This document shows, piece after piece, positions 1 through 64,000 of a DNA stretch of 64,000 nt. A program made the position numbers and the translations under genes. The stretch lies in assembly GCA_902766045.1 (NCBI GenBank), contig CACXCA010000051.1:1-64000 (forward strand). Reading direction: 5' to 3'. How positions within the stretch are numbered: the first letter of the stretch is position 1; the number at the start of each line of letters is the position of its first letter. Origin of the DNA: an uncultured Bacteroidales bacterium (GTDB taxonomy: Bacteria > Bacteroidota > Bacteroidia > Bacteroidales > Paludibacteraceae). The notes under the pieces are model-generated. The model was given only the letters and a program-made list of their open reading frames with translations. It did not search any database and was not told where the DNA came from.

Positions 1-23
1 ATGAATGTTATCATTTGGAATAT

Positions 24-731
24 ATGTCGTTGCCTAAAGATTTCTATTCTATAGCATACAATGATATGGATATTATGCAAAGATTTTGGAAAATCAACCA
101 TAACAATCTAACGCTTTGGAAATATCCCCATTGGGTGTTAGAAAACGGTGCCATAGAACATGAAGAATTTGGTGATAATCTAATAATGGATTTGGATGTT
201 TACTACATAACAGGGGAACAGAACATTAACATCTATATGTATCTAAACAAGGATGTTCCAACGTCTGAAACAGATATCATTTCTGATTCATTACACATTC
301 AAGTTATGGGAGATGGTGGTAGTAGAGGGGGGAATATGGGTTGGATTGTTGGCCAATTAAATGACTCCACGGAATTGATCCAATTAACACATACATTTTT
401 GGGCAGACATTTGGGCGTTTGGTGGAATGGTTGTGACCTGGAATTTGTTGCGGTAAGCCCACATAAAATTCAAATTATCACAGAACTTGGATATTACTCG
501 GAATATTGCGAGGAGGAAGATGAAGATACGGAAAAGGAGTATTGTTTTAAGAAAGAGATTTCCTGTTCGATTAGTAATCGGAAAACCAATGGGTTTTATG
601 AAATTGACGGAAAATGGGTTACAGAGGAGGACGATGATGATGGCAATAAACACGTGACGTCAAGTAGCTCGTGGGTACTCTATTATGATGGAGAGAAATT
701 TGTAAAGCGAGAGGTTGAAACGGTTGAATGA
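24..731 (+). CDS. Unknown protein, paralogue of the next gene
   Basis: I do not recognise a family. The product is acidic, about 235 residues, with no clear membrane segment in the part seen. It shares its whole C-terminal third with the following gene, including the motif pattern CSISxRxTNGFYEID and an almost identical last stretch ending YYDGEKFVKR. The reading frame is open to the left window edge, so the true start may lie outside; ATG at 24 is the first ATG in frame, and a TTG lies at 15. The two genes abut and probably form one transcript that came from tandem duplication. Function unknown. Confidence 0.6.
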   Translation: MSLPKDFYSIAYNDMDIMQRFWKINHNNLTLWKYPHWVLENGAIEHEEFGDNLIMDLDVYYITGEQNINIYMYLNKDVPTSETDIISDSLHIQVMGDGGSRGGNMGWIVGQLNDSTELIQLTHTFLGRHLGVWWNGCDLEFVAVSPHKIQIITELGYYSEYCEEEDEDTEKEYCFKKEISCSISNRKTNGFYEIDGKWVTEEDDDDGNKHVTSSSSWVLYYDGEKFVKREVETVE

Positions 732-771
732 CAATTTATCCAATAATAATTCATTAAAATCTTTATTTCTT

Positions 772-1434
772 ATGATTATTCGTTCCATCAAAATATATGT
801 CACACTTATCTTCTCTATGTTCTCCATGCTATGTGTGGCGGATGGAATAAGTGACCTCATCCATATAGATTTTGCAGATTCGGTTAACCATACATGTTTG
901 GGTATTGATGATGAAGGAGATACCATATATGTTTTTCTGATGAAATCAACGTCTGAATTCGAGATTATTGATTCTCTATGCCTTGATAAATCGAGCGAAG
1001 ATATTGAACGTCCGGAAGGAAATGGTTATGGTTATGAAAAGTTAGGAGAGCTAAATGACACCACCGAATTAGTTCGATTACGTTCTGATTTTTCTGTTTC
1101 CGTTCCTAATTATGTTTCGTGGAATCGATGTAAGACGTTCTTTATTATTGTAACTCCACATAAAATGCAATTAATCGAGAAACATGGTTATTACACAGAG
1201 AATTGGAGTAATGCTGATCCAGATGACCCCAAGAATGAGAAATGGGAAGTTGTTTACGAAAACTATTCCTGTTCAATTAGCGATCGGATAACCAACGGGT
1301 TTTATGAAATTGACGTAAAAAAGGTAACAGAGGAAGGTGATAATGATGATAATAGACACGTGACGTCAAGTAGCTCGTGGGTACTCTATTATGATGGAGA
1401 AAAATTTGTAAAACGGGACAAAAACGGAGAATAA
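772..1434 (+). CDS. Unknown protein with signal-like N-terminus, tandem paralogue
   Basis: Unknown family, about 220 residues. From ATG 772 the first 20 or so residues are hydrophobic and could be a signal peptide or membrane anchor (IKIYVTLIFSMFSMLCVADG). The frame can also be read from TTG 715, which would overlap the previous gene by 17 bases. The mature part resembles the previous protein, with shared blocks around WNxC, the VTPHKMQLI / VSPHKIQII segment, CSISxRxTNGFYEID and the nearly identical tail. At the DNA level the last 60 or so bases differ at only a few positions between the copies, while the 5' halves have diverged. That suggests gene conversion or recent selection on the tail. 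Confidence 0.6.
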   Translation: MIIRSIKIYVTLIFSMFSMLCVADGISDLIHIDFADSVNHTCLGIDDEGDTIYVFLMKSTSEFEIIDSLCLDKSSEDIERPEGNGYGYEKLGELNDTTELVRLRSDFSVSVPNYVSWNRCKTFFIIVTPHKMQLIEKHGYYTENWSNADPDDPKNEKWEVVYENYSCSISDRITNGFYEIDVKKVTEEGDNDDNRHVTSSSSWVLYYDGEKFVKRDKNGE

Positions 1435-1458
1435 GGGTGTTCCTATTTTATATAACGT

Positions 1459-2628
1459 ATGAAAAACAACGAGTTGATAGTAAAAAACGGACTGATATAT
1501 AGAGTGACAGGGGAAAAAACATGTGAAATCTATGGTTTTGAAAAAAGTAAATCACCAGTTTTCTTGGAAATATCAGGGTCTTCAGTGAGGTTAAAAGATG
1601 AAACCTACAAAATAAGCTCTATAAGGGAAGGGGCTTTTGAAGGATGTACAACACTCAAAAAACTTCGAGTCCTTTCAAGTGAAATAGGAGATAGAGCCTT
1701 CCGAAATTGTGTAAACCTAGAGGAAATTGTTTTATGCTTTCTGAAGAAGATTGGACGTTATGCTTTTCAAGGATGTGAAAAACTGGAAAAGTTGTCGCTT
1801 CCTACTGAATTAGAGGTGTTGGATGATGGTGCGTTTTCTTATTGTAAAAGATTGGGTTCTGTTTTTGTGAAATGTCATGTACAAAAGATTGGATACCGTG
1901 TGTTTGAATACTGTGATAGCTTAACTACAGTAATTATGGATTGTTATGTTCGGAGTCTGGACGAAGGAATATTCTACCATTGCAAAAATCTGGAAGCCGT
2001 ACACCTCCCTTATAATTTGATGTCGATAGGGGATCGAACATTCGGATATTGTGAGTCGCTAACGCAGATGACAATTCCACTTTCGTGTCGGAGCATTGCT
2101 GCGTCAGCATTTGAGGGTAGCCCCTGTGTGTGTGAACTATTCTCTCCTGTAAAAGAGTGTCAGACGATGGAGCATGATGAGAAGGAGATAGAAAAAGTCT
2201 CTCATTTGTTTGTTTCCAATTATCCAGAAAACAGCCATGCCAATCCATTTACGTATAAGTCGGACGATGTTAGCTATTTCATCTATTTGTCAAATCGAAC
2301 GAAATCATTCTCGATGATGACCCAAGAGAAGACGAAGATAGATCTCCTAGTCATGCCAGAAGAATTACAGATGGGTTATACGAATTTGGACATCTGCAGA
2401 CGCCTTTTCTTATTGAATAATGGTGTGCATTTGTTTGATAGTCAGGGAAGGGTGGGAAAGCAAATTGTTTTTTTCCTCTATCAGGATGGAGACTATGTTG
2501 TGAAAAACGTTGGCCTGTGTAAAGGCGTCAATGACGCATTATGGAAAGTGTGTGGTTTGAGATTGCAGGGGTATCATGTATATGCAGGAATTGGTGTTGA
2601 ATCCGTTGAGTCAATGCCTTGGCATTAG
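1459..2628 (+). CDS. BspA-type leucine-rich repeat protein
   Basis: 389 residues. Residues from about 50 to 230 hold seven or so BspA-type (LRR_5) repeats with the pattern I-G-x-x-A/V-F-x-x-C-x-x-L, for example IGDRAFRNC, IGRYAFQGC and IGDRTFGYC. The C-terminal 160 residues are not repeats and I do not recognise them. There is no N-terminal signal peptide, so unlike surface BspA proteins this one is predicted to stay in the cytoplasm. It follows the paralogous pair by 24 bases and may share their transcript. LRR_5 repeats usually serve protein-protein contact; the partner is unknown. Confidence 0.75.
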   Translation: MKNNELIVKNGLIYRVTGEKTCEIYGFEKSKSPVFLEISGSSVRLKDETYKISSIREGAFEGCTTLKKLRVLSSEIGDRAFRNCVNLEEIVLCFLKKIGRYAFQGCEKLEKLSLPTELEVLDDGAFSYCKRLGSVFVKCHVQKIGYRVFEYCDSLTTVIMDCYVRSLDEGIFYHCKNLEAVHLPYNLMSIGDRTFGYCESLTQMTIPLSCRSIAASAFEGSPCVCELFSPVKECQTMEHDEKEIEKVSHLFVSNYPENSHANPFTYKSDDVSYFIYLSNRTKSFSMMTQEKTKIDLLVMPEELQMGYTNLDICRRLFLLNNGVHLFDSQGRVGKQIVFFLYQDGDYVVKNVGLCKGVNDALWKVCGLRLQGYHVYAGIGVESVESMPWH

Positions 2629-2686
2629 AAATTGAGTTTTATGTTTATTTTCATATATTTGTACAGAAAACGTATTCTATTGACGT

Positions 2687-3634
2687 ATGGGAAAGCAAGT
2701 AGTGGCAATAACAGGAGCCGCAGGAAATTTAGGAAGTATTTTGGCGGAGGGACTTCTCTCCGACGATGTTGAGTTGCATCTTCTTTGGCATAAGAGACCC
2801 TTGCCAGATTCTTTGTTGAACAGTGAGAAAGTGAAACCCTTCCAAATAGATTTGAGGGATGTTAGTACAATCGAAGCTTCATTACAAGGAGTCGATACGG
2901 TTATCCATTTTGCAGGAATCCTTTTCATGGGGAATCCAGAGAAGTTTCTTCCGACTACCAACACCCGATATTTTTCAAATTTGCTTCAAGCAGCGAGAAC
3001 AGCGGGAGTTAAGAAGGTGGTGCTATTCAGTTTCCCACATGTGGAGGGAGAGACGACACCTGAGCATCCTGCGACGGGACGGTTGGATGGAACACCCAAT
3101 TCAGCACATGCGAGGACACGTTTGGAGGAGGAGAAGTTGCTGATGGCAGAAACGGGATTTGAGAAGGTGATACTACGTTGTGGAATGGTCTATGGAAAAG
3201 GAATTCTTATGATTGATGCGGCACATTGGTTTTCAAAATATTATCTATTGGGTATATGGAAAGAGCCTAATTATATACATCTTATTTCCACGGCGGATTA
3301 TGTAGCCGCAACAAAAGCAGCCATTCTCTCACCGACGGCATCGGGCATCTATCATCTAGGAGACGAAGGCGTTCAGACGCTCAAGGAGTTTCTGGATGAA
3401 GCGACGAAGGAGTGGCATACGCACCGACCATGGGTGATGCCGATGTGGATGATCCGTACAGCCGCATGGGTTTTCGAGAAAGTGTCGCTGCTCACAGGCT
3501 GTAGAGCACCACTGACACAAGATTTCATCACCATCGGCAAAGTGTCTTATTATGGCGATACAAGACGAATGCGGGAAGAGTTGTTGCCGGAATTGAAATA
3601 TAAGACGGTTAGGGAGGGGATACATACGGTGTAG
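2687..3634 (+). CDS. Atypical extended SDR, NAD(P)-binding sugar-epimerase-like protein
   Basis: 315 residues. The N-terminus VVAITGAAGNLGS is the TGxxGxxG dinucleotide-binding loop of extended short-chain dehydrogenases. The strand with DTVIHFAG near residues 70-77 is the next conserved Rossmann element. The usual catalytic YxxxK is not visible; at the expected place the sequence reads HARTRLEEEKLL, so it may be an atypical SDR that binds the cofactor without standard epimerase chemistry. The substrate cannot be told. The start gives the glycine motif at the usual distance from the N-terminus. Confidence 0.75.
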   Translation: MGKQVVAITGAAGNLGSILAEGLLSDDVELHLLWHKRPLPDSLLNSEKVKPFQIDLRDVSTIEASLQGVDTVIHFAGILFMGNPEKFLPTTNTRYFSNLLQAARTAGVKKVVLFSFPHVEGETTPEHPATGRLDGTPNSAHARTRLEEEKLLMAETGFEKVILRCGMVYGKGILMIDAAHWFSKYYLLGIWKEPNYIHLISTADYVAATKAAILSPTASGIYHLGDEGVQTLKEFLDEATKEWHTHRPWVMPMWMIRTAAWVFEKVSLLTGCRAPLTQDFITIGKVSYYGDTRRMREELLPELKYKTVREGIHTV

Positions 3635-3672
3635 TATTATGAATCAAAAGTTGTATTGGATGGAGTCGATTG

Positions 3673-4179
3673 TTATATAGATGGATTGGTTAGTGCCATA
3701 AATGGTAAAACGAAAGAGGTAAGAGTTAATGTGATTGCTATGATTTTAAGTGGCAGTGATTTGGCTTTTTCAATTAGGTAAGCACAGAGAATGAAATATG
3801 CACAGTTTGCTAATAATAAAAGGAAAATCCTCATGTTGAATCCAATTAACAGACAATTGAATGCAAAAGATATTGTCATAATGATGGCTATTCCGTAACA
3901 TAAGGCTTTAAATGGACGAAGATTTGTGATCAGAGAAATCAATATTGTCCAAATAATAAATGCACTAAACATTGCAAACATCATTAAAAATCCTCCGCCA
4001 AGAGCATCACCATCAGATGGAAATTTTACTATTATTCCAATGACAGAACTTGGAATGATAGAAATTGAAAATGATGTGGCTAACGCAGCAAATGCCAGTT
4101 TGCGCTTTGTGAAATTGGGGTTTGAAACAAAGCCATATACTATAAAAGCTATAAATGCCAGAAAGAAGATTATTCCCAT
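3673..4179 (-). CDS. Small integral membrane protein, unknown function
   Basis: 168 residues, strongly hydrophobic, with about five likely membrane segments starting at the N-terminus (IIFFLAFIAFIVYGF). No family is recognised. It lies on the opposite strand to the SDR gene and convergent with it; the stops are about 40 bases apart. Nothing nearby indicates a function. Confidence 0.55.
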   Translation of the reverse strand: MGIIFFLAFIAFIVYGFVSNPNFTKRKLAFAALATSFSISIIPSSVIGIIVKFPSDGDALGGGFLMMFAMFSAFIIWTILISLITNLRPFKALCYGIAIIMTISFAFNCLLIGFNMRIFLLLLANCAYFILCAYLIEKAKSLPLKIIAITLTLTSFVLPFMALTNPSI

Positions 4180-4245
4180 AAGCGATATTTGTTATATACA
4201 CTTAATCCATAGCCTCATAAAACCGTAAAGCACAATAAAGGATGC

Positions 4246-4446
4246 TTATCCCTTCGTTTGACGTAATAACTTTATAACTGCATTTATGTTAGAATCCATT
4301 TGCCAAACAGCAAACTTGTCTCCAACAAAAAGTGTGATTTGGAATTGTTTATGTAAACCTACAGAAAATATGCTTTTATAAACATGGTAAAGGTACAAAT
4401 TTAATCTAACAAAATCACTCTTTTTTGGAAGGTCCTTTTCAATCAT
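4246..4446 (-). CDS. Small hypothetical protein downstream of the KAP NTPase
   Basis: 66 codons from ATG 4446. The start overlaps, as ATGA, the stop of an overlapping open frame at 4443-4676 whose last 40 residues lie outside the KAP gene. Both pieces are rich in aromatic residues and could be two coupled small genes or one gene split by a frameshift. No family is recognised. The 4180-4557 stretch otherwise holds no clear gene. Confidence 0.3.
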   Translation of the reverse strand: MIEKDLPKKSDFVRLNLYLYHVYKSIFSVGLHKQFQITLFVGDKFAVWQMDSNINAVIKLLRQTKG

Positions 4447-4557
4447 GGAGTATTTCTACGCTCTTTTGTCCAAAACATGACAAAGTAATTTCCTTCATCA
4501 AACAAACCGTTATTTTCTCGCCAATATAAAGTAATGCTATAGGGAAATGCATAAATT

Positions 4558-7239
4558 TCAACTGGTGGTTTTCTTCTTTTTCCCCTTGCCGTTTTTCTTA
4601 GTATGGTGATTCGCCTTAGTGTTTTGTTCATGGATTTCAACAGGTATAATAGTATCTTCTGCGTTCTTTCCATCAATTTTCTCCTTCACGAAGCATCTAC
4701 TCTTGAATTTCTTCAATTTATCGTCTTCTTCTCTATAATATTTATAATAAGAACTACCAAAATACATTTGCATATGATTTTCATATGTTTCTTCTATGTG
4801 AGCATAATATTCATTTTCTTCATCTGGATTGTCAAAGACTGGCTCTTCTCGTTTGAAAATGTTTCCAAATGCTTTGTCAAATTCCTCAAACGTTGGTTTG
4901 TCTTCTTTTGATGCGAAATGTTCTATTATAACATCGTAGGCCAACTGTTTATATTCATAGGAATTGTTAGATGCCATGTCATCTCTTACAATTACACAGC
5001 AACTCTCAAACATATATGCCAAATCGCCTTTCCCCGTCAAAACATCTAATGCTGTGAATTCTGAATTTGCAATAAGATAAGTTTCCATAACATTAACAAG
5101 TAATGACTCTATTTCATTGTTACTTATCACTAACTCATGAAAAGGCTCTTCTCTCCCGTACACGTCAGAGCAAATAGTTGTATAAAGTCTATGTAACAGT
5201 CTACCTAACACCAATAGTTCTTTTGAATCATTTTTTGATATTTTTTCTTTAAACCAATTAAGAACTATATCATGTGTGATTTTCTCTATCTCTATGCCAT
5301 TAGTATAAAGCTCATTCCACAGCATTTTTTTTACTTCCTGCCAAATCAGAATATACTTGTAAGAAGATATGAGCATTGCAAAACTTAGTAATCCATGTAT
5401 ATAAGTCTTAAGTTTATTGTCATCTAATTGACATGCTGATATATGTTTAAATTGATAGGCTATTGAATTAAGGTACTTTCCACTGTCAATCCATTTTTTT
5501 ACTCTGATATAAGGGGGGTCTTTTGCTTCAAACAATTCATTCATTTCTCGTATTGATAGTTTAAAAGGAGACACGCTCAAAGTAAAGTACTTGTCGTAAT
5601 TTTCTGTATAACATATACTTTGTTTAATTTTTTTGACGTGTTTACCAAACAGTTTCTCAAGAATCTTTGGCGTTTTCTCTTTCCAGAATGGCTCACCATT
5701 AAATGTATCATTATAAACTTCTTCTTTATTGACAGGAAATAAAATACCTTTCTTAATCCAAAACCTATCTTCATATTGATAAAGAAGTACGTTCGCATCA
5801 TAAGCAAGCACATCATAACTCTTCTTATCATACACTTGTAGCAGCTCCAACCAAAAAATATCCAATGCTTTCAATTCTCCCTTTGTCATTTCTCCCAAAT
5901 AGGCTATGTATAACATATATAGTCTCGCAAAACGCTTCGTCCTTCTATAATTATCAAGAATTCTTAAAATTAGCTCTTTGTCATCGGAATCAAAATGAGA
6001 AAACAATTTTTTTGTAAAATCTTTGTCGAGACTATTTTGGGCATCAATTTCATCATATAATACTTCCCAAATCAGATGTTCCTCCACTTTGGGCAAATGG
6101 ACTTCTATGGAAAATATTTTCTCAAGGTATGCAGATGAATCCTTTATATTTTTTTCCTCAAGCACACATGTTACATATTCCTTGTCATACGCAACTATAT
6201 AAATCACATTACTCAGATCGGCAGTATTACGGATAAGACGTAACACTTCAAATACTTCATCTCTTTCTAATCTGTCGATATCATCAATAATAACAACAAC
6301 AGGATTAGGCAGTTTTGAGAACTTCTGTGATAATGTTTTTTTCTTTTCAAAAAGACTTTCCTGTTTAGTGGAAAGTAAAAAATCCAATGAAGCCCATGGG
6401 TGCGAGGAAATGGCTAAACTTCCAATATAGCGCGAATATTCTTTGATGGGATTAGACAATCTACTATATATAGGAGATAGTTGATGACGTAGAGAGGCAA
6501 AGAAGTCATTTGTAACTTGCTCTGGAGAACTACACATCCATGGGTTAAACTTTACAATATTGGCGTGCTCTTTAATGTTTTCCTCAAGTTCATCTAAAAA
6601 TCTAGTTTTCCCAACTCCCCATTCTCCTGTCACCCCTAAAGCAAAAGATTGGGCAGTTATATCTGTCTTCAATAATCTATCAACAATCTCTTTTGCATAA
6701 TTTTTTAATGACTCTGATATATCTACTTCTGAGTTGTTATCATTGGAGAAACCTTTAGCTTGACAATCTGTTGTTTTTGTTTGAAGATCTTTTTTCGAAC
6801 AGTATTTCCTCCACACAATTAATAAATATCTAGCTACAGCGATAACAAAAATAAAAACAAACAGAGCTGACAAGAAACATCTGTAGTCTAAGTCTAAGAA
6901 AATCTTAGCATACGTAACTTGACTTTTATCTGAGAATAAAATTACAATTCCTAATACTGCAAGAATTGGTCGATAGAGACGAATATCTCTATCCTCTACA
7001 ATTTTACAAATCCAACGAAAAAACACACATAGAATAACAATACAAATTGGAATATTAATCCATGGACAACCGTTAAGCACTTCATAGAGACGCTTAAGCC
7101 ATATACCATTCTCATCTTTACTATACCAATTATAAAACACGGGGGCAAAACCTATCGACACAAAAATCAACAAAAACAAACCTGCGTTCAACAATAGCTC
7201 TAACTTATTTTTTTCTATTTTTTCTTTTATTGATGTCAT
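4558..7239 (-). CDS. KAP family P-loop NTPase with membrane segments
   Basis: 893 residues. The N-terminal 145 residues contain about four hydrophobic membrane segments. The NTPase core follows, with Walker A GEWGVGKT at 205-212 and Walker B VVVIIDDIDR at about 315-324, both typical of KAP NTPases (kinase D-interacting substrate/ARMS, AbiF, PifA group). The large C-terminal half is unassigned and ends in a Lys-rich tail (KKNGKGKKKK). KAP ATPases are membrane-tethered signalling or phage-exclusion proteins. Here the gene sits beside a Fic gene and unknown small ORFs, a setting compatible with defence. It has its own ATG at 7239 and is followed only by a very small ORF. Confidence 0.85.
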   Translation of the reverse strand: MTSIKEKIEKNKLELLLNAGLFLLIFVSIGFAPVFYNWYSKDENGIWLKRLYEVLNGCPWINIPICIVILCVFFRWICKIVEDRDIRLYRPILAVLGIVILFSDKSQVTYAKIFLDLDYRCFLSALFVFIFVIAVARYLLIVWRKYCSKKDLQTKTTDCQAKGFSNDNNSEVDISESLKNYAKEIVDRLLKTDITAQSFALGVTGEWGVGKTRFLDELEENIKEHANIVKFNPWMCSSPEQVTNDFFASLRHQLSPIYSRLSNPIKEYSRYIGSLAISSHPWASLDFLLSTKQESLFEKKKTLSQKFSKLPNPVVVIIDDIDRLERDEVFEVLRLIRNTADLSNVIYIVAYDKEYVTCVLEEKNIKDSSAYLEKIFSIEVHLPKVEEHLIWEVLYDEIDAQNSLDKDFTKKLFSHFDSDDKELILRILDNYRRTKRFARLYMLYIAYLGEMTKGELKALDIFWLELLQVYDKKSYDVLAYDANVLLYQYEDRFWIKKGILFPVNKEEVYNDTFNGEPFWKEKTPKILEKLFGKHVKKIKQSICYTENYDKYFTLSVSPFKLSIREMNELFEAKDPPYIRVKKWIDSGKYLNSIAYQFKHISACQLDDNKLKTYIHGLLSFAMLISSYKYILIWQEVKKMLWNELYTNGIEIEKITHDIVLNWFKEKISKNDSKELLVLGRLLHRLYTTICSDVYGREEPFHELVISNNEIESLLVNVMETYLIANSEFTALDVLTGKGDLAYMFESCCVIVRDDMASNNSYEYKQLAYDVIIEHFASKEDKPTFEEFDKAFGNIFKREEPVFDNPDEENEYYAHIEETYENHMQMYFGSSYYKYYREEDDKLKKFKSRCFVKEKIDGKNAEDTIIPVEIHEQNTKANHHTKKNGKGKKKKTTS

Positions 7240-7313
7240 TTAAGTTACTCTATTTAATTTTTTACTTCACAAAATTAGCATTTGTGCATTTATATCATAA
7301 TATCAATGGCATA

Positions 7314-8381
7314 TTACTGCGTCACAAACACCCTCCAACTCCCCTCTTTCTCACCTCGCTCCACATACTTCTTCTGAATCAATTGATCCTGTAGTTTCTG
7401 AATGGCAGCAATGCTGATGCCTGTCACCTCTTTCATATCTGCTAAAGTTAGAGTTGGCTCTGTACGCATTGCATTCAGGATCTTCGTATAGCTGGGCGTG
7501 CGGAATGCAATCCGTTCACCGTCGTACCACCACACGTTTTCATCTTTCTCTCTCACAAACAGCACATCATTGTAAACCTCCGTAGCCACCAACTCATTAA
7601 AATACTTTAGAAACGATCGAATATCCTTGATGTCCGCATGAGCGCCATCGCTGGGAACTGGACCAACTTCTAAATCTGTCTGATGAAGAGCCTCCAGATA
7701 CTCACTCTTTTTACGGCTACGAACTACTATCATTGGATAGTCGTGACGTGTCAGAATGAAGTTCATCATCAAACGTGCTATACGTCCGTTGCCGTCTTCA
7801 AACGGGTGAATGCGAATATACCTATAGTGGAACAATGCAGCCAATTCTACTGGAGAAAGTTTTCCTTCCTGCTCTGCTTTGTTATACCAGTCCACCAAGT
7901 CCGTCATCAAACCAGGAGTCTCCTCTGGCGAAGCGTATTCGAACCGATCTCCATAACGAGTGATGACACTGTTAGGACGTGTTTTATATTGACCTGCATG
8001 AATCACATAGCTGGTTTGTACTCCACCTGGTAAATTTCGATATACAGTATAGTCCTCACGAAGCAGTGTCTTATGCAACGTACGGATAAAGTTCTGTGTC
8101 AGTGGTAACTCCTTCACAGCAGCCTCTTCGGACATCATTCGCAAACCCACGTTACTCGCAGTCATTTCCTGTACATCTCGAACATCTGCTTCACCTATCA
8201 CCTTACCAAAGAGCAACAAGATTTCAGTCTGACCATAAGTCAACGTGTTACCTTCAATGTGGTTGCTATTGTAATTGAAATCCACAGTGAAACGACGACT
8301 CAACCTATCTCTATCCTTCTCCGATAGTGGCTGTATATCTTGCCAAGCCGCCAACGCTTTCTTTATATTAAGATATCTCAT
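7314..8381 (-). CDS. Fic family protein, probable AMPylating enzyme
   Basis: 355 residues. The Fic core HPFEDGNGR is complete at 192-200, with the catalytic His and the anion-binding loop. The N-terminal motif SNHIEG at 39-44 fits the inhibitory helix signature [S/T]xxxE[G/N], making this a class II Fic with its antitoxin-like helix built in. The C-terminal 80 residues look like a winged helix (ITLTLADMKEVTG-like), common in bacterial Fic regulators. Fic domains transfer AMP or another nucleotide to target proteins. The gene stands alone, divergent from the 8581 gene, with palindromic sites in the shared upstream region. Confidence 0.9.
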   Translation of the reverse strand: MRYLNIKKALAAWQDIQPLSEKDRDRLSRRFTVDFNYNSNHIEGNTLTYGQTEILLLFGKVIGEADVRDVQEMTASNVGLRMMSEEAAVKELPLTQNFIRTLHKTLLREDYTVYRNLPGGVQTSYVIHAGQYKTRPNSVITRYGDRFEYASPEETPGLMTDLVDWYNKAEQEGKLSPVELAALFHYRYIRIHPFEDGNGRIARLMMNFILTRHDYPMIVVRSRKKSEYLEALHQTDLEVGPVPSDGAHADIKDIRSFLKYFNELVATEVYNDVLFVREKDENVWWYDGERIAFRTPSYTKILNAMRTEPTLTLADMKEVTGISIAAIQKLQDQLIQKKYVERGEKEGSWRVFVTQ

Positions 8382-8402
8382 ACGATTGCAAATGTTTCAA
8401 TT

Positions 8403-8457
8403 GACGTTGTAAAGATACAAAAAGTTTTGAAAAAGGTTGTAACACTACAACCTTTTT
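8403..8457. promoter_or_regulatory. Two palindromic sites between the Fic gene and the 8581 gene
   Basis: A dyad GTTGTAaagaTACAA lies at 8406-8420 and a longer one centred on GTTGTAACACTACAAC lies at 8430-8457, flanked by A and T runs. On the minus strand a possible -7 box TATCTTTA (8410-8417) falls inside the first dyad, and the second would cover the -33 region of the Fic promoter. I infer an operator for a repressor of the Fic gene. The longer dyad could also act as a hairpin. Confidence 0.5.
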
Positions 8458-8580
8458 GTATATATTTTCTATTTTTCCTCCCTCACATCATATTCAACAA
8501 TCCAAACAATTGTATATATTTACAAATATTATCTACTGCCTCGGCAAATAGATTATACGCAGAAAATAAAAACAAAAGCC

Positions 8581-9396
8581 ATGGGATGGGATGTAGTACA
8601 AATAGGACTTGGGCATGACCTGCCCGTTAATGATCCATATAAAACCGCCCAAGAGATAGCCAAAAGAATGGAGCGGAATGTCACACTCGCTTATTACAAA
8701 AAATACGAGTATGATATTGCAAGTAATGTCGTACATTACAAAAGAGAGCCGGAATTAATTGAGCTGGGAAGATACGAAGTGGACAATACTAAGAGTAGCC
8801 CACTACTGATAACTGTCGCAAACTATCAGGCGAAGCAGATACTGGATTTAGTAGGAATAGACAAATTTTACAAAGCAACTTTCACGAATGATTTGGCAAG
8901 AATCATACTGCATGAGACGAAAGAGCCCTTCGAACTATACGAAATAGAGGATGATGAGAGGAACTTAGGCATTCGTATCTTCAAAGAAAACGTAGATCTT
9001 GACATATACATTCGGGAAAGATGGAACCATTGGGAAAGAGCATTCCATCAACCAGACGAAAACAGAGAATGGCTGCACGATTACCGGATACAGATATATA
9101 ATCGAGCAAAGCTGTTTGGATGCAAGGATGTGATTATCTGTGCCGACCAAGGCCCGACAGAATCAATCTTCGACAATCTCAATTACACCGCAGATCGTCT
9201 AAGGGAATATGCACGGACCTATGAATACCTCAATGGATACGCCGGTTGGGACTCCCACGAAGTCGAAGAATGGAAGAAGGAAGCGAAACACATTATGTTC
9301 TCATCTGTGTTTCAGGGACAAATCAACCTGTCAGACACCGATTTCGTGGAGGTCATTTACGATGATTTTAGGGATCTCATCAACCCTAAAAACTGA
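8581..9396 (+). CDS. Unknown protein, 271 residues
   Basis: I do not recognise this family. The protein has no signal peptide or membrane segment and is rich in Tyr, Trp, Asp and Glu. It begins GWDVVQIGLGHDLPV and has a basic, aromatic middle part (YIRERWNHWERAFHQ). It is transcribed away from the Fic gene across a region with two palindromes, and a strong terminator follows 20 bases after its stop. Placement next to Fic and KAP genes suggests a role in the same accessory cluster, but that is inference only. Confidence 0.6.
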   Translation: MGWDVVQIGLGHDLPVNDPYKTAQEIAKRMERNVTLAYYKKYEYDIASNVVHYKREPELIELGRYEVDNTKSSPLLITVANYQAKQILDLVGIDKFYKATFTNDLARIILHETKEPFELYEIEDDERNLGIRIFKENVDLDIYIRERWNHWERAFHQPDENREWLHDYRIQIYNRAKLFGCKDVIICADQGPTESIFDNLNYTADRLREYARTYEYLNGYAGWDSHEVEEWKKEAKHIMFSSVFQGQINLSDTDFVEVIYDDFRDLINPKN

Positions 9397-9416
9397 GCGG
9401 CAAGCATACTCATAAA

Positions 9417-9459
9417 CCACGAAAAAGGTTGTAACGTCACAACCTTTTCGTGGTTTTTT
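9417..9459 (+). terminator. Intrinsic terminator after the 8581 gene
   Basis: An inverted repeat with arms CCACGAAAAAGGTTGT and ACAACCTTTTCGTGG is followed by TTTTTT. The core GGTTGTnACgTnACAACC also occurs at 8430 and 30005. Confidence 0.8.
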
Positions 9460-9610
9460 CAGTAACCTCCTTCGCACATCCTCCGTTTCGCCACGTATGT
9501 ACGAGGGTACAGATAGTGTTTCCAAGACGCTTTTTTCTTCAATTTGCAAAGTCTATTGCATAAAAAACATACAATTTTATGCAGTACAAAGTAATTATTG
9601 CATAAAAAAT

Positions 9611-10030
9611 CTATTCCCGTACCACAGTAATATACGCAAACATATTCTGATATCGTTCATAGTCCGTTGGGGGATATTCCTTCTGAGACCTATAATCGGG
9701 AGCACCGAAAGCCACAATCTTTATTGGAACAGAGACATTATCAAGTATCCATCGTCTTAGCCATTCGGCTCTCTTTCGAGACAATATCGTAGCCGCAGCT
9801 GGATGTTCCCTCTCCCTTACAAAGATTTCCAAATAGTCGTTTTCTGTTAGTTGCGCATCCTCAATAAACTCAAGGATGATTTTTTGAGTGACCGTATCTT
9901 GCGGAAATGTCCAATCACGCCCAAACACATTAACCTCCAATCTCAAAAACTGGGGCGGTCCTAGTTTCGAATAGGACATTAAAGAGGGAATGAGCAGAAG
10001 CAGAATTAGGATTAATCTTTTGGTAATCAT
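9611..10030 (-). CDS. Small exported protein, OmpA-C-like, paralogue of the 30135 gene
   Basis: About 139 residues from ATG 10030, which begins a good signal peptide (ITKRLILILLLLIPSLMSYS). The frame stays open further upstream, but that would overlap the preceding gene. The mature part carries QDTVTQKIILEFIE and a later segment (KRAEWLRRWILDN, then IKIVAFGAPDY) reminiscent of the C-terminal domain of OmpA-like peptidoglycan-binding proteins, though the resemblance is weak. A close paralogue lies at 30135-30539. It follows the lipoprotein gene by about 50 bases, so the two probably form an envelope operon. Confidence 0.6.
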   Translation of the reverse strand: MITKRLILILLLLIPSLMSYSKLGPPQFLRLEVNVFGRDWTFPQDTVTQKIILEFIEDAQLTENDYLEIFVREREHPAAATILSRKRAEWLRRWILDNVSVPIKIVAFGAPDYRSQKEYPPTDYERYQNMFAYITVVRE

Positions 10031-10079
10031 ATTATAGATATACGTTGCCATTACTGCTAACCATTTTATGTTCAATGAA

Positions 10080-11015
10080 TTACTCATAATATTTATAACT
10101 ATGTCTTTTGACTATTGTATCTTTTCCCTTTGTCCAATCCCAAGTCCTAATTTGGGTTTCCTCTATTATGTTTCCTATTGAGTCGTGTTTATAAACAAAT
10201 TTCTTATAGCAATCGTTTTCTCTTTCATTTTTTTCCGCAAGGTTTCCTTTCTCGTCGTATATATACTCAACAGATTTATCCCATTTATTACCCCATTTTT
10301 CCTTCTCATGTGTTATGTAACCCTTCTCATTGTATGTACGCACATAGTTCCAACTGTTCTTGCGGATAAGGGTATCCCCCTTATTAAAGTAGGTTATACC
10401 TAATGATTCAACCATATTCCCATTCGTATCGTATTTGAGCAAACAGGTACTCTCCAAATTTCCTCCCGATCCATACGACAGATCTTTCCTCTCATTTGTA
10501 ATGTCATCATAGATGTATTCGCTCCATTCAAGCAAAATTCCATTTCCATTATATCTTAGTTCTTTTATTTTGTTACCCCTTTCATCCAGTTTGAAGACCC
10601 TTTTTGTTGGTACATAGAAATAACCTCTTTCCTCACATACAGATATGGTATTTGTTGACCCTATGCAGTTTCCTTCTTCATCATATAAATAAGATGTTAG
10701 AACGCCATCTTTATATTGCTTAATTCGCTTACCCTTTATGTTATACATTGCGTAACCCGAGGACCAAGGAATATTCACCTCTTGTACCTTTCCATCCACC
10801 TCTTGCACCTTCCCTTCATGAAAATCCACCTCTTGTACTTTTCCTTTAAGACCATCCACTTCCCAATCGGTTTTCTTATTTATCAAACTGAAAACTGAAG
10901 TAGAGTCTTTCCCCTGTGTACATTCAGACTTCCTCTCCTCCTTTTTTGCATTATTAGAACAACAAAGGAGAAATACAGAAAGAAGGGGAAGAAGATATTT
11001 TATCGCTTTCAACAT
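10080..11015 (-). CDS. Lipoprotein with YD/RHS-like repeats
   Basis: 311 residues. The N-terminus is a lipoprotein signal, LLPLLSVFLLCCSN, with the likely lipidated Cys at residue 18 or 19. A short tandem repeat of KVQEV occurs three times near residues 60-80. The rest is built of YD-type units such as YIYDEKGNLAEKNE, YDTNGNMVES and YKHDSIGNIIEET, as in Bacteroidetes relatives of RHS/YD-repeat proteins. It is predicted to be membrane-anchored in the envelope. The small exported protein gene follows it. Confidence 0.7.
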   Translation of the reverse strand: MLKAIKYLLPLLSVFLLCCSNNAKKEERKSECTQGKDSTSVFSLINKKTDWEVDGLKGKVQEVDFHEGKVQEVDGKVQEVNIPWSSGYAMYNIKGKRIKQYKDGVLTSYLYDEEGNCIGSTNTISVCEERGYFYVPTKRVFKLDERGNKIKELRYNGNGILLEWSEYIYDDITNERKDLSYGSGGNLESTCLLKYDTNGNMVESLGITYFNKGDTLIRKNSWNYVRTYNEKGYITHEKEKWGNKWDKSVEYIYDEKGNLAEKNERENDCYKKFVYKHDSIGNIIEETQIRTWDWTKGKDTIVKRHSYKYYE

Positions 11016-11063
11016 ACTTGTTATTGTTTGTGAGCGACAAATCTATGAAAAAAAGAAACATTT

Positions 11064-11786
11064 TCATAAAAAATGATACCGATTCAATATTTCATGCAAC
11101 TCGTCTTGTGAACAGAACATCATCAAATCAATGATGCTCAGATCTTGAACAAACTCATCTGAATACTGCTTATAGCGGATCTCTTCGTTTCGTCGCAAAA
11201 ACTGTAGATTTATGCCCATCTCGTGAAATTTTTCCTTGTCATAGTACTCCATTCCTGCACCGGATGGATTGATGTAATTGGTGAACCCAAAGTGCTCACA
11301 GGTGCGACGGATTATCTCGGGAGACCTACATTCCCAACGGGGTGATACCTCCGAAAGTAACCTGAACTCCGTCTTGATGCCCAAATAATCGGCTACAGAT
11401 TTCAGTTGTTTGAAGAGATAGCGCGTTAGGTCGGGTTCCTCATCTAACAGGATAGGCTCGATAATCTCCATTGCCTCGTTATAGTGTGGTGCTTTGCTGT
11501 AGTTGTACATCAATGTTCGATATAGATGTTCCGCGCGTTCGCGACTAACCACACGCTTTGTCTCGCTGATAAGATGGTTGCAGGAAGCATGGCAGATTTC
11601 GATGCCGAAGAGTTGTGGACGGATTTTTTCGCCCAAGATACGGTTCCGATTAATCCAACCTCGCTTGATATAGTGTAGATTGTCACCAACCACAAACATG
11701 TCGGCGGCATGGATGAGTTGCCAATAGCCGATGTAAGGGAAGAAGTACGGCTGCATTATGGCTATATGTTGTTGACTGTTAATCAT
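11064..11786 (-). CDS. WbqC family protein
   Basis: 240 residues. The N-terminal IAIMQPYFFPYIGYWQLI and the following YIKRGWINRNRIL are the signature of the WbqC family, a group often found in O-antigen or amino-sugar clusters; the chemistry is not firmly known to me. The start codon overlaps the stop of the ATP-grasp-like gene by four bases (ATGA), so the two are translationally coupled. It is the last gene of a three-gene operon. There is no sugar-nucleotide or glycosyltransferase gene nearby, so a role in a small-molecule pathway is as likely as one in glycan synthesis. Confidence 0.85.
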   Translation of the reverse strand: MINSQQHIAIMQPYFFPYIGYWQLIHAADMFVVGDNLHYIKRGWINRNRILGEKIRPQLFGIEICHASCNHLISETKRVVSRERAEHLYRTLMYNYSKAPHYNEAMEIIEPILLDEEPDLTRYLFKQLKSVADYLGIKTEFRLLSEVSPRWECRSPEIIRRTCEHFGFTNYINPSGAGMEYYDKEKFHEMGINLQFLRRNEEIRYKQYSDEFVQDLSIIDLMMFCSQDELHEILNRYHFL

Positions 11787-13009
11787 AGTACATTATAAAT
11801 CATTTTTAGTTCTGCAATGTCACTGTGGATGACGCACATTTTGCGGTCATCCACCTTGTTGGTCACAGGTGCACTACTCGTGCGAAACATTCCGCTGTCG
11901 AAATAGAGATCGTCCATACACAACATCATGCCACACACGTAGTCATCATAATGATTACCTTCCCACTCACAAGGGTATGTCCGCTGTTGGATAAATGGCT
12001 GAAGAATATAATGAGGGTTGAACGTTGAGGTTTCAGAATTGAAAATCACATCTCTCCACGTCTCCTCATCGGTCATCACACCTGCATACAGACCTACACT
12101 CTTGCCTAGGTCGTAAGGCTTGATGATGTATTTATCCTTGTGCGTCAAGGCATCGCGCCATATCTCCGAATTGTCATAATTCTCACTCGGTGGCAGATAG
12201 GTGGGAATGGTGTGTTGACGTAGGAACGTCGTCTCCTCTTCCGTGAGGCACTCTCGTGTAAAGTCATCCACGAAGATAAGATGCAGAAACCGCTTGTCAT
12301 GTGTAAGGAAGATAGTGCGGAAGTCGTTCATCATCCGTGCATCTATCATAGCTTGCAGCGTCTCCATCTTAAAAGAGAGAAGATCTTGTTGATTCAGTGC
12401 ACTAAACACCACCGCATCATGACTCCACTCTGCTATATGTTCTTCCACTTCGGCAGCCTCATAGACAGTCACCTCATGTCCGTAGTACTCATAGAATTTC
12501 TTATAAAGTGCAATCTCATTTGTTTTGTCACTGCTCTTCAGTACGTAGATAGGACAACCTGCAGGGATAATATCGCGCATGTGGGTGAGAAGAGCGTTGT
12601 AAATGCCTAATTCCTTGACAAACTTTTGAGACATGTTCTCAGAATAAAAGGAAGACCATATACCGTGTCCGAAGAAGCGACAAGTAATCTCTACCAGCAA
12701 CAATTGACCATCGTCGCGGATGATATAGTCGGGTCTGTAGGCACCTGCCTGAAAGGGATAGCGACTCTGTCTGTCCAGCACCTCCATCACTTTATCGTCC
12801 AAGGGCATGTATTGGGGAACCCACTCACGATAGTGTTCCGCCATATAGGCGATACATTTATAGAGCAATGCATGCATACGTCGCAGTTCGTTGCGCCGCT
12901 CCGAGGTAATCAACATCGGTTTGGCGTGATACCACCGATGGTAATACTCGATTTTGTCAGCAAACAGCTGATAACAAACGTCTTGACACGATAATTCTTC
13001 ACTCTTCAT
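11783..13009 (-). CDS. ATP-grasp-like ligase
   Basis: 408 residues. The C-terminal half has ATP-grasp features: KYIIKPYDLGKSVGLYAG (nucleotide-binding strand and Gly-rich loop), HYILQPFIQQ (hinge) and a later metal-site region. The N-terminal half (RPDYIIRDDGQLLLVEITCRF) resembles glutathionylspermidine-synthase-type or circularly permuted ATP-grasp proteins. Such enzymes join a carboxylate to an amine through an acyl phosphate. It lies three bases downstream of the radical SAM gene and overlaps WbqC by four bases. Substrates unknown. Confidence 0.65.
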   Translation of the reverse strand: MKSEELSCQDVCYQLFADKIEYYHRWYHAKPMLITSERRNELRRMHALLYKCIAYMAEHYREWVPQYMPLDDKVMEVLDRQSRYPFQAGAYRPDYIIRDDGQLLLVEITCRFFGHGIWSSFYSENMSQKFVKELGIYNALLTHMRDIIPAGCPIYVLKSSDKTNEIALYKKFYEYYGHEVTVYEAAEVEEHIAEWSHDAVVFSALNQQDLLSFKMETLQAMIDARMMNDFRTIFLTHDKRFLHLIFVDDFTRECLTEEETTFLRQHTIPTYLPPSENYDNSEIWRDALTHKDKYIIKPYDLGKSVGLYAGVMTDEETWRDVIFNSETSTFNPHYILQPFIQQRTYPCEWEGNHYDDYVCGMMLCMDDLYFDSGMFRTSSAPVTNKVDDRKMCVIHSDIAELKMIYNVL

Positions 13010-13012
13010 ACC

Positions 13013-14383
13013 TTACTTCTCATTTTTAAACAGTTTCGACTGATAGCCCAAGCACTGAAATCCATTGCGGTTGATGATAGGTATGATGCTTGTAGGCACC
13101 TGCAATTGGTTACGTACCCAGAAACAGATACTCGTAGACATTCCTATGGTGTCGGTATATTTCATCAGTCTCTGTATGTTTTCCAGCGAGAGAGCACGAT
13201 TAGGAGCCGTACGTCCGCGTTGTTTGCGGTGGTCGGCGTTCTTCGGACTGATATAGTCCATATAGAGGTCGCGCTCCATTGTTTTGTCAAAGTGACCGAG
13301 CCATTGTCCCAACTGAGCCAAGTTCTCCATACAGGCAGTGAGGAATTCCGGTTTATAGTTTACGATACCAACATTATGGAGCATATCGAAGAACTCCTTG
13401 ATGTGTTCGTCTGTGAGGTATGGCACAAATATAGGTTGCACCAAGGCGGAGTTAGCCTGTATGCCTCGTTCCTGACACATTCGTACGGCTTTCATTCGCT
13501 CTTCTATCGGAGCACCATAAGGCTCTAAGAGGTCGCGGAATGCGGTTGGCATGATGCTCACCGAGGTGTTGAACTGCATCTTGCCTTTCAGTTGTTCGAA
13601 TAGATCGAGAATGGTTTCACCCTCGTTCTCAACCAAGAGGTGCTTAGCACCAGCTTTTGAAGCAATAAAGAGACGTGCGTTGGAGTTTGGACACTTCTTG
13701 AAGTGAGCAATAAACTCACGCAGTATGCGGTGAGCAATGCCTGTGTATAATGTAGGCTCTTGCAGAGCTTCTGTCTTTGGCGAAAAATAGTAGTAATGAT
13801 TCCAGTTTTTGCCACGGCTCAGTGCCACAATCTTTCGTTCGATCTCTTTTTTCTTTTCAGGAGCTTCGACGATGGCTTTTGCTAATTCATTCAGCAGACG
13901 GCTGCGCTCCTGGATATCTTCTGGTGTCACGGCATTTGGTTTTTCGCAGCAAGTGCCGTTCATTTCTTCTAGGAGTTTGCGAACATAGAGGTGGTAGTTT
14001 TCGTATGCCACAAGCCTTTGTTCGTGTATGCCGTCGGTTACCAAACAGTACTGACATCCCACATGACAACCCTTGATAGGGTTCACTTCAAAGGTTAGGG
14101 TAGGGCATCGCCCCGTGTAGTTGTGGATTTCAGTCTCCACAGCATCGGGATTACAATCCTCCATATAGAGCATTGACTTTGGTATAACGGTGTGTTCTTT
14201 CAACCGTTCCATAAAGAGTTTGGACCCTTTGATAAGGCCTTCCAATGTTTCTTCGGAAGGTTCAATCGTAACGCCGAGTTGTTTTAGATATTCGGCGTCG
14301 ACAATCTGAGGTTGAAAACCTTTCAGATTGTAAGCGTTTGTCTCATGTTCGTAGAGACTGTGTAATTCAATAGGTTGTCTCAT
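13013..14383 (-). CDS. Radical SAM protein of the spore-photoproduct-lyase-like group
   Basis: 456 residues. The cluster motif is CHVGCQYC (Cys 106, 110 and 113, spacing CxxxCxxC) within a segment typical of SPL-family radical SAM enzymes (TLTFEVNPIKG before it). The C-terminus lacks an obvious SPASM or B12 domain. It is first in the operon radical SAM, ATP-grasp-like, WbqC. Spore photoproduct repair is unlikely in a non-sporing Bacteroidetes, so a modifying enzyme acting with the two downstream proteins is more probable. A strong hairpin lies 45 bases upstream of its start. Confidence 0.8.
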   Translation of the reverse strand: MRQPIELHSLYEHETNAYNLKGFQPQIVDAEYLKQLGVTIEPSEETLEGLIKGSKLFMERLKEHTVIPKSMLYMEDCNPDAVETEIHNYTGRCPTLTFEVNPIKGCHVGCQYCLVTDGIHEQRLVAYENYHLYVRKLLEEMNGTCCEKPNAVTPEDIQERSRLLNELAKAIVEAPEKKKEIERKIVALSRGKNWNHYYYFSPKTEALQEPTLYTGIAHRILREFIAHFKKCPNSNARLFIASKAGAKHLLVENEGETILDLFEQLKGKMQFNTSVSIMPTAFRDLLEPYGAPIEERMKAVRMCQERGIQANSALVQPIFVPYLTDEHIKEFFDMLHNVGIVNYKPEFLTACMENLAQLGQWLGHFDKTMERDLYMDYISPKNADHRKQRGRTAPNRALSLENIQRLMKYTDTIGMSTSICFWVRNQLQVPTSIIPIINRNGFQCLGYQSKLFKNEK

Positions 14384-14429
14384 TTTTGTAACTCAATCAC
14401 CGCACCATAGTATTTTCCACCTTAGATGC

Positions 14430-14468
14430 AAACAAATAAAAAACCTTTTTCGAGGTTTTGATTTGTTT
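14430..14468. promoter_or_regulatory. Long inverted repeat upstream of the radical SAM operon
   Basis: Arms AAACAAAT-AAAAACCT and AGGTTTT-ATTTGTTT enclose a short loop. It lies in the 200-base gap before the radical SAM gene and could be an operator, a leader hairpin, or a terminator for minus-strand transcription coming from the 14584 gene. The rest of the gap shows nothing clear. Confidence 0.45.
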
Positions 14469-14583
14469 ATATCAGTTAAAAAGTGTTTTGGTATACAAAG
14501 TTAATTATTTTTCGATGTTTTATGTGAAATATCTCAGAAAAATCGTTGCTTTCACAATAAAACGTTCATAATCAGAATTAAAA

Positions 14584-15072
14584 TTATATTGCTGGCACAG
14601 ACGCCTGTCGTCCCATTGTAGAGACGCAATGCATTGCGTCTGTACGTTCGTCGCACAGCACAACCGTCTGAAACGCAGGCACTGACATAGCAATCGTATT
14701 CCACATGATCATAATATTTTCGGACCTAGAATGGAACCATTCGCAGAACGTCTGCAGTTCCGAGACCAGTAAAGGTTGTGTTTCCGAGTAGAAGATGCAG
14801 ATATAAGCATGGCGAAAGGGCACCCCCTCTTTGGTCTGTTCATTCAGTTGTTCTTTCAAGCGTTCTATTCTATCATCCTCGTCCGCCTCCGCAGAGAGGG
14901 TGAAAGCACGCAGTCCACCGTCCTCCTTGAACATCTCCTTGACCTCCTCATCGTCAACGCACATCAGCACATCCTCCGCGCGGAGCACATCCCCCTTGTT
15001 AATTTTCTCCCATAGGCTCATCTCTTTCTTCATAACATCTAAACTATTTAGTGATTCGTTATTTTTGCACAA
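14584..15072 (-). CDS. Unknown small soluble protein with repeat-derived C-terminus
   Basis: 162 residues, acidic and not recognised. Residues from about 75 to 140 read like a compact alpha/beta domain (HAYICIFYSETQPLLVSELQ). The last 25 codons are encoded by a copy of the dispersed palindrome described at 14618, giving TDAMHCVSTMG; the original C-terminus was therefore probably replaced when the repeat inserted. A terminator lies just upstream, separating it from the DUF262 operon. Confidence 0.5.
   Translation of the reverse strand: MCKNNESLNSLDVMKKEMSLWEKINKGDVLRAEDVLMCVDDEEVKEMFKEDGGLRAFTLSAEADEDDRIERLKEQLNEQTKEGVPFRHAYICIFYSETQPLLVSELQTFCEWFHSRSENIMIMWNTIAMSVPAFQTVVLCDERTDAMHCVSTMGRQASVPAI
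14618..14645. repeat. Dispersed palindromic repeat, copy 1
   Basis: A 28-base palindrome whose half-site is GTAGAGACGCAATG, with one mismatch in the right arm. It lies inside the 3' end of a coding frame. Four related copies are at 40188, 41587, 41638 and 42798. Confidence 0.85.
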
Positions 15073-15082
15073 AGAAAAAGAA

Positions 15083-15109
15083 GACCTCTGCCGGATGGGG
15101 GCAGAGGTC
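15083..15109 (-). terminator. Terminator after the DUF262 operon
   Basis: Ten-base perfect arms GACCTCTGCC / GGCAGAGGTC with a seven-base loop. On the minus strand they are followed by TTCTTTTTC. The site lies between the stop at 15146 and the next minus-strand gene at 15072. Confidence 0.75.
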
Positions 15110-15145
15110 GGGGGAGGAATGTGTATGATATAATAATAAAAAAAA

Positions 15146-17098
15146 CTAGTATTCCAAATTCAAATACTTTAGTATAAGTTTTTTTGCCTCTTGAGACTCT
15201 GAATTGACTTTCCCCTCATTCCACGTATCATGTTCCTTCATAGCCTGCATCATATTTTGTAGTTTTATACTATATGTTTTTAGTTGTTCGCTATTTGTTC
15301 CAAAGTTTGAATACTTAGCCTCTGGCAAACTATTAGAGAACTTAGAATTCATGCTATTACTAACCAAACAAAGATTTCCAAAACCATGTAGACACTCTGG
15401 GTCCATTTCATTCTTGTTTATAGGATGTTGTGGATAGAAGTGTTCAACACTAGTACGATATGAAAATTCAAAATCAGCATTTCGTTGTTCTTTCCATAAA
15501 ATATAGTCATAGAAATTAAACACAAAATTTTCCACTTGTTCTCCAACTTGTTTATGACCATTTGATTCCCTACGTCCGTCCACATTTATGTTTGTCCAAT
15601 CAATATCGTCTATACGATTCTGAGGAACACCGCTTTTTTTATAAATGATATCCTCAAATGAATGAATCAAATTCCCCTTTGCCAAATATCTATCAAGCAT
15701 ATATGATTTTGCCAAAGACCACAAAAATTTAAAGAAATCCCGACTTGCTGTTTCCGGATATTGATCAACATAAAGCAAAACAGCACTAAGCCAATGCTTA
15801 TAGATTTGCGAAGGTAATGACACATGAAACATTGCTTGAAGCATGATTATTTCTTTTTCATATACGTCTTCCTCATTCTCTTGTTTCGAGAACGTACTAC
15901 CATAATATAAACTATCCTTATGTTTTAACCGCATAAGACACCATTTCTCTAACTTACGTTTAATAACATATTTATCAAAAAGATAACGTAATTTCAAAAG
16001 CCGCATGATGAAATCCTTGACAAAATTCACCTTGTCAGAAGACGACTCATAACATCCTTTAAAGATGGGAATCAATCTTTTATCATCAAGTACAATTTTT
16101 TCGTCTTGTGGATATATTACTTTCAAAACATGCAAAAGAAAGTTAGAAAAACTAATTATTGACCCGAAACTCTCCGGTTGATCTTTATCCTTACCTTGTT
16201 CATCCCAAGGTCTATCATATGGAACATTGTTCAAATCATCACTAAACAAATCAAGCAAGCACTTTTCGTCATTACCCTCCAAAACTGTAACTTTTGGCAT
16301 CTCTTCTGACAGTATATCAAAATCAGTTTCAACATTTTCTATTTTATCTTTTTTAAAAAAAAGCCCTCTATAATCTTTACCAATATTCATTTGAACATAA
16401 CGTCCCATATTAGAGCATGCTTCCCATATATGGTTGAATGTTTGCATATCTTTAGACGAATTTTTTAATGCAGACATAAGCAAAGCTTTTACAATTTCAT
16501 GTTGCTCCAATTGTTCTCCTCTTGAATTCATTATTTCAAAATAATGATTTAGATCCGTATCAGTAGGCACCTCAACTCTAAGTAATACAACTTTAGAGAA
16601 AAGGTATTCCGCAAATTTAAGAACACAAAGGTTTCTGTTTGCACATTCTTTTTCAATTATATGCCACATTTTATTGTATATAGACATTATCTCCGTATTG
16701 ATTTTTTCCGAATCAAGCAAAGGTTTAGAATGTTGATATATACCTCGTAGTGTTTCGTTTGAACGCTCTCGATAATCAAACGAAACATTTACTGATTTGT
16801 ACCATGCCATGTCATACTCTTTGCAATTATGTCGTATAGAACATGCAATGATAGTTAGAGTTGTACTCCGTTGCTGGCCATCAATTGTTTCGTAATAATT
16901 CTCGCTCTTATGAGGGAAGACAACAAGTGATCCCACATAATAATCATCATTTCCGCTTTCTTTTGCATAATCAGCAATATCTTGTATCAATTGAGTAACC
17001 TCAGTAATACCCCATGCATAATTGCGTTGATATATTGGAATCCGATACTCTGATTCTGACAACAAATTCTTTATACTTAAAGGTCTTATCATTTCCAT
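15146..17098 (-). CDS. GmrSD-type nuclease: DUF262 plus DUF1524
   Basis: 650 residues. The N-terminal DUF262 domain shows YQRNYAW at 23-29 and IDGQQR at 72-77, the ParB-like nucleotide-binding and cleaving motif of GmrS. The C-terminal DUF1524 domain carries the HNH-like signature, with VEHFYPQ followed by GNLCLVSNSMNSKFSN (about residues 560-600), as in GmrD. GmrSD enzymes cut modified phage DNA such as glucosylated hydroxymethylcytosine. It is the second gene of a two-gene operon, six bases after a second DUF262 protein. Confidence 0.85.
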   Translation of the reverse strand: MEMIRPLSIKNLLSESEYRIPIYQRNYAWGITEVTQLIQDIADYAKESGNDDYYVGSLVVFPHKSENYYETIDGQQRSTTLTIIACSIRHNCKEYDMAWYKSVNVSFDYRERSNETLRGIYQHSKPLLDSEKINTEIMSIYNKMWHIIEKECANRNLCVLKFAEYLFSKVVLLRVEVPTDTDLNHYFEIMNSRGEQLEQHEIVKALLMSALKNSSKDMQTFNHIWEACSNMGRYVQMNIGKDYRGLFFKKDKIENVETDFDILSEEMPKVTVLEGNDEKCLLDLFSDDLNNVPYDRPWDEQGKDKDQPESFGSIISFSNFLLHVLKVIYPQDEKIVLDDKRLIPIFKGCYESSSDKVNFVKDFIMRLLKLRYLFDKYVIKRKLEKWCLMRLKHKDSLYYGSTFSKQENEEDVYEKEIIMLQAMFHVSLPSQIYKHWLSAVLLYVDQYPETASRDFFKFLWSLAKSYMLDRYLAKGNLIHSFEDIIYKKSGVPQNRIDDIDWTNINVDGRRESNGHKQVGEQVENFVFNFYDYILWKEQRNADFEFSYRTSVEHFYPQHPINKNEMDPECLHGFGNLCLVSNSMNSKFSNSLPEAKYSNFGTNSEQLKTYSIKLQNMMQAMKEHDTWNEGKVNSESQEAKKLILKYLNLEY

Positions 17099-17104
17099 TT
17101 GTGA

Positions 17105-18961
17105 TTATTGTTTATATAGTTTTAGTAATTCATCCTTACTCTCATCAACATTATCAGCGATTTTCTGTAATTGATACGTGGGAATGTTTATTATATCAAA
17201 AGGAGAATGCGCATCACGAATCGTTTTAAACATTCTTCCATCCATAGCATAATTATCAATTGTTGACAATTTTACAGTATGCTGTTCAATACGTATACTA
17301 TATACTTCTTTGAAAAATTTCCACACTATTTTATCAATTTCTTCAAATCCAAATCGATCAATATAGTATAGTAGCATACAATCGAACAATTCACGAGTGT
17401 ATTTATCGCCTTGCCGATTACGATTCGGATAAGTATTCAAGAAAGATATCACCTTATAAGCGCTGTGTTTATGAGAGCTTATAACTTCGTACGTATCACT
17501 TTTTCGAACTTGTTTATACACAGAGCTATAATATCTAATCATATCAAAAAAACGGCTTCCATTCACACATATTTGATCCAACTGAAATGGATATTCCATA
17601 TAGTTCTCATCAATCATTCTTGTTTTGTTTTCAACATAATCATTAACGAAATAATGACAGATTATATGTTGTAAATAAAAAGGGAATTTTTTTGCTTTAA
17701 GCGAAATCCCTTTAAAAACACCTATATCATCTTTTGTAAATCTGTTTCCAGAGTATGATTTCGACCACCTATTAACACGATACATAGAGAGAAAAAGTCC
17801 TATTAAAGTCTTAGAATCTTCATCCTGCCAATATGTTATATTTTGTTTGTCTCGATTATTGAGTTCAAAAATCTCACGTAAATGAAAAGCCTTTAGAAGA
17901 TCGTGAGGATCAAGATCTTTCCCTCTTGCATTCTGTGAATCAAAGAATTGAAAAGCTTCAGATATTTTAGGAAGACGTACTACAACAAATTGACAATTTT
18001 CCATTAGAAATGTCAACAATTTCTTGTCAAGATCAGTTTTTCTCTCTCTAATGCAAGTTAGGTTCTCACGTACATGTGCTATAGAGATTGGGCTTTTAAA
18101 TGTTGTTCGTTGCCAGTACAATTTTATTTTCTGTAAAAAATCATTATATGGAATATCCTGAGAAGAATTTGCTATAAAATTCTCGTACAAAACGAAAAAT
18201 AACAAAGAAAGAGTTACTATACGCTGCTGCCCATCAACTATTTTATTCCCATGAAGGACAAGTGTTCCTAATCGATACTCTTTCTTTTCTTGAAATGCAA
18301 TCAAATCATTTATAAGTTGATTGACATGTTTGGAATTCCATTTATAAGGACGCTGATAATCTGGAATTTCAAAATGACAGAAAGGAAGATCTTTTATACA
18401 CATAACCTGAGGCGTTAACTTGCAGACCTCCATTTTATCAGGATTTGGTAGCTGTTTATTCTTACAGATCAACAAATGATTTGAAACATCATCCGGTTGA
18501 CTCTCTACCAATGCCTCCTTTATGTTATTGTTTGAAGGTTGTCCCACAATTCTGAGATAATCATTAACTAAACCGTCAATATACGAAATCATTTGAGTTA
18601 ATGCATCAACAAGATCTAATAGATCCTCAATACAATGTTCGTAAGTTAAACGACCTTGTCTCATTCCCCACCAATTATGCCATCTATAATCACCGTTGCT
18701 AGTATCTGCATTATCTCGCAAATATTTATAGAACCCGTAATTAAAAGCATTAGCATAGTAATTGTCCTCAAGATGGAATTCAAGTTTTCCATTGGAATAC
18801 TCGTAATGAGCGATATGTTCGTCCACAAGAGTGGAAATCATAATAAAACAATTCTCATATTGAGGATTTAAATCATCCTGACCAGACACTCTTTTTTTAG
18901 GCCATCTCTTTGTTACGAATTTTCGTATGGATACTATACTGTCTTGTGTTACTTGTAGCAT
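17105..18961 (-). CDS. DUF262 protein with extra N-terminal domain
   Basis: 618 residues. An unassigned N-terminal domain of about 180 residues precedes a DUF262 domain with YQRPYKW at 202-208 and IVDGQQR at 241-247. I see no DUF1524 HNH signature at the C-terminus, so cutting may depend on the partner gene downstream. Pairs of DUF262 proteins are a recurrent arrangement in restriction-like defence loci. The operon starts here, and no other gene lies immediately upstream. Confidence 0.8.
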   Translation of the reverse strand: MLQVTQDSIVSIRKFVTKRWPKKRVSGQDDLNPQYENCFIMISTLVDEHIAHYEYSNGKLEFHLEDNYYANAFNYGFYKYLRDNADTSNGDYRWHNWWGMRQGRLTYEHCIEDLLDLVDALTQMISYIDGLVNDYLRIVGQPSNNNIKEALVESQPDDVSNHLLICKNKQLPNPDKMEVCKLTPQVMCIKDLPFCHFEIPDYQRPYKWNSKHVNQLINDLIAFQEKKEYRLGTLVLHGNKIVDGQQRIVTLSLLFFVLYENFIANSSQDIPYNDFLQKIKLYWQRTTFKSPISIAHVRENLTCIRERKTDLDKKLLTFLMENCQFVVVRLPKISEAFQFFDSQNARGKDLDPHDLLKAFHLREIFELNNRDKQNITYWQDEDSKTLIGLFLSMYRVNRWSKSYSGNRFTKDDIGVFKGISLKAKKFPFYLQHIICHYFVNDYVENKTRMIDENYMEYPFQLDQICVNGSRFFDMIRYYSSVYKQVRKSDTYEVISSHKHSAYKVISFLNTYPNRNRQGDKYTRELFDCMLLYYIDRFGFEEIDKIVWKFFKEVYSIRIEQHTVKLSTIDNYAMDGRMFKTIRDAHSPFDIINIPTYQLQKIADNVDESKDELLKLYKQ

Positions 18962-19107
18962 ATATTTATTATATTAGAATATTATACACAATTGGTCTTT
19001 CTCTTTTACTAGCACCATCCCCAAAAGTAAAACAAATTATTGATTTACCAAGAGTACGAATGGGGATTTGTTAACCATACAACAATCAACATTCTACACA
19101 TTCTACC

Positions 19108-19230
19108 ATTTTAAAATAGTCTGCGTCTTTCCTTCAATGGCATCGCAAATTTCACGAATACCCACACCACCCTGTCTACAATATCTCCCTCGCAATCCAT
19201 CCTCAATTCTCCGCATCCGCCAGCGATGCT
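19108..19230 (-). pseudogene. Possible gene remnant downstream of the ATPase
   Basis: On the minus strand this stretch can be read as a short tail ending GIREICDAIEGKTQTILKW before a stop, which looks like real protein. Its upstream part (about 19184-19230) closely resembles the 3' end of the exonuclease gene near 21705-21750; both read CTCCGCATCCGCCAGCG on the plus strand. A shorter trace of the same sequence lies near 20652. I infer decayed fragments left by recombination. The rest of the gap from 18962 holds nothing clear. Confidence 0.35.
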
Positions 19231-19232
19231 AT

Positions 19233-20423
19233 TTACAACAACCGCCCCACATCGCTCTTCAAGAACGTCTCGATGTCAACACCTCCTGTACCAATGACAA
19301 AGCTGAGGTCTGGGTGGAAGGTCTTTTCGAAGAGTGGTAATCCTTTGTTGGTACCTCTGCGTCCACTCTTCACCTCTATGGCTATGCATTTGTGCTGAGA
19401 TTTTATGATGAAATCCACCTCGTCGGCACGTTCTCTCCAGTAAAAGAGTTTGTAATCTAGTTCGGCTGCCTGACTGAGCAAATGCGCTCCGATGGCTGAT
19501 TCCACCCATCGTCCCCATGCTTCCGTGTCTATCCGATCTGTTTTATATGACCGTCCTTTGAATGCTGTTAAGAGTGCGTTGTTGTAAACCTGAAACTTGG
19601 GAATTGAATTGTATTTTCGTGCATCATCCATCGCATACTTTTGCAATCCGGCTATCAAGTTACATTCATCCAAAATATTGATATAGTGAGCAATGGTGGT
19701 TGCATTACCTGCATCCTGCAATTGACCAACAATCTTGGTCAGAGAAAGCAATTCTCCTGAATAACTACACCCGATATCAAACAATTGCCTCATCAGGGCT
19801 GGCTTGTAGATGTTGGATGTCATAAGCACATCCTTTTCTATGGACGGTGCCACCAACGAGTCTTTGATGTATCGTTTCCACCGTTTTTCGTTGTCAACAA
19901 AAGCCGCTGCTCCTGGGTATCCTCCATAATAGATGTACTTGTCCACATCCCAGCCAAATGCATTGTGCATCTCCAGATAACTCCAATGTCCAATGCGGAT
20001 AAGCTCGAATCTGCCTGCCAACGACTCTGTAAGTCCTTTTTTCAAAAGCAATCTGGAACTTCCCAACAACACCACTTTGATGTTTATATTATTACGCGTG
20101 TCATTGTCCCATTCTCGTTTTACGGCTTCACTCCAATTGTTCAGTTTCTGGATTTCATCGATTACCAAAATCGTTTCCTTCTGTCCCTCTAACAACATCT
20201 GCATCCGTACAGATTGCCATACTTTCCTTATCCAATCCGTATCCGTGGAATCCACTAAATCTGCATTCTCACTGACATACGGAATGTCAATGTTGGACAG
20301 GACCTGTCGCATTAATGTAGTCTTACCTACTTGACGTGGCCCCGCTAACACTTGAATGAATCGCCTTGGCTCTTTAATTCTTTCAACAATCTCATTGTAT
20401 TTTTGTCTTACATATTTATTCAT
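19233..20423 (-). CDS. AAA_14/DUF4143 ATPase
   Basis: 396 residues. Walker A GPRQVGKT at 28-35 and Walker B ILVIDEI at about 85-91 belong to the AAA_14 domain. The C-terminal third is DUF4143, a PD-(D/E)XK-like fold with EVDFIIKSQHKCIAIEVKSGR as its likely active-site strand. These ATPases are abundant in Bacteroidetes and archaea; their role is unclear, with suggestions of defence or mobile-element function. It is a single gene with four iterons over its promoter. A second member of the family lies at 25322. Confidence 0.85.
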   Translation of the reverse strand: MNKYVRQKYNEIVERIKEPRRFIQVLAGPRQVGKTTLMRQVLSNIDIPYVSENADLVDSTDTDWIRKVWQSVRMQMLLEGQKETILVIDEIQKLNNWSEAVKREWDNDTRNNINIKVVLLGSSRLLLKKGLTESLAGRFELIRIGHWSYLEMHNAFGWDVDKYIYYGGYPGAAAFVDNEKRWKRYIKDSLVAPSIEKDVLMTSNIYKPALMRQLFDIGCSYSGELLSLTKIVGQLQDAGNATTIAHYINILDECNLIAGLQKYAMDDARKYNSIPKFQVYNNALLTAFKGRSYKTDRIDTEAWGRWVESAIGAHLLSQAAELDYKLFYWRERADEVDFIIKSQHKCIAIEVKSGRRGTNKGLPLFEKTFHPDLSFVIGTGGVDIETFLKSDVGRLL

Positions 20424-20446
20424 TTGCTACCTTCTTTTTTATATCG

Positions 20447-20454
20447 CAAATGTA
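20447..20454 (-). promoter_or_regulatory. Probable -7 box of the 19233-20423 ATPase gene
   Basis: On the minus strand the sequence is TACATTTG, matching the Bacteroidetes TAnnTTTG box, 24 bases before the start codon. The -33 region falls inside the adjacent iterons. Confidence 0.5.
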
Positions 20455-20532
20455 CAAAATGTTCAATTTTTTACAACAAAATGTTCAAAAGTTTATTACA
20501 AAATGTTCAATTCTATATTACAAAATATTCAA
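20453..20532. repeat. Four direct repeats over the ATPase promoter
   Basis: The core CAAAATGTTCAA occurs at 20455, 20476 and 20499, and as CAAAATATTCAA at 20521, a period of 21-23 bases, about two helical turns. The array abuts the -7 box of the ATPase gene, so it looks like a set of protein-binding iterons. The remainder of the gap up to 20673 shows no gene. Confidence 0.75.
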
Positions 20533-20673
20533 AAGTCTATTGTAAATAATCGATTTTATTTAGTAAATCTTTGAGAGACAATTATTTAATCGTAATTTAT
20601 ATATTTACAAAAGAGACAAAAGTACAATGAATTATTTACAACATCTTCTTGTCAATTCAAGCACAAGCCTTCT

Positions 20674-21645
20674 TTATACATTCTCCTGGTTAATTAGGTT
20701 CACCACCACCTTCACCATCACATCTTTCTCCTCTGTTTTGCTCTCGGCAATCATCAGGGTTAGAGCTACGAGCGTATTGTCGGCAAGACGTTTTGATCCG
20801 TCCTTGCGATAGAGAATGCGGTTATTATTGAGGAACCAAAGGAAAAGGGTGGCGGCGATGCGTTTGTTGCCGTCACTGAATGAGTGGTTTTTAGTCACGA
20901 GATAAAGCAACATGGCAGCTTTCTCCTCCACACTTGGATATAGTTCTTCCCCATCAAAAGTCTGATAAATCTGACCTATACTGCTCTTGAATGAGTCGTC
21001 CTTTTCGTTACCAAAGAGAACTGATCCACCAAATTTTTCACGAAGAAGACGAATTTCTTCCATCGCATTTTCGTATGTTGCATGAAAGGGTTCTTCCTTG
21101 GTGGTCTTGTCTATGGTCAGTCGTTCATAATCATAATTGTCGAGCGTATCAAGCGCATAGGTATAGTCCGTTACCACCTCGAATAGGGCGTTGGTTTCGT
21201 CAGTGGAAAGCAGTGGCTGCCCCTGGATTGTGCGACTCAGCATACTTACTAATTGGCGAAGTTCACCAATCTGTTCTCTGTGGATGCGCTGATTAATGGC
21301 ATAGCCTTTGACAAGATAGTCCTTTATGATTTGTCTTGCCCATATACGGAAAGCGGTACCACGTTTGCTCTTCACACGGTAACCTACGGAAATGATAACG
21401 TCAAGGTTATAAATAGCCGTTGGCTTATATCTCGACAGAGTATTATGCAAAATTTGCATATTACTTTGTTTCTCTAGTTCTCCCTCGTTGAACACGTTGG
21501 CTATATGACGTGCTATTACAGACTGATCTTTCTGAAATAGTTCTGCCATCTGAGCTTGTGTCAGCCACACAGTCTCGTTCTCCAGTCGGACATCAATCTG
21601 TGTCTGTCCGTCTTCTGTTTGATAGATTTCAATTTGATTTTTCAT
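20674..21645 (-). CDS. RhuM/Fic-DOC fusion protein
   Basis: 323 residues. The N-terminal 120 residues are the RhuM (virulence-associated, DNA-binding-like) domain, with TVWLTQAQMAELFQKDQSVIARHI and later YNLDVIISVGYRVKS. The C-terminal domain is a Doc/Fic fold with HSFSDGNKR at 254-262, keeping the catalytic His and most of the loop. The fusion is common in gut bacteria and is thought to be toxin-like or regulatory. No separate antitoxin is evident beside it. Confidence 0.88.
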   Translation of the reverse strand: MKNQIEIYQTEDGQTQIDVRLENETVWLTQAQMAELFQKDQSVIARHIANVFNEGELEKQSNMQILHNTLSRYKPTAIYNLDVIISVGYRVKSKRGTAFRIWARQIIKDYLVKGYAINQRIHREQIGELRQLVSMLSRTIQGQPLLSTDETNALFEVVTDYTYALDTLDNYDYERLTIDKTTKEEPFHATYENAMEEIRLLREKFGGSVLFGNEKDDSFKSSIGQIYQTFDGEELYPSVEEKAAMLLYLVTKNHSFSDGNKRIAATLFLWFLNNNRILYRKDGSKRLADNTLVALTLMIAESKTEEKDVMVKVVVNLINQENV

Positions 21646-21696
21646 ATTTCTTTTAATATAGTTTAGTATTCAAGGTAAATCGTAATTCATACTTAC

Positions 21697-22191
21697 TCAC
21701 AATATCTCTCTCGCAATCCAAGCACAAGCCTCCGCATCCGCCAGCGCATGATGGTGGTTCTCCAAATGGTAACCGCAGGCCTCGGCAACAACATGCAGCT
21801 GATGATTGGGCAAGCGTTTCCCGAAATGTCTCCTAGCCGCAACGCATGTGCAATGGAACTCGTAATCAGGATAATCCATCTGATAGGTGCGGAAGACTGC
21901 CTTCAGACATCCTTCGTCAAATGAACTGTTATGCGCCACAAGGGGCAAACCTTCTATCAACGGTTCGATCTGCGCCCATACCTTGGGGAAGACGGGGGCG
22001 TCGTCCGTGTCCTCGTGACAAAGGCCATGAACCTGCGAGCACCAGTAGTTGTAATAATTGGGCTCTGGCTGAATGAGGGAATAGAACGAATCTACAAACT
22101 CACCATCCCGCACGATGACGATGCCGACGGAGCACACGGAGGAGCGCTCATTGTTGGCTGTCTCAAAATCTATTGCTGCAAAGTCTTTCAT
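21697..22191 (-). CDS. DnaQ-like 3'-5' exonuclease (DEDDh)
   Basis: 164 residues, the size of a bare exonuclease domain. All DEDDh residues are visible: D8 and E10 (AIDFET), D92 (HNSSFDE), then H148 and D152 (HALADAEA). It degrades single-stranded DNA or RNA from the 3' end. It lies six bases after the GIY-YIG gene and is the last of four minus-strand genes headed by the WYL regulator. Such stand-alone exonucleases occur both in repair and in defence operons. Confidence 0.88.
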   Translation of the reverse strand: MKDFAAIDFETANNERSSVCSVGIVIVRDGEFVDSFYSLIQPEPNYYNYWCSQVHGLCHEDTDDAPVFPKVWAQIEPLIEGLPLVAHNSSFDEGCLKAVFRTYQMDYPDYEFHCTCVAARRHFGKRLPNHQLHVVAEACGYHLENHHHALADAEACAWIAREIL

Positions 22192-22197
22192 ACATGT

Positions 22198-23091
22198 TCA
22201 GTTCTCATTATATCCGTGATCTCGTGTTCCAAACTTTATCTTATACATAGTTTCTCTATCAATGGCTACTTTAGGTGTGACATTGAGAGGAAGCGTCTCA
22301 AGAATGGTCCATTGGAAATTTTGTTCTGCATAGCTAATGCCATTGTTTTTAAGTAAATCTACAAGACGTTTATTGTTGCCATGTCCTGTCTGCGCATATT
22401 CAGTCCATCGTCCAAGAATACCATTCTTAGCACCTTTCGTATCTTTATATGTTACACCTACATACTGCTTGCCGTTTGATTTATCTAATATGAGATATAC
22501 ACAATTCAGACTTTCAAGTTTAGATTTCCAATCCTTGTCCTCTACAACCATCTTGAGTTGCGAAAATGTTAATATAACATCTTCGTAACGAGTAAAATGT
22601 GGAACATCATCACTTGTGTTTACTTGTTCAATGCGAACAACTTCCTTTGCCGTTTGCCAGTTTTGCATCCACGATAAAGTTCCCTTTCCCCAATCTATGA
22701 CAACTTTATCTTTTAACGCTTCGAATCCTTCAACTTCTTGCAAGTTATATACAGAGGATTCATCACAAGTAGAATGTACTGGACCATAATTTCTGAAAAC
22801 GCCTATGAAACGACATTCACAACTTTCTTCAGCAAGGAAGACTACCAAATAATCAACATTCTTCATCTTGCTATCCGATTGTTCACTTTGCCATTTCTGA
22901 AATAATTCGTAATCTGTACGATACAGTTTATAGACAGATCCGTTGTATTCATTATAGATACAACTATCTGATTTGACATCATTACTGTGTCTTACAAGTT
23001 TTATTCGCGATTCGTCCGCGTTGTCAAAATCGGAATTTCTATTCCAACCTTTCAGCAAGTCTTGTATGCTGATGATGTGATTATTTTCCAT
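22198..23091 (-). CDS. GIY-YIG nuclease with unknown N-terminal domain
   Basis: 297 residues. The C-terminal domain shows VYLIL at 198-202, QYVGV at 209-213, an Arg near 228, Glu 280 and an Asn near the C-terminus, which together fit the GIY-YIG active site. The N-terminal 185 residues form a separate domain (DYLVVFLAEESCECRFIGVFRN) that I cannot assign. Together with the downstream exonuclease and upstream WYL and YopX-like genes it forms a likely operon. Confidence 0.8.
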   Translation of the reverse strand: MENNHIISIQDLLKGWNRNSDFDNADESRIKLVRHSNDVKSDSCIYNEYNGSVYKLYRTDYELFQKWQSEQSDSKMKNVDYLVVFLAEESCECRFIGVFRNYGPVHSTCDESSVYNLQEVEGFEALKDKVVIDWGKGTLSWMQNWQTAKEVVRIEQVNTSDDVPHFTRYEDVILTFSQLKMVVEDKDWKSKLESLNCVYLILDKSNGKQYVGVTYKDTKGAKNGILGRWTEYAQTGHGNNKRLVDLLKNNGISYAEQNFQWTILETLPLNVTPKVAIDRETMYKIKFGTRDHGYNEN

Positions 23092-23126
23092 ATTATATGA
23101 TTTTTTATGTTATTATGTTATTTGTT

Positions 23127-24182
23127 TTAGTCTTTCCCTATCATATCCCATGTCAAAATATTATTTAGAATCCAGAAGGGTACGATGACATTGTGGATTT
23201 TGTATTTATACCATTCTACGAATTGCATTGCGGTCTTGAATTCCTCATGTTTGTCGTCAATCTCCAACGCTTCTTTGAAATCGCATAAGACAAATGTCCT
23301 TTCTGGATTGTTATGGGCATATTGCAGAAATTCATGAAAGGCTGTTCGGATTGAATCATAAAAGTCGTCAGTCGTCGCAAATTTAATAGTGTGCAACTCT
23401 CCATGATAGGCATCGGGGATATTGTCTGCGCACATAATGGTGTTGGGTGTTTCTCCGTCTTCTGTCGTTTCTTTCGCCAAATAGCATAGAACATCTTCTT
23501 CAAGAAGTACATCAGACAACTGTTTGTATATGAGTCGCCGACCTCTTCTTTGCGGCTTGAAGTCATCTGTAAACTTTGGACGACTCTCCGACTTTGATGC
23601 CCTTGCAATCACTTCTTTTTGACTGATGCCGTATGGCATGAATTGGTCAATCGGCCAATATAGTTTTCCAATCATAAACTCTGTGAATAATGTGGGCTCA
23701 ATGTCTGAGAATACTGTTCCTTCCTTGTGCATTTCCCGGTTTTTTTCAAATAATATATCGCAGTTATCTCCTGCAAGGCTAGGAGTCGTAGAATCTCCGA
23801 AATAACGTACCAATGAAGTGTAACCCCTGTGTGAGACAACATCGCCTGTGAATATTTCCTGATTCTGATCATCTCTGTATTTGGTATCTACACCAGCAAA
23901 GATGACAGGTACCTGTGACAACAAAGTGGAAGTGTGTAAAGGCTTATGGAATCTTGTATATTCTATGTCTTTCGACCAAAGAATCATAACATCGCCATCG
24001 AATGTGAAATCCCCGAAATAGGCATAGTCAAATTCCCCTAAGGGGGTGATGAACCTTACCCGTCTATTGTCAAGAACAGCTTTTAGTTTGTCACTATCAT
24101 GAGAAAGCATGATTTCCTTATAATGCTTACGACATAAATCTTGTATGCCTAGAAAACTGTATTTGCTAAAATCAGATGTCAT
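23127..24182 (-). CDS. YopX-like domain protein
   Basis: About 351 residues from ATG 24182; a GTG at 24188 would overlap the WYL gene by four bases. The middle part (FAGVDTKYRDDQNQEIFTGD) has the form of the YopX domain of phage proteins. The segment before it (LCRKHYKEI, then FDYAYFGDFTFDGDVMILW) matches the 31211 protein, giving a shared region of roughly 120 residues. The C-terminal 100 residues are unassigned. It sits between a WYL regulator and two nucleases. YopX proteins are phage- and mobile-element-linked, with no known enzyme activity. Confidence 0.6.
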   Translation of the reverse strand: MTSDFSKYSFLGIQDLCRKHYKEIMLSHDSDKLKAVLDNRRVRFITPLGEFDYAYFGDFTFDGDVMILWSKDIEYTRFHKPLHTSTLLSQVPVIFAGVDTKYRDDQNQEIFTGDVVSHRGYTSLVRYFGDSTTPSLAGDNCDILFEKNREMHKEGTVFSDIEPTLFTEFMIGKLYWPIDQFMPYGISQKEVIARASKSESRPKFTDDFKPQRRGRRLIYKQLSDVLLEEDVLCYLAKETTEDGETPNTIMCADNIPDAYHGELHTIKFATTDDFYDSIRTAFHEFLQYAHNNPERTFVLCDFKEALEIDDKHEEFKTAMQFVEWYKYKIHNVIVPFWILNNILTWDMIGKD

Positions 24183-24184
24183 AA

Positions 24185-25114
24185 TCACTCCTCCTTATAT
24201 TTATCCCACATCCTTTTTATCTTTTCTCCTATCTCGTTGCGAAACCAAAGAGGCTCAAGCACTTCTATTTCTTCTCCATTCTTCAATAGCTCTTGCTGAA
24301 AATCAAACTGGGGACGAAGAAAGAAGGAGAAAATACTGTATTCCTCATTGCATTCCACCTCCTTTTGCGATTCATGTATCTTCAGACTACGTATGTAATT
24401 GGCTTGACTTGCCGATGCCTTTATCCTGATTATCTGCTTCTCCACCTGTTGATCGGTGATAATACCGAAACAACCATCAAAATATTCTTTCGCATCCCAA
24501 TCCTTCGGCATCTCAAATGTCTCATCCTTCACAGTTAATTCCTGAATACGATCTAATGCATATATCCTTGGCTCTCCATCATGATAGGTCCCTTGTGCCA
24601 CCATATACCATCTTTGATGAAATAACTTAACACAATAGGGCTGTACGTCGTAAATCTTCTCTTCGTCTTTCCAAAAACTATGATAGGTCATGTTGAGCAC
24701 ACGGTTCTCCTTCATGGCCTCGATGATGGTTTGCAGGTATGCCTGTCCGGAGGGCACGTATTCCAGAAGAATACGATCTTTCACGCTCTGACTGTTCGCT
24801 ACGGCATTACTGACACAAAATGTGTTGTAGAGCCACGAACGCAATTCTCCATCATTGATATCGCCTTCGTTTTCAATATAATAACGATACTCACCTCGAT
24901 TCTCATTAACTATACTGATGTGAAACAGATCCCAAATGGCAGAACGCCAGTTGTCAAAGGTTCGTTTGGGTATATCCAAACCTCTACTGATATCCGTGTC
25001 GTGAATCCACCTTTCGTTCAATTCCTTGAAAGATATCTTATGCCTGCGATAGATAGTGTCAATCACCCAGACATATTTACTGATTAAACTTTGTCCTTTA
25101 TCGTTATTTGCCAT
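24185..25114 (-). CDS. WYL-domain transcriptional regulator
   Basis: 309 residues from ATG 25114 (ANNDKGQSL); the frame is open further upstream, but that part runs into the repeat array. An N-terminal winged helix is followed by a WYL domain with LNMTYHSFW and the segment KLFHQRWYMVAQGTY, with PRIYALDRI after it. WYL proteins sense nucleic acids or nucleotides and often control defence genes. It heads the operon with the YopX-like, GIY-YIG and exonuclease genes and is divergent from the second DUF4143 ATPase across three 32-base repeats that it might bind. Confidence 0.85.
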   Translation of the reverse strand: MANNDKGQSLISKYVWVIDTIYRRHKISFKELNERWIHDTDISRGLDIPKRTFDNWRSAIWDLFHISIVNENRGEYRYYIENEGDINDGELRSWLYNTFCVSNAVANSQSVKDRILLEYVPSGQAYLQTIIEAMKENRVLNMTYHSFWKDEEKIYDVQPYCVKLFHQRWYMVAQGTYHDGEPRIYALDRIQELTVKDETFEMPKDWDAKEYFDGCFGIITDQQVEKQIIRIKASASQANYIRSLKIHESQKEVECNEEYSIFSFFLRPQFDFQQELLKNGEEIEVLEPLWFRNEIGEKIKRMWDKYKEE

Positions 25115-25198
25115 ATTGAACTTTTTTTTTGCAAATATAACGCAAAGGTGCGCCAATTTGTGGCAGAGGTTTTTGTTTTTTTCATTTATCTGAAACAA

Positions 25199-25284
25199 AC
25201 CTCCGAAAATCTGCAAATTTTTATAAAATAACCTCCGAAAATCTGCAAATTTTTACAAAATAACCTCCGAAAATCTGCAAAATT
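25199..25284. repeat. Three tandem 32-base repeats between WYL regulator and ATPase
   Basis: Units beginning ACCTCCGAAAATCTGCAAA start at 25199, 25231 and 25263, exactly 32 bases apart; the third is incomplete. They occupy the divergent promoter region and touch the -7 box of the ATPase gene at 25290. They look like operator iterons. Confidence 0.85.
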
Positions 25285-25289
25285 ATTCT

Positions 25290-25297
25290 TATCTTTG
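25290..25297 (+). promoter_or_regulatory. -7 box of the 25322 ATPase gene
   Basis: TATCTTTG matches the Bacteroidetes TAnnTTTG box 24 bases before the start codon. No TTTG lies at -33; that position is taken by the third repeat, which suggests that a bound protein controls this promoter. Confidence 0.6.
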
Positions 25298-25321
25298 TGG
25301 CAATCAAATATTTATGATTGT

Positions 25322-26620
25322 ATGCTAAAACGTAGGTTTACAGATTATCTAAAGCAGTGGAAAGCAACTAAGAAAAATGAGTGTCTTTTAGTGCGTGGAG
25401 CACGCCAAATAGGCAAAACATTCATCATTGAGGATTTTGCAAAAAACAACTACGAATCGTTCGTGGAGATTAATTTCGAACAAAATCCAGAATTGAAAAA
25501 TGCCTTCGACGGAGAACTCTCAGTCTCAGAAATGATAAAACGAATCACGGTACATATACCCTCTGCTCGATTTATACCACATAAGACTCTGATTTTCTTT
25601 GATGAGATACATGCATGTCCGCAAGCAAGAACTTCGTTGAAATTTTGGGCTTTAGACAACACTTTCGATGTTGTCTGCTCTGGCTCTCTGCTTGGTGTTA
25701 ACTACAAAGCCGTATCATCTTTCCCTGTTGGTTATGAACGACAAGTAAATATGTATTCGCTTGATTTTGAAGAATTTTTGTGGGCTGTCGGATTGTCTCA
25801 AGATTTTATCGATTCTCTCAAAACTCATTTTACAGATAAGATAAAAATCGATGAGTCCACTCACAAGAAGATGATGCAATATCTTCGTGAATATATGGTT
25901 GTGGGCGGAATGCCTGCAGTTGTCAATCAATTTCTTGCGACCTCCAATTATGGCATAGTTCAACAAGAACAGGAGAAGATTGTACAAGCATATTTGAATG
26001 ACATAGCCAAATATGCTGACTCTGCAGACCGTGTTAAAGCAAGAAACTGTTTTTTGTCAATACCGAGACAATTAACCAAGGAAAATACGAAATTCCAATA
26101 TTCGGTGGTCGAACGAAATGGAACAGCTCGTAAATTTGGCAATGCATTGGATTGGTTACGAGACGCAGGCATTGTTTCCTATTGTTATAATTTGTCTGCT
26201 TTGCAATTTCCTCTACTATCGTATGTCAAGGAAGACCAGTTTCGCATATACATGGGAGATATAGGACTTTTGATATCCATGTATGGTTACGAGATGAAGG
26301 CTGCATTATTAGAGGATGTGTTGGCTGGTCCTGCTAAAGGTGGTATTTTTGAGAATTTAATGGCAGATATTTTGCACAAGAAAAGACGTCCACTCTATTT
26401 CTTTAAGAAAGATGACTCTTCAGTGGAAATAGAGTTTGTCCTTACCTCTGATGCACACCCGTTGCCCATAGAAGTAAAAGCAAAAAATGGACGAACACAG
26501 TCGCTCAATACTGTGTTGGCATGGGAAGGAATTGAAAATGGTTATAAATTCGGAAATTGCAATGTGGGCGTTGATGGCAATAAAATAACCATGCCATTTT
26601 ATTTGGCGATGTTTTTATAA
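25322..26620 (+). CDS. AAA_14/DUF4143 ATPase, second copy
   Basis: 432 residues from ATG 25322; an earlier TTG at 25295 overlaps the promoter box and is rejected. Walker A is GARQIGKT at 26-33 and Walker B is TLIFFDEI at about 88-95. The C-terminal DUF4143 part shows VEIEFVLTSDAHPLPIEVKA, a likely PD-(D/E)XK-like strand pair. It is only distantly similar to the 19233 gene but has the same domain order and the same arrangement of iterons at the promoter. Confidence 0.85.
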   Translation: MLKRRFTDYLKQWKATKKNECLLVRGARQIGKTFIIEDFAKNNYESFVEINFEQNPELKNAFDGELSVSEMIKRITVHIPSARFIPHKTLIFFDEIHACPQARTSLKFWALDNTFDVVCSGSLLGVNYKAVSSFPVGYERQVNMYSLDFEEFLWAVGLSQDFIDSLKTHFTDKIKIDESTHKKMMQYLREYMVVGGMPAVVNQFLATSNYGIVQQEQEKIVQAYLNDIAKYADSADRVKARNCFLSIPRQLTKENTKFQYSVVERNGTARKFGNALDWLRDAGIVSYCYNLSALQFPLLSYVKEDQFRIYMGDIGLLISMYGYEMKAALLEDVLAGPAKGGIFENLMADILHKKRRPLYFFKKDDSSVEIEFVLTSDAHPLPIEVKAKNGRTQSLNTVLAWEGIENGYKFGNCNVGVDGNKITMPFYLAMFL

Positions 26621-26643
26621 AGAAAGATATTTTTTAACAAATC

Positions 26644-27579
26644 ATGATGACCACTAAGATACCCAATTGGATTGCCTCTCATATCACGCTTATTGTCGTG
26701 ATCGTGACTATTATTGCGTTGTTCGTCCCCGCTTCATTTTCGTGGGTGGGTACGGGTGCTATCACACCTATGTTAGGCGTGGTGATGTTTGGTATGGGAC
26801 TGACGCTCAAACCGTCGGATTTCAAACCTGTGCTGATGCATCCGAAAGAGATTGTGATAGGGGAGTTGGCACAATTCATCATAATGCCTTTTGTGGCTTG
26901 GATGCTTTGTCGTCTGCTCAATTTGCCTCCCGAATTAGCTCTAGGTGTGATTCTTGTAGGATGTTGCCCTGGTGGAACTGCCAGCAATGTGATCTGTTAT
27001 TTAGCTAAAGGTGACGTTGCACTTAGTGTTGCTATGACGGGCGTTCCCACGCTTCTGGCTCCGTTTGTGACACCAGCTTTGGTATTGCTACTGGCTGGAG
27101 AGACTGTGGATGTGAATGTCTTGGGTATGTTCATGAGCATTGTTCAGGTGGTGATCTTGCCAATTGTCGTGGGACTTGTCATCAACCACTATTTCAAAAA
27201 CTTCACGCAGAAGGTCATACCTTATATGCCAATGATTTCAACACTTGCCATCGCGGCAATCATTGGTATCATTGTTTCACATAATGCACAAAACATTATT
27301 GGATGCAGTCTGCTTGTAGCAGTCGCTGTGATACTGCATAATATGCTGGGATTGTCCCTTGGCTACATTGTCAGCAAACTGATGGGACTACCGCCCGAAA
27401 AGCGAACATCCATAAGTATTGAAGTGGGAATGCAGAATTCCGGACTTGCCACATCGTTGGCTACGACCCACTTCGCCCTATATCCGTTGGCTGCAGTGCC
27501 AGGAGCCATCTTCTCTGTGTGGCATAATTTTTCGGGTAGTATTGCGGCGGGGGTGCTGAAGAAGGGGAATGAGGAATAG
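26644..27579 (+). CDS. Bile acid:sodium symporter family transporter
   Basis: 311 residues with nine or ten membrane segments. The motif VILVGCCPGGTASNVICYLA and the following AKGDVALSV are characteristic of the BASS family (ASBT/NTCP, YocS), where this region lines the substrate site. The substrate may be a bile acid, a keto acid or pantoate; the sequence does not tell. It begins 24 bases after the ATPase and could be co-transcribed, but its family is metabolic. Confidence 0.88.
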   Translation: MMTTKIPNWIASHITLIVVIVTIIALFVPASFSWVGTGAITPMLGVVMFGMGLTLKPSDFKPVLMHPKEIVIGELAQFIIMPFVAWMLCRLLNLPPELALGVILVGCCPGGTASNVICYLAKGDVALSVAMTGVPTLLAPFVTPALVLLLAGETVDVNVLGMFMSIVQVVILPIVVGLVINHYFKNFTQKVIPYMPMISTLAIAAIIGIIVSHNAQNIIGCSLLVAVAVILHNMLGLSLGYIVSKLMGLPPEKRTSISIEVGMQNSGLATSLATTHFALYPLAAVPGAIFSVWHNFSGSIAAGVLKKGNEE

Positions 27580-27731
27580 GGTGTATTCAATGTCTGACAG
27601 ATGTTTCATCCTCACTAATTTCCATAATCTACATTGATAATCGTTTATACTGCACGCAAATATTTTGTACAAAACGACTACAATTATATTTATTTGTAGT
27701 AAATTTGTACAGTTTTCTCAGAAGAACAATT

Positions 27732-28295
27732 ATGAATGGACAAAACTCATACATATCGTCGACCATTGTTAAAAAGCAAGGAAGAGGTGCTTATTACAAG
27801 ATGCTGGAGAACGTGCGTCAGGGTGAACTCATTCAAGTGCGTCGTGGTGTCTATGCTGATATTGACCAATTGAGCGGTAATATGATTGACATCAATACTG
27901 TTGTTCCAAATGGAATTCTGTGCCTTTGGTCTGCTTGGAACATTCATCAACTTACCACATCCATGCCACAGGCTTTTCATGTCGCCATTAAAAGAGGCAG
28001 AAAGATAATAACACCTTCATTTCCTAAGGTACAGATTCATCATTATATGGAATCCATACTTCTCGTTGGCGTAATGACCATGGTCATTGATGGTTTCAAT
28101 ATTCATCTCTATGATGTAGAACGATGTGTATGTGATGCGGTAAAGTTCCGTAATAAGGTGGGTATGGATGTTTGTTCCGAAATTATCAATAACTATCTGA
28201 AACGCGAGGACAGAAATCTTAGTAAACTGATGGATTATGCACGTCAACTTAGAGTTGGGAAAATTCTTGAACAATATCTACAAATAAAACTATGA
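27732..28295 (+). CDS. AbiEi-like antitoxin
   Basis: 187 residues from ATG 27732; an upstream TTG at 27705 is less likely. The N-terminal winged helix (KKQGRGAYYKMLENVRQGELIQVRRGVY) and the middle part (GILCLWSAWNIHQLTTSMP) are typical of AbiEi-type antitoxins of type IV systems. Its stop overlaps the start of the AbiEii gene by four bases (ATGA), the usual arrangement of the pair. AbiEi represses the operon and neutralises the nucleotidyltransferase. Confidence 0.85.
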   Translation: MNGQNSYISSTIVKKQGRGAYYKMLENVRQGELIQVRRGVYADIDQLSGNMIDINTVVPNGILCLWSAWNIHQLTTSMPQAFHVAIKRGRKIITPSFPKVQIHHYMESILLVGVMTMVIDGFNIHLYDVERCVCDAVKFRNKVGMDVCSEIINNYLKREDRNLSKLMDYARQLRVGKILEQYLQIKL

Positions 28296-29173
28296 ATAAA
28301 GAAATTATTAGGAACTACGGAAAATCTATACGAAGTAAACTACTGAACATTGCGAAGAAAGAGGATGTCTTTTATCAGACTATTCTTACACGATACTTTC
28401 AGGAACGTCTATTGTATAGATTGTCGCAAACAAGGTATCGTGACAACTTTTATCTAAAAGGTGGTGCATTGATGTATGCTTATGAAAGATTTGCTGCACG
28501 GCCCACTTTAGATATTGATTTTCTTGGTAAGAACATTAGTAACGAAGGAGAGTCCATCATATCTGCTTTCAGAGAAATTTGTTCTATTCCTTACGAAGAA
28601 GATGGAATAGTCTTTGACATTGAACACATAGTTGCACAGAATATCACAGAATTCAGGGATTATCATGGTATTCGGGTCAGCTTACCTGTGAACATGGACA
28701 CGATAACACAGATAATGACGATGGATATTGGTTTTGGCGATGTGGTTACTCCAGAGCCAATAGTTCTAGATTATCCTGTCCTTTTGAATTCGATGCCAAG
28801 TGCAAGTATCTTTGCATACTCAATAGAAACTGTCATAGCCGAAAAATTTCATGCTGTTGTTGATTTTGCAGATCAGAGTAGCCGCATGAAAGATTACTAC
28901 GACTTGTATAATATATTGTCAAAAGAAAGATATAACAGCAATGTGCTTCGGGAAGCAATTGTAAGAACTTTCGAAAACAGGCATACAACATACAATGCTG
29001 ACACTATGTTTTTTCGGAAGGCATTTGCAGACAATCAAATGATGCAAGTCAGATGGCAATCTTTCTTTCGAAAAATCACAAAAACTTCTACTATTACATT
29101 CCGAGAAGTTGTAATTTTCATACAAAACGAACTTCGATCTTATTGGGAATATCTATCACATGTCAATTGCTAA
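28292..29173 (+). CDS. AbiEii nucleotidyltransferase toxin
   Basis: 293 residues. The motif FYLKGGALMYAYERF followed by RPTLDIDFLG gives the GG...DxD catalytic site (GG 57-58, Asp 74 and 76) of AbiEii/MenT-type nucleotidyltransferases. Further on, EKFHAVVDFADQSSRMKDYYDLY is the conserved C-terminal motif with the K and D residues. MenT toxins act by adding nucleotides to tRNA. Its end overlaps the phosphoesterase gene by 14 bases, so all three are probably one operon. Confidence 0.9.
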   Translation: MNKEIIRNYGKSIRSKLLNIAKKEDVFYQTILTRYFQERLLYRLSQTRYRDNFYLKGGALMYAYERFAARPTLDIDFLGKNISNEGESIISAFREICSIPYEEDGIVFDIEHIVAQNITEFRDYHGIRVSLPVNMDTITQIMTMDIGFGDVVTPEPIVLDYPVLLNSMPSASIFAYSIETVIAEKFHAVVDFADQSSRMKDYYDLYNILSKERYNSNVLREAIVRTFENRHTTYNADTMFFRKAFADNQMMQVRWQSFFRKITKTSTITFREVVIFIQNELRSYWEYLSHVNC

Positions 29174-29966
29174 TTATCATACATACAACTTCCCTGACAA
29201 CCAATGCCTTGTTGTCTGTGGGGACATCCACGGAGAATTCAACCAGCTTGTCCACAAACTTTGTGTGCAATATCAGATGAGGAATACTACTTGCATTGTT
29301 GCGGGTGACTGCGGCTTTGGTTTCGAAAAGAAAGAATACTACGAAAATATCGTCAGACGTAACAGTAAACGGATGAGCGAGGCAAATAACAGGATTGTCT
29401 TCATCCGTGGCAACCACGACAATCCTGCATACTTTGACGGACAGACTTTTGCACATAAACGGTTCCTTGCCATTCCTGATTATTCAATTATCAATGTTTG
29501 CAATCATGTAGTTCTTTGTGTCGGAGGAGCCATTTCTGTGGATAGAAGTTACAGAATATCAGCATGGGAACAGAACATTAGGCAACATAACAGATTTGGA
29601 CATTCTATAGATGAAAATGTTCTTTCTCCAAACTATTACTGGCGGAATGAGGCTCCTTTTTTCGAAGAGAATCGGATGAGTCAGATTCTTGCAGAGTATG
29701 CCATAGACACCGTTATAACTCATACGGCTCCGTCTTTTTGTGAATTTCAAAACAAATCAGGTATCGACACTTGGATCATAAATGACCCGCAACTCGTTCC
29801 TGACATACATGACGAGCGTTCCACGATGGATGCCATTCATGCCATGCTGAAAGGGAGAGGCGTCACTCATTGGTGTTACGGACATTTCCACCACAGTTGG
29901 CACGCCGCTATCGAAGGGACTTTATTCAAGATGCTTGATATTATGGAATTGTATGAAATTAGATAA
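29160..29966 (+). CDS. Metallophosphoesterase
   Basis: 268 residues. The calcineurin-like motifs appear in order: GDIHG, GDCGF, GNHDN, THTAPS and GHFHHSW. All metal ligands of the family are present, so it should be an active hydrolase of phosphoesters or nucleotides. It overlaps the AbiEii gene, which is unusual for the pair and suggests that it belongs to the same module. The target is unknown. Confidence 0.85.
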   Translation: MSIANYHTYNFPDNQCLVVCGDIHGEFNQLVHKLCVQYQMRNTTCIVAGDCGFGFEKKEYYENIVRRNSKRMSEANNRIVFIRGNHDNPAYFDGQTFAHKRFLAIPDYSIINVCNHVVLCVGGAISVDRSYRISAWEQNIRQHNRFGHSIDENVLSPNYYWRNEAPFFEENRMSQILAEYAIDTVITHTAPSFCEFQNKSGIDTWIINDPQLVPDIHDERSTMDAIHAMLKGRGVTHWCYGHFHHSWHAAIEGTLFKMLDIMELYEIR

Positions 29967-30004
29967 TTCGCAGTTCCCAGTTCAAAAGAAACAGAAAAGT
30001 TGCC

Positions 30005-30036
30005 AAAAAGGTGGTGACGTTACAACCTTTTTTTGT
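30005..30036 (+). terminator. Terminator after the phosphoesterase gene
   Basis: Arms AAAAAGGTGGT and TTACAACCTTTTT followed by more T. It shares the GGTTGT/ACAACC core with the sites at 8430 and 9417. The gap 29967-30134 holds only this. Confidence 0.65.
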
Positions 30037-30134
30037 TGTTTTTTTGTAGTTATTTCAAAACCGCACGGACAGGGAATCCTGCTGTGCGATAGACATTGTT
30101 TCGTATAACCTTACAATTTATGTCAAAACCTGTT

Positions 30135-30539
30135 TTACTTCCCCCTAATTACATTAAAATCTACAAATAGGTTCATTTCCCGCTCGTAGTCCGTTTGAGG
30201 ATCTTTTATTAGGGGGTCATAATCGGAAATGCCTACAGAGATAATCTTTATTGAGGAAGAAACATTTTCAAGCACCCAACGTCTAATCCAATCAGCTCTC
30301 GCTTGGGACAATTTCATAGCGGCTTCGCGGAGATCCTTCGGTCCTCTTCCTCGGATTTCCAAGATGTCGTCGGATGATAATTGCGCCTCCTCGATAAACT
30401 CAAGGATGATTTTTTGCGTGACCGTATCTTGTAGGAATGCAGTCGGCTCACCCCCAAATATGTTAACTTGCAATTGCTGCGAAAAGGATAAGAGAGGGAG
30501 AAGGAAAAATAGAATTAGTATTGGGGTTTTGAAAGACAT
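30135..30539 (-). CDS. Small exported protein, paralogue of the 9611 gene
   Basis: 134 residues from ATG 30539, which starts a signal peptide (SFKTPILILFFLLPLLSFSQ). The open frame extends upstream to 30617, but the extra residues overlap the preceding gene and lack signal character. The mature part has QDTVTQKIILEFIEEAQL, shared with the 9611 protein, and an OmpA-C-like RADWIRRWVLENV...IKIISVGISDY block. It is probably periplasmic. The function is unknown. Confidence 0.6.
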   Translation of the reverse strand: MSFKTPILILFFLLPLLSFSQQLQVNIFGGEPTAFLQDTVTQKIILEFIEEAQLSSDDILEIRGRGPKDLREAAMKLSQARADWIRRWVLENVSSSIKIISVGISDYDPLIKDPQTDYEREMNLFVDFNVIRGK

Positions 30540-30582
30540 AGTATATTTATTACATTTAAGACATTCATTTGTATTACACCTG

Positions 30583-31173
30583 TTATTCTTCCCAGATATT
30601 CTTCCATTTGTTTTCACACGACTCTGTCAACGGATTTCCAAAATGAGTATTGTTTTTGGGAGAAAACTCTGGCTTTCCTTCCAACCAACTAACATTGAAA
30701 CCTGCAGGTGCAGATAAAACAAGACTTTTATCTTTGTGAAATATTTTCACATAATAATGATGGGCTTCGTAAATAAGATTAACGAACTGACTCCTTGATA
30801 AAATGAAATACCTGAACGAGTAGGTTTCCGATACCTTGTCCCATTGCGCAGACACAAAAACATAAGGACCCTTAACCATCTTCCATAGGTATTCCTTGTC
30901 GAGAGCTTCTTCAAGACTAAAACCTGTAGTAATGTTTTTTTCCACACTAGTTTTAACCTGCACTAATGCAGTTTTAGGTTTCCACCACAACTCCTTACTT
31001 TCTGGTGTTGTACTGTCTAGACATACAATGTCGATTGCTTTAAAGTTCTTTATTGAACAATTTGCATTGAATGCATCCCATCCTTGTTCCATCAGTTTTA
31101 CTACGACCAAGTTTTCTCCCATTGAACCTAAACGAGCCTTGTTTGCTTGTTCATTGCAGTTTCCTTTACTCAT
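30583..31173 (-). CDS. PD-(D/E)XK-like nuclease domain protein
   Basis: 196 residues. The N-terminal part fits the restriction-endonuclease-like fold: GSMGENLVVVKLMEQGW with Glu 20, KAIDIV with Asp 48, and ALVQVKTS with Q-V-K at 72-74, the usual order E...D...QxK. The C-terminal part is unassigned. It is upstream of the small exported protein gene and downstream of the macro-like/YopX gene, within the accessory island. Cutting activity is inferred from the motif only. Confidence 0.55.
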   Translation of the reverse strand: MSKGNCNEQANKARLGSMGENLVVVKLMEQGWDAFNANCSIKNFKAIDIVCLDSTTPESKELWWKPKTALVQVKTSVEKNITTGFSLEEALDKEYLWKMVKGPYVFVSAQWDKVSETYSFRYFILSRSQFVNLIYEAHHYYVKIFHKDKSLVLSAPAGFNVSWLEGKPEFSPKNNTHFGNPLTESCENKWKNIWEE

Positions 31174-31210
31174 ATTTATAATTTTTTTGTCCTAAAATAT
31201 AAATTATTTT

Positions 31211-32347
31211 CTATTTCCAATCATAATCAACCCCTAATATCTCTAGTGTTTCATATTCCCATAGTTCTTGATAGAAACTGGGTGTATATTTAGCCATTAG
31301 GATTTTCCTCTGTCTATCTTCTTCCGTATCCCTCCATCCGTTGAATGCAAAGGTCCGCTGATTGACATTAATGAAATCGTTTGTATTCAACTGATAGAAT
31401 ACGGTACCTACACGAGTCATCATGAATTGCTGTTGAACACATTCGTCCAATGTTAAAAGATGGTTGTCAAGGATAAAACAATAGTATCCATTCCCTTCTT
31501 CATAGATTATAGCACCAACAGCATAACAATATATCGGAACACCTTCTTTATTTCCTACTTTGATGACATCACCTGTATAAATTTTATTCCCTTTACAGTC
31601 TATGAAATCTGTCATAACACCAGCAAACAGAACCCTTCGTGCATATCCTCGCCCTTCGCATTCGTCATCAAATACAGCCATAACGATGTCTTGGTTATGG
31701 TCTTCTGCATATTTGTCATCTTTTTCCCAAACATAGAAATCATCGCCAAAGAAAAAGAAGTTACCAAAATACTTGTAACCGAATCGTCCATCCTCTTCGA
31801 CATAGCGAATCTTGATATTGGATATGAAACTATTTACACCAGCACCTATTTCATAGAGGTGCTTTTGACAGAGATTTTTTAAAGTTTCGTCGTTAATGAC
31901 AGTTGGAATATTTTTTTCTTCCTCGGAATACTTTTTGCCCGATGAAAACTTAGCTCCAATCACTGCTATCCATTTTTTTGGGAGTGAGATGTTTGGGACA
32001 TATAATGCATTTTCAAACAATTGTGCCATTTCTATGTCTGTGAAACCTGCTACTCCACAACCTATACGAGTTAATAAAAAACGATTCTTTGGATGAGATT
32101 TAGCATAGGCTATGAATTTTTTAGCGTATGGCTGAATGTCTTCTGCTTTCCCAAACATCGTTGGAATAGCATAGCATCTTCCTGTGTGACCTTCGCCAAC
32201 TCCCCATTCTGCGCCAAACTTCTCATAGGCTGTTTTAGCGGCACCACCCATGTGTTGCCCTTCTAAATTGCTGCCAAATACAAATATTTCGCATTTAGAT
32301 AATCTTTCCACATATTCTGGTGTGATTTTTTTGCTGCTAGTATTCAT
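31211..32347 (-). CDS. Macro-like (A1S_2505-type) domain fused to YopX-like domain
   Basis: 378 residues. The N-terminal 135 residues read CEIFVFGSNLEGQHMGGAAK, then YAIPTMFGK and LTRIGCGVAGFTDIE, a macro-domain-like module known from phage and plasmid proteins. The rest carries the same 120-residue region as the 23127 protein (CQKHLYEI, YKYFGNFFFFGDDFYVW) and a YopX motif, FAGVMTDFIDCKGNKIYTGD. Macro domains bind or hydrolyse ADP-ribose derivatives. The fusion joins ADP-ribose recognition with a phage-type domain. Confidence 0.7.
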   Translation of the reverse strand: MNTSSKKITPEYVERLSKCEIFVFGSNLEGQHMGGAAKTAYEKFGAEWGVGEGHTGRCYAIPTMFGKAEDIQPYAKKFIAYAKSHPKNRFLLTRIGCGVAGFTDIEMAQLFENALYVPNISLPKKWIAVIGAKFSSGKKYSEEEKNIPTVINDETLKNLCQKHLYEIGAGVNSFISNIKIRYVEEDGRFGYKYFGNFFFFGDDFYVWEKDDKYAEDHNQDIVMAVFDDECEGRGYARRVLFAGVMTDFIDCKGNKIYTGDVIKVGNKEGVPIYCYAVGAIIYEEGNGYYCFILDNHLLTLDECVQQQFMMTRVGTVFYQLNTNDFINVNQRTFAFNGWRDTEEDRQRKILMAKYTPSFYQELWEYETLEILGVDYDWK

Positions 32348-32533
32348 AATCTTTTCAATTTGTTTTAGTTGGGTCTATATTAGATGACTTTATCTGGTGA
32401 TTAGTCAAATTATATATTTTACCTGTTTGTTTCGTGTTTTTTGCAAAGAAAAAACATAGGTCTGCCAAATCGTGGCACAGGTTTTAGTTTAGATAGATGT
32501 TTTTGTGAAAATATCTTTGTCTTTTACCTTTCC

Positions 32534-33004
32534 TTACAACCTCGCCCGCATCACTACCTCATCCCCTCTCTCCTCCACAATCATGAACCCTTCCTTTTGA
32601 TACATGCGGAGCGCATAGTTCTCCTTTTGTACCGACAACGACACTTGTGCATAGCCTTTCTGGTGGAGTAGTTCCATCATTTGGCGCAAAAGCTGCGTGC
32701 CGATACCTTGTCCACGATAGGTGGGGTAGAGGGAGATGGCCAACGATGGGGTTTGATCGTCAAGATGTCCATAATCATTCATCATCCTTACCCATACTGC
32801 ACCGACGATCTTTCCGTCGCATTCTGCCACTAAACAATGGTCGTGAGGTGACTCCCCAAAGCCACGGACATAGACCTGCAGATCCTCTTGCTCGATGATG
32901 GAACGTGGCGGAGGCACCACACCTTGAGGAATAAAGATGGCTTCGTAGAGGAAATCATCCAATACGGGTATTTCTTGGGGTTGTATGTTACGAATATAGG
33001 TCAT
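32534..33004 (-). CDS. GNAT N-acetyltransferase
   Basis: 156 residues. The acetyl-CoA loop is YRGQGIGTQLLRQM (pattern R/QxxGxG/A), preceded by SLAISLYPTYR and followed by the VSLSVQKENYALRMYQKEGF helix-strand of GNAT enzymes. The substrate is unknown. It is the last of three close minus-strand genes. The gap 32348-32533 before the next gene shows no gene. Confidence 0.88.
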   Translation of the reverse strand: MTYIRNIQPQEIPVLDDFLYEAIFIPQGVVPPPRSIIEQEDLQVYVRGFGESPHDHCLVAECDGKIVGAVWVRMMNDYGHLDDQTPSLAISLYPTYRGQGIGTQLLRQMMELLHQKGYAQVSLSVQKENYALRMYQKEGFMIVEERGDEVVMRARL

Positions 33005-33016
33005 TTGAATAATGGA

Positions 33017-33256
33017 TTATAGGTGGTTCAAAAGTTCACAAATTCTATCTTCCCGTATAATCTTTGGCGCTGACTTCCCCGCCAGCACCAGCACTTTCTT
33101 GTCGTTGCGGTAGATATGAAGTTGGCGTGAACGGACCACAGCTGTTAGTTCGGGGTCTGCCTGCATAGCTTGCCAAAGAGGGTGATAGATGCCATCCTCC
33201 TCGAACAGTTTCTTCTGCAGGTGCGAGCACATATTGGTGGTGTCGATGGTCTGCAT
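33017..33256 (-). CDS. Small unknown protein between two acetyltransferases
   Basis: 79 residues, not recognised. It is soluble, with SRQLHIYRNDKKVLVLAGKSAP in its second half reading as two or three strands. It is 12 bases upstream of one GNAT gene and 14 bases downstream of the other, so it is co-transcribed with both. No motif indicates a reaction. Confidence 0.6.
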   Translation of the reverse strand: MQTIDTTNMCSHLQKKLFEEDGIYHPLWQAMQADPELTAVVRSRQLHIYRNDKKVLVLAGKSAPKIIREDRICELLNHL

Positions 33257-33270
33257 ATCTCAAATGGTTT

Positions 33271-33672
33271 TTAGGTCCACAGTGTGGTGATGAACATCGG
33301 ACTGGCATCGTCTGCTTTCTTGAAACCGCACGAACTGTAGAAATCCAATTCCTCGTTGTAGGCAACAATGACAATGCGTAGGTAATCTTTGTAGTGTTCC
33401 TTCATCATCTCCACCAAACGTCGTCCGATACCGAGGTTTTGATGTGTTGGACGGACAAGCAGGTAGTGGACATAGGCTGTCATGATGCCATCGTCCATCG
33501 CGCAGATAAGACCGACGAGTTGGTCACCCTCCCAAGCGGTATAGACCGTTTCAAAGTTACGCATGGCAACCACTAGTTTCTCTGGGTAATGACCGGAAGA
33601 CCATTCGACAGAAAGAAACAACGACTCCAAGTCTTCCTTCCTGAATTCATGTATATCTTTATATTTAATCAT
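33271..33672 (-). CDS. GNAT N-acetyltransferase
   Basis: 133 residues. The acetyl-CoA binding loop is HQNLGIGRRLVEMM, with the preceding strand TAYVHYLLVRP and the later YNEELDFYSSCGF typical of GNAT. It is the first gene of the three-gene group and shares no close similarity with the 32534 protein outside the fold. The substrate is unknown. Confidence 0.88.
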   Translation of the reverse strand: MIKYKDIHEFRKEDLESLFLSVEWSSGHYPEKLVVAMRNFETVYTAWEGDQLVGLICAMDDGIMTAYVHYLLVRPTHQNLGIGRRLVEMMKEHYKDYLRIVIVAYNEELDFYSSCGFKKADDASPMFITTLWT

Positions 33673-33784
33673 AGGATCAATTTTTTGTTTTTTGTACTAT
33701 TAACAAATCGGTTGGGTGAACAAAGTTATCAATATGCAATCTAAAGAACAAACTATCATATCAACATTTTTTTTGTCCTATATG

Positions 33785-33815
33785 CTTGTTTTATGGTGAT
33801 AATTTCTTACATTTG
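33785..33815 (+). promoter_or_regulatory. Promoter of the esterase gene
   Basis: CTTG at 33785-33788 and TACATTTG at 33808-33815, 19 bases apart, fit the Bacteroidetes TTTG / TAnnTTTG pattern. The 5' leader is about 60 bases. Confidence 0.55.
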
Positions 33816-33882
33816 TCATACCATAAATAGAATCACTAAAGTTAACACTTATATTTAAAACGCTTAAAATTTTAAATGCTAT

Positions 33883-34896
33883 ATGAAGAAAGTAATCATT
33901 CCATTTCTGACGTTGTTTGCATATGCAGCAACTACGATGGCTGAAAATGACAAAATGTATTTTTGGTTGAAAGATGGTTCTGTCGTAGAATATGCCATTT
34001 CTGATGTAGATAGTCTTACAGTCAGCGAACAAGAACAAATAACTCCAGAAGTGAGTCCTGCGGAGACAATGCAGAAACTTCGTGATGATTTGGTACAATT
34101 CGCACCTGATGTGCCAAATAATAGTTATGGTGAGGTGAAGTCTTATCAGTATTACTCAAAAAGTGCAGGACATGATAAGAAAGTGAGAGTGATGTTGCCA
34201 CCAAACTACGACACAAACAAGAAGTATCCTGTATTATTTGTTCTACATGGTATTTTTGGTGATGAGAATTCCATGCTTGATGAGGCTATGGGTGTAAAGA
34301 AAATGATTGCCAACGCTATTTCCGAAGGCTTGACCAAAGATATGATTGTCATCTTCCCTCAAATGTACACTTCTCCTAAAGGAGAACAACCGAGTGGTTT
34401 CGCGTTCGATCAAGAGACAATGAGATACTATGATATGTTTGAGAAAGATCTTCTTGATGACTTGTTGCCATGGGCTAAAGAAGAGTTCTCGATTGCAGAG
34501 GGTCGTAAAAACACTGCTATCACAGGTTTCTCATTGGGAGGTCGTGAAGCTTTGTATATTGGAACCCAACATACGGATGTGTTTGGTTTTGTAGGTGCAG
34601 CCTGTCCAGCTCCTGGTATTTTGCCTACCAAAGATCAATTTATGGATCACGAAGGTACAATAAAGAATGAGGCAGATTTTCGCCTAAAAGATGGAAACCC
34701 TGAACCATACATTCTTCTTATCTCAGGTGGAACCAACGATGGAACAGTAGGTAATTATCCTGAGCAGTATCACAATGTTTTGAAAAATAATAATGTGGAT
34801 CATGTATGGCACTCAATTTCAGGTACAGGTCACGACGGTAAATCCGTTCAACCTCACATGTACAACTTCATACGCCATATTTTCAATGTAGAATAG
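33883..34896 (+). CDS. Secreted CE1-like esterase
   Basis: 337 residues. A signal peptide (KKVIIPFLTLFAYAATTMA) is followed by about 60 linker residues and an alpha/beta hydrolase of the feruloyl/acetyl-xylan esterase type. Ser 217 lies in GFSLGG and the catalytic His is probably His 317 in SGTGHDGK; the oxyanion region is VLFVLHGIFGDE. The linker (MYFWLKDGSVVEYAISDVDSL) resembles motifs found in other Bacteroidetes secreted hydrolases. Its likely role is removing acyl groups from plant polysaccharide. It is a single gene with its own promoter and terminator. Confidence 0.85.
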   Translation: MKKVIIPFLTLFAYAATTMAENDKMYFWLKDGSVVEYAISDVDSLTVSEQEQITPEVSPAETMQKLRDDLVQFAPDVPNNSYGEVKSYQYYSKSAGHDKKVRVMLPPNYDTNKKYPVLFVLHGIFGDENSMLDEAMGVKKMIANAISEGLTKDMIVIFPQMYTSPKGEQPSGFAFDQETMRYYDMFEKDLLDDLLPWAKEEFSIAEGRKNTAITGFSLGGREALYIGTQHTDVFGFVGAACPAPGILPTKDQFMDHEGTIKNEADFRLKDGNPEPYILLISGGTNDGTVGNYPEQYHNVLKNNNVDHVWHSISGTGHDGKSVQPHMYNFIRHIFNVE

Positions 34897-34925
34897 TCAT
34901 TTGTCAAACGGTATATCAAAAAAAA

Positions 34926-34956
34926 GAACCCCGAAAACTTCAGACTTTCGGGGTTC
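34926..34956. terminator. Bidirectional terminator
   Basis: Arms GAACCCCGAAA and CTTTCGGGGTTC with A and T runs on the two sides. It lies between convergent genes (esterase and carbonic anhydrase). Confidence 0.85.
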
Positions 34957-34972
34957 TCTTTTTCTGCTTTTG

Positions 34973-35521
34973 TTATTGTGCCTTGATCTCTTCTAGTGCT
35001 CCTGTTTCAGAATCGATGATGAAACCTCTGACCACAATATCCTTTGGCACAAGCGGATGGGTTTTGATGGTCTCTACTGTCTTACGAACTGAGGTTGGTG
35101 TATCTTTGAACCCTTCCAGCCAATGTTCCAAGTTGATGCCACATTTTCTAATGGTGTCAAGCGTTTCGTCGGTCACACCACGGGCAATCATCTCATGGTG
35201 GAAGTGGTCGTAACTCATGTGGCAAGCCCCACAATGGGAGTGTGCCACCACCATGATCTCCTCCACACCCAACTCATAGATGGAGACGATCAGGCTACGC
35301 ATGGCTGAATCAAAAGGAGAAATGACCAAGCCTCCCGCATTTTTGATGATTTTTGCGTCACCATTCTTCAGACCGAGCGCAGCAGGAAGAAGTTCGGTCA
35401 GACGTGTGTCCATGCACGACAGCACGGCCAGTTTCTTGTCAGGGTATTTGTCCGTCACATACTTCTCATACCCTTTCTCAGCCACGAAAGTCTTGTTGTA
35501 ATCAATGATTTGGTCTATCAT
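34973..35521 (-). CDS. Beta-type carbonic anhydrase
   Basis: 182 residues from ATG 35521; the TTG at 35533 is less likely. Zinc ligands and the catalytic dyad are visible: SCMDTR with Cys 36, Asp 38 and Arg 40, and HSHC with His 94 and Cys 97. The size fits the short, clade-D-like beta enzymes. It interconverts carbon dioxide and bicarbonate. It lies 20 bases after the cation exporter gene, with which it is probably co-transcribed. Confidence 0.93.
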   Translation of the reverse strand: MIDQIIDYNKTFVAEKGYEKYVTDKYPDKKLAVLSCMDTRLTELLPAALGLKNGDAKIIKNAGGLVISPFDSAMRSLIVSIYELGVEEIMVVAHSHCGACHMSYDHFHHEMIARGVTDETLDTIRKCGINLEHWLEGFKDTPTSVRKTVETIKTHPLVPKDIVVRGFIIDSETGALEEIKAQ

Positions 35522-35541
35522 AATAGCCTCCAATTTTATGA

Positions 35542-36663
35542 TTAATGGTTAATATTTGGTTCCTCGCTATAGTTATGTTCCACCACGACAGCCACCCGCA
35601 CGCCAGGCACCAACGGTTCGATTTCTGCAGCGAGCTGACGACTCAGCGCATCGTCATCGTGGACGGTATAGTCAGGGATGACATCGACGGAGAGGAAGTT
35701 ATCACGCTCCGAGTAATAGAACCCGTGCACCTGAATGATCTCCTTGTGGGAGGCGAAGACACGCAACACCTTCGACTGCAGCTCAGACTGCTTGTTTTCG
35801 CCCGTAGCGATGGCATAGATACCGACGGTCATGATAATGCCATGCCGCTCATGCATCAACGTGGAAATCTTACGTGTCAGTCCATGGATATCATGGGCGG
35901 ACATCGTATCATAGACGTTGACGTGCATCGAACCGATCTTCACATCTGGTCCGTAATTATGTAGAATAAGGTCGAACACCCCGTGCACGCCCTCGATCGA
36001 AGAGACCTCCTCCTTGATCTGATCGGTGAGCTCCGCCGAGATGCTCTTGCCCAAGAGCTCATTGACGGGCGAGGCAAGCATCTCGACACCCGCCTTGATG
36101 ATGACCACGGAGATTAGGGCACCGAGGATACCGTCGAGCGACACGTTCCACAGTAGCATGACACCTGCCGAGATGAGCGTCGCTAATGTGATAACCGCAT
36201 CAAACAGCGCATCCGAGCCAGAAGCGATCAGTGCATCACTCTTTAGTTGCTCGCCTTTCCGTTTCACGTAATGTCCTAGTACCAGTTTCACCACGATGGC
36301 CACCACAATGATCACCAGCGTTCCCTTCGTGTAGTTAGGTTCTGTAGGGTCGAAGATCTTTTTGACCGACTCGATGAGCGAGGTGATACCTGCCGAGAGC
36401 ACAATGACCGCGATGATGATGGCACTGAAATATTCTATGCGTCCAAAGCCAAAAGGATGTTGACGGTCGGCCGGACGTTGCGAGAGCTTAGTACCGACGA
36501 TGGTGATGACGCTCGAGAGTGCATCACTCAGGTTATTGACTGCATCCATCACAATAGCTACACTACTGGAAAGAATACCCACGACAGCCTTGAAAGCCGC
36601 TAAAAATACGTTGGTGATAATACCCACCCAACTGGTTCGAATGATTTGAGAACTACGATCCAT
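35542..36663 (-). CDS. Cation diffusion facilitator (CDF) transporter
   Basis: 373 residues with about six membrane segments in the first 210 residues and a soluble C-terminal domain (DLILHNYGPDVKIGSMHVNV). The metal-site motifs are MDAVNNLSDAL in segment 2 and SDALFDAV in segment 5, the paired D-rich motifs of CDF proteins. It exports Zn, Fe, Mn or Cd by proton exchange; which metal cannot be said. It stands between the YqiA-like esterase and carbonic anhydrase genes. Confidence 0.92.
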   Translation of the reverse strand: MDRSSQIIRTSWVGIITNVFLAAFKAVVGILSSSVAIVMDAVNNLSDALSSVITIVGTKLSQRPADRQHPFGFGRIEYFSAIIIAVIVLSAGITSLIESVKKIFDPTEPNYTKGTLVIIVVAIVVKLVLGHYVKRKGEQLKSDALIASGSDALFDAVITLATLISAGVMLLWNVSLDGILGALISVVIIKAGVEMLASPVNELLGKSISAELTDQIKEEVSSIEGVHGVFDLILHNYGPDVKIGSMHVNVYDTMSAHDIHGLTRKISTLMHERHGIIMTVGIYAIATGENKQSELQSKVLRVFASHKEIIQVHGFYYSERDNFLSVDVIPDYTVHDDDALSRQLAAEIEPLVPGVRVAVVVEHNYSEEPNINH

Positions 36664-36686
36664 TTATACTAATTTTATCTGTTTTT

Positions 36687-37304
36687 TTAATCTTTGCATG
36701 TCTCACGAGGATAGCGAGACATCATTTCCTCCGCTAATGGTGCATGCCACGCAAAAACCTCCTCTTTTGTTGGAGTATGTGCTCCTGGAAAGTGGAAGGC
36801 GTGACTATAATGTTCCAGGAAGAGCGGTTCGAAGTGCGCCACCTTATCTTGTTCGCCGAACAAACCCCAGACACACTCTTTGTGCGCTGAAGTGCAGTTG
36901 TTGAACTGGATGGGTTCCAATGATGCGAACTCCTCTATCAAGGTCTCATCGATGACGAAGTGCTGGTTACCATCCCTCCGTGGAGACTTGTATTCATGCT
37001 CTCCGATACGTTGTTTCAGAAACTCTGTCATCTGGAAGTGTGGATTACCTAGCAGGGCTGGAATGTCCACGACAGGCGCCAGCATTTGTGCATAGAAGGC
37101 TCCATAACTATTGCCCAATAAGAGGTCAGGTTGCTCACGGTCGATGATTCCTCGTATTAACTCAAGCGCCTCTCTAGGGTGTCTAGGCAAGTCAGGCGAA
37201 AGCACCTGCGCCTTACCAGCAAATGCCTCTTGCAAGGCCAAAGCAGGAACGCACTGGCCACTTGCAAAGAATCCGTGAAGAAATAGAATCTTTTTCATGT
37301 TCAT
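36687..37304 (-). CDS. YqiA/UPF0227-like esterase
   Basis: 205 residues. The N-terminus ILFLHGFFASGQ and the nucleophile elbow LLGNSYGAF (G-N-S-Y-G) fit the small alpha/beta hydrolases of the YqiA family, with an acid and His near FPGAHTPTKEEV. It hydrolyses esters of unknown identity. It is the first of three closely spaced minus-strand genes with the CDF exporter and carbonic anhydrase. Confidence 0.8.
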   Translation of the reverse strand: MNMKKILFLHGFFASGQCVPALALQEAFAGKAQVLSPDLPRHPREALELIRGIIDREQPDLLLGNSYGAFYAQMLAPVVDIPALLGNPHFQMTEFLKQRIGEHEYKSPRRDGNQHFVIDETLIEEFASLEPIQFNNCTSAHKECVWGLFGEQDKVAHFEPLFLEHYSHAFHFPGAHTPTKEEVFAWHAPLAEEMMSRYPRETCKD

Positions 37305-37462
37305 ACATGATGTCTCGATAATTCAATGCAATATTACGGATTATTTTTGAATGATAAGTTAATGAATGGTATCATTATGGAATGAAGTCTTCCTTGCTTG
37401 ATATTTATTTGCTTGAAATTCAGACTGATGATAAATTTTACCAAAATTTTTTAGCCTAAAAA

Positions 37463-37517
37463 GTACGAAAATACGGAAATGTTTTTAGTTAATTCGTACG
37501 AAAATACCGAAATGTTT
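37463..37517. repeat. Two direct repeats in an intergenic region
   Basis: GTACGAAAATACGGAAATG at 37463 and GTACGAAAATACCGAAATG at 37496, 33 bases apart. They resemble in style the iterons at 25199, but no DUF4143 ATPase follows. The gap 37305-37564 holds only this pair and a terminator. Confidence 0.7.
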
Positions 37518-37535
37518 GCCCGAATACATAAAAAA

Positions 37536-37557
37536 AGAGGAGATGTTGGTCTCCTCT
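37536..37557 (-). terminator. Terminator of the RING/TerD-like gene
   Basis: Arms AGAGGAGA / TCTCCTCT with a six-base loop. On the minus strand a run of seven T follows. Confidence 0.85.
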
Positions 37558-37564
37558 TAATCCA

Positions 37565-39832
37565 TCACACTGTCAGCAGTTTCGTCACCTCCGCCGGGTT
37601 GAGCGCCCACTCGTACGTGTAGGTTTCATCGGCCTCGTCAACTTTCTCTACAAGCGTAAGATGTTGTGCTTGCGCCTTAATGTCGAGTAGTTGTCCAATT
37701 GTTATTTTGCTCTCTAACCGACGGAGCAACGCCTCGATGGAAGCACTGTCCGCTCCTCGTAACGTCTGCGCCGTGAAAGGCATCTCAAGCCAGATAATCT
37801 CACGCTTTGTCACATCCAACACACCGAAAACTAATCCCTTGGTGAGGTTTCCTTCGCTGATGCGCACCATGTGCTGCACGCACGACGGATCGTAAGCTAC
37901 ACCTGTCTCCTCCGACACCTTCATCTCGTAGGCGGAATCCATCCAACCCACCATGAGGTTGGGCGAAAGCGTACCCGAGGAGTAGGCGTTGCAAGTGAAG
38001 GTCACATACGTGGCGCCGGCAGCCTCCAACTCAGGGAGGGAGAGCTCGATATACTCGGCTGTACCCATCTCTCCTTTGGGCACCCAACGGATGTCGCCCG
38101 AGTGTTTTGCTCCCACGCAGGTCAGACTGTAGTAGGCGCACTCCGCGATTTGGTTATCTGGTAAAGCGACACGACAGCTCAAGTCCATGTCGATCGGACG
38201 GCAACCGAGACCTTTTCCCCAGTGGAGGAAGAGTCGCACAGCATCGCCCGACACCGGGAAGCGCGTACCCATCAATGCGCAGGAGGTGTCCTGAATAGTG
38301 GAGGAACGGTCGCCCACACTCACAGGGATATTATAGAGCGAAGGATCGATATAGATGCGCTTCGCCTCACACGGTTGTGCTGCGAATCGTTTAGTCATGG
38401 AACGTTGGTAGAGCACTTTGATCGCCTCCATCATTCCTTGTAGGGCCTCCTCGTCGTAGAGTACCAGCAGTTTATTCGGTTCAATCGTTCTGACACCGCC
38501 TGTGATAGGACGAGCCAGACGCTCCGCCTTCGGGTCGAAATAGGTCTCTGCCGCATTGCAAAGCGAGAGCAGTAAGCGGGCAGGCGTTCGATCCTCAACC
38601 TCAGAGAAAGCCGCCAACGTCTTGTCGGCACCGAAACGCAACATGGAAGCGAAGAGACAACGGGCAAAGAGTCCCGGACGTTCCTTCAGCAGCGCCAGCG
38701 TAGTCTCCGCATCGTTGGTGGAACGAGCCTTATCAACACGTCCTTGCCATGTGGAATAGTCTTGCTTGTAGAAGAGATCGAGTATCTCTGCCAAGCGGTC
38801 GAAGCCCTTCTTGCGGGAGTATTCGCCCAAACGGAGTGCACGGATCATGCGTACCCACATACCACGCTTCGGGTTCATGTTCTCGACCGACTGGATAGCC
38901 GTCATTGGAATATTGTTCAGCCATTTTGCCACACAGAGACAAGTCTTACGATCATATTTCAGCATTAGTTTACGCTTCATGTCAATGGCTGCATCCTGAC
39001 TTCTGTCGAGTGGTCCCCACATGTGGAAGTATAACTTGCTGGCGTGGGCGACAAGCGTCTTTGGTTCGATGATCTGCGCAAAGCCCGTCTTCTCGAACCA
39101 GAGGTAGCGAAGGATGTCGGTCGGAGTCTTCAAGAAGCGCATCGCCTCATCAGACTTGCCTTGAGCCACAAATTGCTTGATGATTAACATGACGGTCTCC
39201 TTCATTGCAATGTCAATATCAGCTGGCAAAGGGAAGACTTGAAGTAACTGCGCTAAAGAATCCGCTTGTGTACCATCCAAAGGGGTAGCAGATGATAGGA
39301 GAGAACGGAAGACGTTTTCCATATCTTTTAGTGTGAACAGACGCAGTTCCTTCAACTTGCTGGCTTGCCCTTTATAGACGAAATCAGAGGTCTCGAATGG
39401 TTTGCCGCAGAAGGGACATCCATTGTATCTCTCCAGTGGGAAGGTACCCTCTGGAATCAAGTGACCGCAAGGCAATGTGGTGCCTTTGAAACCAGCCTTC
39501 TTGCCAAAGATATTAGCAATCCAAGTGATGAGATGATCGGCTAAGGATTCACCTGTAGGCACATCCCAGCCCTTGACGAGAGGTGTCCAGTTGAGTTTCA
39601 CACCCATCACTTCATTGATGCACTCAGTAATCTCTGCGAGGCGATCCACAGGGACGTTGTTCAATGCGTGGAGCAACTCTTCGCTGACACAGTAACCATT
39701 CTCCTGCAAGCGGCGGACGAACGCCAAGACGGGAGCGGTCGCTTCCGACTGTAGGTTGATATCCGCACGGTTCACATCCAAGAACACTGCCTTGTAGCGC
39801 AAGGCCACTTTGGTTAAAATATTGTTATTCAT
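37565..39832 (-). CDS. RING-like and TerD-like domain protein (MXAN_6230/SCO0854-type)
   Basis: 755 residues. Near the N-terminus a Zn-binding RING-like knuckle is visible, with Cys 122, His 124 (LPCGH) and Cys 139, Cys 142 (CPFC). The middle is helical and unassigned. Near residues 560-650 there is a TerD-like beta-sandwich part (GDAVRLFLHWGKG, then CRVALPDNQIAECAYY). This layout matches the MXAN_6230/SCO0854 RING-domain family, which I recall only by name. It is downstream of the RtcB gene across a 430-base gap rich in RNA structure. TerD-like and RtcB genes in one locus suggest a stress or RNA-damage response. Confidence 0.75.
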   Translation of the reverse strand: MNNNILTKVALRYKAVFLDVNRADINLQSEATAPVLAFVRRLQENGYCVSEELLHALNNVPVDRLAEITECINEVMGVKLNWTPLVKGWDVPTGESLADHLITWIANIFGKKAGFKGTTLPCGHLIPEGTFPLERYNGCPFCGKPFETSDFVYKGQASKLKELRLFTLKDMENVFRSLLSSATPLDGTQADSLAQLLQVFPLPADIDIAMKETVMLIIKQFVAQGKSDEAMRFLKTPTDILRYLWFEKTGFAQIIEPKTLVAHASKLYFHMWGPLDRSQDAAIDMKRKLMLKYDRKTCLCVAKWLNNIPMTAIQSVENMNPKRGMWVRMIRALRLGEYSRKKGFDRLAEILDLFYKQDYSTWQGRVDKARSTNDAETTLALLKERPGLFARCLFASMLRFGADKTLAAFSEVEDRTPARLLLSLCNAAETYFDPKAERLARPITGGVRTIEPNKLLVLYDEEALQGMMEAIKVLYQRSMTKRFAAQPCEAKRIYIDPSLYNIPVSVGDRSSTIQDTSCALMGTRFPVSGDAVRLFLHWGKGLGCRPIDMDLSCRVALPDNQIAECAYYSLTCVGAKHSGDIRWVPKGEMGTAEYIELSLPELEAAGATYVTFTCNAYSSGTLSPNLMVGWMDSAYEMKVSEETGVAYDPSCVQHMVRISEGNLTKGLVFGVLDVTKREIIWLEMPFTAQTLRGADSASIEALLRRLESKITIGQLLDIKAQAQHLTLVEKVDEADETYTYEWALNPAEVTKLLTV

Positions 39833-39915
39833 AACAGTAAAAATTTAAAAGGTAATGGGTCAGCAGAGAAACTATAATTCGGATTTGAAGTATGCTGACC
39901 TTGACCTTGTTATTG

Positions 39916-40005
39916 AGCGGCGGGTTGGATTCGAACCAACAGTAACCATTAGAAGTAAGCATACGTTTAGGCCAAAGAAGAGGCAATTACAAAGCTTACC
40001 GCCGC
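39916..40005 (-). ncRNA. tRNA-like structured RNA (element A)
   Basis: On the minus strand GCGGCGG (39999-40005) pairs with CCGCCGC (39917-39923). Next to it is a five-pair T-arm, GTTGG-TTCGAAT-CCAAC, giving a coaxial acceptor/T-stem like that of a tRNA. Inside, GTAAGC can pair with GCTTAC. No normal D-arm or anticodon arm is evident and no CCA is encoded. Such tRNA-like modules are known from bacterial Y RNAs near RtcB. A true tRNA with a long variable arm was considered but does not fold well. The call is based on structure only. Confidence 0.6.
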
Positions 40006-40007
40006 AT

Positions 40008-40094
40008 AAAAAAAAGACGGAAATTACGGTTCTGCCCTGTTTGAGCCCCGAAGGTCTCATACTAATAGAAGTAAGAACCATTTAGTCCGTCTTA
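40008..40094 (-). ncRNA. Structured RNA with terminator-like closing stem (element B)
   Basis: On the minus strand AAGACGGA (40086-40093) pairs with TCCGTCTT (40014-40021), and six more T follow, as in an intrinsic terminator. Inside are a six-pair stem GGTTCT/AGAACC and a hairpin GAGACC-TTCG-GGGCTC with the stable C(UUCG)G loop, which fixes the strand. It shares CTTACTTCTA with element A. The upstream segment 40135-40143 (TCCGTCTTA) could pair with the same strand instead. Confidence 0.6.
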
Positions 40095-40108
40095 TGAATG
40101 TAAAAATA

Positions 40109-40143
40109 TATACAATTTGTATAATTACGAAAAATAAGACGGA
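40109..40143 (-). promoter_or_regulatory. Competing strand and dyad before element B
   Basis: TATACAA-T-TTGTATA at 40109-40123 is a perfect dyad that could bind a regulator. At 40135-40143 TAAGACGGA is a nine-base inverted repeat of 40086-40094, so on the minus-strand RNA it could sequester the 5' strand of element B. Confidence 0.45.
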
Positions 40144-40187
40144 AAAATTGTGAATATATTTTCAAATATCAATCGGGTGTCGGGGGC

Positions 40188-40215
40188 GTAGAGACGCAAT
40201 GCATTGCGTCTCTAC
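40188..40215. repeat. Dispersed palindromic repeat, copy 2
   Basis: A perfect 28-base palindrome with half-site GTAGAGACGCAATG, just downstream of the RtcB gene. Confidence 0.9.
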
Positions 40216-40262
40216 AATTGGCACCGTGATGCCGGGGCGGGGGGCGGGTGTAAACGGGTGCA

Positions 40263-41444
40263 TCACCCCTTGATTACCGCCACTGGCAACAATTTTGTTT
40301 TCACCCTGACCAGATCCGCCTCGTTGGCGATAACCTCATCGATATCCTTGTAGGCACCAGAGGCCTCCTGCATATCATCCTGACTACGGATGGCGTGAAC
40401 GATACCTTTCGCCTCCAGCATCTCCACCTCCTGTCGCATATCCAGTGTGTTGATGGCCATCTTACGCGACATGACTCGACCCGCACCGTGAGAGCAGGAG
40501 CAGAACGAATCAGGATTACCAAGACCTTCGACGATATACGAAGCCGTACCCTGCGAGCCTGGGATGATACCGATGACACCTTCACGGGCAAGTGTGGCGC
40601 CTTTACGGTGCACGATGACATCCGACCCGAAGTGGTTCTCAACAGCAGCGTAGTTGTGGGCGATGTTGATCATTGGTTCGAACTCGATTCCCTTCAGTGC
40701 GTTGGCAATCACCTCTTCTATACGTTCCATCATCAGTCGTCTGTTGCACAAGGCGAAATCCACGCAATATTTCATCTCGTCCCAGTACATACCGAACTCC
40801 TTACATCCTCGAGCAAGGAAGGGTAAGTGCAGGGAAGGGGAGACGCTAGAGTACCATCGTTCGTTCAGAGAGGCTGCCAGTTTGTTGTAGAAATCACCCA
40901 CCTGCTTTCCTAAGTTACGCGAACCCGAGTGGATCATGATCCAAAGCGTATCCTCCTCATCCTTTTGTAGTTCGATGAAGTGGTTACCACCTCCCAATGT
41001 ACCTACCTCGTATTGAATGGAATGTAAGCGACGTTTCACCACTTCCAACTTATCCAAGTCATATCCTTGAGGCAGGTATTGCTCGTCCTGTGGCTCTTTG
41101 TGGTGGTCCATACCCAAAGGAATACGTTTGCGGATCCCCCTCATGATCTCCTTACGGAGCACATCCATAGGGATGTCGCCCACCTTCCAATTGGTTTTTA
41201 CGGCGCACATTCCGCAGCCGATATCAACGCCCACCGCATTAGGGATGACAACATCCTTGCAGGCGAGTACTCCACCAATCGGCATACCCATACCAGCGTG
41301 CACGTCGGGCATGATGGCTAAGTGATGGAAGAGGAAAGAAAGGGTGGTCAAGTTCTCAATTTGTTGCATGGCCGACTCCTCCACATTGTCGGTCCAAATC
41401 TTAACCAGACGGTTGTTTATTGTTTTGATTATCATTTTTGTCAA
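40263..41444 (-). CDS. rtcB: RtcB family RNA ligase
   Basis: 393 residues, the usual size of bacterial RtcB. The motifs VGVDIGCGMCAV (metal-binding Cys), MPDVHAGMGMPIGG, MIHSGSRNLGK (His) and SHGAGRVMSR (with the GMP-accepting His) are all intact. RtcB joins RNA 2',3'-cyclic phosphate or 3'-phosphate ends to 5'-OH ends using GTP, repairing RNAs cut by ribotoxins. It is divergent from the WYL regulator and lies upstream of the structured RNAs and the RING/TerD-like gene. No RtcA or archease gene is seen in the window. Confidence 0.95.
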   Translation of the reverse strand: MTKMIIKTINNRLVKIWTDNVEESAMQQIENLTTLSFLFHHLAIMPDVHAGMGMPIGGVLACKDVVIPNAVGVDIGCGMCAVKTNWKVGDIPMDVLRKEIMRGIRKRIPLGMDHHKEPQDEQYLPQGYDLDKLEVVKRRLHSIQYEVGTLGGGNHFIELQKDEEDTLWIMIHSGSRNLGKQVGDFYNKLAASLNERWYSSVSPSLHLPFLARGCKEFGMYWDEMKYCVDFALCNRRLMMERIEEVIANALKGIEFEPMINIAHNYAAVENHFGSDVIVHRKGATLAREGVIGIIPGSQGTASYIVEGLGNPDSFCSCSHGAGRVMSRKMAINTLDMRQEVEMLEAKGIVHAIRSQDDMQEASGAYKDIDEVIANEADLVRVKTKLLPVAVIKG

Positions 41445-41497
41445 TTTATTAAGTTATACATTTCTCGTTTGATTCACAATGCAAAGTAAATATGACA

Positions 41498-41518
41498 CTA
41501 CGCAATCTATTTGCGTAG
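41498..41518. promoter_or_regulatory. Dyad operator in the rtcB/WYL divergent region
   Basis: CTACGCAA-TCTAT-TTGCGTAG has perfect eight-base arms. On the minus strand a -7-like box TTACTTTG (41482-41489) follows, so the dyad lies about where the -33 region of rtcB would be. The WYL protein encoded next to it is the obvious candidate binder. Confidence 0.6.
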
Positions 41519-41586
41519 GTTAAAAAATTTTTTATTTGAACGTTTTTTTTCTTCAGAAAAAGGTTATCTTAGCACAATTGGTCACC

Positions 41587-41614
41587 GTAGAGACGCACGG
41601 CCGTGCGTCTCTAC
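41587..41614. repeat. Dispersed palindromic repeat, variant copy 3
   Basis: The outer arms are the same (GTAGAGACGCA), but the centre is CGGCCG instead of ATGCAT. The changes are symmetric, so base pairing is preserved. Confidence 0.9.
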
Positions 41615-41637
41615 AATCGCACGTATGTACAATGATG

Positions 41638-41659
41638 GAGACGCAATGCATTGCGTCTC
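41638..41659. repeat. Dispersed palindromic repeat, copy 4
   Basis: Perfect arms GAGACGCAATG and its reverse complement. The left outermost bases of the full unit are lost. Confidence 0.85.
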
Positions 41660-41734
41660 TACAAAGGTGCAATCCGTCTGTATAAATCGGAATCCGAATG
41701 AATTATAAAAACACCCAATATAAATTAGAAAAAT

Positions 41735-42781
41735 ATGCCAGCGAATAAAAATGCGTTGATACGCTACAAAACCATAGATAATTGTCTTCGAAATCCATAT
41801 CGACGTTGGACGCTTGAGGATTTGGTAGAGGCATGTTCCGATGCTCTTTATGAAATGGAGGGAATCAGTAAAGGCGTTTCTGTTCGAACTGTACAGAGCG
41901 ACATACAGATGATGCGCTCTGATAAATTAGGTTACAACGCACCGATTGAGGTGTACGAGCATAAGTATTATCGTTATGCAGATAAAGATTATTCCATTAT
42001 GAATATGCCCATGTCGCAAAACGACTATGATGTTATGCAGGAGGCGGTTGATATGTTGCGGCAATTGGAGGGTTTTGGACAATTTACTGAGATGGCAGAT
42101 GTGGTTAGCCGTTTGCAAGACAAATTGGCAATCTCCCGTAATAATAGGAAACCCATAATTCATTTTGATAGTGTACCCAACCTGATGGGTATTCGTTTAC
42201 TCACGCCGCTTTACAACTATATCGCTAATAAGCAGACGTTGCGGATTATGTATCAATCTTTTACCGCCAGGGAACCAGTTGAGTATATACTTTGCCCCTA
42301 TTTATTGAAGGAATTTCGTAACCGTTGGTTTCTGTTTGGTTCAAAGGCAAGCAATCTTTTGTTGCTCAATCTCGCACTTGACCGTATTGTTAGTGTTGAA
42401 CCTTCGGAGGTGCCTTTCCGTGAGAATCCGGACTTCGATCCAGAGCACTTTTTTGACGACGTGGTGGGCGTGAGCAAAAACATCAACAGCAAACCTAGTC
42501 GAATCGTCTTTTGGGCGAATAATATGCAAAGCAAGTATATTAAGACCAAACCCATTCATGCTTCGCAAAAAGTTATTCAAGAGAATAAGGAGGATGGGAG
42601 CTGTGTCTTTAGCATTGAAGTAGTTATCAATTATGAGATGTATTCTGTTTTTATGTCGTACGGACCAGGTGTTCAAATCCTATATCCACGAGATGCCCGA
42701 AATTATCTTCGGGATAAAATGAAGCAAGCAGTGGATATGTATGAAGGTGAGGTGGGGGATTTCTTTAATGCATTGGATTGA
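41735..42781 (+). CDS. WYL-domain regulator near rtcB
   Basis: 348 residues. The N-terminal 120 residues form the DNA-binding part (MPANKNALIRYKTIDNCLRN, then RTVQSDIQMMRSDKLGYNAPIEVY). They are followed by a WYL domain with PVEYILCPYLLKEFRNRWFLF and a C-terminal region with VGVSKNINSKPSRIVFWA. It is divergent from rtcB, with a dyad between them, so it is the probable regulator of rtcB. A paralogue lacking the WYL part lies at 43507. Confidence 0.85.
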   Translation: MPANKNALIRYKTIDNCLRNPYRRWTLEDLVEACSDALYEMEGISKGVSVRTVQSDIQMMRSDKLGYNAPIEVYEHKYYRYADKDYSIMNMPMSQNDYDVMQEAVDMLRQLEGFGQFTEMADVVSRLQDKLAISRNNRKPIIHFDSVPNLMGIRLLTPLYNYIANKQTLRIMYQSFTAREPVEYILCPYLLKEFRNRWFLFGSKASNLLLLNLALDRIVSVEPSEVPFRENPDFDPEHFFDDVVGVSKNINSKPSRIVFWANNMQSKYIKTKPIHASQKVIQENKEDGSCVFSIEVVINYEMYSVFMSYGPGVQILYPRDARNYLRDKMKQAVDMYEGEVGDFFNALD

Positions 42782-42797
42782 GGTTGGAATTACGGAC

Positions 42798-42825
42798 GTA
42801 GAGACGCAATGCATTGCGTCTCTAC
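42798..42825. repeat. Dispersed palindromic repeat, copy 5
   Basis: A perfect copy of the 28-base palindrome, 16 bases after the stop of the WYL regulator. Confidence 0.9.
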
Positions 42826-43019
42826 AAGGGTGCAATCAGACACATGATATCAGGCTCAAAGATAAATAGAACGGATGATATAATTACATTAATCTATGAA
42901 AATATCAATGCATATCGTTTGTTATAGAGCTTAGCCTACGCTTCTCATCTGAAGACTTGGGGTAAATACATCATAGTTTCACGATGCATATATATAACTC
43001 ATGAACTCGAACCTGAATC

Positions 43020-43143
43020 AACTACTCAAAAAATTAGAGTAGTTCGACAAGAAGGGAACAGAATGGTAACACGCCAAATTGATTTTTACAATTTAGATAT
43101 GATAATTTCTGTGGAATTCAGTTGTCAAGTATTCCTTGACAAC
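43020..43143 (+). other. Two strong hairpins in the gap after the WYL gene
   Basis: AACTACTC/GAGTAGTT at 43020-43044 and GTTGTCAAG/CTTGACAAC at 43121-43143; a short T run follows the second. The 470-base gap 42782-43253 has no gene. The strand is not certain; the hairpins may be a terminator or part of an RNA. Confidence 0.45.
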
Positions 43144-43194
43144 TGCCACACAAATTTTTCTCAAACCACGCAAAAAGATTTCGTTCTAATGTTA

Positions 43195-43202
43195 TAAATT
43201 TG
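43195..43202 (+). promoter_or_regulatory. Probable -7 box of the 43208 leader
   Basis: TAAATTTG fits TAnnTTTG. A hairpin GCATTC-CGAAAA-GAATGC begins six bases downstream, at 43208, about where the transcript would start. No good TTTG is seen at -33. Confidence 0.45.
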
Positions 43203-43207
43203 CACCC

Positions 43208-43439
43208 GCATTCCGAAAAGAATGCACAATTAACAAACTAAATCCTATACGGAATGAGACTATTTGCAGACATAACATCAAAGACTTCAGTTCAACGATA
43301 TCATCGTTTTGAACGGAAGAGTTATGCGCGCTATTATTTTAGTCTAACTCGCACAAACGGTATAGGATTACCTCGACACCTGAAGCATAGTTATTTCTTC
43401 CCGGCAGAATAGACCGGATAAAGAACAAAGAAACAAGTG
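43208..43439 (+). ncRNA. Candidate structured leader RNA
   Basis: Contains GCATTC-CGAAAA-GAATGC at 43208-43225, a ten-base perfect pair AATCCTATAC (43241-43250) with GTATAGGATT (43360-43369), an inner pair AGACTA/TAGTCT, and a hairpin with GTTCAA/TTGAAC and CGAT/ATCG at 43290-43314. A strong terminator follows, then a regulator gene. It overlaps a possible small ORF, so some structure may be accidental. Confidence 0.5.
43254..43412 (+). CDS. Possible 52-residue small protein or leader peptide
   Basis: ATG 43254 to TAG 43412 encodes 52 residues, beginning MRLFADITSK. The product is basic and aromatic (for example RYHRFERKSYARYYF). It has no known family. It ends 27 bases before the terminator at 43440, the layout expected of an attenuator leader ORF. 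The same stretch is also predicted to be structured RNA, so coding is not certain. Confidence 0.4.
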   Translation: MRLFADITSKTSVQRYHRFERKSYARYYFSLTRTNGIGLPRHLKHSYFFPAE

Positions 43440-43484
43440 ATAGTTGGGATATCCTTACCGAAGGAAATTCCAACTATTTTTTTT
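43440..43484 (+). terminator. Strong terminator before the WYL-less regulator
   Basis: ATAGTTGG pairs with CCAACTAT. Inside, TCCTT-ACCG-AAGGA extends the stem, and a run of eight T follows the outer arm. It lies 23 bases upstream of the start of the next gene and so could act as an attenuator. Confidence 0.8.
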
Positions 43485-43506
43485 ATCACAAAATGAAGAA
43501 ACAATT

Positions 43507-43920
43507 ATGCCAGCCAATAAGAATGCCTTGATAAGGTACAAAACGATAGACAACTGTTTGAGAAACAGATACAGAAGATGGACGATCGACGACCTCGTGG
43601 ATGCGTGCAGCGAAGCGTTGTACGATATGGAGGGAATCACCAAAGGAGTGTGCACCCGGACCGTGCAGATGGATATTCAGATCATGAGATCTGACAAATT
43701 AGGCTACAACGCTCCGATAGAGGTGTACGACAAGATCTACTATAGATATGCGGATCCCGATTACTCCATCACGGAGATGCCGCTATCCGTGGATGATTGC
43801 AAACTCATCAAGGAGGCCATCGCACTCCTTGGAAACAGAGAGAACTCTGATTCGGAAAAGATGAGGAGTGTCCTCACAAAGGTTCAGAACAGATTAACTA
43901 CCATTCTGAATTTTGCATAG
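43507..43920 (+). CDS. WYL-less paralogue of the 41735 regulator
   Basis: 137 residues from ATG 43507, which aligns with the start of the 41735 protein. The first 110 residues closely match that protein's DNA-binding part (MPANKNALIRYKTIDNCLRN, RTVQMDIQIMRSDKLGYNAP, YYRYADPDYSI). The rest, a short helical tail, replaces the WYL domain. It may compete for the same site without the sensing domain, or be a decaying duplicate. The frame is intact and codon use looks normal, which favours a functional gene. Confidence 0.7.
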   Translation: MPANKNALIRYKTIDNCLRNRYRRWTIDDLVDACSEALYDMEGITKGVCTRTVQMDIQIMRSDKLGYNAPIEVYDKIYYRYADPDYSITEMPLSVDDCKLIKEAIALLGNRENSDSEKMRSVLTKVQNRLTTILNFA

Positions 43921-43922
43921 AT

Positions 43923-44036
43923 GAGAGCCGAGGAATCTTTCCTTGGCTTCTCTGTACAAAAAAAGAAAGGCTTCTTCCCTTGCTTTAACGCTTGGAAAGA
44001 AGCCTTTTCTTCAGAAAGATCATCCCCGAAAGGGGA
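43923..44036. terminator. Cluster of hairpins between regulator and tRNA genes
   Basis: Three hairpins: GAGAGCC-AGGAA with TTCCT-GGC at 43923-43952; GAAAGGCTTCTT with AAGAAGCCTTTTC at about 43965-44009; and TCCCC-GAAA-GGGGA at 44023-44036. They lie between convergent transcripts, so they can act as terminators from both sides. Confidence 0.6.
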
Positions 44037-44054
44037 GTGACAGCATAAGAATAG

Positions 44055-44128
44055 GGAGAATGACAGGATTCGAACCTGCGACCTTCAGAGCCACAATCTG
44101 ACGCTCTACCCACTAAGCTACAGACTCC
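44055..44128 (-). tRNA. tRNA-His (GTG)
   Basis: Minus strand, 74 bases with G-1 and C73 and a standard T-arm GCAGG-TTCGAAT-CCTGT. The anticodon loop TTGTGGC gives anticodon GTG. The D-arm is regular. In the acceptor stem two neighbouring pairs (positions 4 and 5, T:T and C:T) are mismatched. No CCA is encoded. Confidence 0.85.
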
Positions 44129-44165
44129 ATGTAAATGTCCGAGGTGAACCTTAGACATCGATTTG

Positions 44166-44247
44166 TTCGGGAGGTAGGACTCGAACCTACGTAGTCGTTA
44201 GACGGCGGATTTACAGTCCGTTCTCGTTGCCACTGGAGCACTCCCGA
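44166..44247 (-). tRNA. tRNA-Tyr (GTA)
   Basis: Minus strand, 82 bases, acceptor TCGGGAG/CTCCCGA with discriminator A, anticodon loop CTGTAAA giving GTA, and a variable arm GTC-TAAC-GAC as expected for tRNA-Tyr. The first pair is T1:A72, whereas bacterial tRNA-Tyr normally has G1:C72. No CCA is encoded. Confidence 0.85.
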
Positions 44248-44254
44248 ATATGAG

Positions 44255-44327
44255 TGGAACCTCGTGGAGTCGAACCACGTTCTCGGGATTTTCAGTCCTG
44301 CGCATACACCATGTCTGCCAAAGTTCC
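44255..44327 (-). tRNA. tRNA-Phe (GAA)
   Basis: Minus strand, 73 bases, acceptor GGAACTT/AGGTTCC with A73, anticodon loop CTGAAAA giving GAA, T-arm CGTGG-TTCGACT-CCACG. The anticodon stem has one A:C mismatch (28:42). It is the first of the three tRNAs in transcription order. Confidence 0.8.
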
Positions 44328-44491
44328 ATCGTTTGTGGATGCAAAGTAACAACTGTCGAACGCAACCTTTTTTCGTAGCAAAAAATATTTTTCTAAAAAT
44401 TTTATGTTGTTTATATAAGTTGTAGATATTCAGAATTTTATATAATTATATTGTAATATTGAATAAATAGATACGATAGATTTCTCGATGT

Positions 44492-46939
44492 TTATTGCTC
44501 TTCTCCTTTTGCTTGCCATTCAGCTAGTTTTAGTTCCGGATAGCTATATTGAGAGTTGAGGCCTTCGAATATCTCTTTTTTATTTGCGTTTGGATGCTCT
44601 TTCATGAATTCCTTAATCACATCTAATCGTTTTTGAGTAGTCAATGCCTCTAAACTTAATGTTCCCTGTACCACATGATCAACCAAATGTCCTTGTATGG
44701 TTGAGGTAGCTAGATTCTGTGCATTTGCAATTTCTTCGATGGATTTACCTTCTTTCCATAACCTCAGGGAGACATCTTTTGTTTTTATTTTTTGTGTTGA
44801 ATCAGACGTGCTATTTCTCTTTTTGGGTTCAATTGGAATATCACTCTTCTTGTAATCATATTGTATTATACACTCTTCTATGATTTCTACGATATCCTTT
44901 CCGTAAAGTTCTGCTGTCTTAGGACCTATTCCGTTGATGTTGATCAGCTCCTTATCATTGGTGGGCAGATAATTAGAAAGGTTGATAAGAGCCGTCTGCG
45001 AAAGAATCATATAGGCAGGTTTCTTTTGTTCCTCAGCTTTCCCTTTCCTCCATATTCGTAACCGTTCAAATAACTCAGGATGTTGAATATCAGAGGAGTC
45101 TGTTTTGTCTTTTTTGCTTTGGGGCTCCTTTTGAGTGTTATTGGATAGTAATGTGTCATTTTTTGCCTTAAAATAGGCGATGCTATCAAATCCGTTTTTA
45201 GATGCAATGAGAGTGGACGCTTTTATATTGATATCCATTGTTAATTGAGCGTAAAGTTCGTTCAATCGCTTTTCGATGCTCTTATTATCAGTGCTTACGG
45301 TGCCGCAGGATTCGTATAGCGGAAATATAATTGAGTAGCATTTCTCTATAAAATAATCAACACCTTTTTGAACCCGTTCATTGATGGCGTCCGGGTTTTC
45401 ATGAATGATTCGTTTTAATTGAGTTTGGAACCGTTCTGCAATGGCAGTTATGTTATGTTCAATATCTGTCTTACCTTTATCTAATTGATCGATCAAGTTA
45501 GGATAGTTTTTATTCAGATGTTCAATTAGTAATCGATGAAAAGAGGTTAGATCAGAGATGATATTCTGAAATGAGAACAGATCGGTGAGGAGTTGCAGTT
45601 GGTATTCAGCTTTTAGCTCGTTCAGTTGTGTTTCGGAAGGAATCAGTTGCTTCACTGCATCATTAAAATCCTCCACACGAAGATCGTGTTTGATGGAGTT
45701 TAGGGTTAGGGGAGTGCTTAATATCATACCCTCAAGTGTCTTGCATCGGCTGAGCGCAACATAAACTTGTCCGTGAGAGAAAGATGATTGTGCATCGATG
45801 ATGGCTTTTTCGAACGTTAGTCCCTGACTCTTATGGATTGTAATGGCCCAAGCTGTTTTTAGAGGATACTGCTCGAATGTACCATCGATGGTCTCTTCTA
45901 TTTCGTTGGAAGAGGGGTTGATTCTGTATTTTATGTTTTCCCATATTTCGGGAGAGACATGGATGTCTGTGTTGGTTTGTCGGTCGGTTACGATGATGCT
46001 GTCGCTTGCGAATTCTTTGATGACACCGATTTTCCCATTGTAATATTTTTTCTCTGGAGAGGAATCATTTTTAATAAACATTACTTGAGCACCGATTTTC
46101 AAACAAAGGGATTCGTCTGTAGGATAGTTTGCCTCTGGAAAGTTCCCTTTGACATTCGCCTTGAATGTTTTTACCATGCCAGGTAATTTGTTCATCTCCT
46201 GTTCGTTGATTCGTTGAGCTGACCAGTTGTGGGTGGTTAACTGAATGTATCCATCCTCTATTGATGGATGAAAATTGGGTATATATCTTTTGTTGATTTC
46301 GTCGATTGTGCTTTGGTCAAACTGATTCTCTCTGATTTTGTTTAATAGATTGATGAAGTGTTCGTCCTCCTGCCGAAAGATTGTCTTTAGCTCGATATAA
46401 GCGTAGGATATCTGTTTCAATGCAGTACTGCTAAAGAAATAGGGCGTTTGATAAATGGTTGACAGGAGTGCCCATTCCTCGTCTTTCACAACAGGTGTGA
46501 GTTGTTGTGTATCACCAATCATCAGAAGTTGAACGCCGCCAAAAGGCAGGTGGTTTCTCCTTATCTTTCTTAACACCTCATCGATAGCATCCAGTAAATC
46601 AGCGCGGACCATACTTATTTCATCGATGATCAGCAGATCCAATGTTCGTATGATGTTTATCTTTTCTTTTCTGAACTTTTGAATTTCGACGGCTTTTGAT
46701 TGATTTGGAATGAACGGTCCAAAGTTGATTTGAAAAAAGGAGTGGATGGTCATTCCTGAGGCGTTGATGGCAGCCACACCTGTCGGTGCGACTATCACCA
46801 GTCTCTTGTTACAATTCTCTTTTAAATATTTCAGAAAAGTTGTTTTTCCTGTTCCGGCCTTACCGGTGAGGAACAAACTTTTGTTTGTTTGACAAATGAG
46901 TTTGTCTGCCAAATCAAATTCAGGGGTTCTTTCAATCAT
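44492..46939 (-). CDS. PIF1-like helicase with HRDC and helix-turn-helix domains
   Basis: 815 residues. Walker A GKAGTGKT at 26-33, followed by VAPTGVAAINASGMTIHSFF and LLIIDEISMVR, are the PIF1/RecD-type helicase motifs; near residue 365 TAWAITIHKSQGLTFEKA and VYVALSRCKTLEG are the later motifs. The C-terminus has an HRDC domain (YMILSQTALINLSNYLP, then LININGIGPKTAELYG) and a helix-turn-helix tail (SIEEIANAQNLATSTIQGHL). The family is widespread in Bacteroidetes and acts in DNA replication or repair. The prmA gene lies 27 bases upstream, so the two are probably co-transcribed. Confidence 0.9.
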   Translation of the reverse strand: MIERTPEFDLADKLICQTNKSLFLTGKAGTGKTTFLKYLKENCNKRLVIVAPTGVAAINASGMTIHSFFQINFGPFIPNQSKAVEIQKFRKEKINIIRTLDLLIIDEISMVRADLLDAIDEVLRKIRRNHLPFGGVQLLMIGDTQQLTPVVKDEEWALLSTIYQTPYFFSSTALKQISYAYIELKTIFRQEDEHFINLLNKIRENQFDQSTIDEINKRYIPNFHPSIEDGYIQLTTHNWSAQRINEQEMNKLPGMVKTFKANVKGNFPEANYPTDESLCLKIGAQVMFIKNDSSPEKKYYNGKIGVIKEFASDSIIVTDRQTNTDIHVSPEIWENIKYRINPSSNEIEETIDGTFEQYPLKTAWAITIHKSQGLTFEKAIIDAQSSFSHGQVYVALSRCKTLEGMILSTPLTLNSIKHDLRVEDFNDAVKQLIPSETQLNELKAEYQLQLLTDLFSFQNIISDLTSFHRLLIEHLNKNYPNLIDQLDKGKTDIEHNITAIAERFQTQLKRIIHENPDAINERVQKGVDYFIEKCYSIIFPLYESCGTVSTDNKSIEKRLNELYAQLTMDINIKASTLIASKNGFDSIAYFKAKNDTLLSNNTQKEPQSKKDKTDSSDIQHPELFERLRIWRKGKAEEQKKPAYMILSQTALINLSNYLPTNDKELININGIGPKTAELYGKDIVEIIEECIIQYDYKKSDIPIEPKKRNSTSDSTQKIKTKDVSLRLWKEGKSIEEIANAQNLATSTIQGHLVDHVVQGTLSLEALTTQKRLDVIKEFMKEHPNANKKEIFEGLNSQYSYPELKLAEWQAKGEEQ

Positions 46940-46966
46940 TTGTAAGTAGATTTTTGTTGAATATTA

Positions 46967-47806
46967 TTATTTTTTTATAAAACGTACGGCTACCCAATTA
47001 TTGTTTTTTTCGTAAGATAGTTTTTCCAATCCATATTGATTACACTCTTTTTCGATAGCATCAATGTCTGATTCATAAAAGCCACTAAGGATTAATAACC
47101 CGTTGGAATTTAATACTTTAACGTATTTCTTGATATCGTTTAGAAGGATGTTTTTGTTGATGTTGGCGAGAATGATGTCGAACTTCTCGTCGCCTAATAA
47201 TTCAGCGCCACCCTTTTTGAGTGTGATCTGTTCGGTGTGATTCAATTGAATGTTCTCTATGGCATTGTTATAAGCCCATTCGTCGATGTCTATGCCTGTG
47301 ATAGGGGATGCACCTCTTAATGCGGCGAGAATAGCTAGGATGGCAGTTCCGCATCCCATGTCCAGTAATGATTTATTCTTTACATCGATGTCGAGTATCG
47401 CCTTTGCCATCAAGCTGGTGGTGGCGTGGTGACCTGTACCGAAGGCCATTTTAGGGTCGATGACAATATCATATTGAACTTTAGGATAGTCTTTGTGGAA
47501 TGTGCTATGAATAACACATTTGTCGCCGATGACGATGGGTTGGAAAAAGTTTTTTTCCCATTCTTCGTTCCAATCTTTATCCTCTGCTTGTTTTAATGAA
47601 TAGGAGATACCTTTCTCATATTCAAAATTAGCAAGAAGGTCCGCTAGTTTTGTTTCATCAAAGCTGTTTTGCGGAATATATCCAATAAACGGATCTGCCT
47701 CATCAGAAAAACTTTCAAATCCAAGGTCGGCAAGTTCTGCGGAAAGGATGTCTTTTATATAAATTTCTTTAGAAGGAATGTCAAATGTAATTTCTAAATA
47801 TTTCAT
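46967..47806 (-). CDS. prmA: Ribosomal protein L11 methyltransferase
   Basis: 279 residues. The SAM-binding part shows DPKMAFGTGHHATTSLM and LLDMGCGTAILAILAALRGA, then the DIILANINKNIL motif of PrmA. It trimethylates ribosomal protein L11. The length fits the Bacteroidetes form. It precedes the helicase gene in transcription. Confidence 0.92.
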   Translation of the reverse strand: MKYLEITFDIPSKEIYIKDILSAELADLGFESFSDEADPFIGYIPQNSFDETKLADLLANFEYEKGISYSLKQAEDKDWNEEWEKNFFQPIVIGDKCVIHSTFHKDYPKVQYDIVIDPKMAFGTGHHATTSLMAKAILDIDVKNKSLLDMGCGTAILAILAALRGASPITGIDIDEWAYNNAIENIQLNHTEQITLKKGGAELLGDEKFDIILANINKNILLNDIKKYVKVLNSNGLLILSGFYESDIDAIEKECNQYGLEKLSYEKNNNWVAVRFIKK

Positions 47807-47986
47807 GATGCTTTCAATTTCGTCGATAAAAAAAGTAAATTGGTATATTTTTTTTCTGACATATATTAAAATAAATTACTTTTACTGCAAAGTTAATGCA
47901 AGGGTTTGTAGTTTTTTTATACCTTTGCTTTATACTTTGGTATCGCAAAAGTAAAAAAAATAATTTAAGTGACGGAGGGTAATGTT

Positions 47987-49342
47987 ATGGTAAATGTTAG
48001 CAAACTTAAAGTGTTCATGTTGCTCATCATTGGAATGATGGCAGTGAATTCGGTGTACGCGTATGATGATATCTACGCTACAACCAAGGCAGGTGCTGAT
48101 TATTACGGAAAGAAGAAATCAAAAGAGAAGAAAGCAGAAAAGGTCCCTGTCGCCAATTATGATGATATGATTGTTCTCAAATCGAAAGGTTTGAAATTAT
48201 ATACAGCATCTGATAGTAAAACGGTCTATATCGTTGACACAACACTCAAAGGAAATGATTTCTATCTAGATACGGTGAATGTGTTGGATGAAGCTGGAGA
48301 TCTAGAAAAGATGTTGATTATGAAGACGAAGGACAAACAAGATGTGTCATTCGAAAATGGTGCTATAGTTGTTTCTGATCCTGCAGCTGTTAAGTCAGGC
48401 GATTATACGACGGATTCGTTGGTGGCTTTGGATAATGGAGATTATGAATATACCAAGAGATTGAATAAATTTCATGGTGCGAACTTTAATGTAGTCTCTG
48501 CAGAGTCGTCAGATGCTTCGTCTTCTGAGAATGTGACGGTAGTGGTGAATGTGACAGATCCTTACTATTATAGTTGGTGGGGTTCTCCATACTATTGGAA
48601 TCATTACTATGTGTATGATCCATACTGGTATAGTTGGCATCGTCATGGTTATTTCTATGATCCATATTGGCATTGGCATAGTTATGGATGGCATGGATAC
48701 AGTCACTGGACCTATTATTCACATCCATACTATCATCACGGAAAGCATTACTACGGTTCGCCACGTTATACAAATGCAAGAAGCGTAGCAAGCTCGGGAA
48801 GCCGTAATACGATGAACAGAACAACTAGATCATCTTCTACGTCTTCTGTGTCTCGTTCATCTGGCGTTCGTTCTTCAAACAGTAGCATTAGAAGAAGTAC
48901 AGCTAATTCGGGTGTTCGTACAAGTACAGGATCGGCTATCAGGTCTGGATCAAGCACTGCTGTACGTTCCAATAATACATCAGGTGCGAGATCTTCATCA
49001 ACTACAACTTCTGGAACAAGAACGGTTTCTCCTTCGAGATCATCATCTTCAATGAATCGTTCAAATACAGGTGGAAGCAGCAGATCGTATAGCGGAGGTT
49101 CTTCTTCTAGCTCTTATAGTAATGGCTCATCAAGAAGCGGAAGCAGTTATAGCGGTGGCTCAACTAGAAGCGGTGGAAGCAGTTACAGTGGAGGAAGTAG
49201 CTATAGTGGTGGCTCAAGCAGAAGTGGTGGAAGCAGCTATAGTGGCGGTTCATCAAGAAGTGGCGGAAGTAGCTATAGTGGAGGCTCTTCAAGATCGGGT
49301 GGTTCTTCTAGTGGAAGAAGCTCAGGTGGAGGAAGAAGATAA
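47987..49342 (+). CDS. Secreted His/Tyr-rich and Ser/Gly-repeat protein
   Basis: 451 residues from ATG 47987, preceded by GGAGGG at 47972-47977, which decides the start over the GTG at 47969. A signal peptide (KVFMLLIIGMMAVNSVYA) is followed by a 150-residue domain of unknown type. Then come a block very rich in Tyr, His and Trp (about residues 190-255) and a C-terminal region of about 190 residues with low complexity (Ser, Gly, Arg), including repeats of the form GGSSYSGGSSRS. The region may be a surface or extracellular-matrix protein; metal binding by the His block is possible. Confidence 0.7.
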   Translation: MVNVSKLKVFMLLIIGMMAVNSVYAYDDIYATTKAGADYYGKKKSKEKKAEKVPVANYDDMIVLKSKGLKLYTASDSKTVYIVDTTLKGNDFYLDTVNVLDEAGDLEKMLIMKTKDKQDVSFENGAIVVSDPAAVKSGDYTTDSLVALDNGDYEYTKRLNKFHGANFNVVSAESSDASSSENVTVVVNVTDPYYYSWWGSPYYWNHYYVYDPYWYSWHRHGYFYDPYWHWHSYGWHGYSHWTYYSHPYYHHGKHYYGSPRYTNARSVASSGSRNTMNRTTRSSSTSSVSRSSGVRSSNSSIRRSTANSGVRTSTGSAIRSGSSTAVRSNNTSGARSSSTTTSGTRTVSPSRSSSSMNRSNTGGSSRSYSGGSSSSSYSNGSSRSGSSYSGGSTRSGGSSYSGGSSYSGGSSRSGGSSYSGGSSRSGGSSYSGGSSRSGGSSSGRSSGGGRR

Positions 49343-49394
49343 TTCTATTAAAATAGAGATTTCATAATTTTATAATAATAAATATTGAATTGAT

Positions 49395-50810
49395 ATGAAA
49401 AAGGGTATTATGATATTGGGGGCGATGGCTCTTTCGTTTACAGGTTTTTCACAAAGTGCATATGATGCAATGTCGGTGAATCAGTTGGATCCATTGTTGG
49501 GTACGGCAAGATATACATCTATGGCAGGCGCTTTCGGTGCTTTAGGTGGTAATTCAAGTTGTGCGAAAGACAACCCCGCAGGAATAGGTGTATATAAGTG
49601 TTTTGATATTTCATTCACACCTAATTTGTATTTAGACAATGACAAGGAGTTGAGTGTTGGGTTGAATAACTTTTCGTTGATTATTAATTTCAGGAATCAC
49701 GAAGAGCGTGAGAAGGGATATATCACTTCATCATTGGGTATTACGTACAGCAGATTGCGGAATTTTTCAAGATATTCTGGATTAAATAGCTTAAACTATA
49801 ATGGAAGTTCTCTTTCGGATGCAATTTGTTCGGAAAACTCTCTTGATGTTATCTTTAAAGCTGCAGACGATCTTGGGTTGGTAGAACTTAATGGCGATGG
49901 CAAGTATTCATCCAGTTTCAGCACACATGATAATTACGATAAAAAGGCTCGTTTTATTGAGTCAGGAAAAGTAGGAGAGTGGGATTTCTCTTATGGTATG
50001 AATATCAGCAATCGTGTATATTTGGGTGCTGCTTTGGGTGTGACGAACATGACTTATTCACAAAAGGCTTTGTACGAAGAAGAGTCTTTGAATGATAGTA
50101 AGGATATGTTCTATTTGGATAATTATTATCGTGTGGATGGTTATGGCTGTAATTTTAAATTAGGAGCTATGGTTAAGGCAACCGATTTCTTCCGTGTAGG
50201 TTTCGCTATACATACACCTACGATTTACACGTTGGATGAGGAGTATTCTATCGAGATGGATTACAACAATCAGTATCCTGATCAACCAGAGATAGAACAT
50301 TCATATCTTACTTATAATATGAGAACTCCATTTAAGATGCAGGGAAGCTTGGGCTTCGTTATTGGTAAGCGTGCATTGATTGGTGCTGAATTTGATTACG
50401 ATGATTACTCATCAATGCGTATAAAGAATGATGGTGTAAAGAATGAAAATGAATGTGATATTATTCAAAATGAGTTTAAAAAAACTCTGACAATGAAGTT
50501 TGGTGCTGAAGTGAAGATAATCGATGAATTTGCTCTTCGTGCAGGATATGCTTATATGGGTTCTCCAATGAAATATGTCGCAGAGAACTGGGCTAATAAG
50601 TATATGATGCGTTCATATTCAATACCTCAGCAGGTTCATTATATTACAGCAGGTGCAGGTTATGAGGGAGAACATTTCTATTGTGATGTAGCCTATATGT
50701 TCAGAAACCAGGAGGTGAATTATTTCCCAATGGTTCCTCAAGATGAAACGGCTTCTATCATGAACTTGAAGAATCATAACATATCAGCTACTTTAGGTTG
50801 GAGATTTTAA
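49395..50810 (+). CDS. FadL/OmpP1-like outer-membrane protein
   Basis: 471 residues. A signal peptide (KKGIMILGAMALSFTGFSQ) precedes LDPLLGTARYTSMAGAFGALGGNSSCAKDNPAGIGVY, the N-terminal hatch pattern of the OmpP1/FadL family, and a beta-rich remainder ending in F. FadL-type channels take up hydrophobic substrates; the Bacteroidetes members are often annotated as hemin receptors, without proof. It follows the Ser/Gly-rich secreted protein by 52 bases. Confidence 0.85.
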   Translation: MKKGIMILGAMALSFTGFSQSAYDAMSVNQLDPLLGTARYTSMAGAFGALGGNSSCAKDNPAGIGVYKCFDISFTPNLYLDNDKELSVGLNNFSLIINFRNHEEREKGYITSSLGITYSRLRNFSRYSGLNSLNYNGSSLSDAICSENSLDVIFKAADDLGLVELNGDGKYSSSFSTHDNYDKKARFIESGKVGEWDFSYGMNISNRVYLGAALGVTNMTYSQKALYEEESLNDSKDMFYLDNYYRVDGYGCNFKLGAMVKATDFFRVGFAIHTPTIYTLDEEYSIEMDYNNQYPDQPEIEHSYLTYNMRTPFKMQGSLGFVIGKRALIGAEFDYDDYSSMRIKNDGVKNENECDIIQNEFKKTLTMKFGAEVKIIDEFALRAGYAYMGSPMKYVAENWANKYMMRSYSIPQQVHYITAGAGYEGEHFYCDVAYMFRNQEVNYFPMVPQDETASIMNLKNHNISATLGWRF

Positions 50811-50844
50811 TTAATTAAAATATAAGGATTAAAAAATTTCAACA

Positions 50845-51504
50845 ATGAAAAAGTATTTAGCAGAAATGTTTGGTACCATGGTGTTGGTACTGATGGGTTG
50901 CGGTGCAGCCGTAAGTTTAAGTTGTGGAACTGACACAGCAAGTGTAGTGGGTACTTCAATGGCATTTGGCCTTGCAGTTGTTGCAATGGCTTATACAATT
51001 GGGGGTACAAGTGGATGTCATATCAATCCTGCAATTACGTTGGGATGCTTGCTTACCAAGAGAATTTCAACAAAAGAGGCTGGTATGTATATGGTATTCC
51101 AAGTCCTTGGTGCGTTGATCGGTTCATGTATTTTATATGTGTTGACATCTAATGCAGGATTAGAGGGAACCGGTGCTAATGACCTTCAATCAGGTGTCTC
51201 TGTCGCAGGCGGTTTGTTAGCTGAGATCGTATTTACTTGTGTGTTCGTTTTCACTGTTTTAGGAACGACAGACTCAAAGAAAGGTGCTGGAAATTTCGCA
51301 GGATTGGCTATCGGTCTTTGCTTGATTTTGGTTCACTTGGTATGTATCCGTTATACGGGTACTTCTGTAAATCCAGCTCGTTCTATTGCTCCTGCATTGT
51401 TCCAAGGAGGTACTGCACTGACTAACCTTTGGATCTTTATCGTTGGTCCATTCATTGGTGCTGCTATTGCTGCTTTTGCTTGGAAAGCAATTGAAGATAA
51501 ATAA
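50845..51504 (+). CDS. Aquaporin (MIP family)
   Basis: 219 residues with six membrane segments and two half-helices carrying NPA boxes: HINPAITLG and SVNPARSIAPALF. The pattern and length fit the water-channel branch (AqpZ-like). The typical N-terminal MKKYLAEMFGT is present. A strong terminator follows. Confidence 0.95.
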   Translation: MKKYLAEMFGTMVLVLMGCGAAVSLSCGTDTASVVGTSMAFGLAVVAMAYTIGGTSGCHINPAITLGCLLTKRISTKEAGMYMVFQVLGALIGSCILYVLTSNAGLEGTGANDLQSGVSVAGGLLAEIVFTCVFVFTVLGTTDSKKGAGNFAGLAIGLCLILVHLVCIRYTGTSVNPARSIAPALFQGGTALTNLWIFIVGPFIGAAIAAFAWKAIEDK

Positions 51505-51527
51505 TCTTGTAATAAATATTGAATTGG

Positions 51528-51558
51528 AAGGCGATTGTTCAAGACAATCGCCTTTTTT
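51528..51558 (+). terminator. Terminator after the aquaporin gene
   Basis: Arms AAGGCGATTGT / ACAATCGCCTT with a five-base loop, then a T run. Confidence 0.95.
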
Positions 51559-51635
51559 TATGTATATTTTCTACATTTGTATTAGTTGTCTTCATATTCG
51601 TGTTCACGATTATCCTTTAATCTAAAATTAATAAT

Positions 51636-52175
51636 ATGCAAAAGTTGTACAATATAGTGGTTAAATGTCCAGCAGAAATTCTTTTATCAATCTTTTTTGT
51701 ATTGTATTTAAGTGTTTATGAACCATTTGGTGAGGGATCCTGGCCACCTCCTACGAAAGATGCGGCTATGGTGGTTGCTCTACAATTTACTATGGTAGTG
51801 AGATTAATAGTGTCCAATTTGTTCTCTTCAAGATTGGGGATAATCGCATCATTGTTGGTAGGTGTTATTGTCGCAATTTTATTTTGGTTCCATCCTATTG
51901 TTGATGGCAATATGATTGTTGTGTCTTATTTCATCAGCTTGATTGTCTGTTTCTTTTCATTTAAGGGAGATAGAATGGAACAAGTGGTTAAAACGCTGAT
52001 GCTTATAATCACTACGGTTGTTTCTTTTGTTGTTGTGTCATTCATTAGCATTTTTATATTGGAGATAAAGAATGAATGTCTTGGACCAGCTGACAATCTT
52101 ATTGCTGAAATATATGCATTTGTTGTAGGAACAATAGTGTATGTTATTGGTTATCAAATTATAAATAAAAAATGA
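51636..52175 (+). CDS. Integral membrane protein, unknown
   Basis: 179 residues with about four to five membrane segments (for example ILLSIFFVLYLSVY and LGIIASLLVGVIVAILF). The layout resembles membrane regions found before LytTR domains in Bacteroidetes, but no DNA-binding part is present. It is transcribed toward the nth gene. The function is unknown. Confidence 0.6.
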   Translation: MQKLYNIVVKCPAEILLSIFFVLYLSVYEPFGEGSWPPPTKDAAMVVALQFTMVVRLIVSNLFSSRLGIIASLLVGVIVAILFWFHPIVDGNMIVVSYFISLIVCFFSFKGDRMEQVVKTLMLIITTVVSFVVVSFISIFILEIKNECLGPADNLIAEIYAFVVGTIVYVIGYQIINKK

Positions 52176-52226
52176 CTAGCTTTAAATATTGTCGTACAAA
52201 ATTTGTAGTATAGAGTTTACACTGGG

Positions 52227-52883
52227 TTAAAATAGGGAGGGCTCGTCGGGTGTGTTGGGTGTGTATGTGTTGCAAAATTCTTTTGCGGAACAATTTGTAC
52301 ATTTTGGGGCGTTGAACGTGCAGATGTATCGTCCAAATAATATGGCTTGTCGTGTGAATCTGATCCAATCTGTTTGGGGTATGATTCTCATTAGATGCTT
52401 TTCTTGTTCGAATAGATCCTTTTGGGGAGCTAGACCGATTCTTTGGGATACTCTTGATACGTGAGTGTCCACTGCGATGGCTGGAGTGTTGTATAATTCG
52501 GAAACGATGAGATTTGCCGATTTTCTTCCAATGCCAGGTAATGCTAGTAGATCAATTATTGTAGGAGGGAGAGTTCCGTTAAACTTTTCTGTGATGATTA
52601 GTGCGGAAGATATGAGCTGTTGCGCTTTGCTTTCTGCGTATGTGATATCTTTTAGGTAAGTTATTAGTTCAAAGTTATTGGCATGAGAAAGTGCGGAAAA
52701 AGATGGATACTTTTTGAAAAAAGCAGGTGTCTTTTCATTTACTGTTTTATCTGCACAACGAGCCGAAAGAATTGTAGCAACAAAGAGTTGGTAGTCATCT
52801 TCATAAACCAGTTCCAATTGTGCATTGGGGAATAGCTTGTCTAGTATCTTTTTTATGTGGATGTATCGATCTTTGTTTGTCAT
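52227..52883 (-). CDS. nth: Endonuclease III
   Basis: 218 residues from ATG 52883; an upstream frame extension overlaps the terminator and is rejected. The helix-hairpin-helix LPGIGRKSANLI and catalytic Asp in AVDTHVSRV are present, and the C-terminal iron-sulphur cluster is CTFNAPKCTNCSAKEFC (C-x6-C-x2-C-x5-C). It removes oxidised pyrimidines and nicks the strand. It lies after valS, separated by a terminator. Confidence 0.95.
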   Translation of the reverse strand: MTNKDRYIHIKKILDKLFPNAQLELVYEDDYQLFVATILSARCADKTVNEKTPAFFKKYPSFSALSHANNFELITYLKDITYAESKAQQLISSALIITEKFNGTLPPTIIDLLALPGIGRKSANLIVSELYNTPAIAVDTHVSRVSQRIGLAPQKDLFEQEKHLMRIIPQTDWIRFTRQAILFGRYICTFNAPKCTNCSAKEFCNTYTPNTPDEPSLF

Positions 52884-52891
52884 GATAGTAA

Positions 52892-52926
52892 GAATCCCCA
52901 AGAGTAAATGGTACGCTTGGGGATTC
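52892..52926 (-). terminator. Terminator of valS
   Basis: Arms GAATCCCCAAG / CTTGGGGATTC; weak T runs follow on both strands. It is located between valS and nth. Confidence 0.7.
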
Positions 52927-52945
52927 AATTATTAGTGGAAAATTG

Positions 52946-55624
52946 TTATTTCAATTTTTCTATGTTAGCTTTTAATGTAGCAATCTTACTTTCTGCATCT
53001 GCTTTTTTCTTGCGCTCATTTTCAACGATTTCAGGTTTTGCGTTAGCTACAAATTTCTCATTGCCTAATTTCTTTTCTACGGATTTCAAGAATCCTTCAA
53101 GATAGGTGATCTCAGCTTCCATCTTCTTGATTTCTTCTTCAGCATTAACATTGTTGCCAAGCGGAACGGAGACTTCTATTGTGCCTACCATAAATGTAGC
53201 AGCCGCGCCGTTGATGTTAGTGTCTGATTTAGAAATTTGGCTGATGTTTGCTAATTTCATGATGATAGAATTGTTCTTTTCATCCAAGTCACCTTTGTAG
53301 AACATTTCGAATGTTTCGCGAGGACTGATACCTTTCTCCGCACGAATGTTACGGATACCCGCAATGATTTGCTTGGTTGTTTCCATTCGGTTGATGTTCT
53401 TTTCACAGAAATCTTCAGCCTTAGGGAGTAAACTTACCATGATGCTATCCTTCGTGTCACGTTCCTTGATGTTTTGATAAAGTTCTTCTGTGATGAATGG
53501 CATGAAAGGATGAAGCAACTTCAGCAAGGTTTCGAAGTAACCCAGTGTTGCATCGTAGGTAACCTTATCAATAGGTTGTTGATAAGCAGGTTTTACCATT
53601 TCCAAGTACCAAGAAGAGAACTCGTCCCAGAACAATTTGTAAACCGACATCAAGGCTTCGCTGATACGGTATTTCTCGAAACAATCGTTGATTTCTGCTA
53701 TGGTCTTGTTCAATTGTTGATTGAACCATTTAACTGCTTTTTGAGAAGATTCAGGTTGTTCGAGACCTTCTTTTACTTCCCATCCTTTCACTAGGCGGAA
53801 AGCATTCCATATTTTATTGTTGAAGTTACGGCCTTGTTCGCATAGAGCCTCGTCGAATAAGATATCATTACCAGCAGGAGCAGAGAGCATCATACCCATG
53901 CGGACACCATCAGCACCGAAACGGTCAATCAAATCAAGAGGATCAGGTGAGTTACCTAGTGATTTAGACATCTTACGTCCCAATTTATCTCTTACGATTC
54001 CCGTAAAATAAACATTCTTAAAAGGCATGTCCCCTTCATATTCATATCCAGCCATAATCATTCTGGCAACCCAGAAGAAGATGATGTCTGGTCCGGTAAC
54101 CAAGTCGCTGGTAGGGTAGTAATATTTGATTTCCTCGTTACCAGGATTGTTGATTCCGTCGAACAAGGAGATTGGCCATAACCATGAAGAGAACCATGTA
54201 TCCAAGCAGTCTTCATCCTGACGAAGGTCGGATTTCTGAAGTTGTTGATTTCCAGTTTTCTCTTTCGCTAATTGTAATGCGATGTCTTCATTTTCGGCAA
54301 CAACATAACCACCTTCAGGAAGGAAGTAAGCAGGAATTCTATGACCCCACCAAAGCTGCCTACTGATACACCAGTCTTTGATGTTTTCCAACCAGTTACG
54401 GTAGGTGTTTTTATATTTAGGAGGGTAGAATTTCAAGTCATCTTTCATTACTGGATCCAAAGCGATTTTTGCTAAGTGTTCCATTTTCAAGAACCATTGC
54501 ATTGACAATTTTGGTTCGATGACAACATTGGTTCTTTCAGAATATCCCACCTTGTTGGTGTAAGCTTCAGTCTTTTCCAAAAGTCCAGCGGCATCCAGAT
54601 CTATTTCGATTTGTTTGCGGACATCAAAACGATCTTGTCCGATATACATTCCAGCGGCTTCACTAATAGATCCGTTGTCATTAAATATATCGATTGTTTT
54701 AAGATTGTATTTCTCACCCAACATGTAGTCGTTCACATCATGAGCAGGTGTTACTTTCAAACAACCGGTACCGAATTCGATATCAACATATTCATCTTCG
54801 ATAACTGGGATGACACGGTTAACCAATGGAACGATTACCTTTTTACCGCTAAGCCAACGATTTTTAGGATCCTTAGGATTGATACACATGGCGGTATCAC
54901 CCATGATTGTTTCAGGACGAGTGGTAGCCACTACTGCATATCGACCTTTAGCATCTTGGTGAATGATTTCTTTTTCATCGCCAGTTGCCCCCTTCATATC
55001 ATCGTCAGCCACATAATATTTGAGGTAGAATAATTTGCTGTGTTCTTCTTTGTAGATTACCTCTTCATCAGAAAGAGCTGTCAATGCTTTAGGGTCCCAA
55101 TTGACCATACGTACACCTCTATATATAAGTCCTTTGTTATAGAGATCGCAGAAAACTTTGATTACACTCTTGCTACGAGTCTCGTCCATCGTGAATCCAG
55201 TACGATCCCAATCGCAAGAAGCACCTAATTTCTTCAATTGTTCAAGAATGATGCCACCGTGTTTACGAGTCCATTCCCACGCATGTTCCAAGAATTGTTC
55301 ACGGGTTAGGTCTGTTTTTTTGATACCTTCTTGAGCCAGTTTGTTAACCACTTTTGCTTCGGTGGCGATAGATGCGTGGTCGGTTCCAGGAACCCAACAT
55401 GCATTTTTGCCCATCATACGGGCACGGCGAACAAGAATATCTTGAATGGTATTGTTTAACATGTGACCCATGTGAAGTACACCCGTTACATTAGGAGGAG
55501 GAATAACAATGGTATAAGGTTCACGACCGTCGGGCTTTGATTTGAAGAAGCCATTATTTAACCAATATTGATACCACTTTGCTTCAACGTCAGTGGGGTT
55601 GTACTTGTTAGCTAGTTCTTGCAT
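52946..55624 (-). CDS. valS: Valyl-tRNA synthetase
   Basis: 892 residues. HIGH motif HMGHM in [19 protein letters not shown] motif in [14 protein letters not shown], and an editing domain between them. The C-terminal coiled coil (residues about 825-892, Lys/Glu rich) is the tRNA-binding arm of ValRS. It charges tRNA-Val. It is divergent from the ribosomal operon, and a -7-like box TAAATTTG (minus strand, 55664-55671) lies upstream. Confidence 0.97.
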
Positions 55625-55838
55625 TTTTTTATATTTTCAGAAAAATAAACTCGAAATTTTGTGCAAATTTAAAGAAAAGATATGATAGAAATAGGAAAGG
55701 GCGTGTGAATTTTATAAGAAGAGCGGAAGAAATACACCTTATTATATATTATAAGGGTAGTGGGGCAGGACTTTATTAAGCTGATTTATAGGTAAGAAAA
55801 GGCAGAGAAAGGGGTTGAATAAAAAAAAATTTTGTTTG

Positions 55839-55870
55839 TTTGGTTAATATTAAAAAAAGATGTAATTTTG
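55839..55870 (+). promoter_or_regulatory. Promoter of the str/S10 operon
   Basis: TTTG at 55839-55842 and TAATTTTG at 55863-55870, separated by 20 bases, match the Bacteroidetes sigma-ABfr consensus closely. The leader is about 55 bases. The rest of the gap 55625-55930 holds the valS promoter and AT-rich sequence. Confidence 0.8.
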
Positions 55871-55930
55871 TGGCCACATTTAGTATAGTGTCTAAATTAA
55901 AAGTAAAATATTAAAAAATTAAAAAACGAA

Positions 55931-56335
55931 ATGCCTACAATTCAGCAATTAGTTAGAAAAGGAAGGGCTACTCTTACAGACAAGAGCAAATCTCCAGCAT
56001 TGGATTCTTGTCCACAAAGAAGAGGCGTATGTGTACGTGTTTACACAACAACTCCTAAGAAGCCTAACTCTGCAATGCGTAAAGTTGCCAGAGTACGTTT
56101 GACGAACCAAAAAGAAGTGAATGCTTACATCCCAGGAGAGGGTCACAATTTGCAAGAGCACTCAATCGTAATGGTACGTGGAGGACGTGTTAAGGACCTT
56201 CCAGGTGTACGTTACCACATTGTACGTGGATCATTGGATACAGCAGGTGTTAATGGTCGTACACAAAGACGTTCTAAGTATGGTGCAAAGAGACCTAAGC
56301 CAGGTCAAGCAGCTCCAGCAAAAGGAAAGAAATAA
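55931..56335 (+). CDS. rpsL: Ribosomal protein S12
   Basis: 134 residues, full length. The [18 protein letters not shown] and [16 protein letters not shown] blocks form the decoding-site loops; the lysines at the classic streptomycin-resistance positions (TTPKKPNS and GRVKDLPG) are the sensitive type. It is the first gene of the long ribosomal transcript starting at the 55839 promoter. Confidence 0.98.
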
Positions 56336-56465
56336 GAACGTAAGTAAAATTTAAGTAGAACAAGTTTTAGTTTTACGGGTGGCACTTCAAGGTTGAGTAA
56401 ATGACTTAGTGAAGTCGTTGAAGCAACAAGCAACCAAAACAAAAACGAAAAATTTTTGAGTTAAA
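56336..56465 (+). promoter_or_regulatory. rpsL-rpsG intergenic region
   Basis: A 130-base gap, longer than others in the operon, with several complementary short segments (CTTCAA...TTGAAG and GACTT...AAGTC, 56386-56424). In enterobacteria S7 binds this interval for feedback control; here such a role is only suggested by the structure. Confidence 0.3.
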
Positions 56466-56942
56466 ATGAGAAAAGCAAAACCAAAGAAAAGGGTCATATT
56501 ACCAGATCCAATCTTTAATGAAGTGATGGTTACTAGATTTGTTAACCATTTAATGTATGATGGAAAAAAGACTATCGCATACGATATTTTCTATACGGCT
56601 TTGGAGAATGTAAAGAACAAATTGCCAAATGAGGATAAGACTCCTCTTGAGATTTGGAAGAAAGCATTGGAAAATATCACTCCACAAGTGGAAGTTAAGT
56701 CACGCCGTGTAGGTGGTGCTACATTCCAAGTTCCAACCGAGATTCGTCCAGAAAGAAAAGAATCTATCTCCATGAAGAATTTGATATTGTTCTCTCGTAA
56801 GAGAAGTGGTCACTCAATGGCTGATAAATTAGCTGCTGAGATTGCTGACGCATTTAATAATCAAGGTGGAGCATTCAAGAAGAAAGAAGATATGCATAAA
56901 ATGGCTGAAGCAAATCGTGCTTTTGCGCATTTCAGATTTTAA
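56466..56942 (+). CDS. rpsG: Ribosomal protein S7
   Basis: 158 residues, normal length. It begins [17 protein letters not shown] and contains the [20 protein letters not shown] block. It organises the 30S head and contacts E-site tRNA. fusA follows 22 bases later in the same transcript. Confidence 0.98.
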
Positions 56943-56964
56943 TCCTTAAAAGAATTATAAAAAA

Positions 56965-59088
56965 ATGGCTAAAGCAGATTTACATTATACAAGAAACATC
57001 GGTATCATGGCTCACATCGATGCTGGTAAGACAACTACGTCAGAGCGTATTTTGTTCTATACAGGTTTAACTCACAAGATTGGTGAGGTACATGATGGAG
57101 CAGCAACTATGGACTGGATGGAGCAGGAGCAAGAGAGAGGTATCACAATCACCTCAGCTGCTACAACTACCTATTGGAAATATAATGATAAGAAATATAA
57201 AATCAACTTGATTGACACCCCAGGGCACGTTGACTTCACTGTTGAGGTTGAACGTTCTCTTCGTATTTTGGATGGTGCCGTTGCTACTTTCTGTGCAGTG
57301 GGTGGTGTTGAACCACAATCTGAAACAGTATGGAGACAAGCTGATAAGTACAAGGTTCCTCGTATTTGCTATGTAAATAAGATGGACCGTTCAGGAGCAA
57401 ACTTCTTTGATGTTGTTGCTCAGATTAAGGAAGTTTTGGGAGCAAACCCATGTCCAATTCAAATCCCAGTTGGTGCAGAAGAGTCATTCAAGGGTGTTGT
57501 GGATTTGATTAAAATGAAAGCTATTCTTTGGCATGATGAAACAATGGGAGCTGAGTACTCAGTTGAAGAGATTCCAGCTAACTTGGTTGCTGAAGCTAAT
57601 GAATGGAGAGAAAAAATGTTGGAATCAATAGCAGAGTGCGATGATGCTTTGATGGAGAAATTCTTTGATGATCCTTCAACTATCACAGAGGATGAAATCA
57701 AGGCAGCCATTAGAAAAGGTACTATTGCTATGAAGATATATCCTATGGTATGTGGATCATCATTTAAGAACAAGGGTGTTCAAACAATGTTGGATGCTGT
57801 TTGTGCTTATTTGCCAAGTCCATTGGATACAGAAGAGATTATTGGAACTGCAGTAGATGATCCAGAGAAGCAGGTAATTCGTCACCCAAGTGAGGATGAG
57901 CCTTTGTGTGCTTTGGCATTTAAGATCGCTACAGACCCATTCGTAGGACGTTTGTGCTTCTTCCGTGTATATTCAGGAAAGATTGATGCAGGTTCTTATG
58001 TATTCAATACTCGTTCAGGAAAGAAGGAACGTATCTCTCGTTTGTTCCAAATGCACTCAAATCACCAAAATCCTGTAGATGTGATTTCAGCAGGTGATAT
58101 AGGTGCAGGTGTTGGATTTAAGGATATTCGTACTGGTGATACTCTTTGTGGAGAAGACGAAAAAGATCACATGGCATTGGAGTCTATGGACTTCCCAGAT
58201 CCAGTGATTGGTATTGCAATTGAGCCAAAATCACAGGCTGACGTTGATAAGTTAGGTAACGGTTTGGCTAAGTTGGCAGAAGAGGATCCAACCTTTACAG
58301 TTAAGACAGATGAGCAATCAGGACAGACTGTAATTTCAGGTATGGGTGAGTTGCACTTGGATATCATCATCGACCGTTTGAAACGTGAGTTCAAGGTTGA
58401 ATGTAACCAAGGTCGTCCACAAGTTAACTATAAGGAAGCAATTACAAGAGAAGTTGAACACCGTGAGCTTTATAAGAAACAATCCGGAGGTCGTGGTAAG
58501 TATGCTGATATCGTTGTTAAGATTGGTCCTGCAGATGAAGGCTTTGAAGGAAGCTTGCAATTTGAGGATGTAGTTAAGGGAGGTAATATTCCAAAAGAAT
58601 TTATCCCATCTATTCAAAAAGGATTCCAGTCAGCTATGCGTAATGGTGTATTAGCAGGATTCCCATTGGAGAAGATGAAGGTTGTTGTTATGGATGGATC
58701 ATATCACCCAGTGGATTCAGACCAGTTGTCATTCGAAATCTGTGCTAATTTGGCATTCAAAGAGGCATGTAAGAAGGCAAAACCGGTATTGATGGAACCA
58801 ATCATGAAGTTGGAAGTAATCACTCCAGAAGAGAATATGGGTGATGTTATCGGAGACTTGAATAAACGTCGTGGTCAAGTAGAAGGAATGGAAACTAGCC
58901 GTTCAGGAGCACGTATTGTAAAAGCAAAAGTTCCATTGGCAGAGATGTTTGGATATGTAACAGATTTACGTACAATTACGTCTGGTCGTGCAACATCATC
59001 TATGGAGTTCTCACACTATGCAGAGGTGTCTTCTTCAATTGCTAAAGCTGTAGTAACAGAAGCAAAAGGTAATGCAGATTTATTATAA
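56965..59088 (+). CDS. fusA: Elongation factor G
   Basis: 707 residues. G1 motif [11 protein letters not shown]3 DTPGHVDF and G4 NKMDRSG, followed by domains II-V with the usual RGQVEGME and [15 protein letters not shown] ends. It translocates the ribosome with GTP. The gene is in the typical place between rpsG and rpsJ; no tuf gene follows, as is usual for Bacteroidetes. Confidence 0.98.
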
Positions 59089-59110
59089 ATAATATTATAG
59101 ATTCAAAGAG

Positions 59111-59413
59111 ATGAGTCAGAAAATTAGAATTAAATTAAAGTCATACGATCACAGCTTGGTAGATAAATCAGCTGAGAGAATCGTAAAGACAGTTAAGACA
59201 ACAGGTGCAGTTGTAAGTGGTCCAATTCCATTGCCAACACACAAACGTATCTTTACAGTAAACCGCTCCACATTCGTTAACAAGAAGTCAAGAGAGCAAT
59301 TCCAACTATCATCATTCAAGAGATTGATCGACATTTACAGTGCCAATCCAAAGACAATCGATTCATTGATGAAATTAGAGTTGCCAAGTGGAGTAGAAGT
59401 AGAAATTAAGTAA
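59111..59413 (+). CDS. rpsJ: Ribosomal protein S10
   Basis: 100 residues. It has [20 protein letters not shown] and the KKSREQFQ block of S10. It is the first gene of the S10 part of the cluster, 22 bases after fusA, with no promoter visible between them. Confidence 0.98.
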
Positions 59414-59433
59414 TTATTTAATAATTTTTTGAA

Positions 59434-60051
59434 ATGCCAGGATTAATAGGAAAAAAAATCGGAATGACATCCGTTTTCAGTGCCGAGGGAAAAAATATTC
59501 CATGCACTGTAGTCGAAGTAGGTCCTTGTGTGGTAACTCAGATTAAGACCATTGAGAAAGATGGTTATGAAGCACTCCAAATTGGTTTTGAAGACAAGAA
59601 AGAAAAAAGAACTTCAATGGCTGAGATGGGACACTTCAAGAAGGCATCAGTTACACCCAAGAAGCACTTGGTTGAGTTCAAAGGTTTTGAAGGAGAGTAC
59701 AAACTAGGAGATCAAATCACGGTAGATTTGTTCGAAGGTTCAAAGTTCGTTGATGTAGTTGGAACATCTAAAGGAAAAGGATTCCAAGGTGTTGTAAAGC
59801 GTCACGGCTTTGGTGGAGTACAACAGTCAACACATGGTCAGCACAACCGTTTGAGAGCGCCAGGATCAATAGGTGCATGTTCTTACCCTGCAAAAGTATT
59901 CAAAGGAATGCGCATGGCAGGTCGTTTGGGAGGAGACTCTGTTACTATTCAGAATCTTCAAGTTTTAAAAGTTATTCCTGAAAATAATCTTTTGATATTG
60001 AAAGGTTCATTGCCAGGAGCTAAAGGTTCAATTGTAATTGTAAATAAGTAA
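59434..60051 (+). CDS. rplC: Ribosomal protein L3
   Basis: 205 residues. The [16 protein letters not shown] and [15 protein letters not shown] blocks are diagnostic. It is an early 50S assembly protein. Its stop overlaps the start of rplD by one base. Confidence 0.98.
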
Positions 60052-60722
60052 TGGAACTGAGTGTATATAATATTAAAGGTCAAGATACTGGAAGAAAGGT
60101 CTCTTTGAACGATGCCATATTTGGTATTGAAAATCCCAATGAGCATGTGATGTACTTGGACGTAAAGCAATACTTAGCAAACAAGCGTCAAGGAACACAT
60201 AAATCAAAGGAAAGAAGTGAAATCTCAGGAAGTACTAGAAAATTAGGCCGCCAAAAAGGTGGAGGAGGTGCTCGCCGTGGAGATATTAACTCACCAGTAT
60301 TGGTTGGTGGTGCACGTGTATTCGGTCCTGTACCACGTGATTATGGTTTCAAGTTGAATAAGCAGACAAAGAGATTGGCTCGTAAGTCAGCTTTGTCAGC
60401 AAAGATTAAAGACAATGCAATTGTCATTGTAGAGAATTTCAAATTTGATGCTCCAAAGACAAAAGACTTTGTTTCTTTGCTGAAAAACTTTAACATTGAG
60501 ACAAAAGAAGTAAAGGATAAAGAAACGAAAAAGGTAATAAAACCTAAAAAGTCTCTTTTAGTTTTGTCAAAACCAGAAGAAAATGTATATTTGTCTGCTC
60601 GAAATATTCAAAATGCTCAAGTTGTAATCTCTTCAGATTTAAATACTTACAGAATTTTGGATTCTTCATGTTTATTGATAACAGAAGATGCGTTGGCGGA
60701 TATTGAAAATAATTTAAACTAA
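60051..60722 (+). CDS. rplD: Ribosomal protein L4
   Basis: 223 residues, a little longer than the common form. The extended loop with [19 protein letters not shown], which reaches the exit tunnel, is present. Residues of the form [14 protein letters not shown] near position 160 are an extra Lys-rich insertion. The start overlaps the rplC stop. Confidence 0.97.
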
Positions 60723-60741
60723 GATAAGGAGGTTGAATAGG

Positions 60742-61032
60742 ATGGGAATCATAATCAAACCGATTACAACAGAGAAATTAACAAACCTAGGCGAGAAATA
60801 TTCTCGCTATGGTTTTCGTGTTTCTCCTAAAGCCAACAAGCTAGAGATAAAGAAAGCTGTAGAGGAATTGTATAACGTAGAAGTTGAATCTGTAAATACA
60901 ATGCAGGTAGAAGGAAAGGCTAAAAGTCGTTATACAAAGACAGGTGTATTGAAGGGAAGAGCTACAGCTTACAAGAAAGCGTATGTAACCTTGAAGAAAG
61001 ATCAAGTAATAGATTTTTATAGCAATATTTAA
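60742..61032 (+). CDS. rplW: Ribosomal protein L23
   Basis: 96 residues from ATG 60742, with AAGGAGG at 60724-60730 as the ribosome binding site; this rules out the TTG at 60733, which would be too near. The N-terminus [11 protein letters not shown] and the [13 protein letters not shown] loop are typical. It is located at the exit tunnel. Confidence 0.96.
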
Positions 61033-61037
61033 TAAAA

Positions 61038-61862
61038 ATGGCTGTTCGTAAATTTATGCCCACAACACCAGGGCAAAGACACAAAGTTATTGGAACATTT
61101 GAGACAATTACCTCAAGTGTGCCAGAGAAATCTCTTGTAAGAGGAATTAATAAGACTGGTGGACGTAATAACACAGGTAAGATGACCATGCGTTATATCG
61201 GAGGCGGTCACAAGAGAAAGTACAGAGTAATTGACTTTAAAAGAGACAAAGATGGTGTTCCAGCAGTAGTAAAGACAATTGAATACGATCCAAATCGTTC
61301 TGCTCGTATTGCATTGTTATTTTATGCTGATGGAGAAAAACGTTACATTCTTGCACCTAATGGTTTGCAAGTTGGGCAACAGTTGATGTCAGGCAACGAA
61401 GCATCACCTGAAGTTGGAAACACATTGCCATTGCAAAACATTCCGTTAGGAACCATCATCCACAACTTGGAGTTGCATCCAGGTCAGGGAGCAGCATTGG
61501 TTCGTTCTGCAGGAACATTTGCACAGTTAACTTCGAGAGAAGGAAAATATGCAATCGTAAAATTACCTTCTGGAGAAACCAGAATGATTCTTTGTACTTG
61601 TAAGGCAACAATTGGTACAGTAGGCAACTCTGACCATGCATTGGAGCGTTCAGGAAAAGCTGGTCGTTCACGTTGGTTAGGTCGTCGTCCACGCAACCGT
61701 GGTGTAGTAATGAACCCAGTAGATCACCCAATGGGTGGTGGTGAAGGACGTCAGTCTGGAGGTCATCCAAGATCAAGAAAAGGTCTGTTGGCTAAGGGTT
61801 ACAAGACAAGAGCACCTAAGAATGCTTCTAGTAAGTATATTATTGAAAGAAGGAAAAAGTAA
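61038..61862 (+). CDS. rplB: Ribosomal protein L2
   Basis: 274 residues. It has the [17 protein letters not shown] and [13 protein letters not shown] blocks; the conserved His of the latter lies close to the peptidyl-transferase centre. It is spaced five bases from rplW, in the canonical gene order. Confidence 0.98.
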
Positions 61863-61879
61863 TTTAAAAGGTAATTTTT

Positions 61880-62149
61880 ATGAGTCGTTCATTAAAAAAA
61901 GGTCCATTCATAAGTGTAAAATTGGAGAAAAAAGTTTTAGCGATGAATGAAAGTGGGAAGAAGTCTGTAATCAAGACTTGGTCTCGTGCTTCCATGATTT
62001 CTCCTGACTTTGTGGGTCATACTATTGCAGTTCATAACGGAAATAAATTTATTCCTGTGTACGTTACCGAAAATATGGTAGGTCATAAGCTTGGAGAATT
62101 TTCGTTGACTCGTACATTTAGAGGACACGGTGGTAATAAGAAAAAATAA
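61880..62149 (+). CDS. rpsS: Ribosomal protein S19
   Basis: 89 residues. It begins [14 protein letters not shown] and has [22 protein letters not shown] and [16 protein letters not shown]. It is a 30S head protein, 17 bases after rplB. Confidence 0.98.
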
Positions 62150-62182
62150 GCCGTGAAGGGAAATTAAAAAAAGTAAAATAAA

Positions 62183-62593
62183 ATGGGTGTAAGAAAGAAA
62201 AACTCGGCAACAGCATTAAAAGAAGCTCGTCAGTCGCTTTACTTCGCTAAATTAAACGATGTTCCTACATCACCACGAAAGATGCGTCTTGTGGCTGATA
62301 TGATTAGAGGAATGGAGGCATATAAGGCTTTAAGTGTATTAAGGTTTTCAAAGAAAGATGCATCTAATCGTTTAGAGAAGTTGCTACGTTCCGCAATCAA
62401 TAATTGGGAGCAAAAAAATGAAAAAAAGGCTGAAAACGGAGAATTGTTTATAAGCAAGATTTTCGTAGATGAAGGAAGAACATTAAAGAGACTTCGTCCA
62501 GCACCACAGGGTAGAGGTTACAGAATTCGTAAGCGTTCTAACCATGTGACTATTTATGTAGATTCTATTAATTCAAATGCTAACCAAAATTAA
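62183..62593 (+). CDS. rplV: Ribosomal protein L22
   Basis: 136 residues. The region with [17 protein letters not shown] and the C-terminal hairpin [19 protein letters not shown] form the tunnel-lining beta-hairpin of L22. It starts 33 bases after rpsS. Confidence 0.97.
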
Positions 62594-62600
62594 TTGTTAG

Positions 62601-63329
62601 ATGGGACAGAAAGTAAATCCAATAAGTAACCGTTTGGGAATCATCAAAGGTTGGGATTCTAATTGGTTTGGTGGAAAAAATTATGGTGATACTATCTTGG
62701 AAGATGCTAAGATTAGAAAGTATCTAAATGCCCGTCTTGCAAAGGCTAGCGTTTCTAAAATAGTTATCGAACGTACCGTAAAATTGGTTACAATCACTGT
62801 ATGTACAGCTCGTCCGGGCATCATCATCGGTAAGGGTGGCCAAGAAGTAGAAAAGTTAAAAGAAGAGTTGAAGGGAATAACTGACAAAGATGTTCAAATC
62901 AACATTTTTGAAGTTAAGAAACCTGATTTAGACGCGATGATCGTTGCAAGTAATATTGCACGTCAGGTAGAGGGTAAGATTGCATATCGTCGTGCTACGA
63001 AGACAGCGATTGCTTCTACAATGCGTATGGGAGCAGAGGGTATTAAGGTTCAAGTATCTGGTCGTTTGAATGGTGCAGAAATGGCACGTTCAGAGATGTA
63101 TAAAGAGGGAAGAACTCCATTGCATACATTTAGAGCAGATATTGACTATGCTCAGACTGAAGCTTTGACAAAGGTCGGCTTGATTGGTATTAAAGTTTGG
63201 ATTTGCCGTGGAGAAGTCTATGGTAAGAAGGATTTGGCACCTAACTTTGCTGCATCAAAGGAGATTAGCAGAGGTGGTAATTCACCTGCAGCAGGTAAGC
63301 AACAAGGCTTCAAGAAAAAAAGAAAGTAA
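62601..63329 (+). CDS. rpsC: Ribosomal protein S3
   Basis: 242 residues. KH domain with [16 protein letters not shown], then the [15 protein letters not shown] block. It starts seven bases after rplV. Confidence 0.98.
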
Positions 63330-63359
63330 TTCTGTTAAACGAATTTGATTTAAGGAAAA

Positions 63360-63794
63360 ATGTTACAACCTAAGAAAACAAAGTTCAGAAGACAGCAGAA
63401 AGGTCGTATGAAAGGTATCGCTCAACGCGGAAACCAATTAGCATTTGGATCTTTCGGTATTAAAGTATTGGAGTCTAAGTGGATTACAGGTCGCCAAATC
63501 GAGGCAGCTCGTATTGCAGTAACTCGTTATATGCAGAGACAAGGACAAATTTGGATTAGAATCTTCCCTGACAAACCATTCACAAAGAAGCCTGCAGAGG
63601 TGCGTATGGGTAAGGGTAAAGGTAGTCCAGAAGGATTCGTTGCTCCTGTAACTCCAGGTAGAATAGTTATTGAAGTAGAAGGAGTTCCTTTTGAGGTCGC
63701 AAAGGAAGCTTTGCGCTTGGCTGCTCAAAAGTTACCAGTTACTACTAAGTTTATTGTTAGACGAGATTATGATGCTCAAAACCAAAACGCGTGA
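63360..63794 (+). CDS. rplP: Ribosomal protein L16
   Basis: 144 residues. [19 protein letters not shown] and [20 protein letters not shown] are diagnostic. It contacts the A-site tRNA. It is followed by rpmC. Confidence 0.98.
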
Positions 63795-63800
63795 TAGGAT

Positions 63801-64000
63801 ATGAAACTAGCAGATTTTAAAAAAGAAATTAAAGGATTGTCAACTCAAGAGTTGCAAGATAAGCTTGCAGCAGAAAAGGAGGCATTGGTTCGCATGAAAT
63901 TGAATCACTCAGTATCTCCTTTGAATGATCCTTCTCAATTAAAGGCTATTCGTAAGAATATTGCTCGTATGAACACTGAATTGAGTCTGAGAGAAAATAA
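63801..64000 (+). CDS. rpmC: Ribosomal protein L29, cut by the window end
   Basis: ATG 63801 starts MKLADFKKEIKGLSTQELQD, an L29 N-terminus; 66 codons are seen and no stop is reached before the edge. L29 is usually about 65-70 residues, so almost all is present. It lies six bases after rplP. Confidence 0.95.
   Translation, partial: MKLADFKKEIKGLSTQELQDKLAAEKEALVRMKLNHSVSPLNDPSQLKAIRKNIARMNTELSLREN

Follow-up and report, generated by a model that had tools for sequence, protein, structure and literature searches.

The DNA analyzed here, a stretch of 64,000 nucleotides that we call the window, carries structured RNAs on its minus strand between a gene for an RNA ligase and a gene for a RING/TerD protein. 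The question raised by this locus is which of the two neighbors the RNAs belong to, and in what capacity. The order on the minus strand is rtcB, the RNA gap, and the RING-TerD gene. rtcB (40263..41444, minus strand) encodes an RNA ligase family protein of 393 residues (Pfam RtcB, E 3.5e-106), and the RING-TerD gene (37565..39832, minus strand) encodes a RING/helical-repeat/TerD protein of 755 residues, recognized by profile, HMM, and fold searches. A WYL-domain transcription regulator is encoded on the plus strand, divergently from rtcB (41735..42781; Pfam WYL/WCX), and the intergenic region between the two contains the palindrome TACGCA-N7-TGCGTA (41499..41517; regular expression), a candidate operator. 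Three structured RNAs lie on the minus strand of the gap: element B, element A, and a third element (39845-39912). ARAGORN calls no tRNA in the gap, and an Rfam scan of the gap gave nothing at the gathering threshold. The Rfam Y RNA models RF00019, RF01053, and RF02553 have no match up to E 10 in 39800-40300.

Some further features around the genes should be noted. The palindromic repeat GTAGAGACGCAATGCATTGCGTCTCTAC or a near form of it is located at 14618-14645, 40188-40215, 41587-41614, 41635-41662, and 42798-42825. Four of the five sites surround rtcB and the WYL gene. The repeat, with 10 strand matches where 0.02 would be expected, looks like a REP or MITE-like element. A 158-residue frame near the intact WYL gene (43444-43920, plus strand; no Pfam match) duplicates the N-terminal part of the regulator. 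A known defence system was rejected as an identity for the pair of proteins, since neither the RING-TerD protein nor RtcB has a PADLOC match at E 0.01.

Element B (40008..40094, minus strand) is a hairpin-type RNA delineated by sequence, folding, a motif scan, and comparison of six distinct sequences. Its closing stem, AAGACGG/CCGUCUU, is followed by a T run, and an inner stem (GGUUCU/AGAACC) and a UUCG-capped hairpin are also formed. In P1, 40093-40087 pairs with 40020-40014, and in P2, 40080-40074 pairs with 40033-40027. The core loop is CUAAA facing UAAUUU, UACUUC occupies 40073-40068, and the terminator-like T run extends to 40008. The fold (−28.8 kcal/mol, z −4.5) is equalled by none of 200 shuffles. 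All five double-change cells among the six distinct sequences from related loci are in P2. Upstream of B, a complement (TCCGTCTTAT...ATAAGACGGA; minus strand, 40143-40086) overlaps the 5' arm of the closing stem and, judged from an alignment, could compete with the terminator-like hairpin. This complement is broken in three related loci (L013, L018, and L019, by eye), and an attenuator at B was rejected for this reason. Fibrobacter-1 (RF02983) gives a full-length but weak match to B (16.3 bits, E 1.1). A search of the genus (16 genomes) gave only E >1 and the model rang in 11 of 14 control genomes, so the match is regarded as chance and the identity was rejected. The Rfam matches to CLRN1-AS1, MIR812, and RT-14 are far under their gathering scores and were likewise taken as chance; that to MIR812 merely marks the inverted repeat upstream of B.

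Element A (39916..40005, minus strand) is an acceptor/T-arm minihelix with an inserted core, as indicated by its sequence, its folding, and its counterparts in relatives. A 7-bp acceptor-like stem (GCGGCGG/CCGCCGC) and a T-arm (GTTGG-TTCGAAT-CCAAC) are present, while the D and anticodon arms are replaced by the core in a circularly permuted order: the Y strand UAAUU-GCC, a short loop, and the X strand GGC-CUAAA-P2-UACUUC. The fold (z −3.3) is equalled by one of 200 shuffles. A is under the Rfam tRNA gathering score and forms no cloverleaf with an anticodon loop. Counterparts of 90-91 nt are found in 12 of the 20 related loci described below (L011-L030), giving seven distinct sequences plus that of the window. 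The T-stem has five double-change cells and P2 has two; the acceptor and the core P1 show no such cells.

Elements B and A had been proposed in a preliminary description of the gap, and their features on the minus strand (the stems, the T run, the UUCG hairpin, the acceptor-like stem, and the T-arm) are present as described, as is the sequence CTTACTTCTA common to both. A lack of conservation of paired positions in related loci had been named as a refutation, and counting shows the opposite: 81 of 84 P1 and P2 cells are paired in B (six distinct sequences), and in A (eight distinct sequences) pairing is complete in the acceptor and T-stem (96 of 96 cells) and extends to 62 of 72 cells in the core. 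The inventory of A and B was sound as far as it went, but it overlooked a third RNA, the permutation of A, and the association with the RING-TerD gene.

The third element (39845..39912, minus strand), also of the hairpin type, scores 68.4 bits with a covariance model of this type (R1), the sequence itself being among the 15 training sequences of R1. It reads AAGGUC-AAG-..-CAUACUUC...-CCAUUACCUU and ends 12 nt before the start codon of the RING-TerD gene. When both strands of the whole 64 kb are scanned for P1, P2, and T[AC]CTTC, the top scores are those of B (38) and the third element (33). Four more matches score 28-30, one of them being the anchor in A and three lying elsewhere. The core is located 68-95 nt upstream of the RING-TerD start codon in 24 of 28 relatives (regular expression).

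The core common to all three RNAs consists of P1, an internal loop with CNAA opposite AAUU, a P2 of 7 bp, and U[AC]CUUC. Its conservation was followed in 20 loci (L011-L030) fetched by a search of genome contigs with the 755-residue protein (66-97% identity); the nearest relatives found by search are genomes from rumen metagenomes that carry the label Bacteroidales or Paludibacteraceae. Across these loci, strand X reads GGN-CNAA-P2-[AU]-UACUUC and strand Y reads P2'-(N)AAUU-NCC. In the hairpin RNAs (B and the third element) X comes first and a variable part caps P2. In A and in tRNA-like RNAs of the relatives, Y comes first and P1 is capped by a short loop, and the core is thus circularly permuted. 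Two helices around a conserved internal loop form a lower stem, a feature of bacterial Y RNAs.

Covariation supports both types. In the hairpin type (15 sequences), 97.6% of 165 cells are paired with 38 double-change cells, a level reached in none of 500 shuffles. Six of the seven P2 pairs are changed on both sides, including a U-A/A-U switch beside UACUUC. P1 is nearly invariant, and the covariation of the core therefore rests mainly on P2. These 15 are the sequences from which R1 was built, out of 26 hairpin sequences (A2), mainly those with the shorter CAA loop; the restriction was made because P1 fell out of register in MAFFT alignments that combined both loop lengths. Regular-expression hits without P2 pairing (L024:11622 and L025:11622) were omitted from the alignments.

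In the tRNA-like type (10 sequences), 94.9% of 292 cells in the acceptor, D, anticodon-remnant, P2, P1, and T helices are paired, with 55 double-change cells and none of 500 shuffles as high. For the core alone, 85% of 100 cells are paired and the covariation score is again reached by none of 500 shuffles; the core P1 is paired in just 76.7% of cells. The alignment (A9) holds 10 of 13 sequences, leaving aside L012 (doubled insert), L013, and L019 4391-4512, and the counts retain an L019 row shifted by one column in P1 (A10) and an L018 row shifted by one in P2 (A11). The anticodon arm is swapped for the core in these RNAs, leaving four covarying pairs and no 7-nt anticodon loop. Of a possible tRNA-like effector domain, the window has the acceptor and T-arm only, in A; relatives have full tRNA scaffolds. 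Fifteen array RNAs in 13 relatives pass the Rfam tRNA (RF00005) gathering score, and ARAGORN, run on seven of these 13 loci, calls none of them. The relatives carry rows of such RNAs, with one to nine cores upstream of the gene per locus by regular-expression count (four for the window, including one far outside the gap that was excluded). Hymenobacter volaticus is one cultured bacterium with such an array.

Two variants were seen by eye. One tRNA-like RNA (L012:4724-4911) has an insertion of double length, seemingly two core copies in tandem. In L107 and L108, some hairpin-type RNAs hold a T-arm without a D-arm in the loop, and by eye they appear intermediate between the plain hairpins and the tRNA-like forms.

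The RNAs track the RING/helical-repeat/TerD gene more closely than rtcB. R1 matches all 20 protein-fetched loci at E 0.08 or better, nine of the 20 having supplied training sequences, while rtcB was found with the rtcB of the window (tblastn) in 11 of them. Among the nine rtcB-negative loci, L021 and L022 have <1.2 kb of upstream sequence and the other seven have 5 kb. Genome searches with R1 were run with stricter filters, which may lose weak matches. Over 295 genomes of the order, R1 matched four, all among the seven genomes with NF041916-type protein matches, and the R1 matches sit upstream of the NF041916-related gene. The three NF041916-positive but R1-negative genomes comprise two with 25%-identical HEAT-TerD homologues (L043 and L044, with neither an R1 nor an rtcB match in the stretches searched) and one whose match is short and partial. 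In the class (395 genomes), R1 matched four, namely the genome of the window and three new ones. The RNA was the sole starting point of this search, which could have failed to lead to the gene, and in all three new genomes the RING-TerD gene is directly downstream (49-52% identity). The RING-TerD gene thus adjoins the RNAs in seven of seven R1-matched genomes. The earlier suggestion that the RNAs resemble substrates of RtcB is not supported by this distribution.

Parts of the RING-TerD protein are recognized by different methods: Prok-RING_4 scores 25.4 bits, just below its cut-off of 27; RING ligases are weakly recognized in a PDB sequence search (E 0.008); and Foldseek finds the TerD structure 2qz7 (prob 0.99, E 0.069). 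NF041916 (RING_SCO0854) matches with E 5.7e-44 and 150.5 bits against a curated cut-off of 600, so that the protein is a remote relative of this family below its membership cut-off. The helical domain was considered as a Ro60 homologue, and this was rejected, since hhalign, the PDB sequence search, and AlphaFold with Foldseek are all negative. TROVE is found neither by Pfam at E 0.01 nor by hhalign (0.2% with a narrow and 1.4% with a broad alignment). The PDB sequence search with the helical domain finds no Ro60; the control works, as a TROVE alignment recovers 2nvo and 1yvp. Ro60 is absent among the 50 Foldseek matches listed for each of two AlphaFold models, whose pLDDT values (68 and 78) leave room for a remote relation. 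A search of the genome of the window with PF05731 (TROVE) gave no match either, extending to the genome the earlier statement that no Ro60 gene was in view.

Phages as well as plasmids, the latter from Streptomyces, Variovorax, Vibrio, Deinococcus, Niallia, and others, encode homologues of about 20-30% identity. Plasmid searches gave 27 and 22 HEAT-TerD records, of which 11 were examined, and phage searches gave 5 and 9, of which two were examined. A scan for P1-loop-P2-T[AC]CTTC-P2'-loop-P1' detects the arrangement beside most of the distant homologues examined: a gut phage clone has four copies, Variovorax, Niallia, two Vibrio species, and Lactobacillus phage LpeD have two apiece, and two Streptomyces and one Deinococcus have a single copy each. 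A lower-scoring background is also present, mostly within genes. The elements are downstream of the gene in Variovorax, Niallia, and Vibrio, the Variovorax pair being separated from the RING-TerD gene by one small gene.

In 13 of 14 HEAT-TerD gaps, which include the window and four other Bacteroidota and were picked after the motif scan results were known, no more than 1 of 300 dinucleotide shuffles attains the best motif score. The tested gap of Deinococcus KNUC1210 has no motif. The gaps of L087 and L101 were scanned for the motif and stand outside the shuffle test. When 18 loci were scanned without selection (386 kb, counting both strands), 29 matches scored >=28. All 14 matches of >=34 lie in the gap beside a HEAT-TerD or TROVE gene, on the strand of the gene; of the 15 weaker ones (28-33), seven are in such gaps and eight elsewhere. 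In the gut phage clone (L096:710-2050), the HEAT-TerD gene and the RNA row come after a tmRNA and several tRNA genes. HEAT-TerD homologues are also encoded by Rhodococcus phage Weasels2, Rhodobacter phage RcXuper, Ruegeria phage RpAliso, Salicola phage SCTP-2, and a 485-kb uncultured phage. The closest published parallel encountered is a Listeria phage (PMC12282133) with a protein resembling Rsr and three abundant RNAs that were proposed to be Y RNAs.

We also analyzed loci with Ro60 (TROVE) genes; of 198 genomes sampled across the phylum, 13 have such a gene. Eight of the 13 loci have a long match to WYL (42-46% identity) and ten have a match to rtcB. The palindrome TACGCA-N7-TGCGTA or a near form (regular expression) is present in nine, as well as in 15 RING-TerD loci. 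WYL, palindrome, and rtcB occur together in seven. The two kinds of locus thus share regulation signals, and the gene order is WYL-TROVE-RNAs-rtcB in the former and WYL-rtcB-RNAs-RING-TerD in the latter. In Proteobacteria, rtcR adjoins TROVE in Pseudomonas Leaf58 and is three small genes from RING-TerD in Variovorax. In Salmonella, an rsr-yrlBA-rtcBA operon is activated via RtcR by tRNA fragments, according to PMC7790460.

In ten of the TROVE-locus gaps, two to six cores fit TGCYGT-P2-[AU]UACUUC exactly or nearly (regular expression), together with T-loops and D-arms; the remaining three loci, scanned whole, have zero to three such core matches. The rows of two to six Y-RNA-type cores in L067 and L069-L077 do not reach the Rfam Y RNA gathering score. 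Below gathering, the TROVE-linked RNA of D. gobiensis matches YrlA with 49.6 bits (E 3.3e-10), and the five Bacteroidota TROVE loci scanned all have YrlA matches (E 9e-5 to 0.05), with one Deinococcus_Y_RNA match (E 5e-4). By these weak but significant matches in six loci, the TROVE-linked RNAs are Y RNAs in terms of Rfam. In the shuffle test (seven TROVE gaps), D. gobiensis, Meiothermus, and L067 beat 300 of 300 shuffles, L076 and L070 beat 291-292 of 300, and the gaps of Pseudomonas Leaf58 and Haloplanus have no motif. The motif is thus not general among TROVE loci. In none of the 13 TROVE loci does R1 give a match with E below 1.7. Since the window RNAs have no Y RNA match and R1 is blind to the TROVE loci, the two RNA families are distinct, while U[AC]CUUC after P2 and a similar architecture are common to both. 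The term Y-RNA-like, used in the preliminary description, is therefore apt in terms of likeness, by way of TROVE loci with WYL, palindrome, rtcB, and UACUUC, but not as an identity, as no Rfam Y RNA model matches the window RNAs.

The positions of the ends should be noted. The YrlA consensus runs P1, P2, T-arm, acceptor-like hairpin, D-arm, P2', and P1', and the tRNA-like array RNAs run acceptor, D-arm, P2', P1', loop, P1, P2, UACUUC, T-arm, and acceptor. The neighbors are the same and the ends are moved, and in layout the tRNA-like members are thus circular permutants of YrlA. This permutation is a likeness of layout, short of proof of common descent. According to the structure comparison in PMC11472068, a bacterial Y RNA (PDB 6CU1) also aligns to tRNA through circular permutation.

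How, then, are the RNAs to be understood? If the elements were cis-acting leader or attenuator structures by which the RING-TerD mRNA regulates itself, and no separate RNAs, the regular spacing of 68-95 nt to the start codon (24 of 28 relatives) would be explained, as would the T run that ends B and the upstream complement overlapping it. Rows of up to nine cores (regular expression), the covarying acceptor, D-, and T-arms of the tRNA-like members, and the location downstream of the gene in Variovorax, Niallia, and Vibrio all argue the other way, as does the breakage of the complement in three relatives, and we consider a cis leader unlikely. Rather improbable, too, are RNAs related to RtcB itself, that is, split or intron-bearing tRNAs or self-cleaving elements whose ends are sealed or circularized by the ligase. 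rtcB adjoins the RNAs in the window and the core occupies the anticodon arm of the tRNA-like RNAs; moreover, a circularly permuted compact core is common in ribozymes. However, the RNAs are still there in the nine of 20 loci where rtcB is unmatched, and for seven of these nine the search covered 5 kb upstream. The hairpin types and A offer no tRNA to restore, and the tRNA-like type keeps just its four covarying pairs in place of an anticodon arm with a 7-nt loop.

A further candidate is a set of ordinary Y RNAs serving a Ro60 encoded elsewhere in the genome, consistent with the U[AC]CUUC after P2 that is the same in TROVE-linked RNAs of Bacteroidota and D. gobiensis. The genome of the window has no TROVE match, the internal loop is CNAA/AAUU instead of GCYGUAG/GUUGCC (by eye), and R1 does not detect the TROVE-linked RNAs, which makes this candidate very unlikely. 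That A lacks D and anticodon arms might also suggest decayed tRNA genes with chance hairpins and no function. This is scarcely credible: the covariation counts and the conservation refute it for the family, and the search that started from the RNA returns only loci with the RING-TerD gene.

The explanation that we regard as probable is that the three noncoding RNAs form one family that functions as bacterial Y RNAs do, and that the RING/helical-repeat/TerD protein occupies the position held by Ro60 (Rsr) in other RNA-repair operons. From the linkage we infer that this protein is the RNA-binding partner of the array RNAs, and by analogy with the TROVE loci we take it to stand in Ro60's functional place within an RNA-repair operon. 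A broader proposal, toward which we lean slightly, is that bacteria and phages have a second, Ro60-independent class of Y-RNA-type RNPs, some of whose RNAs are YrlA permutants, and that it replaced Ro60 in WYL- or RtcR-linked operons.

In the mechanism that we envisage for the RING-TerD loci, stress (RNA or DNA damage) would change WYL control and let the operon be transcribed, yielding RtcB, the RNA array, and the RING-TerD protein. From tRNA biology, acceptor/T-arm minihelices may also allow the array to be processed into individual RNAs by RNase P and RNase Z. RtcB would seal broken RNAs, and the RING-TerD protein would grip each RNA at the core stem, leaving the variable apical parts or tRNA-like domains to recruit, gate, or mimic an RNA-handling partner (a nuclease, RtcB, or tRNA enzymes). 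Such tethering of a partner would be analogous to the Rsr-Y RNA-PNPase complex, with YrlA and PNPase, that is described in two reviews (PMC8394870 and PMC4726728). The latter review also reports that Y RNA levels drop when Ro60 is deleted.

In the loci scanned, no Rfam family except tRNA recognizes the array RNAs at gathering. A literature search with partial coverage, which makes a prior description possible, found no paper that links Y RNAs to RING-TerD proteins. Within the reach of Rfam 15 and this search, the earlier suggestion of an undescribed RNA family holds. For the little-explained RING/TerD (NF041916) family, these arrays provide a concrete candidate for an RNA partner, along with a role in RNA repair that can be tested. 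Y-RNA-type RNAs may pair with a protein lacking detectable Ro60 similarity, suggesting an overlooked RNA-protein machine. The occurrence of one core in hairpin, YrlA-order, and tRNA-order designs makes it possible to examine which features of a Y RNA are recognized by the protein and what purpose tRNA mimicry serves. The tRNA-like members are open to misannotation as tRNAs or intron-bearing tRNAs.

Among the closest known systems, NF041916 (the MXAN_6230/SCO0854 family RING protein) is one on the protein side. The window protein is its remote relative, and two Streptomyces proteins so annotated have the RNA core upstream; however, the window protein is far under the cut-off, and the family description names no RNA partner. 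Deinococcus Y RNA (RF01053) and the Ro60/Rsr RNPs are alike in that an RNA neighbors the gene of a repeat protein within a locus for stress or RNA repair, and the TROVE-linked RNAs of D. gobiensis carry P2-UUCCUUC. They differ in the protein, which in the window has RING and TerD domains with no detectable TROVE homology.

On the RNA side, YrlA (RF02553) shares the P1-loop-P2 lower stem and is found in rtcB operons; in the tRNA-like members, the adjacency of X strand to T-arm and of D-arm to Y strand is also the same. YrlA ends at P1 with its acceptor arm as a closed hairpin, whereas the tRNA-like members end at the acceptor with P1 loop-closed. In addition, YrlA has no match in the window gap up to E 10 or in L106-L108 up to E 0.5, and the gene beside the window RNAs is RING-TerD, not TROVE. 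The tRNA family itself (RF00005) includes the 15 array RNAs above gathering by score, but a Y-type core replaces their anticodon arm. Similar loci are those of Bacteroidota with WYL, TROVE, a Y RNA array, and rtcB. A homologous WYL regulator, the same palindrome, and rtcB occur there (together in seven of 13), and the RNA rows likewise combine UACUUC after P2 with tRNA-like parts. In the RING-TerD loci, RING-TerD is present instead of TROVE with the gene order changed, the internal loop is CNAA/AAUU versus GCYGUAG/GUUGCC (by eye), and the tRNA-like parts follow the tRNA order, whereas those of the TROVE loci match the YrlA order.
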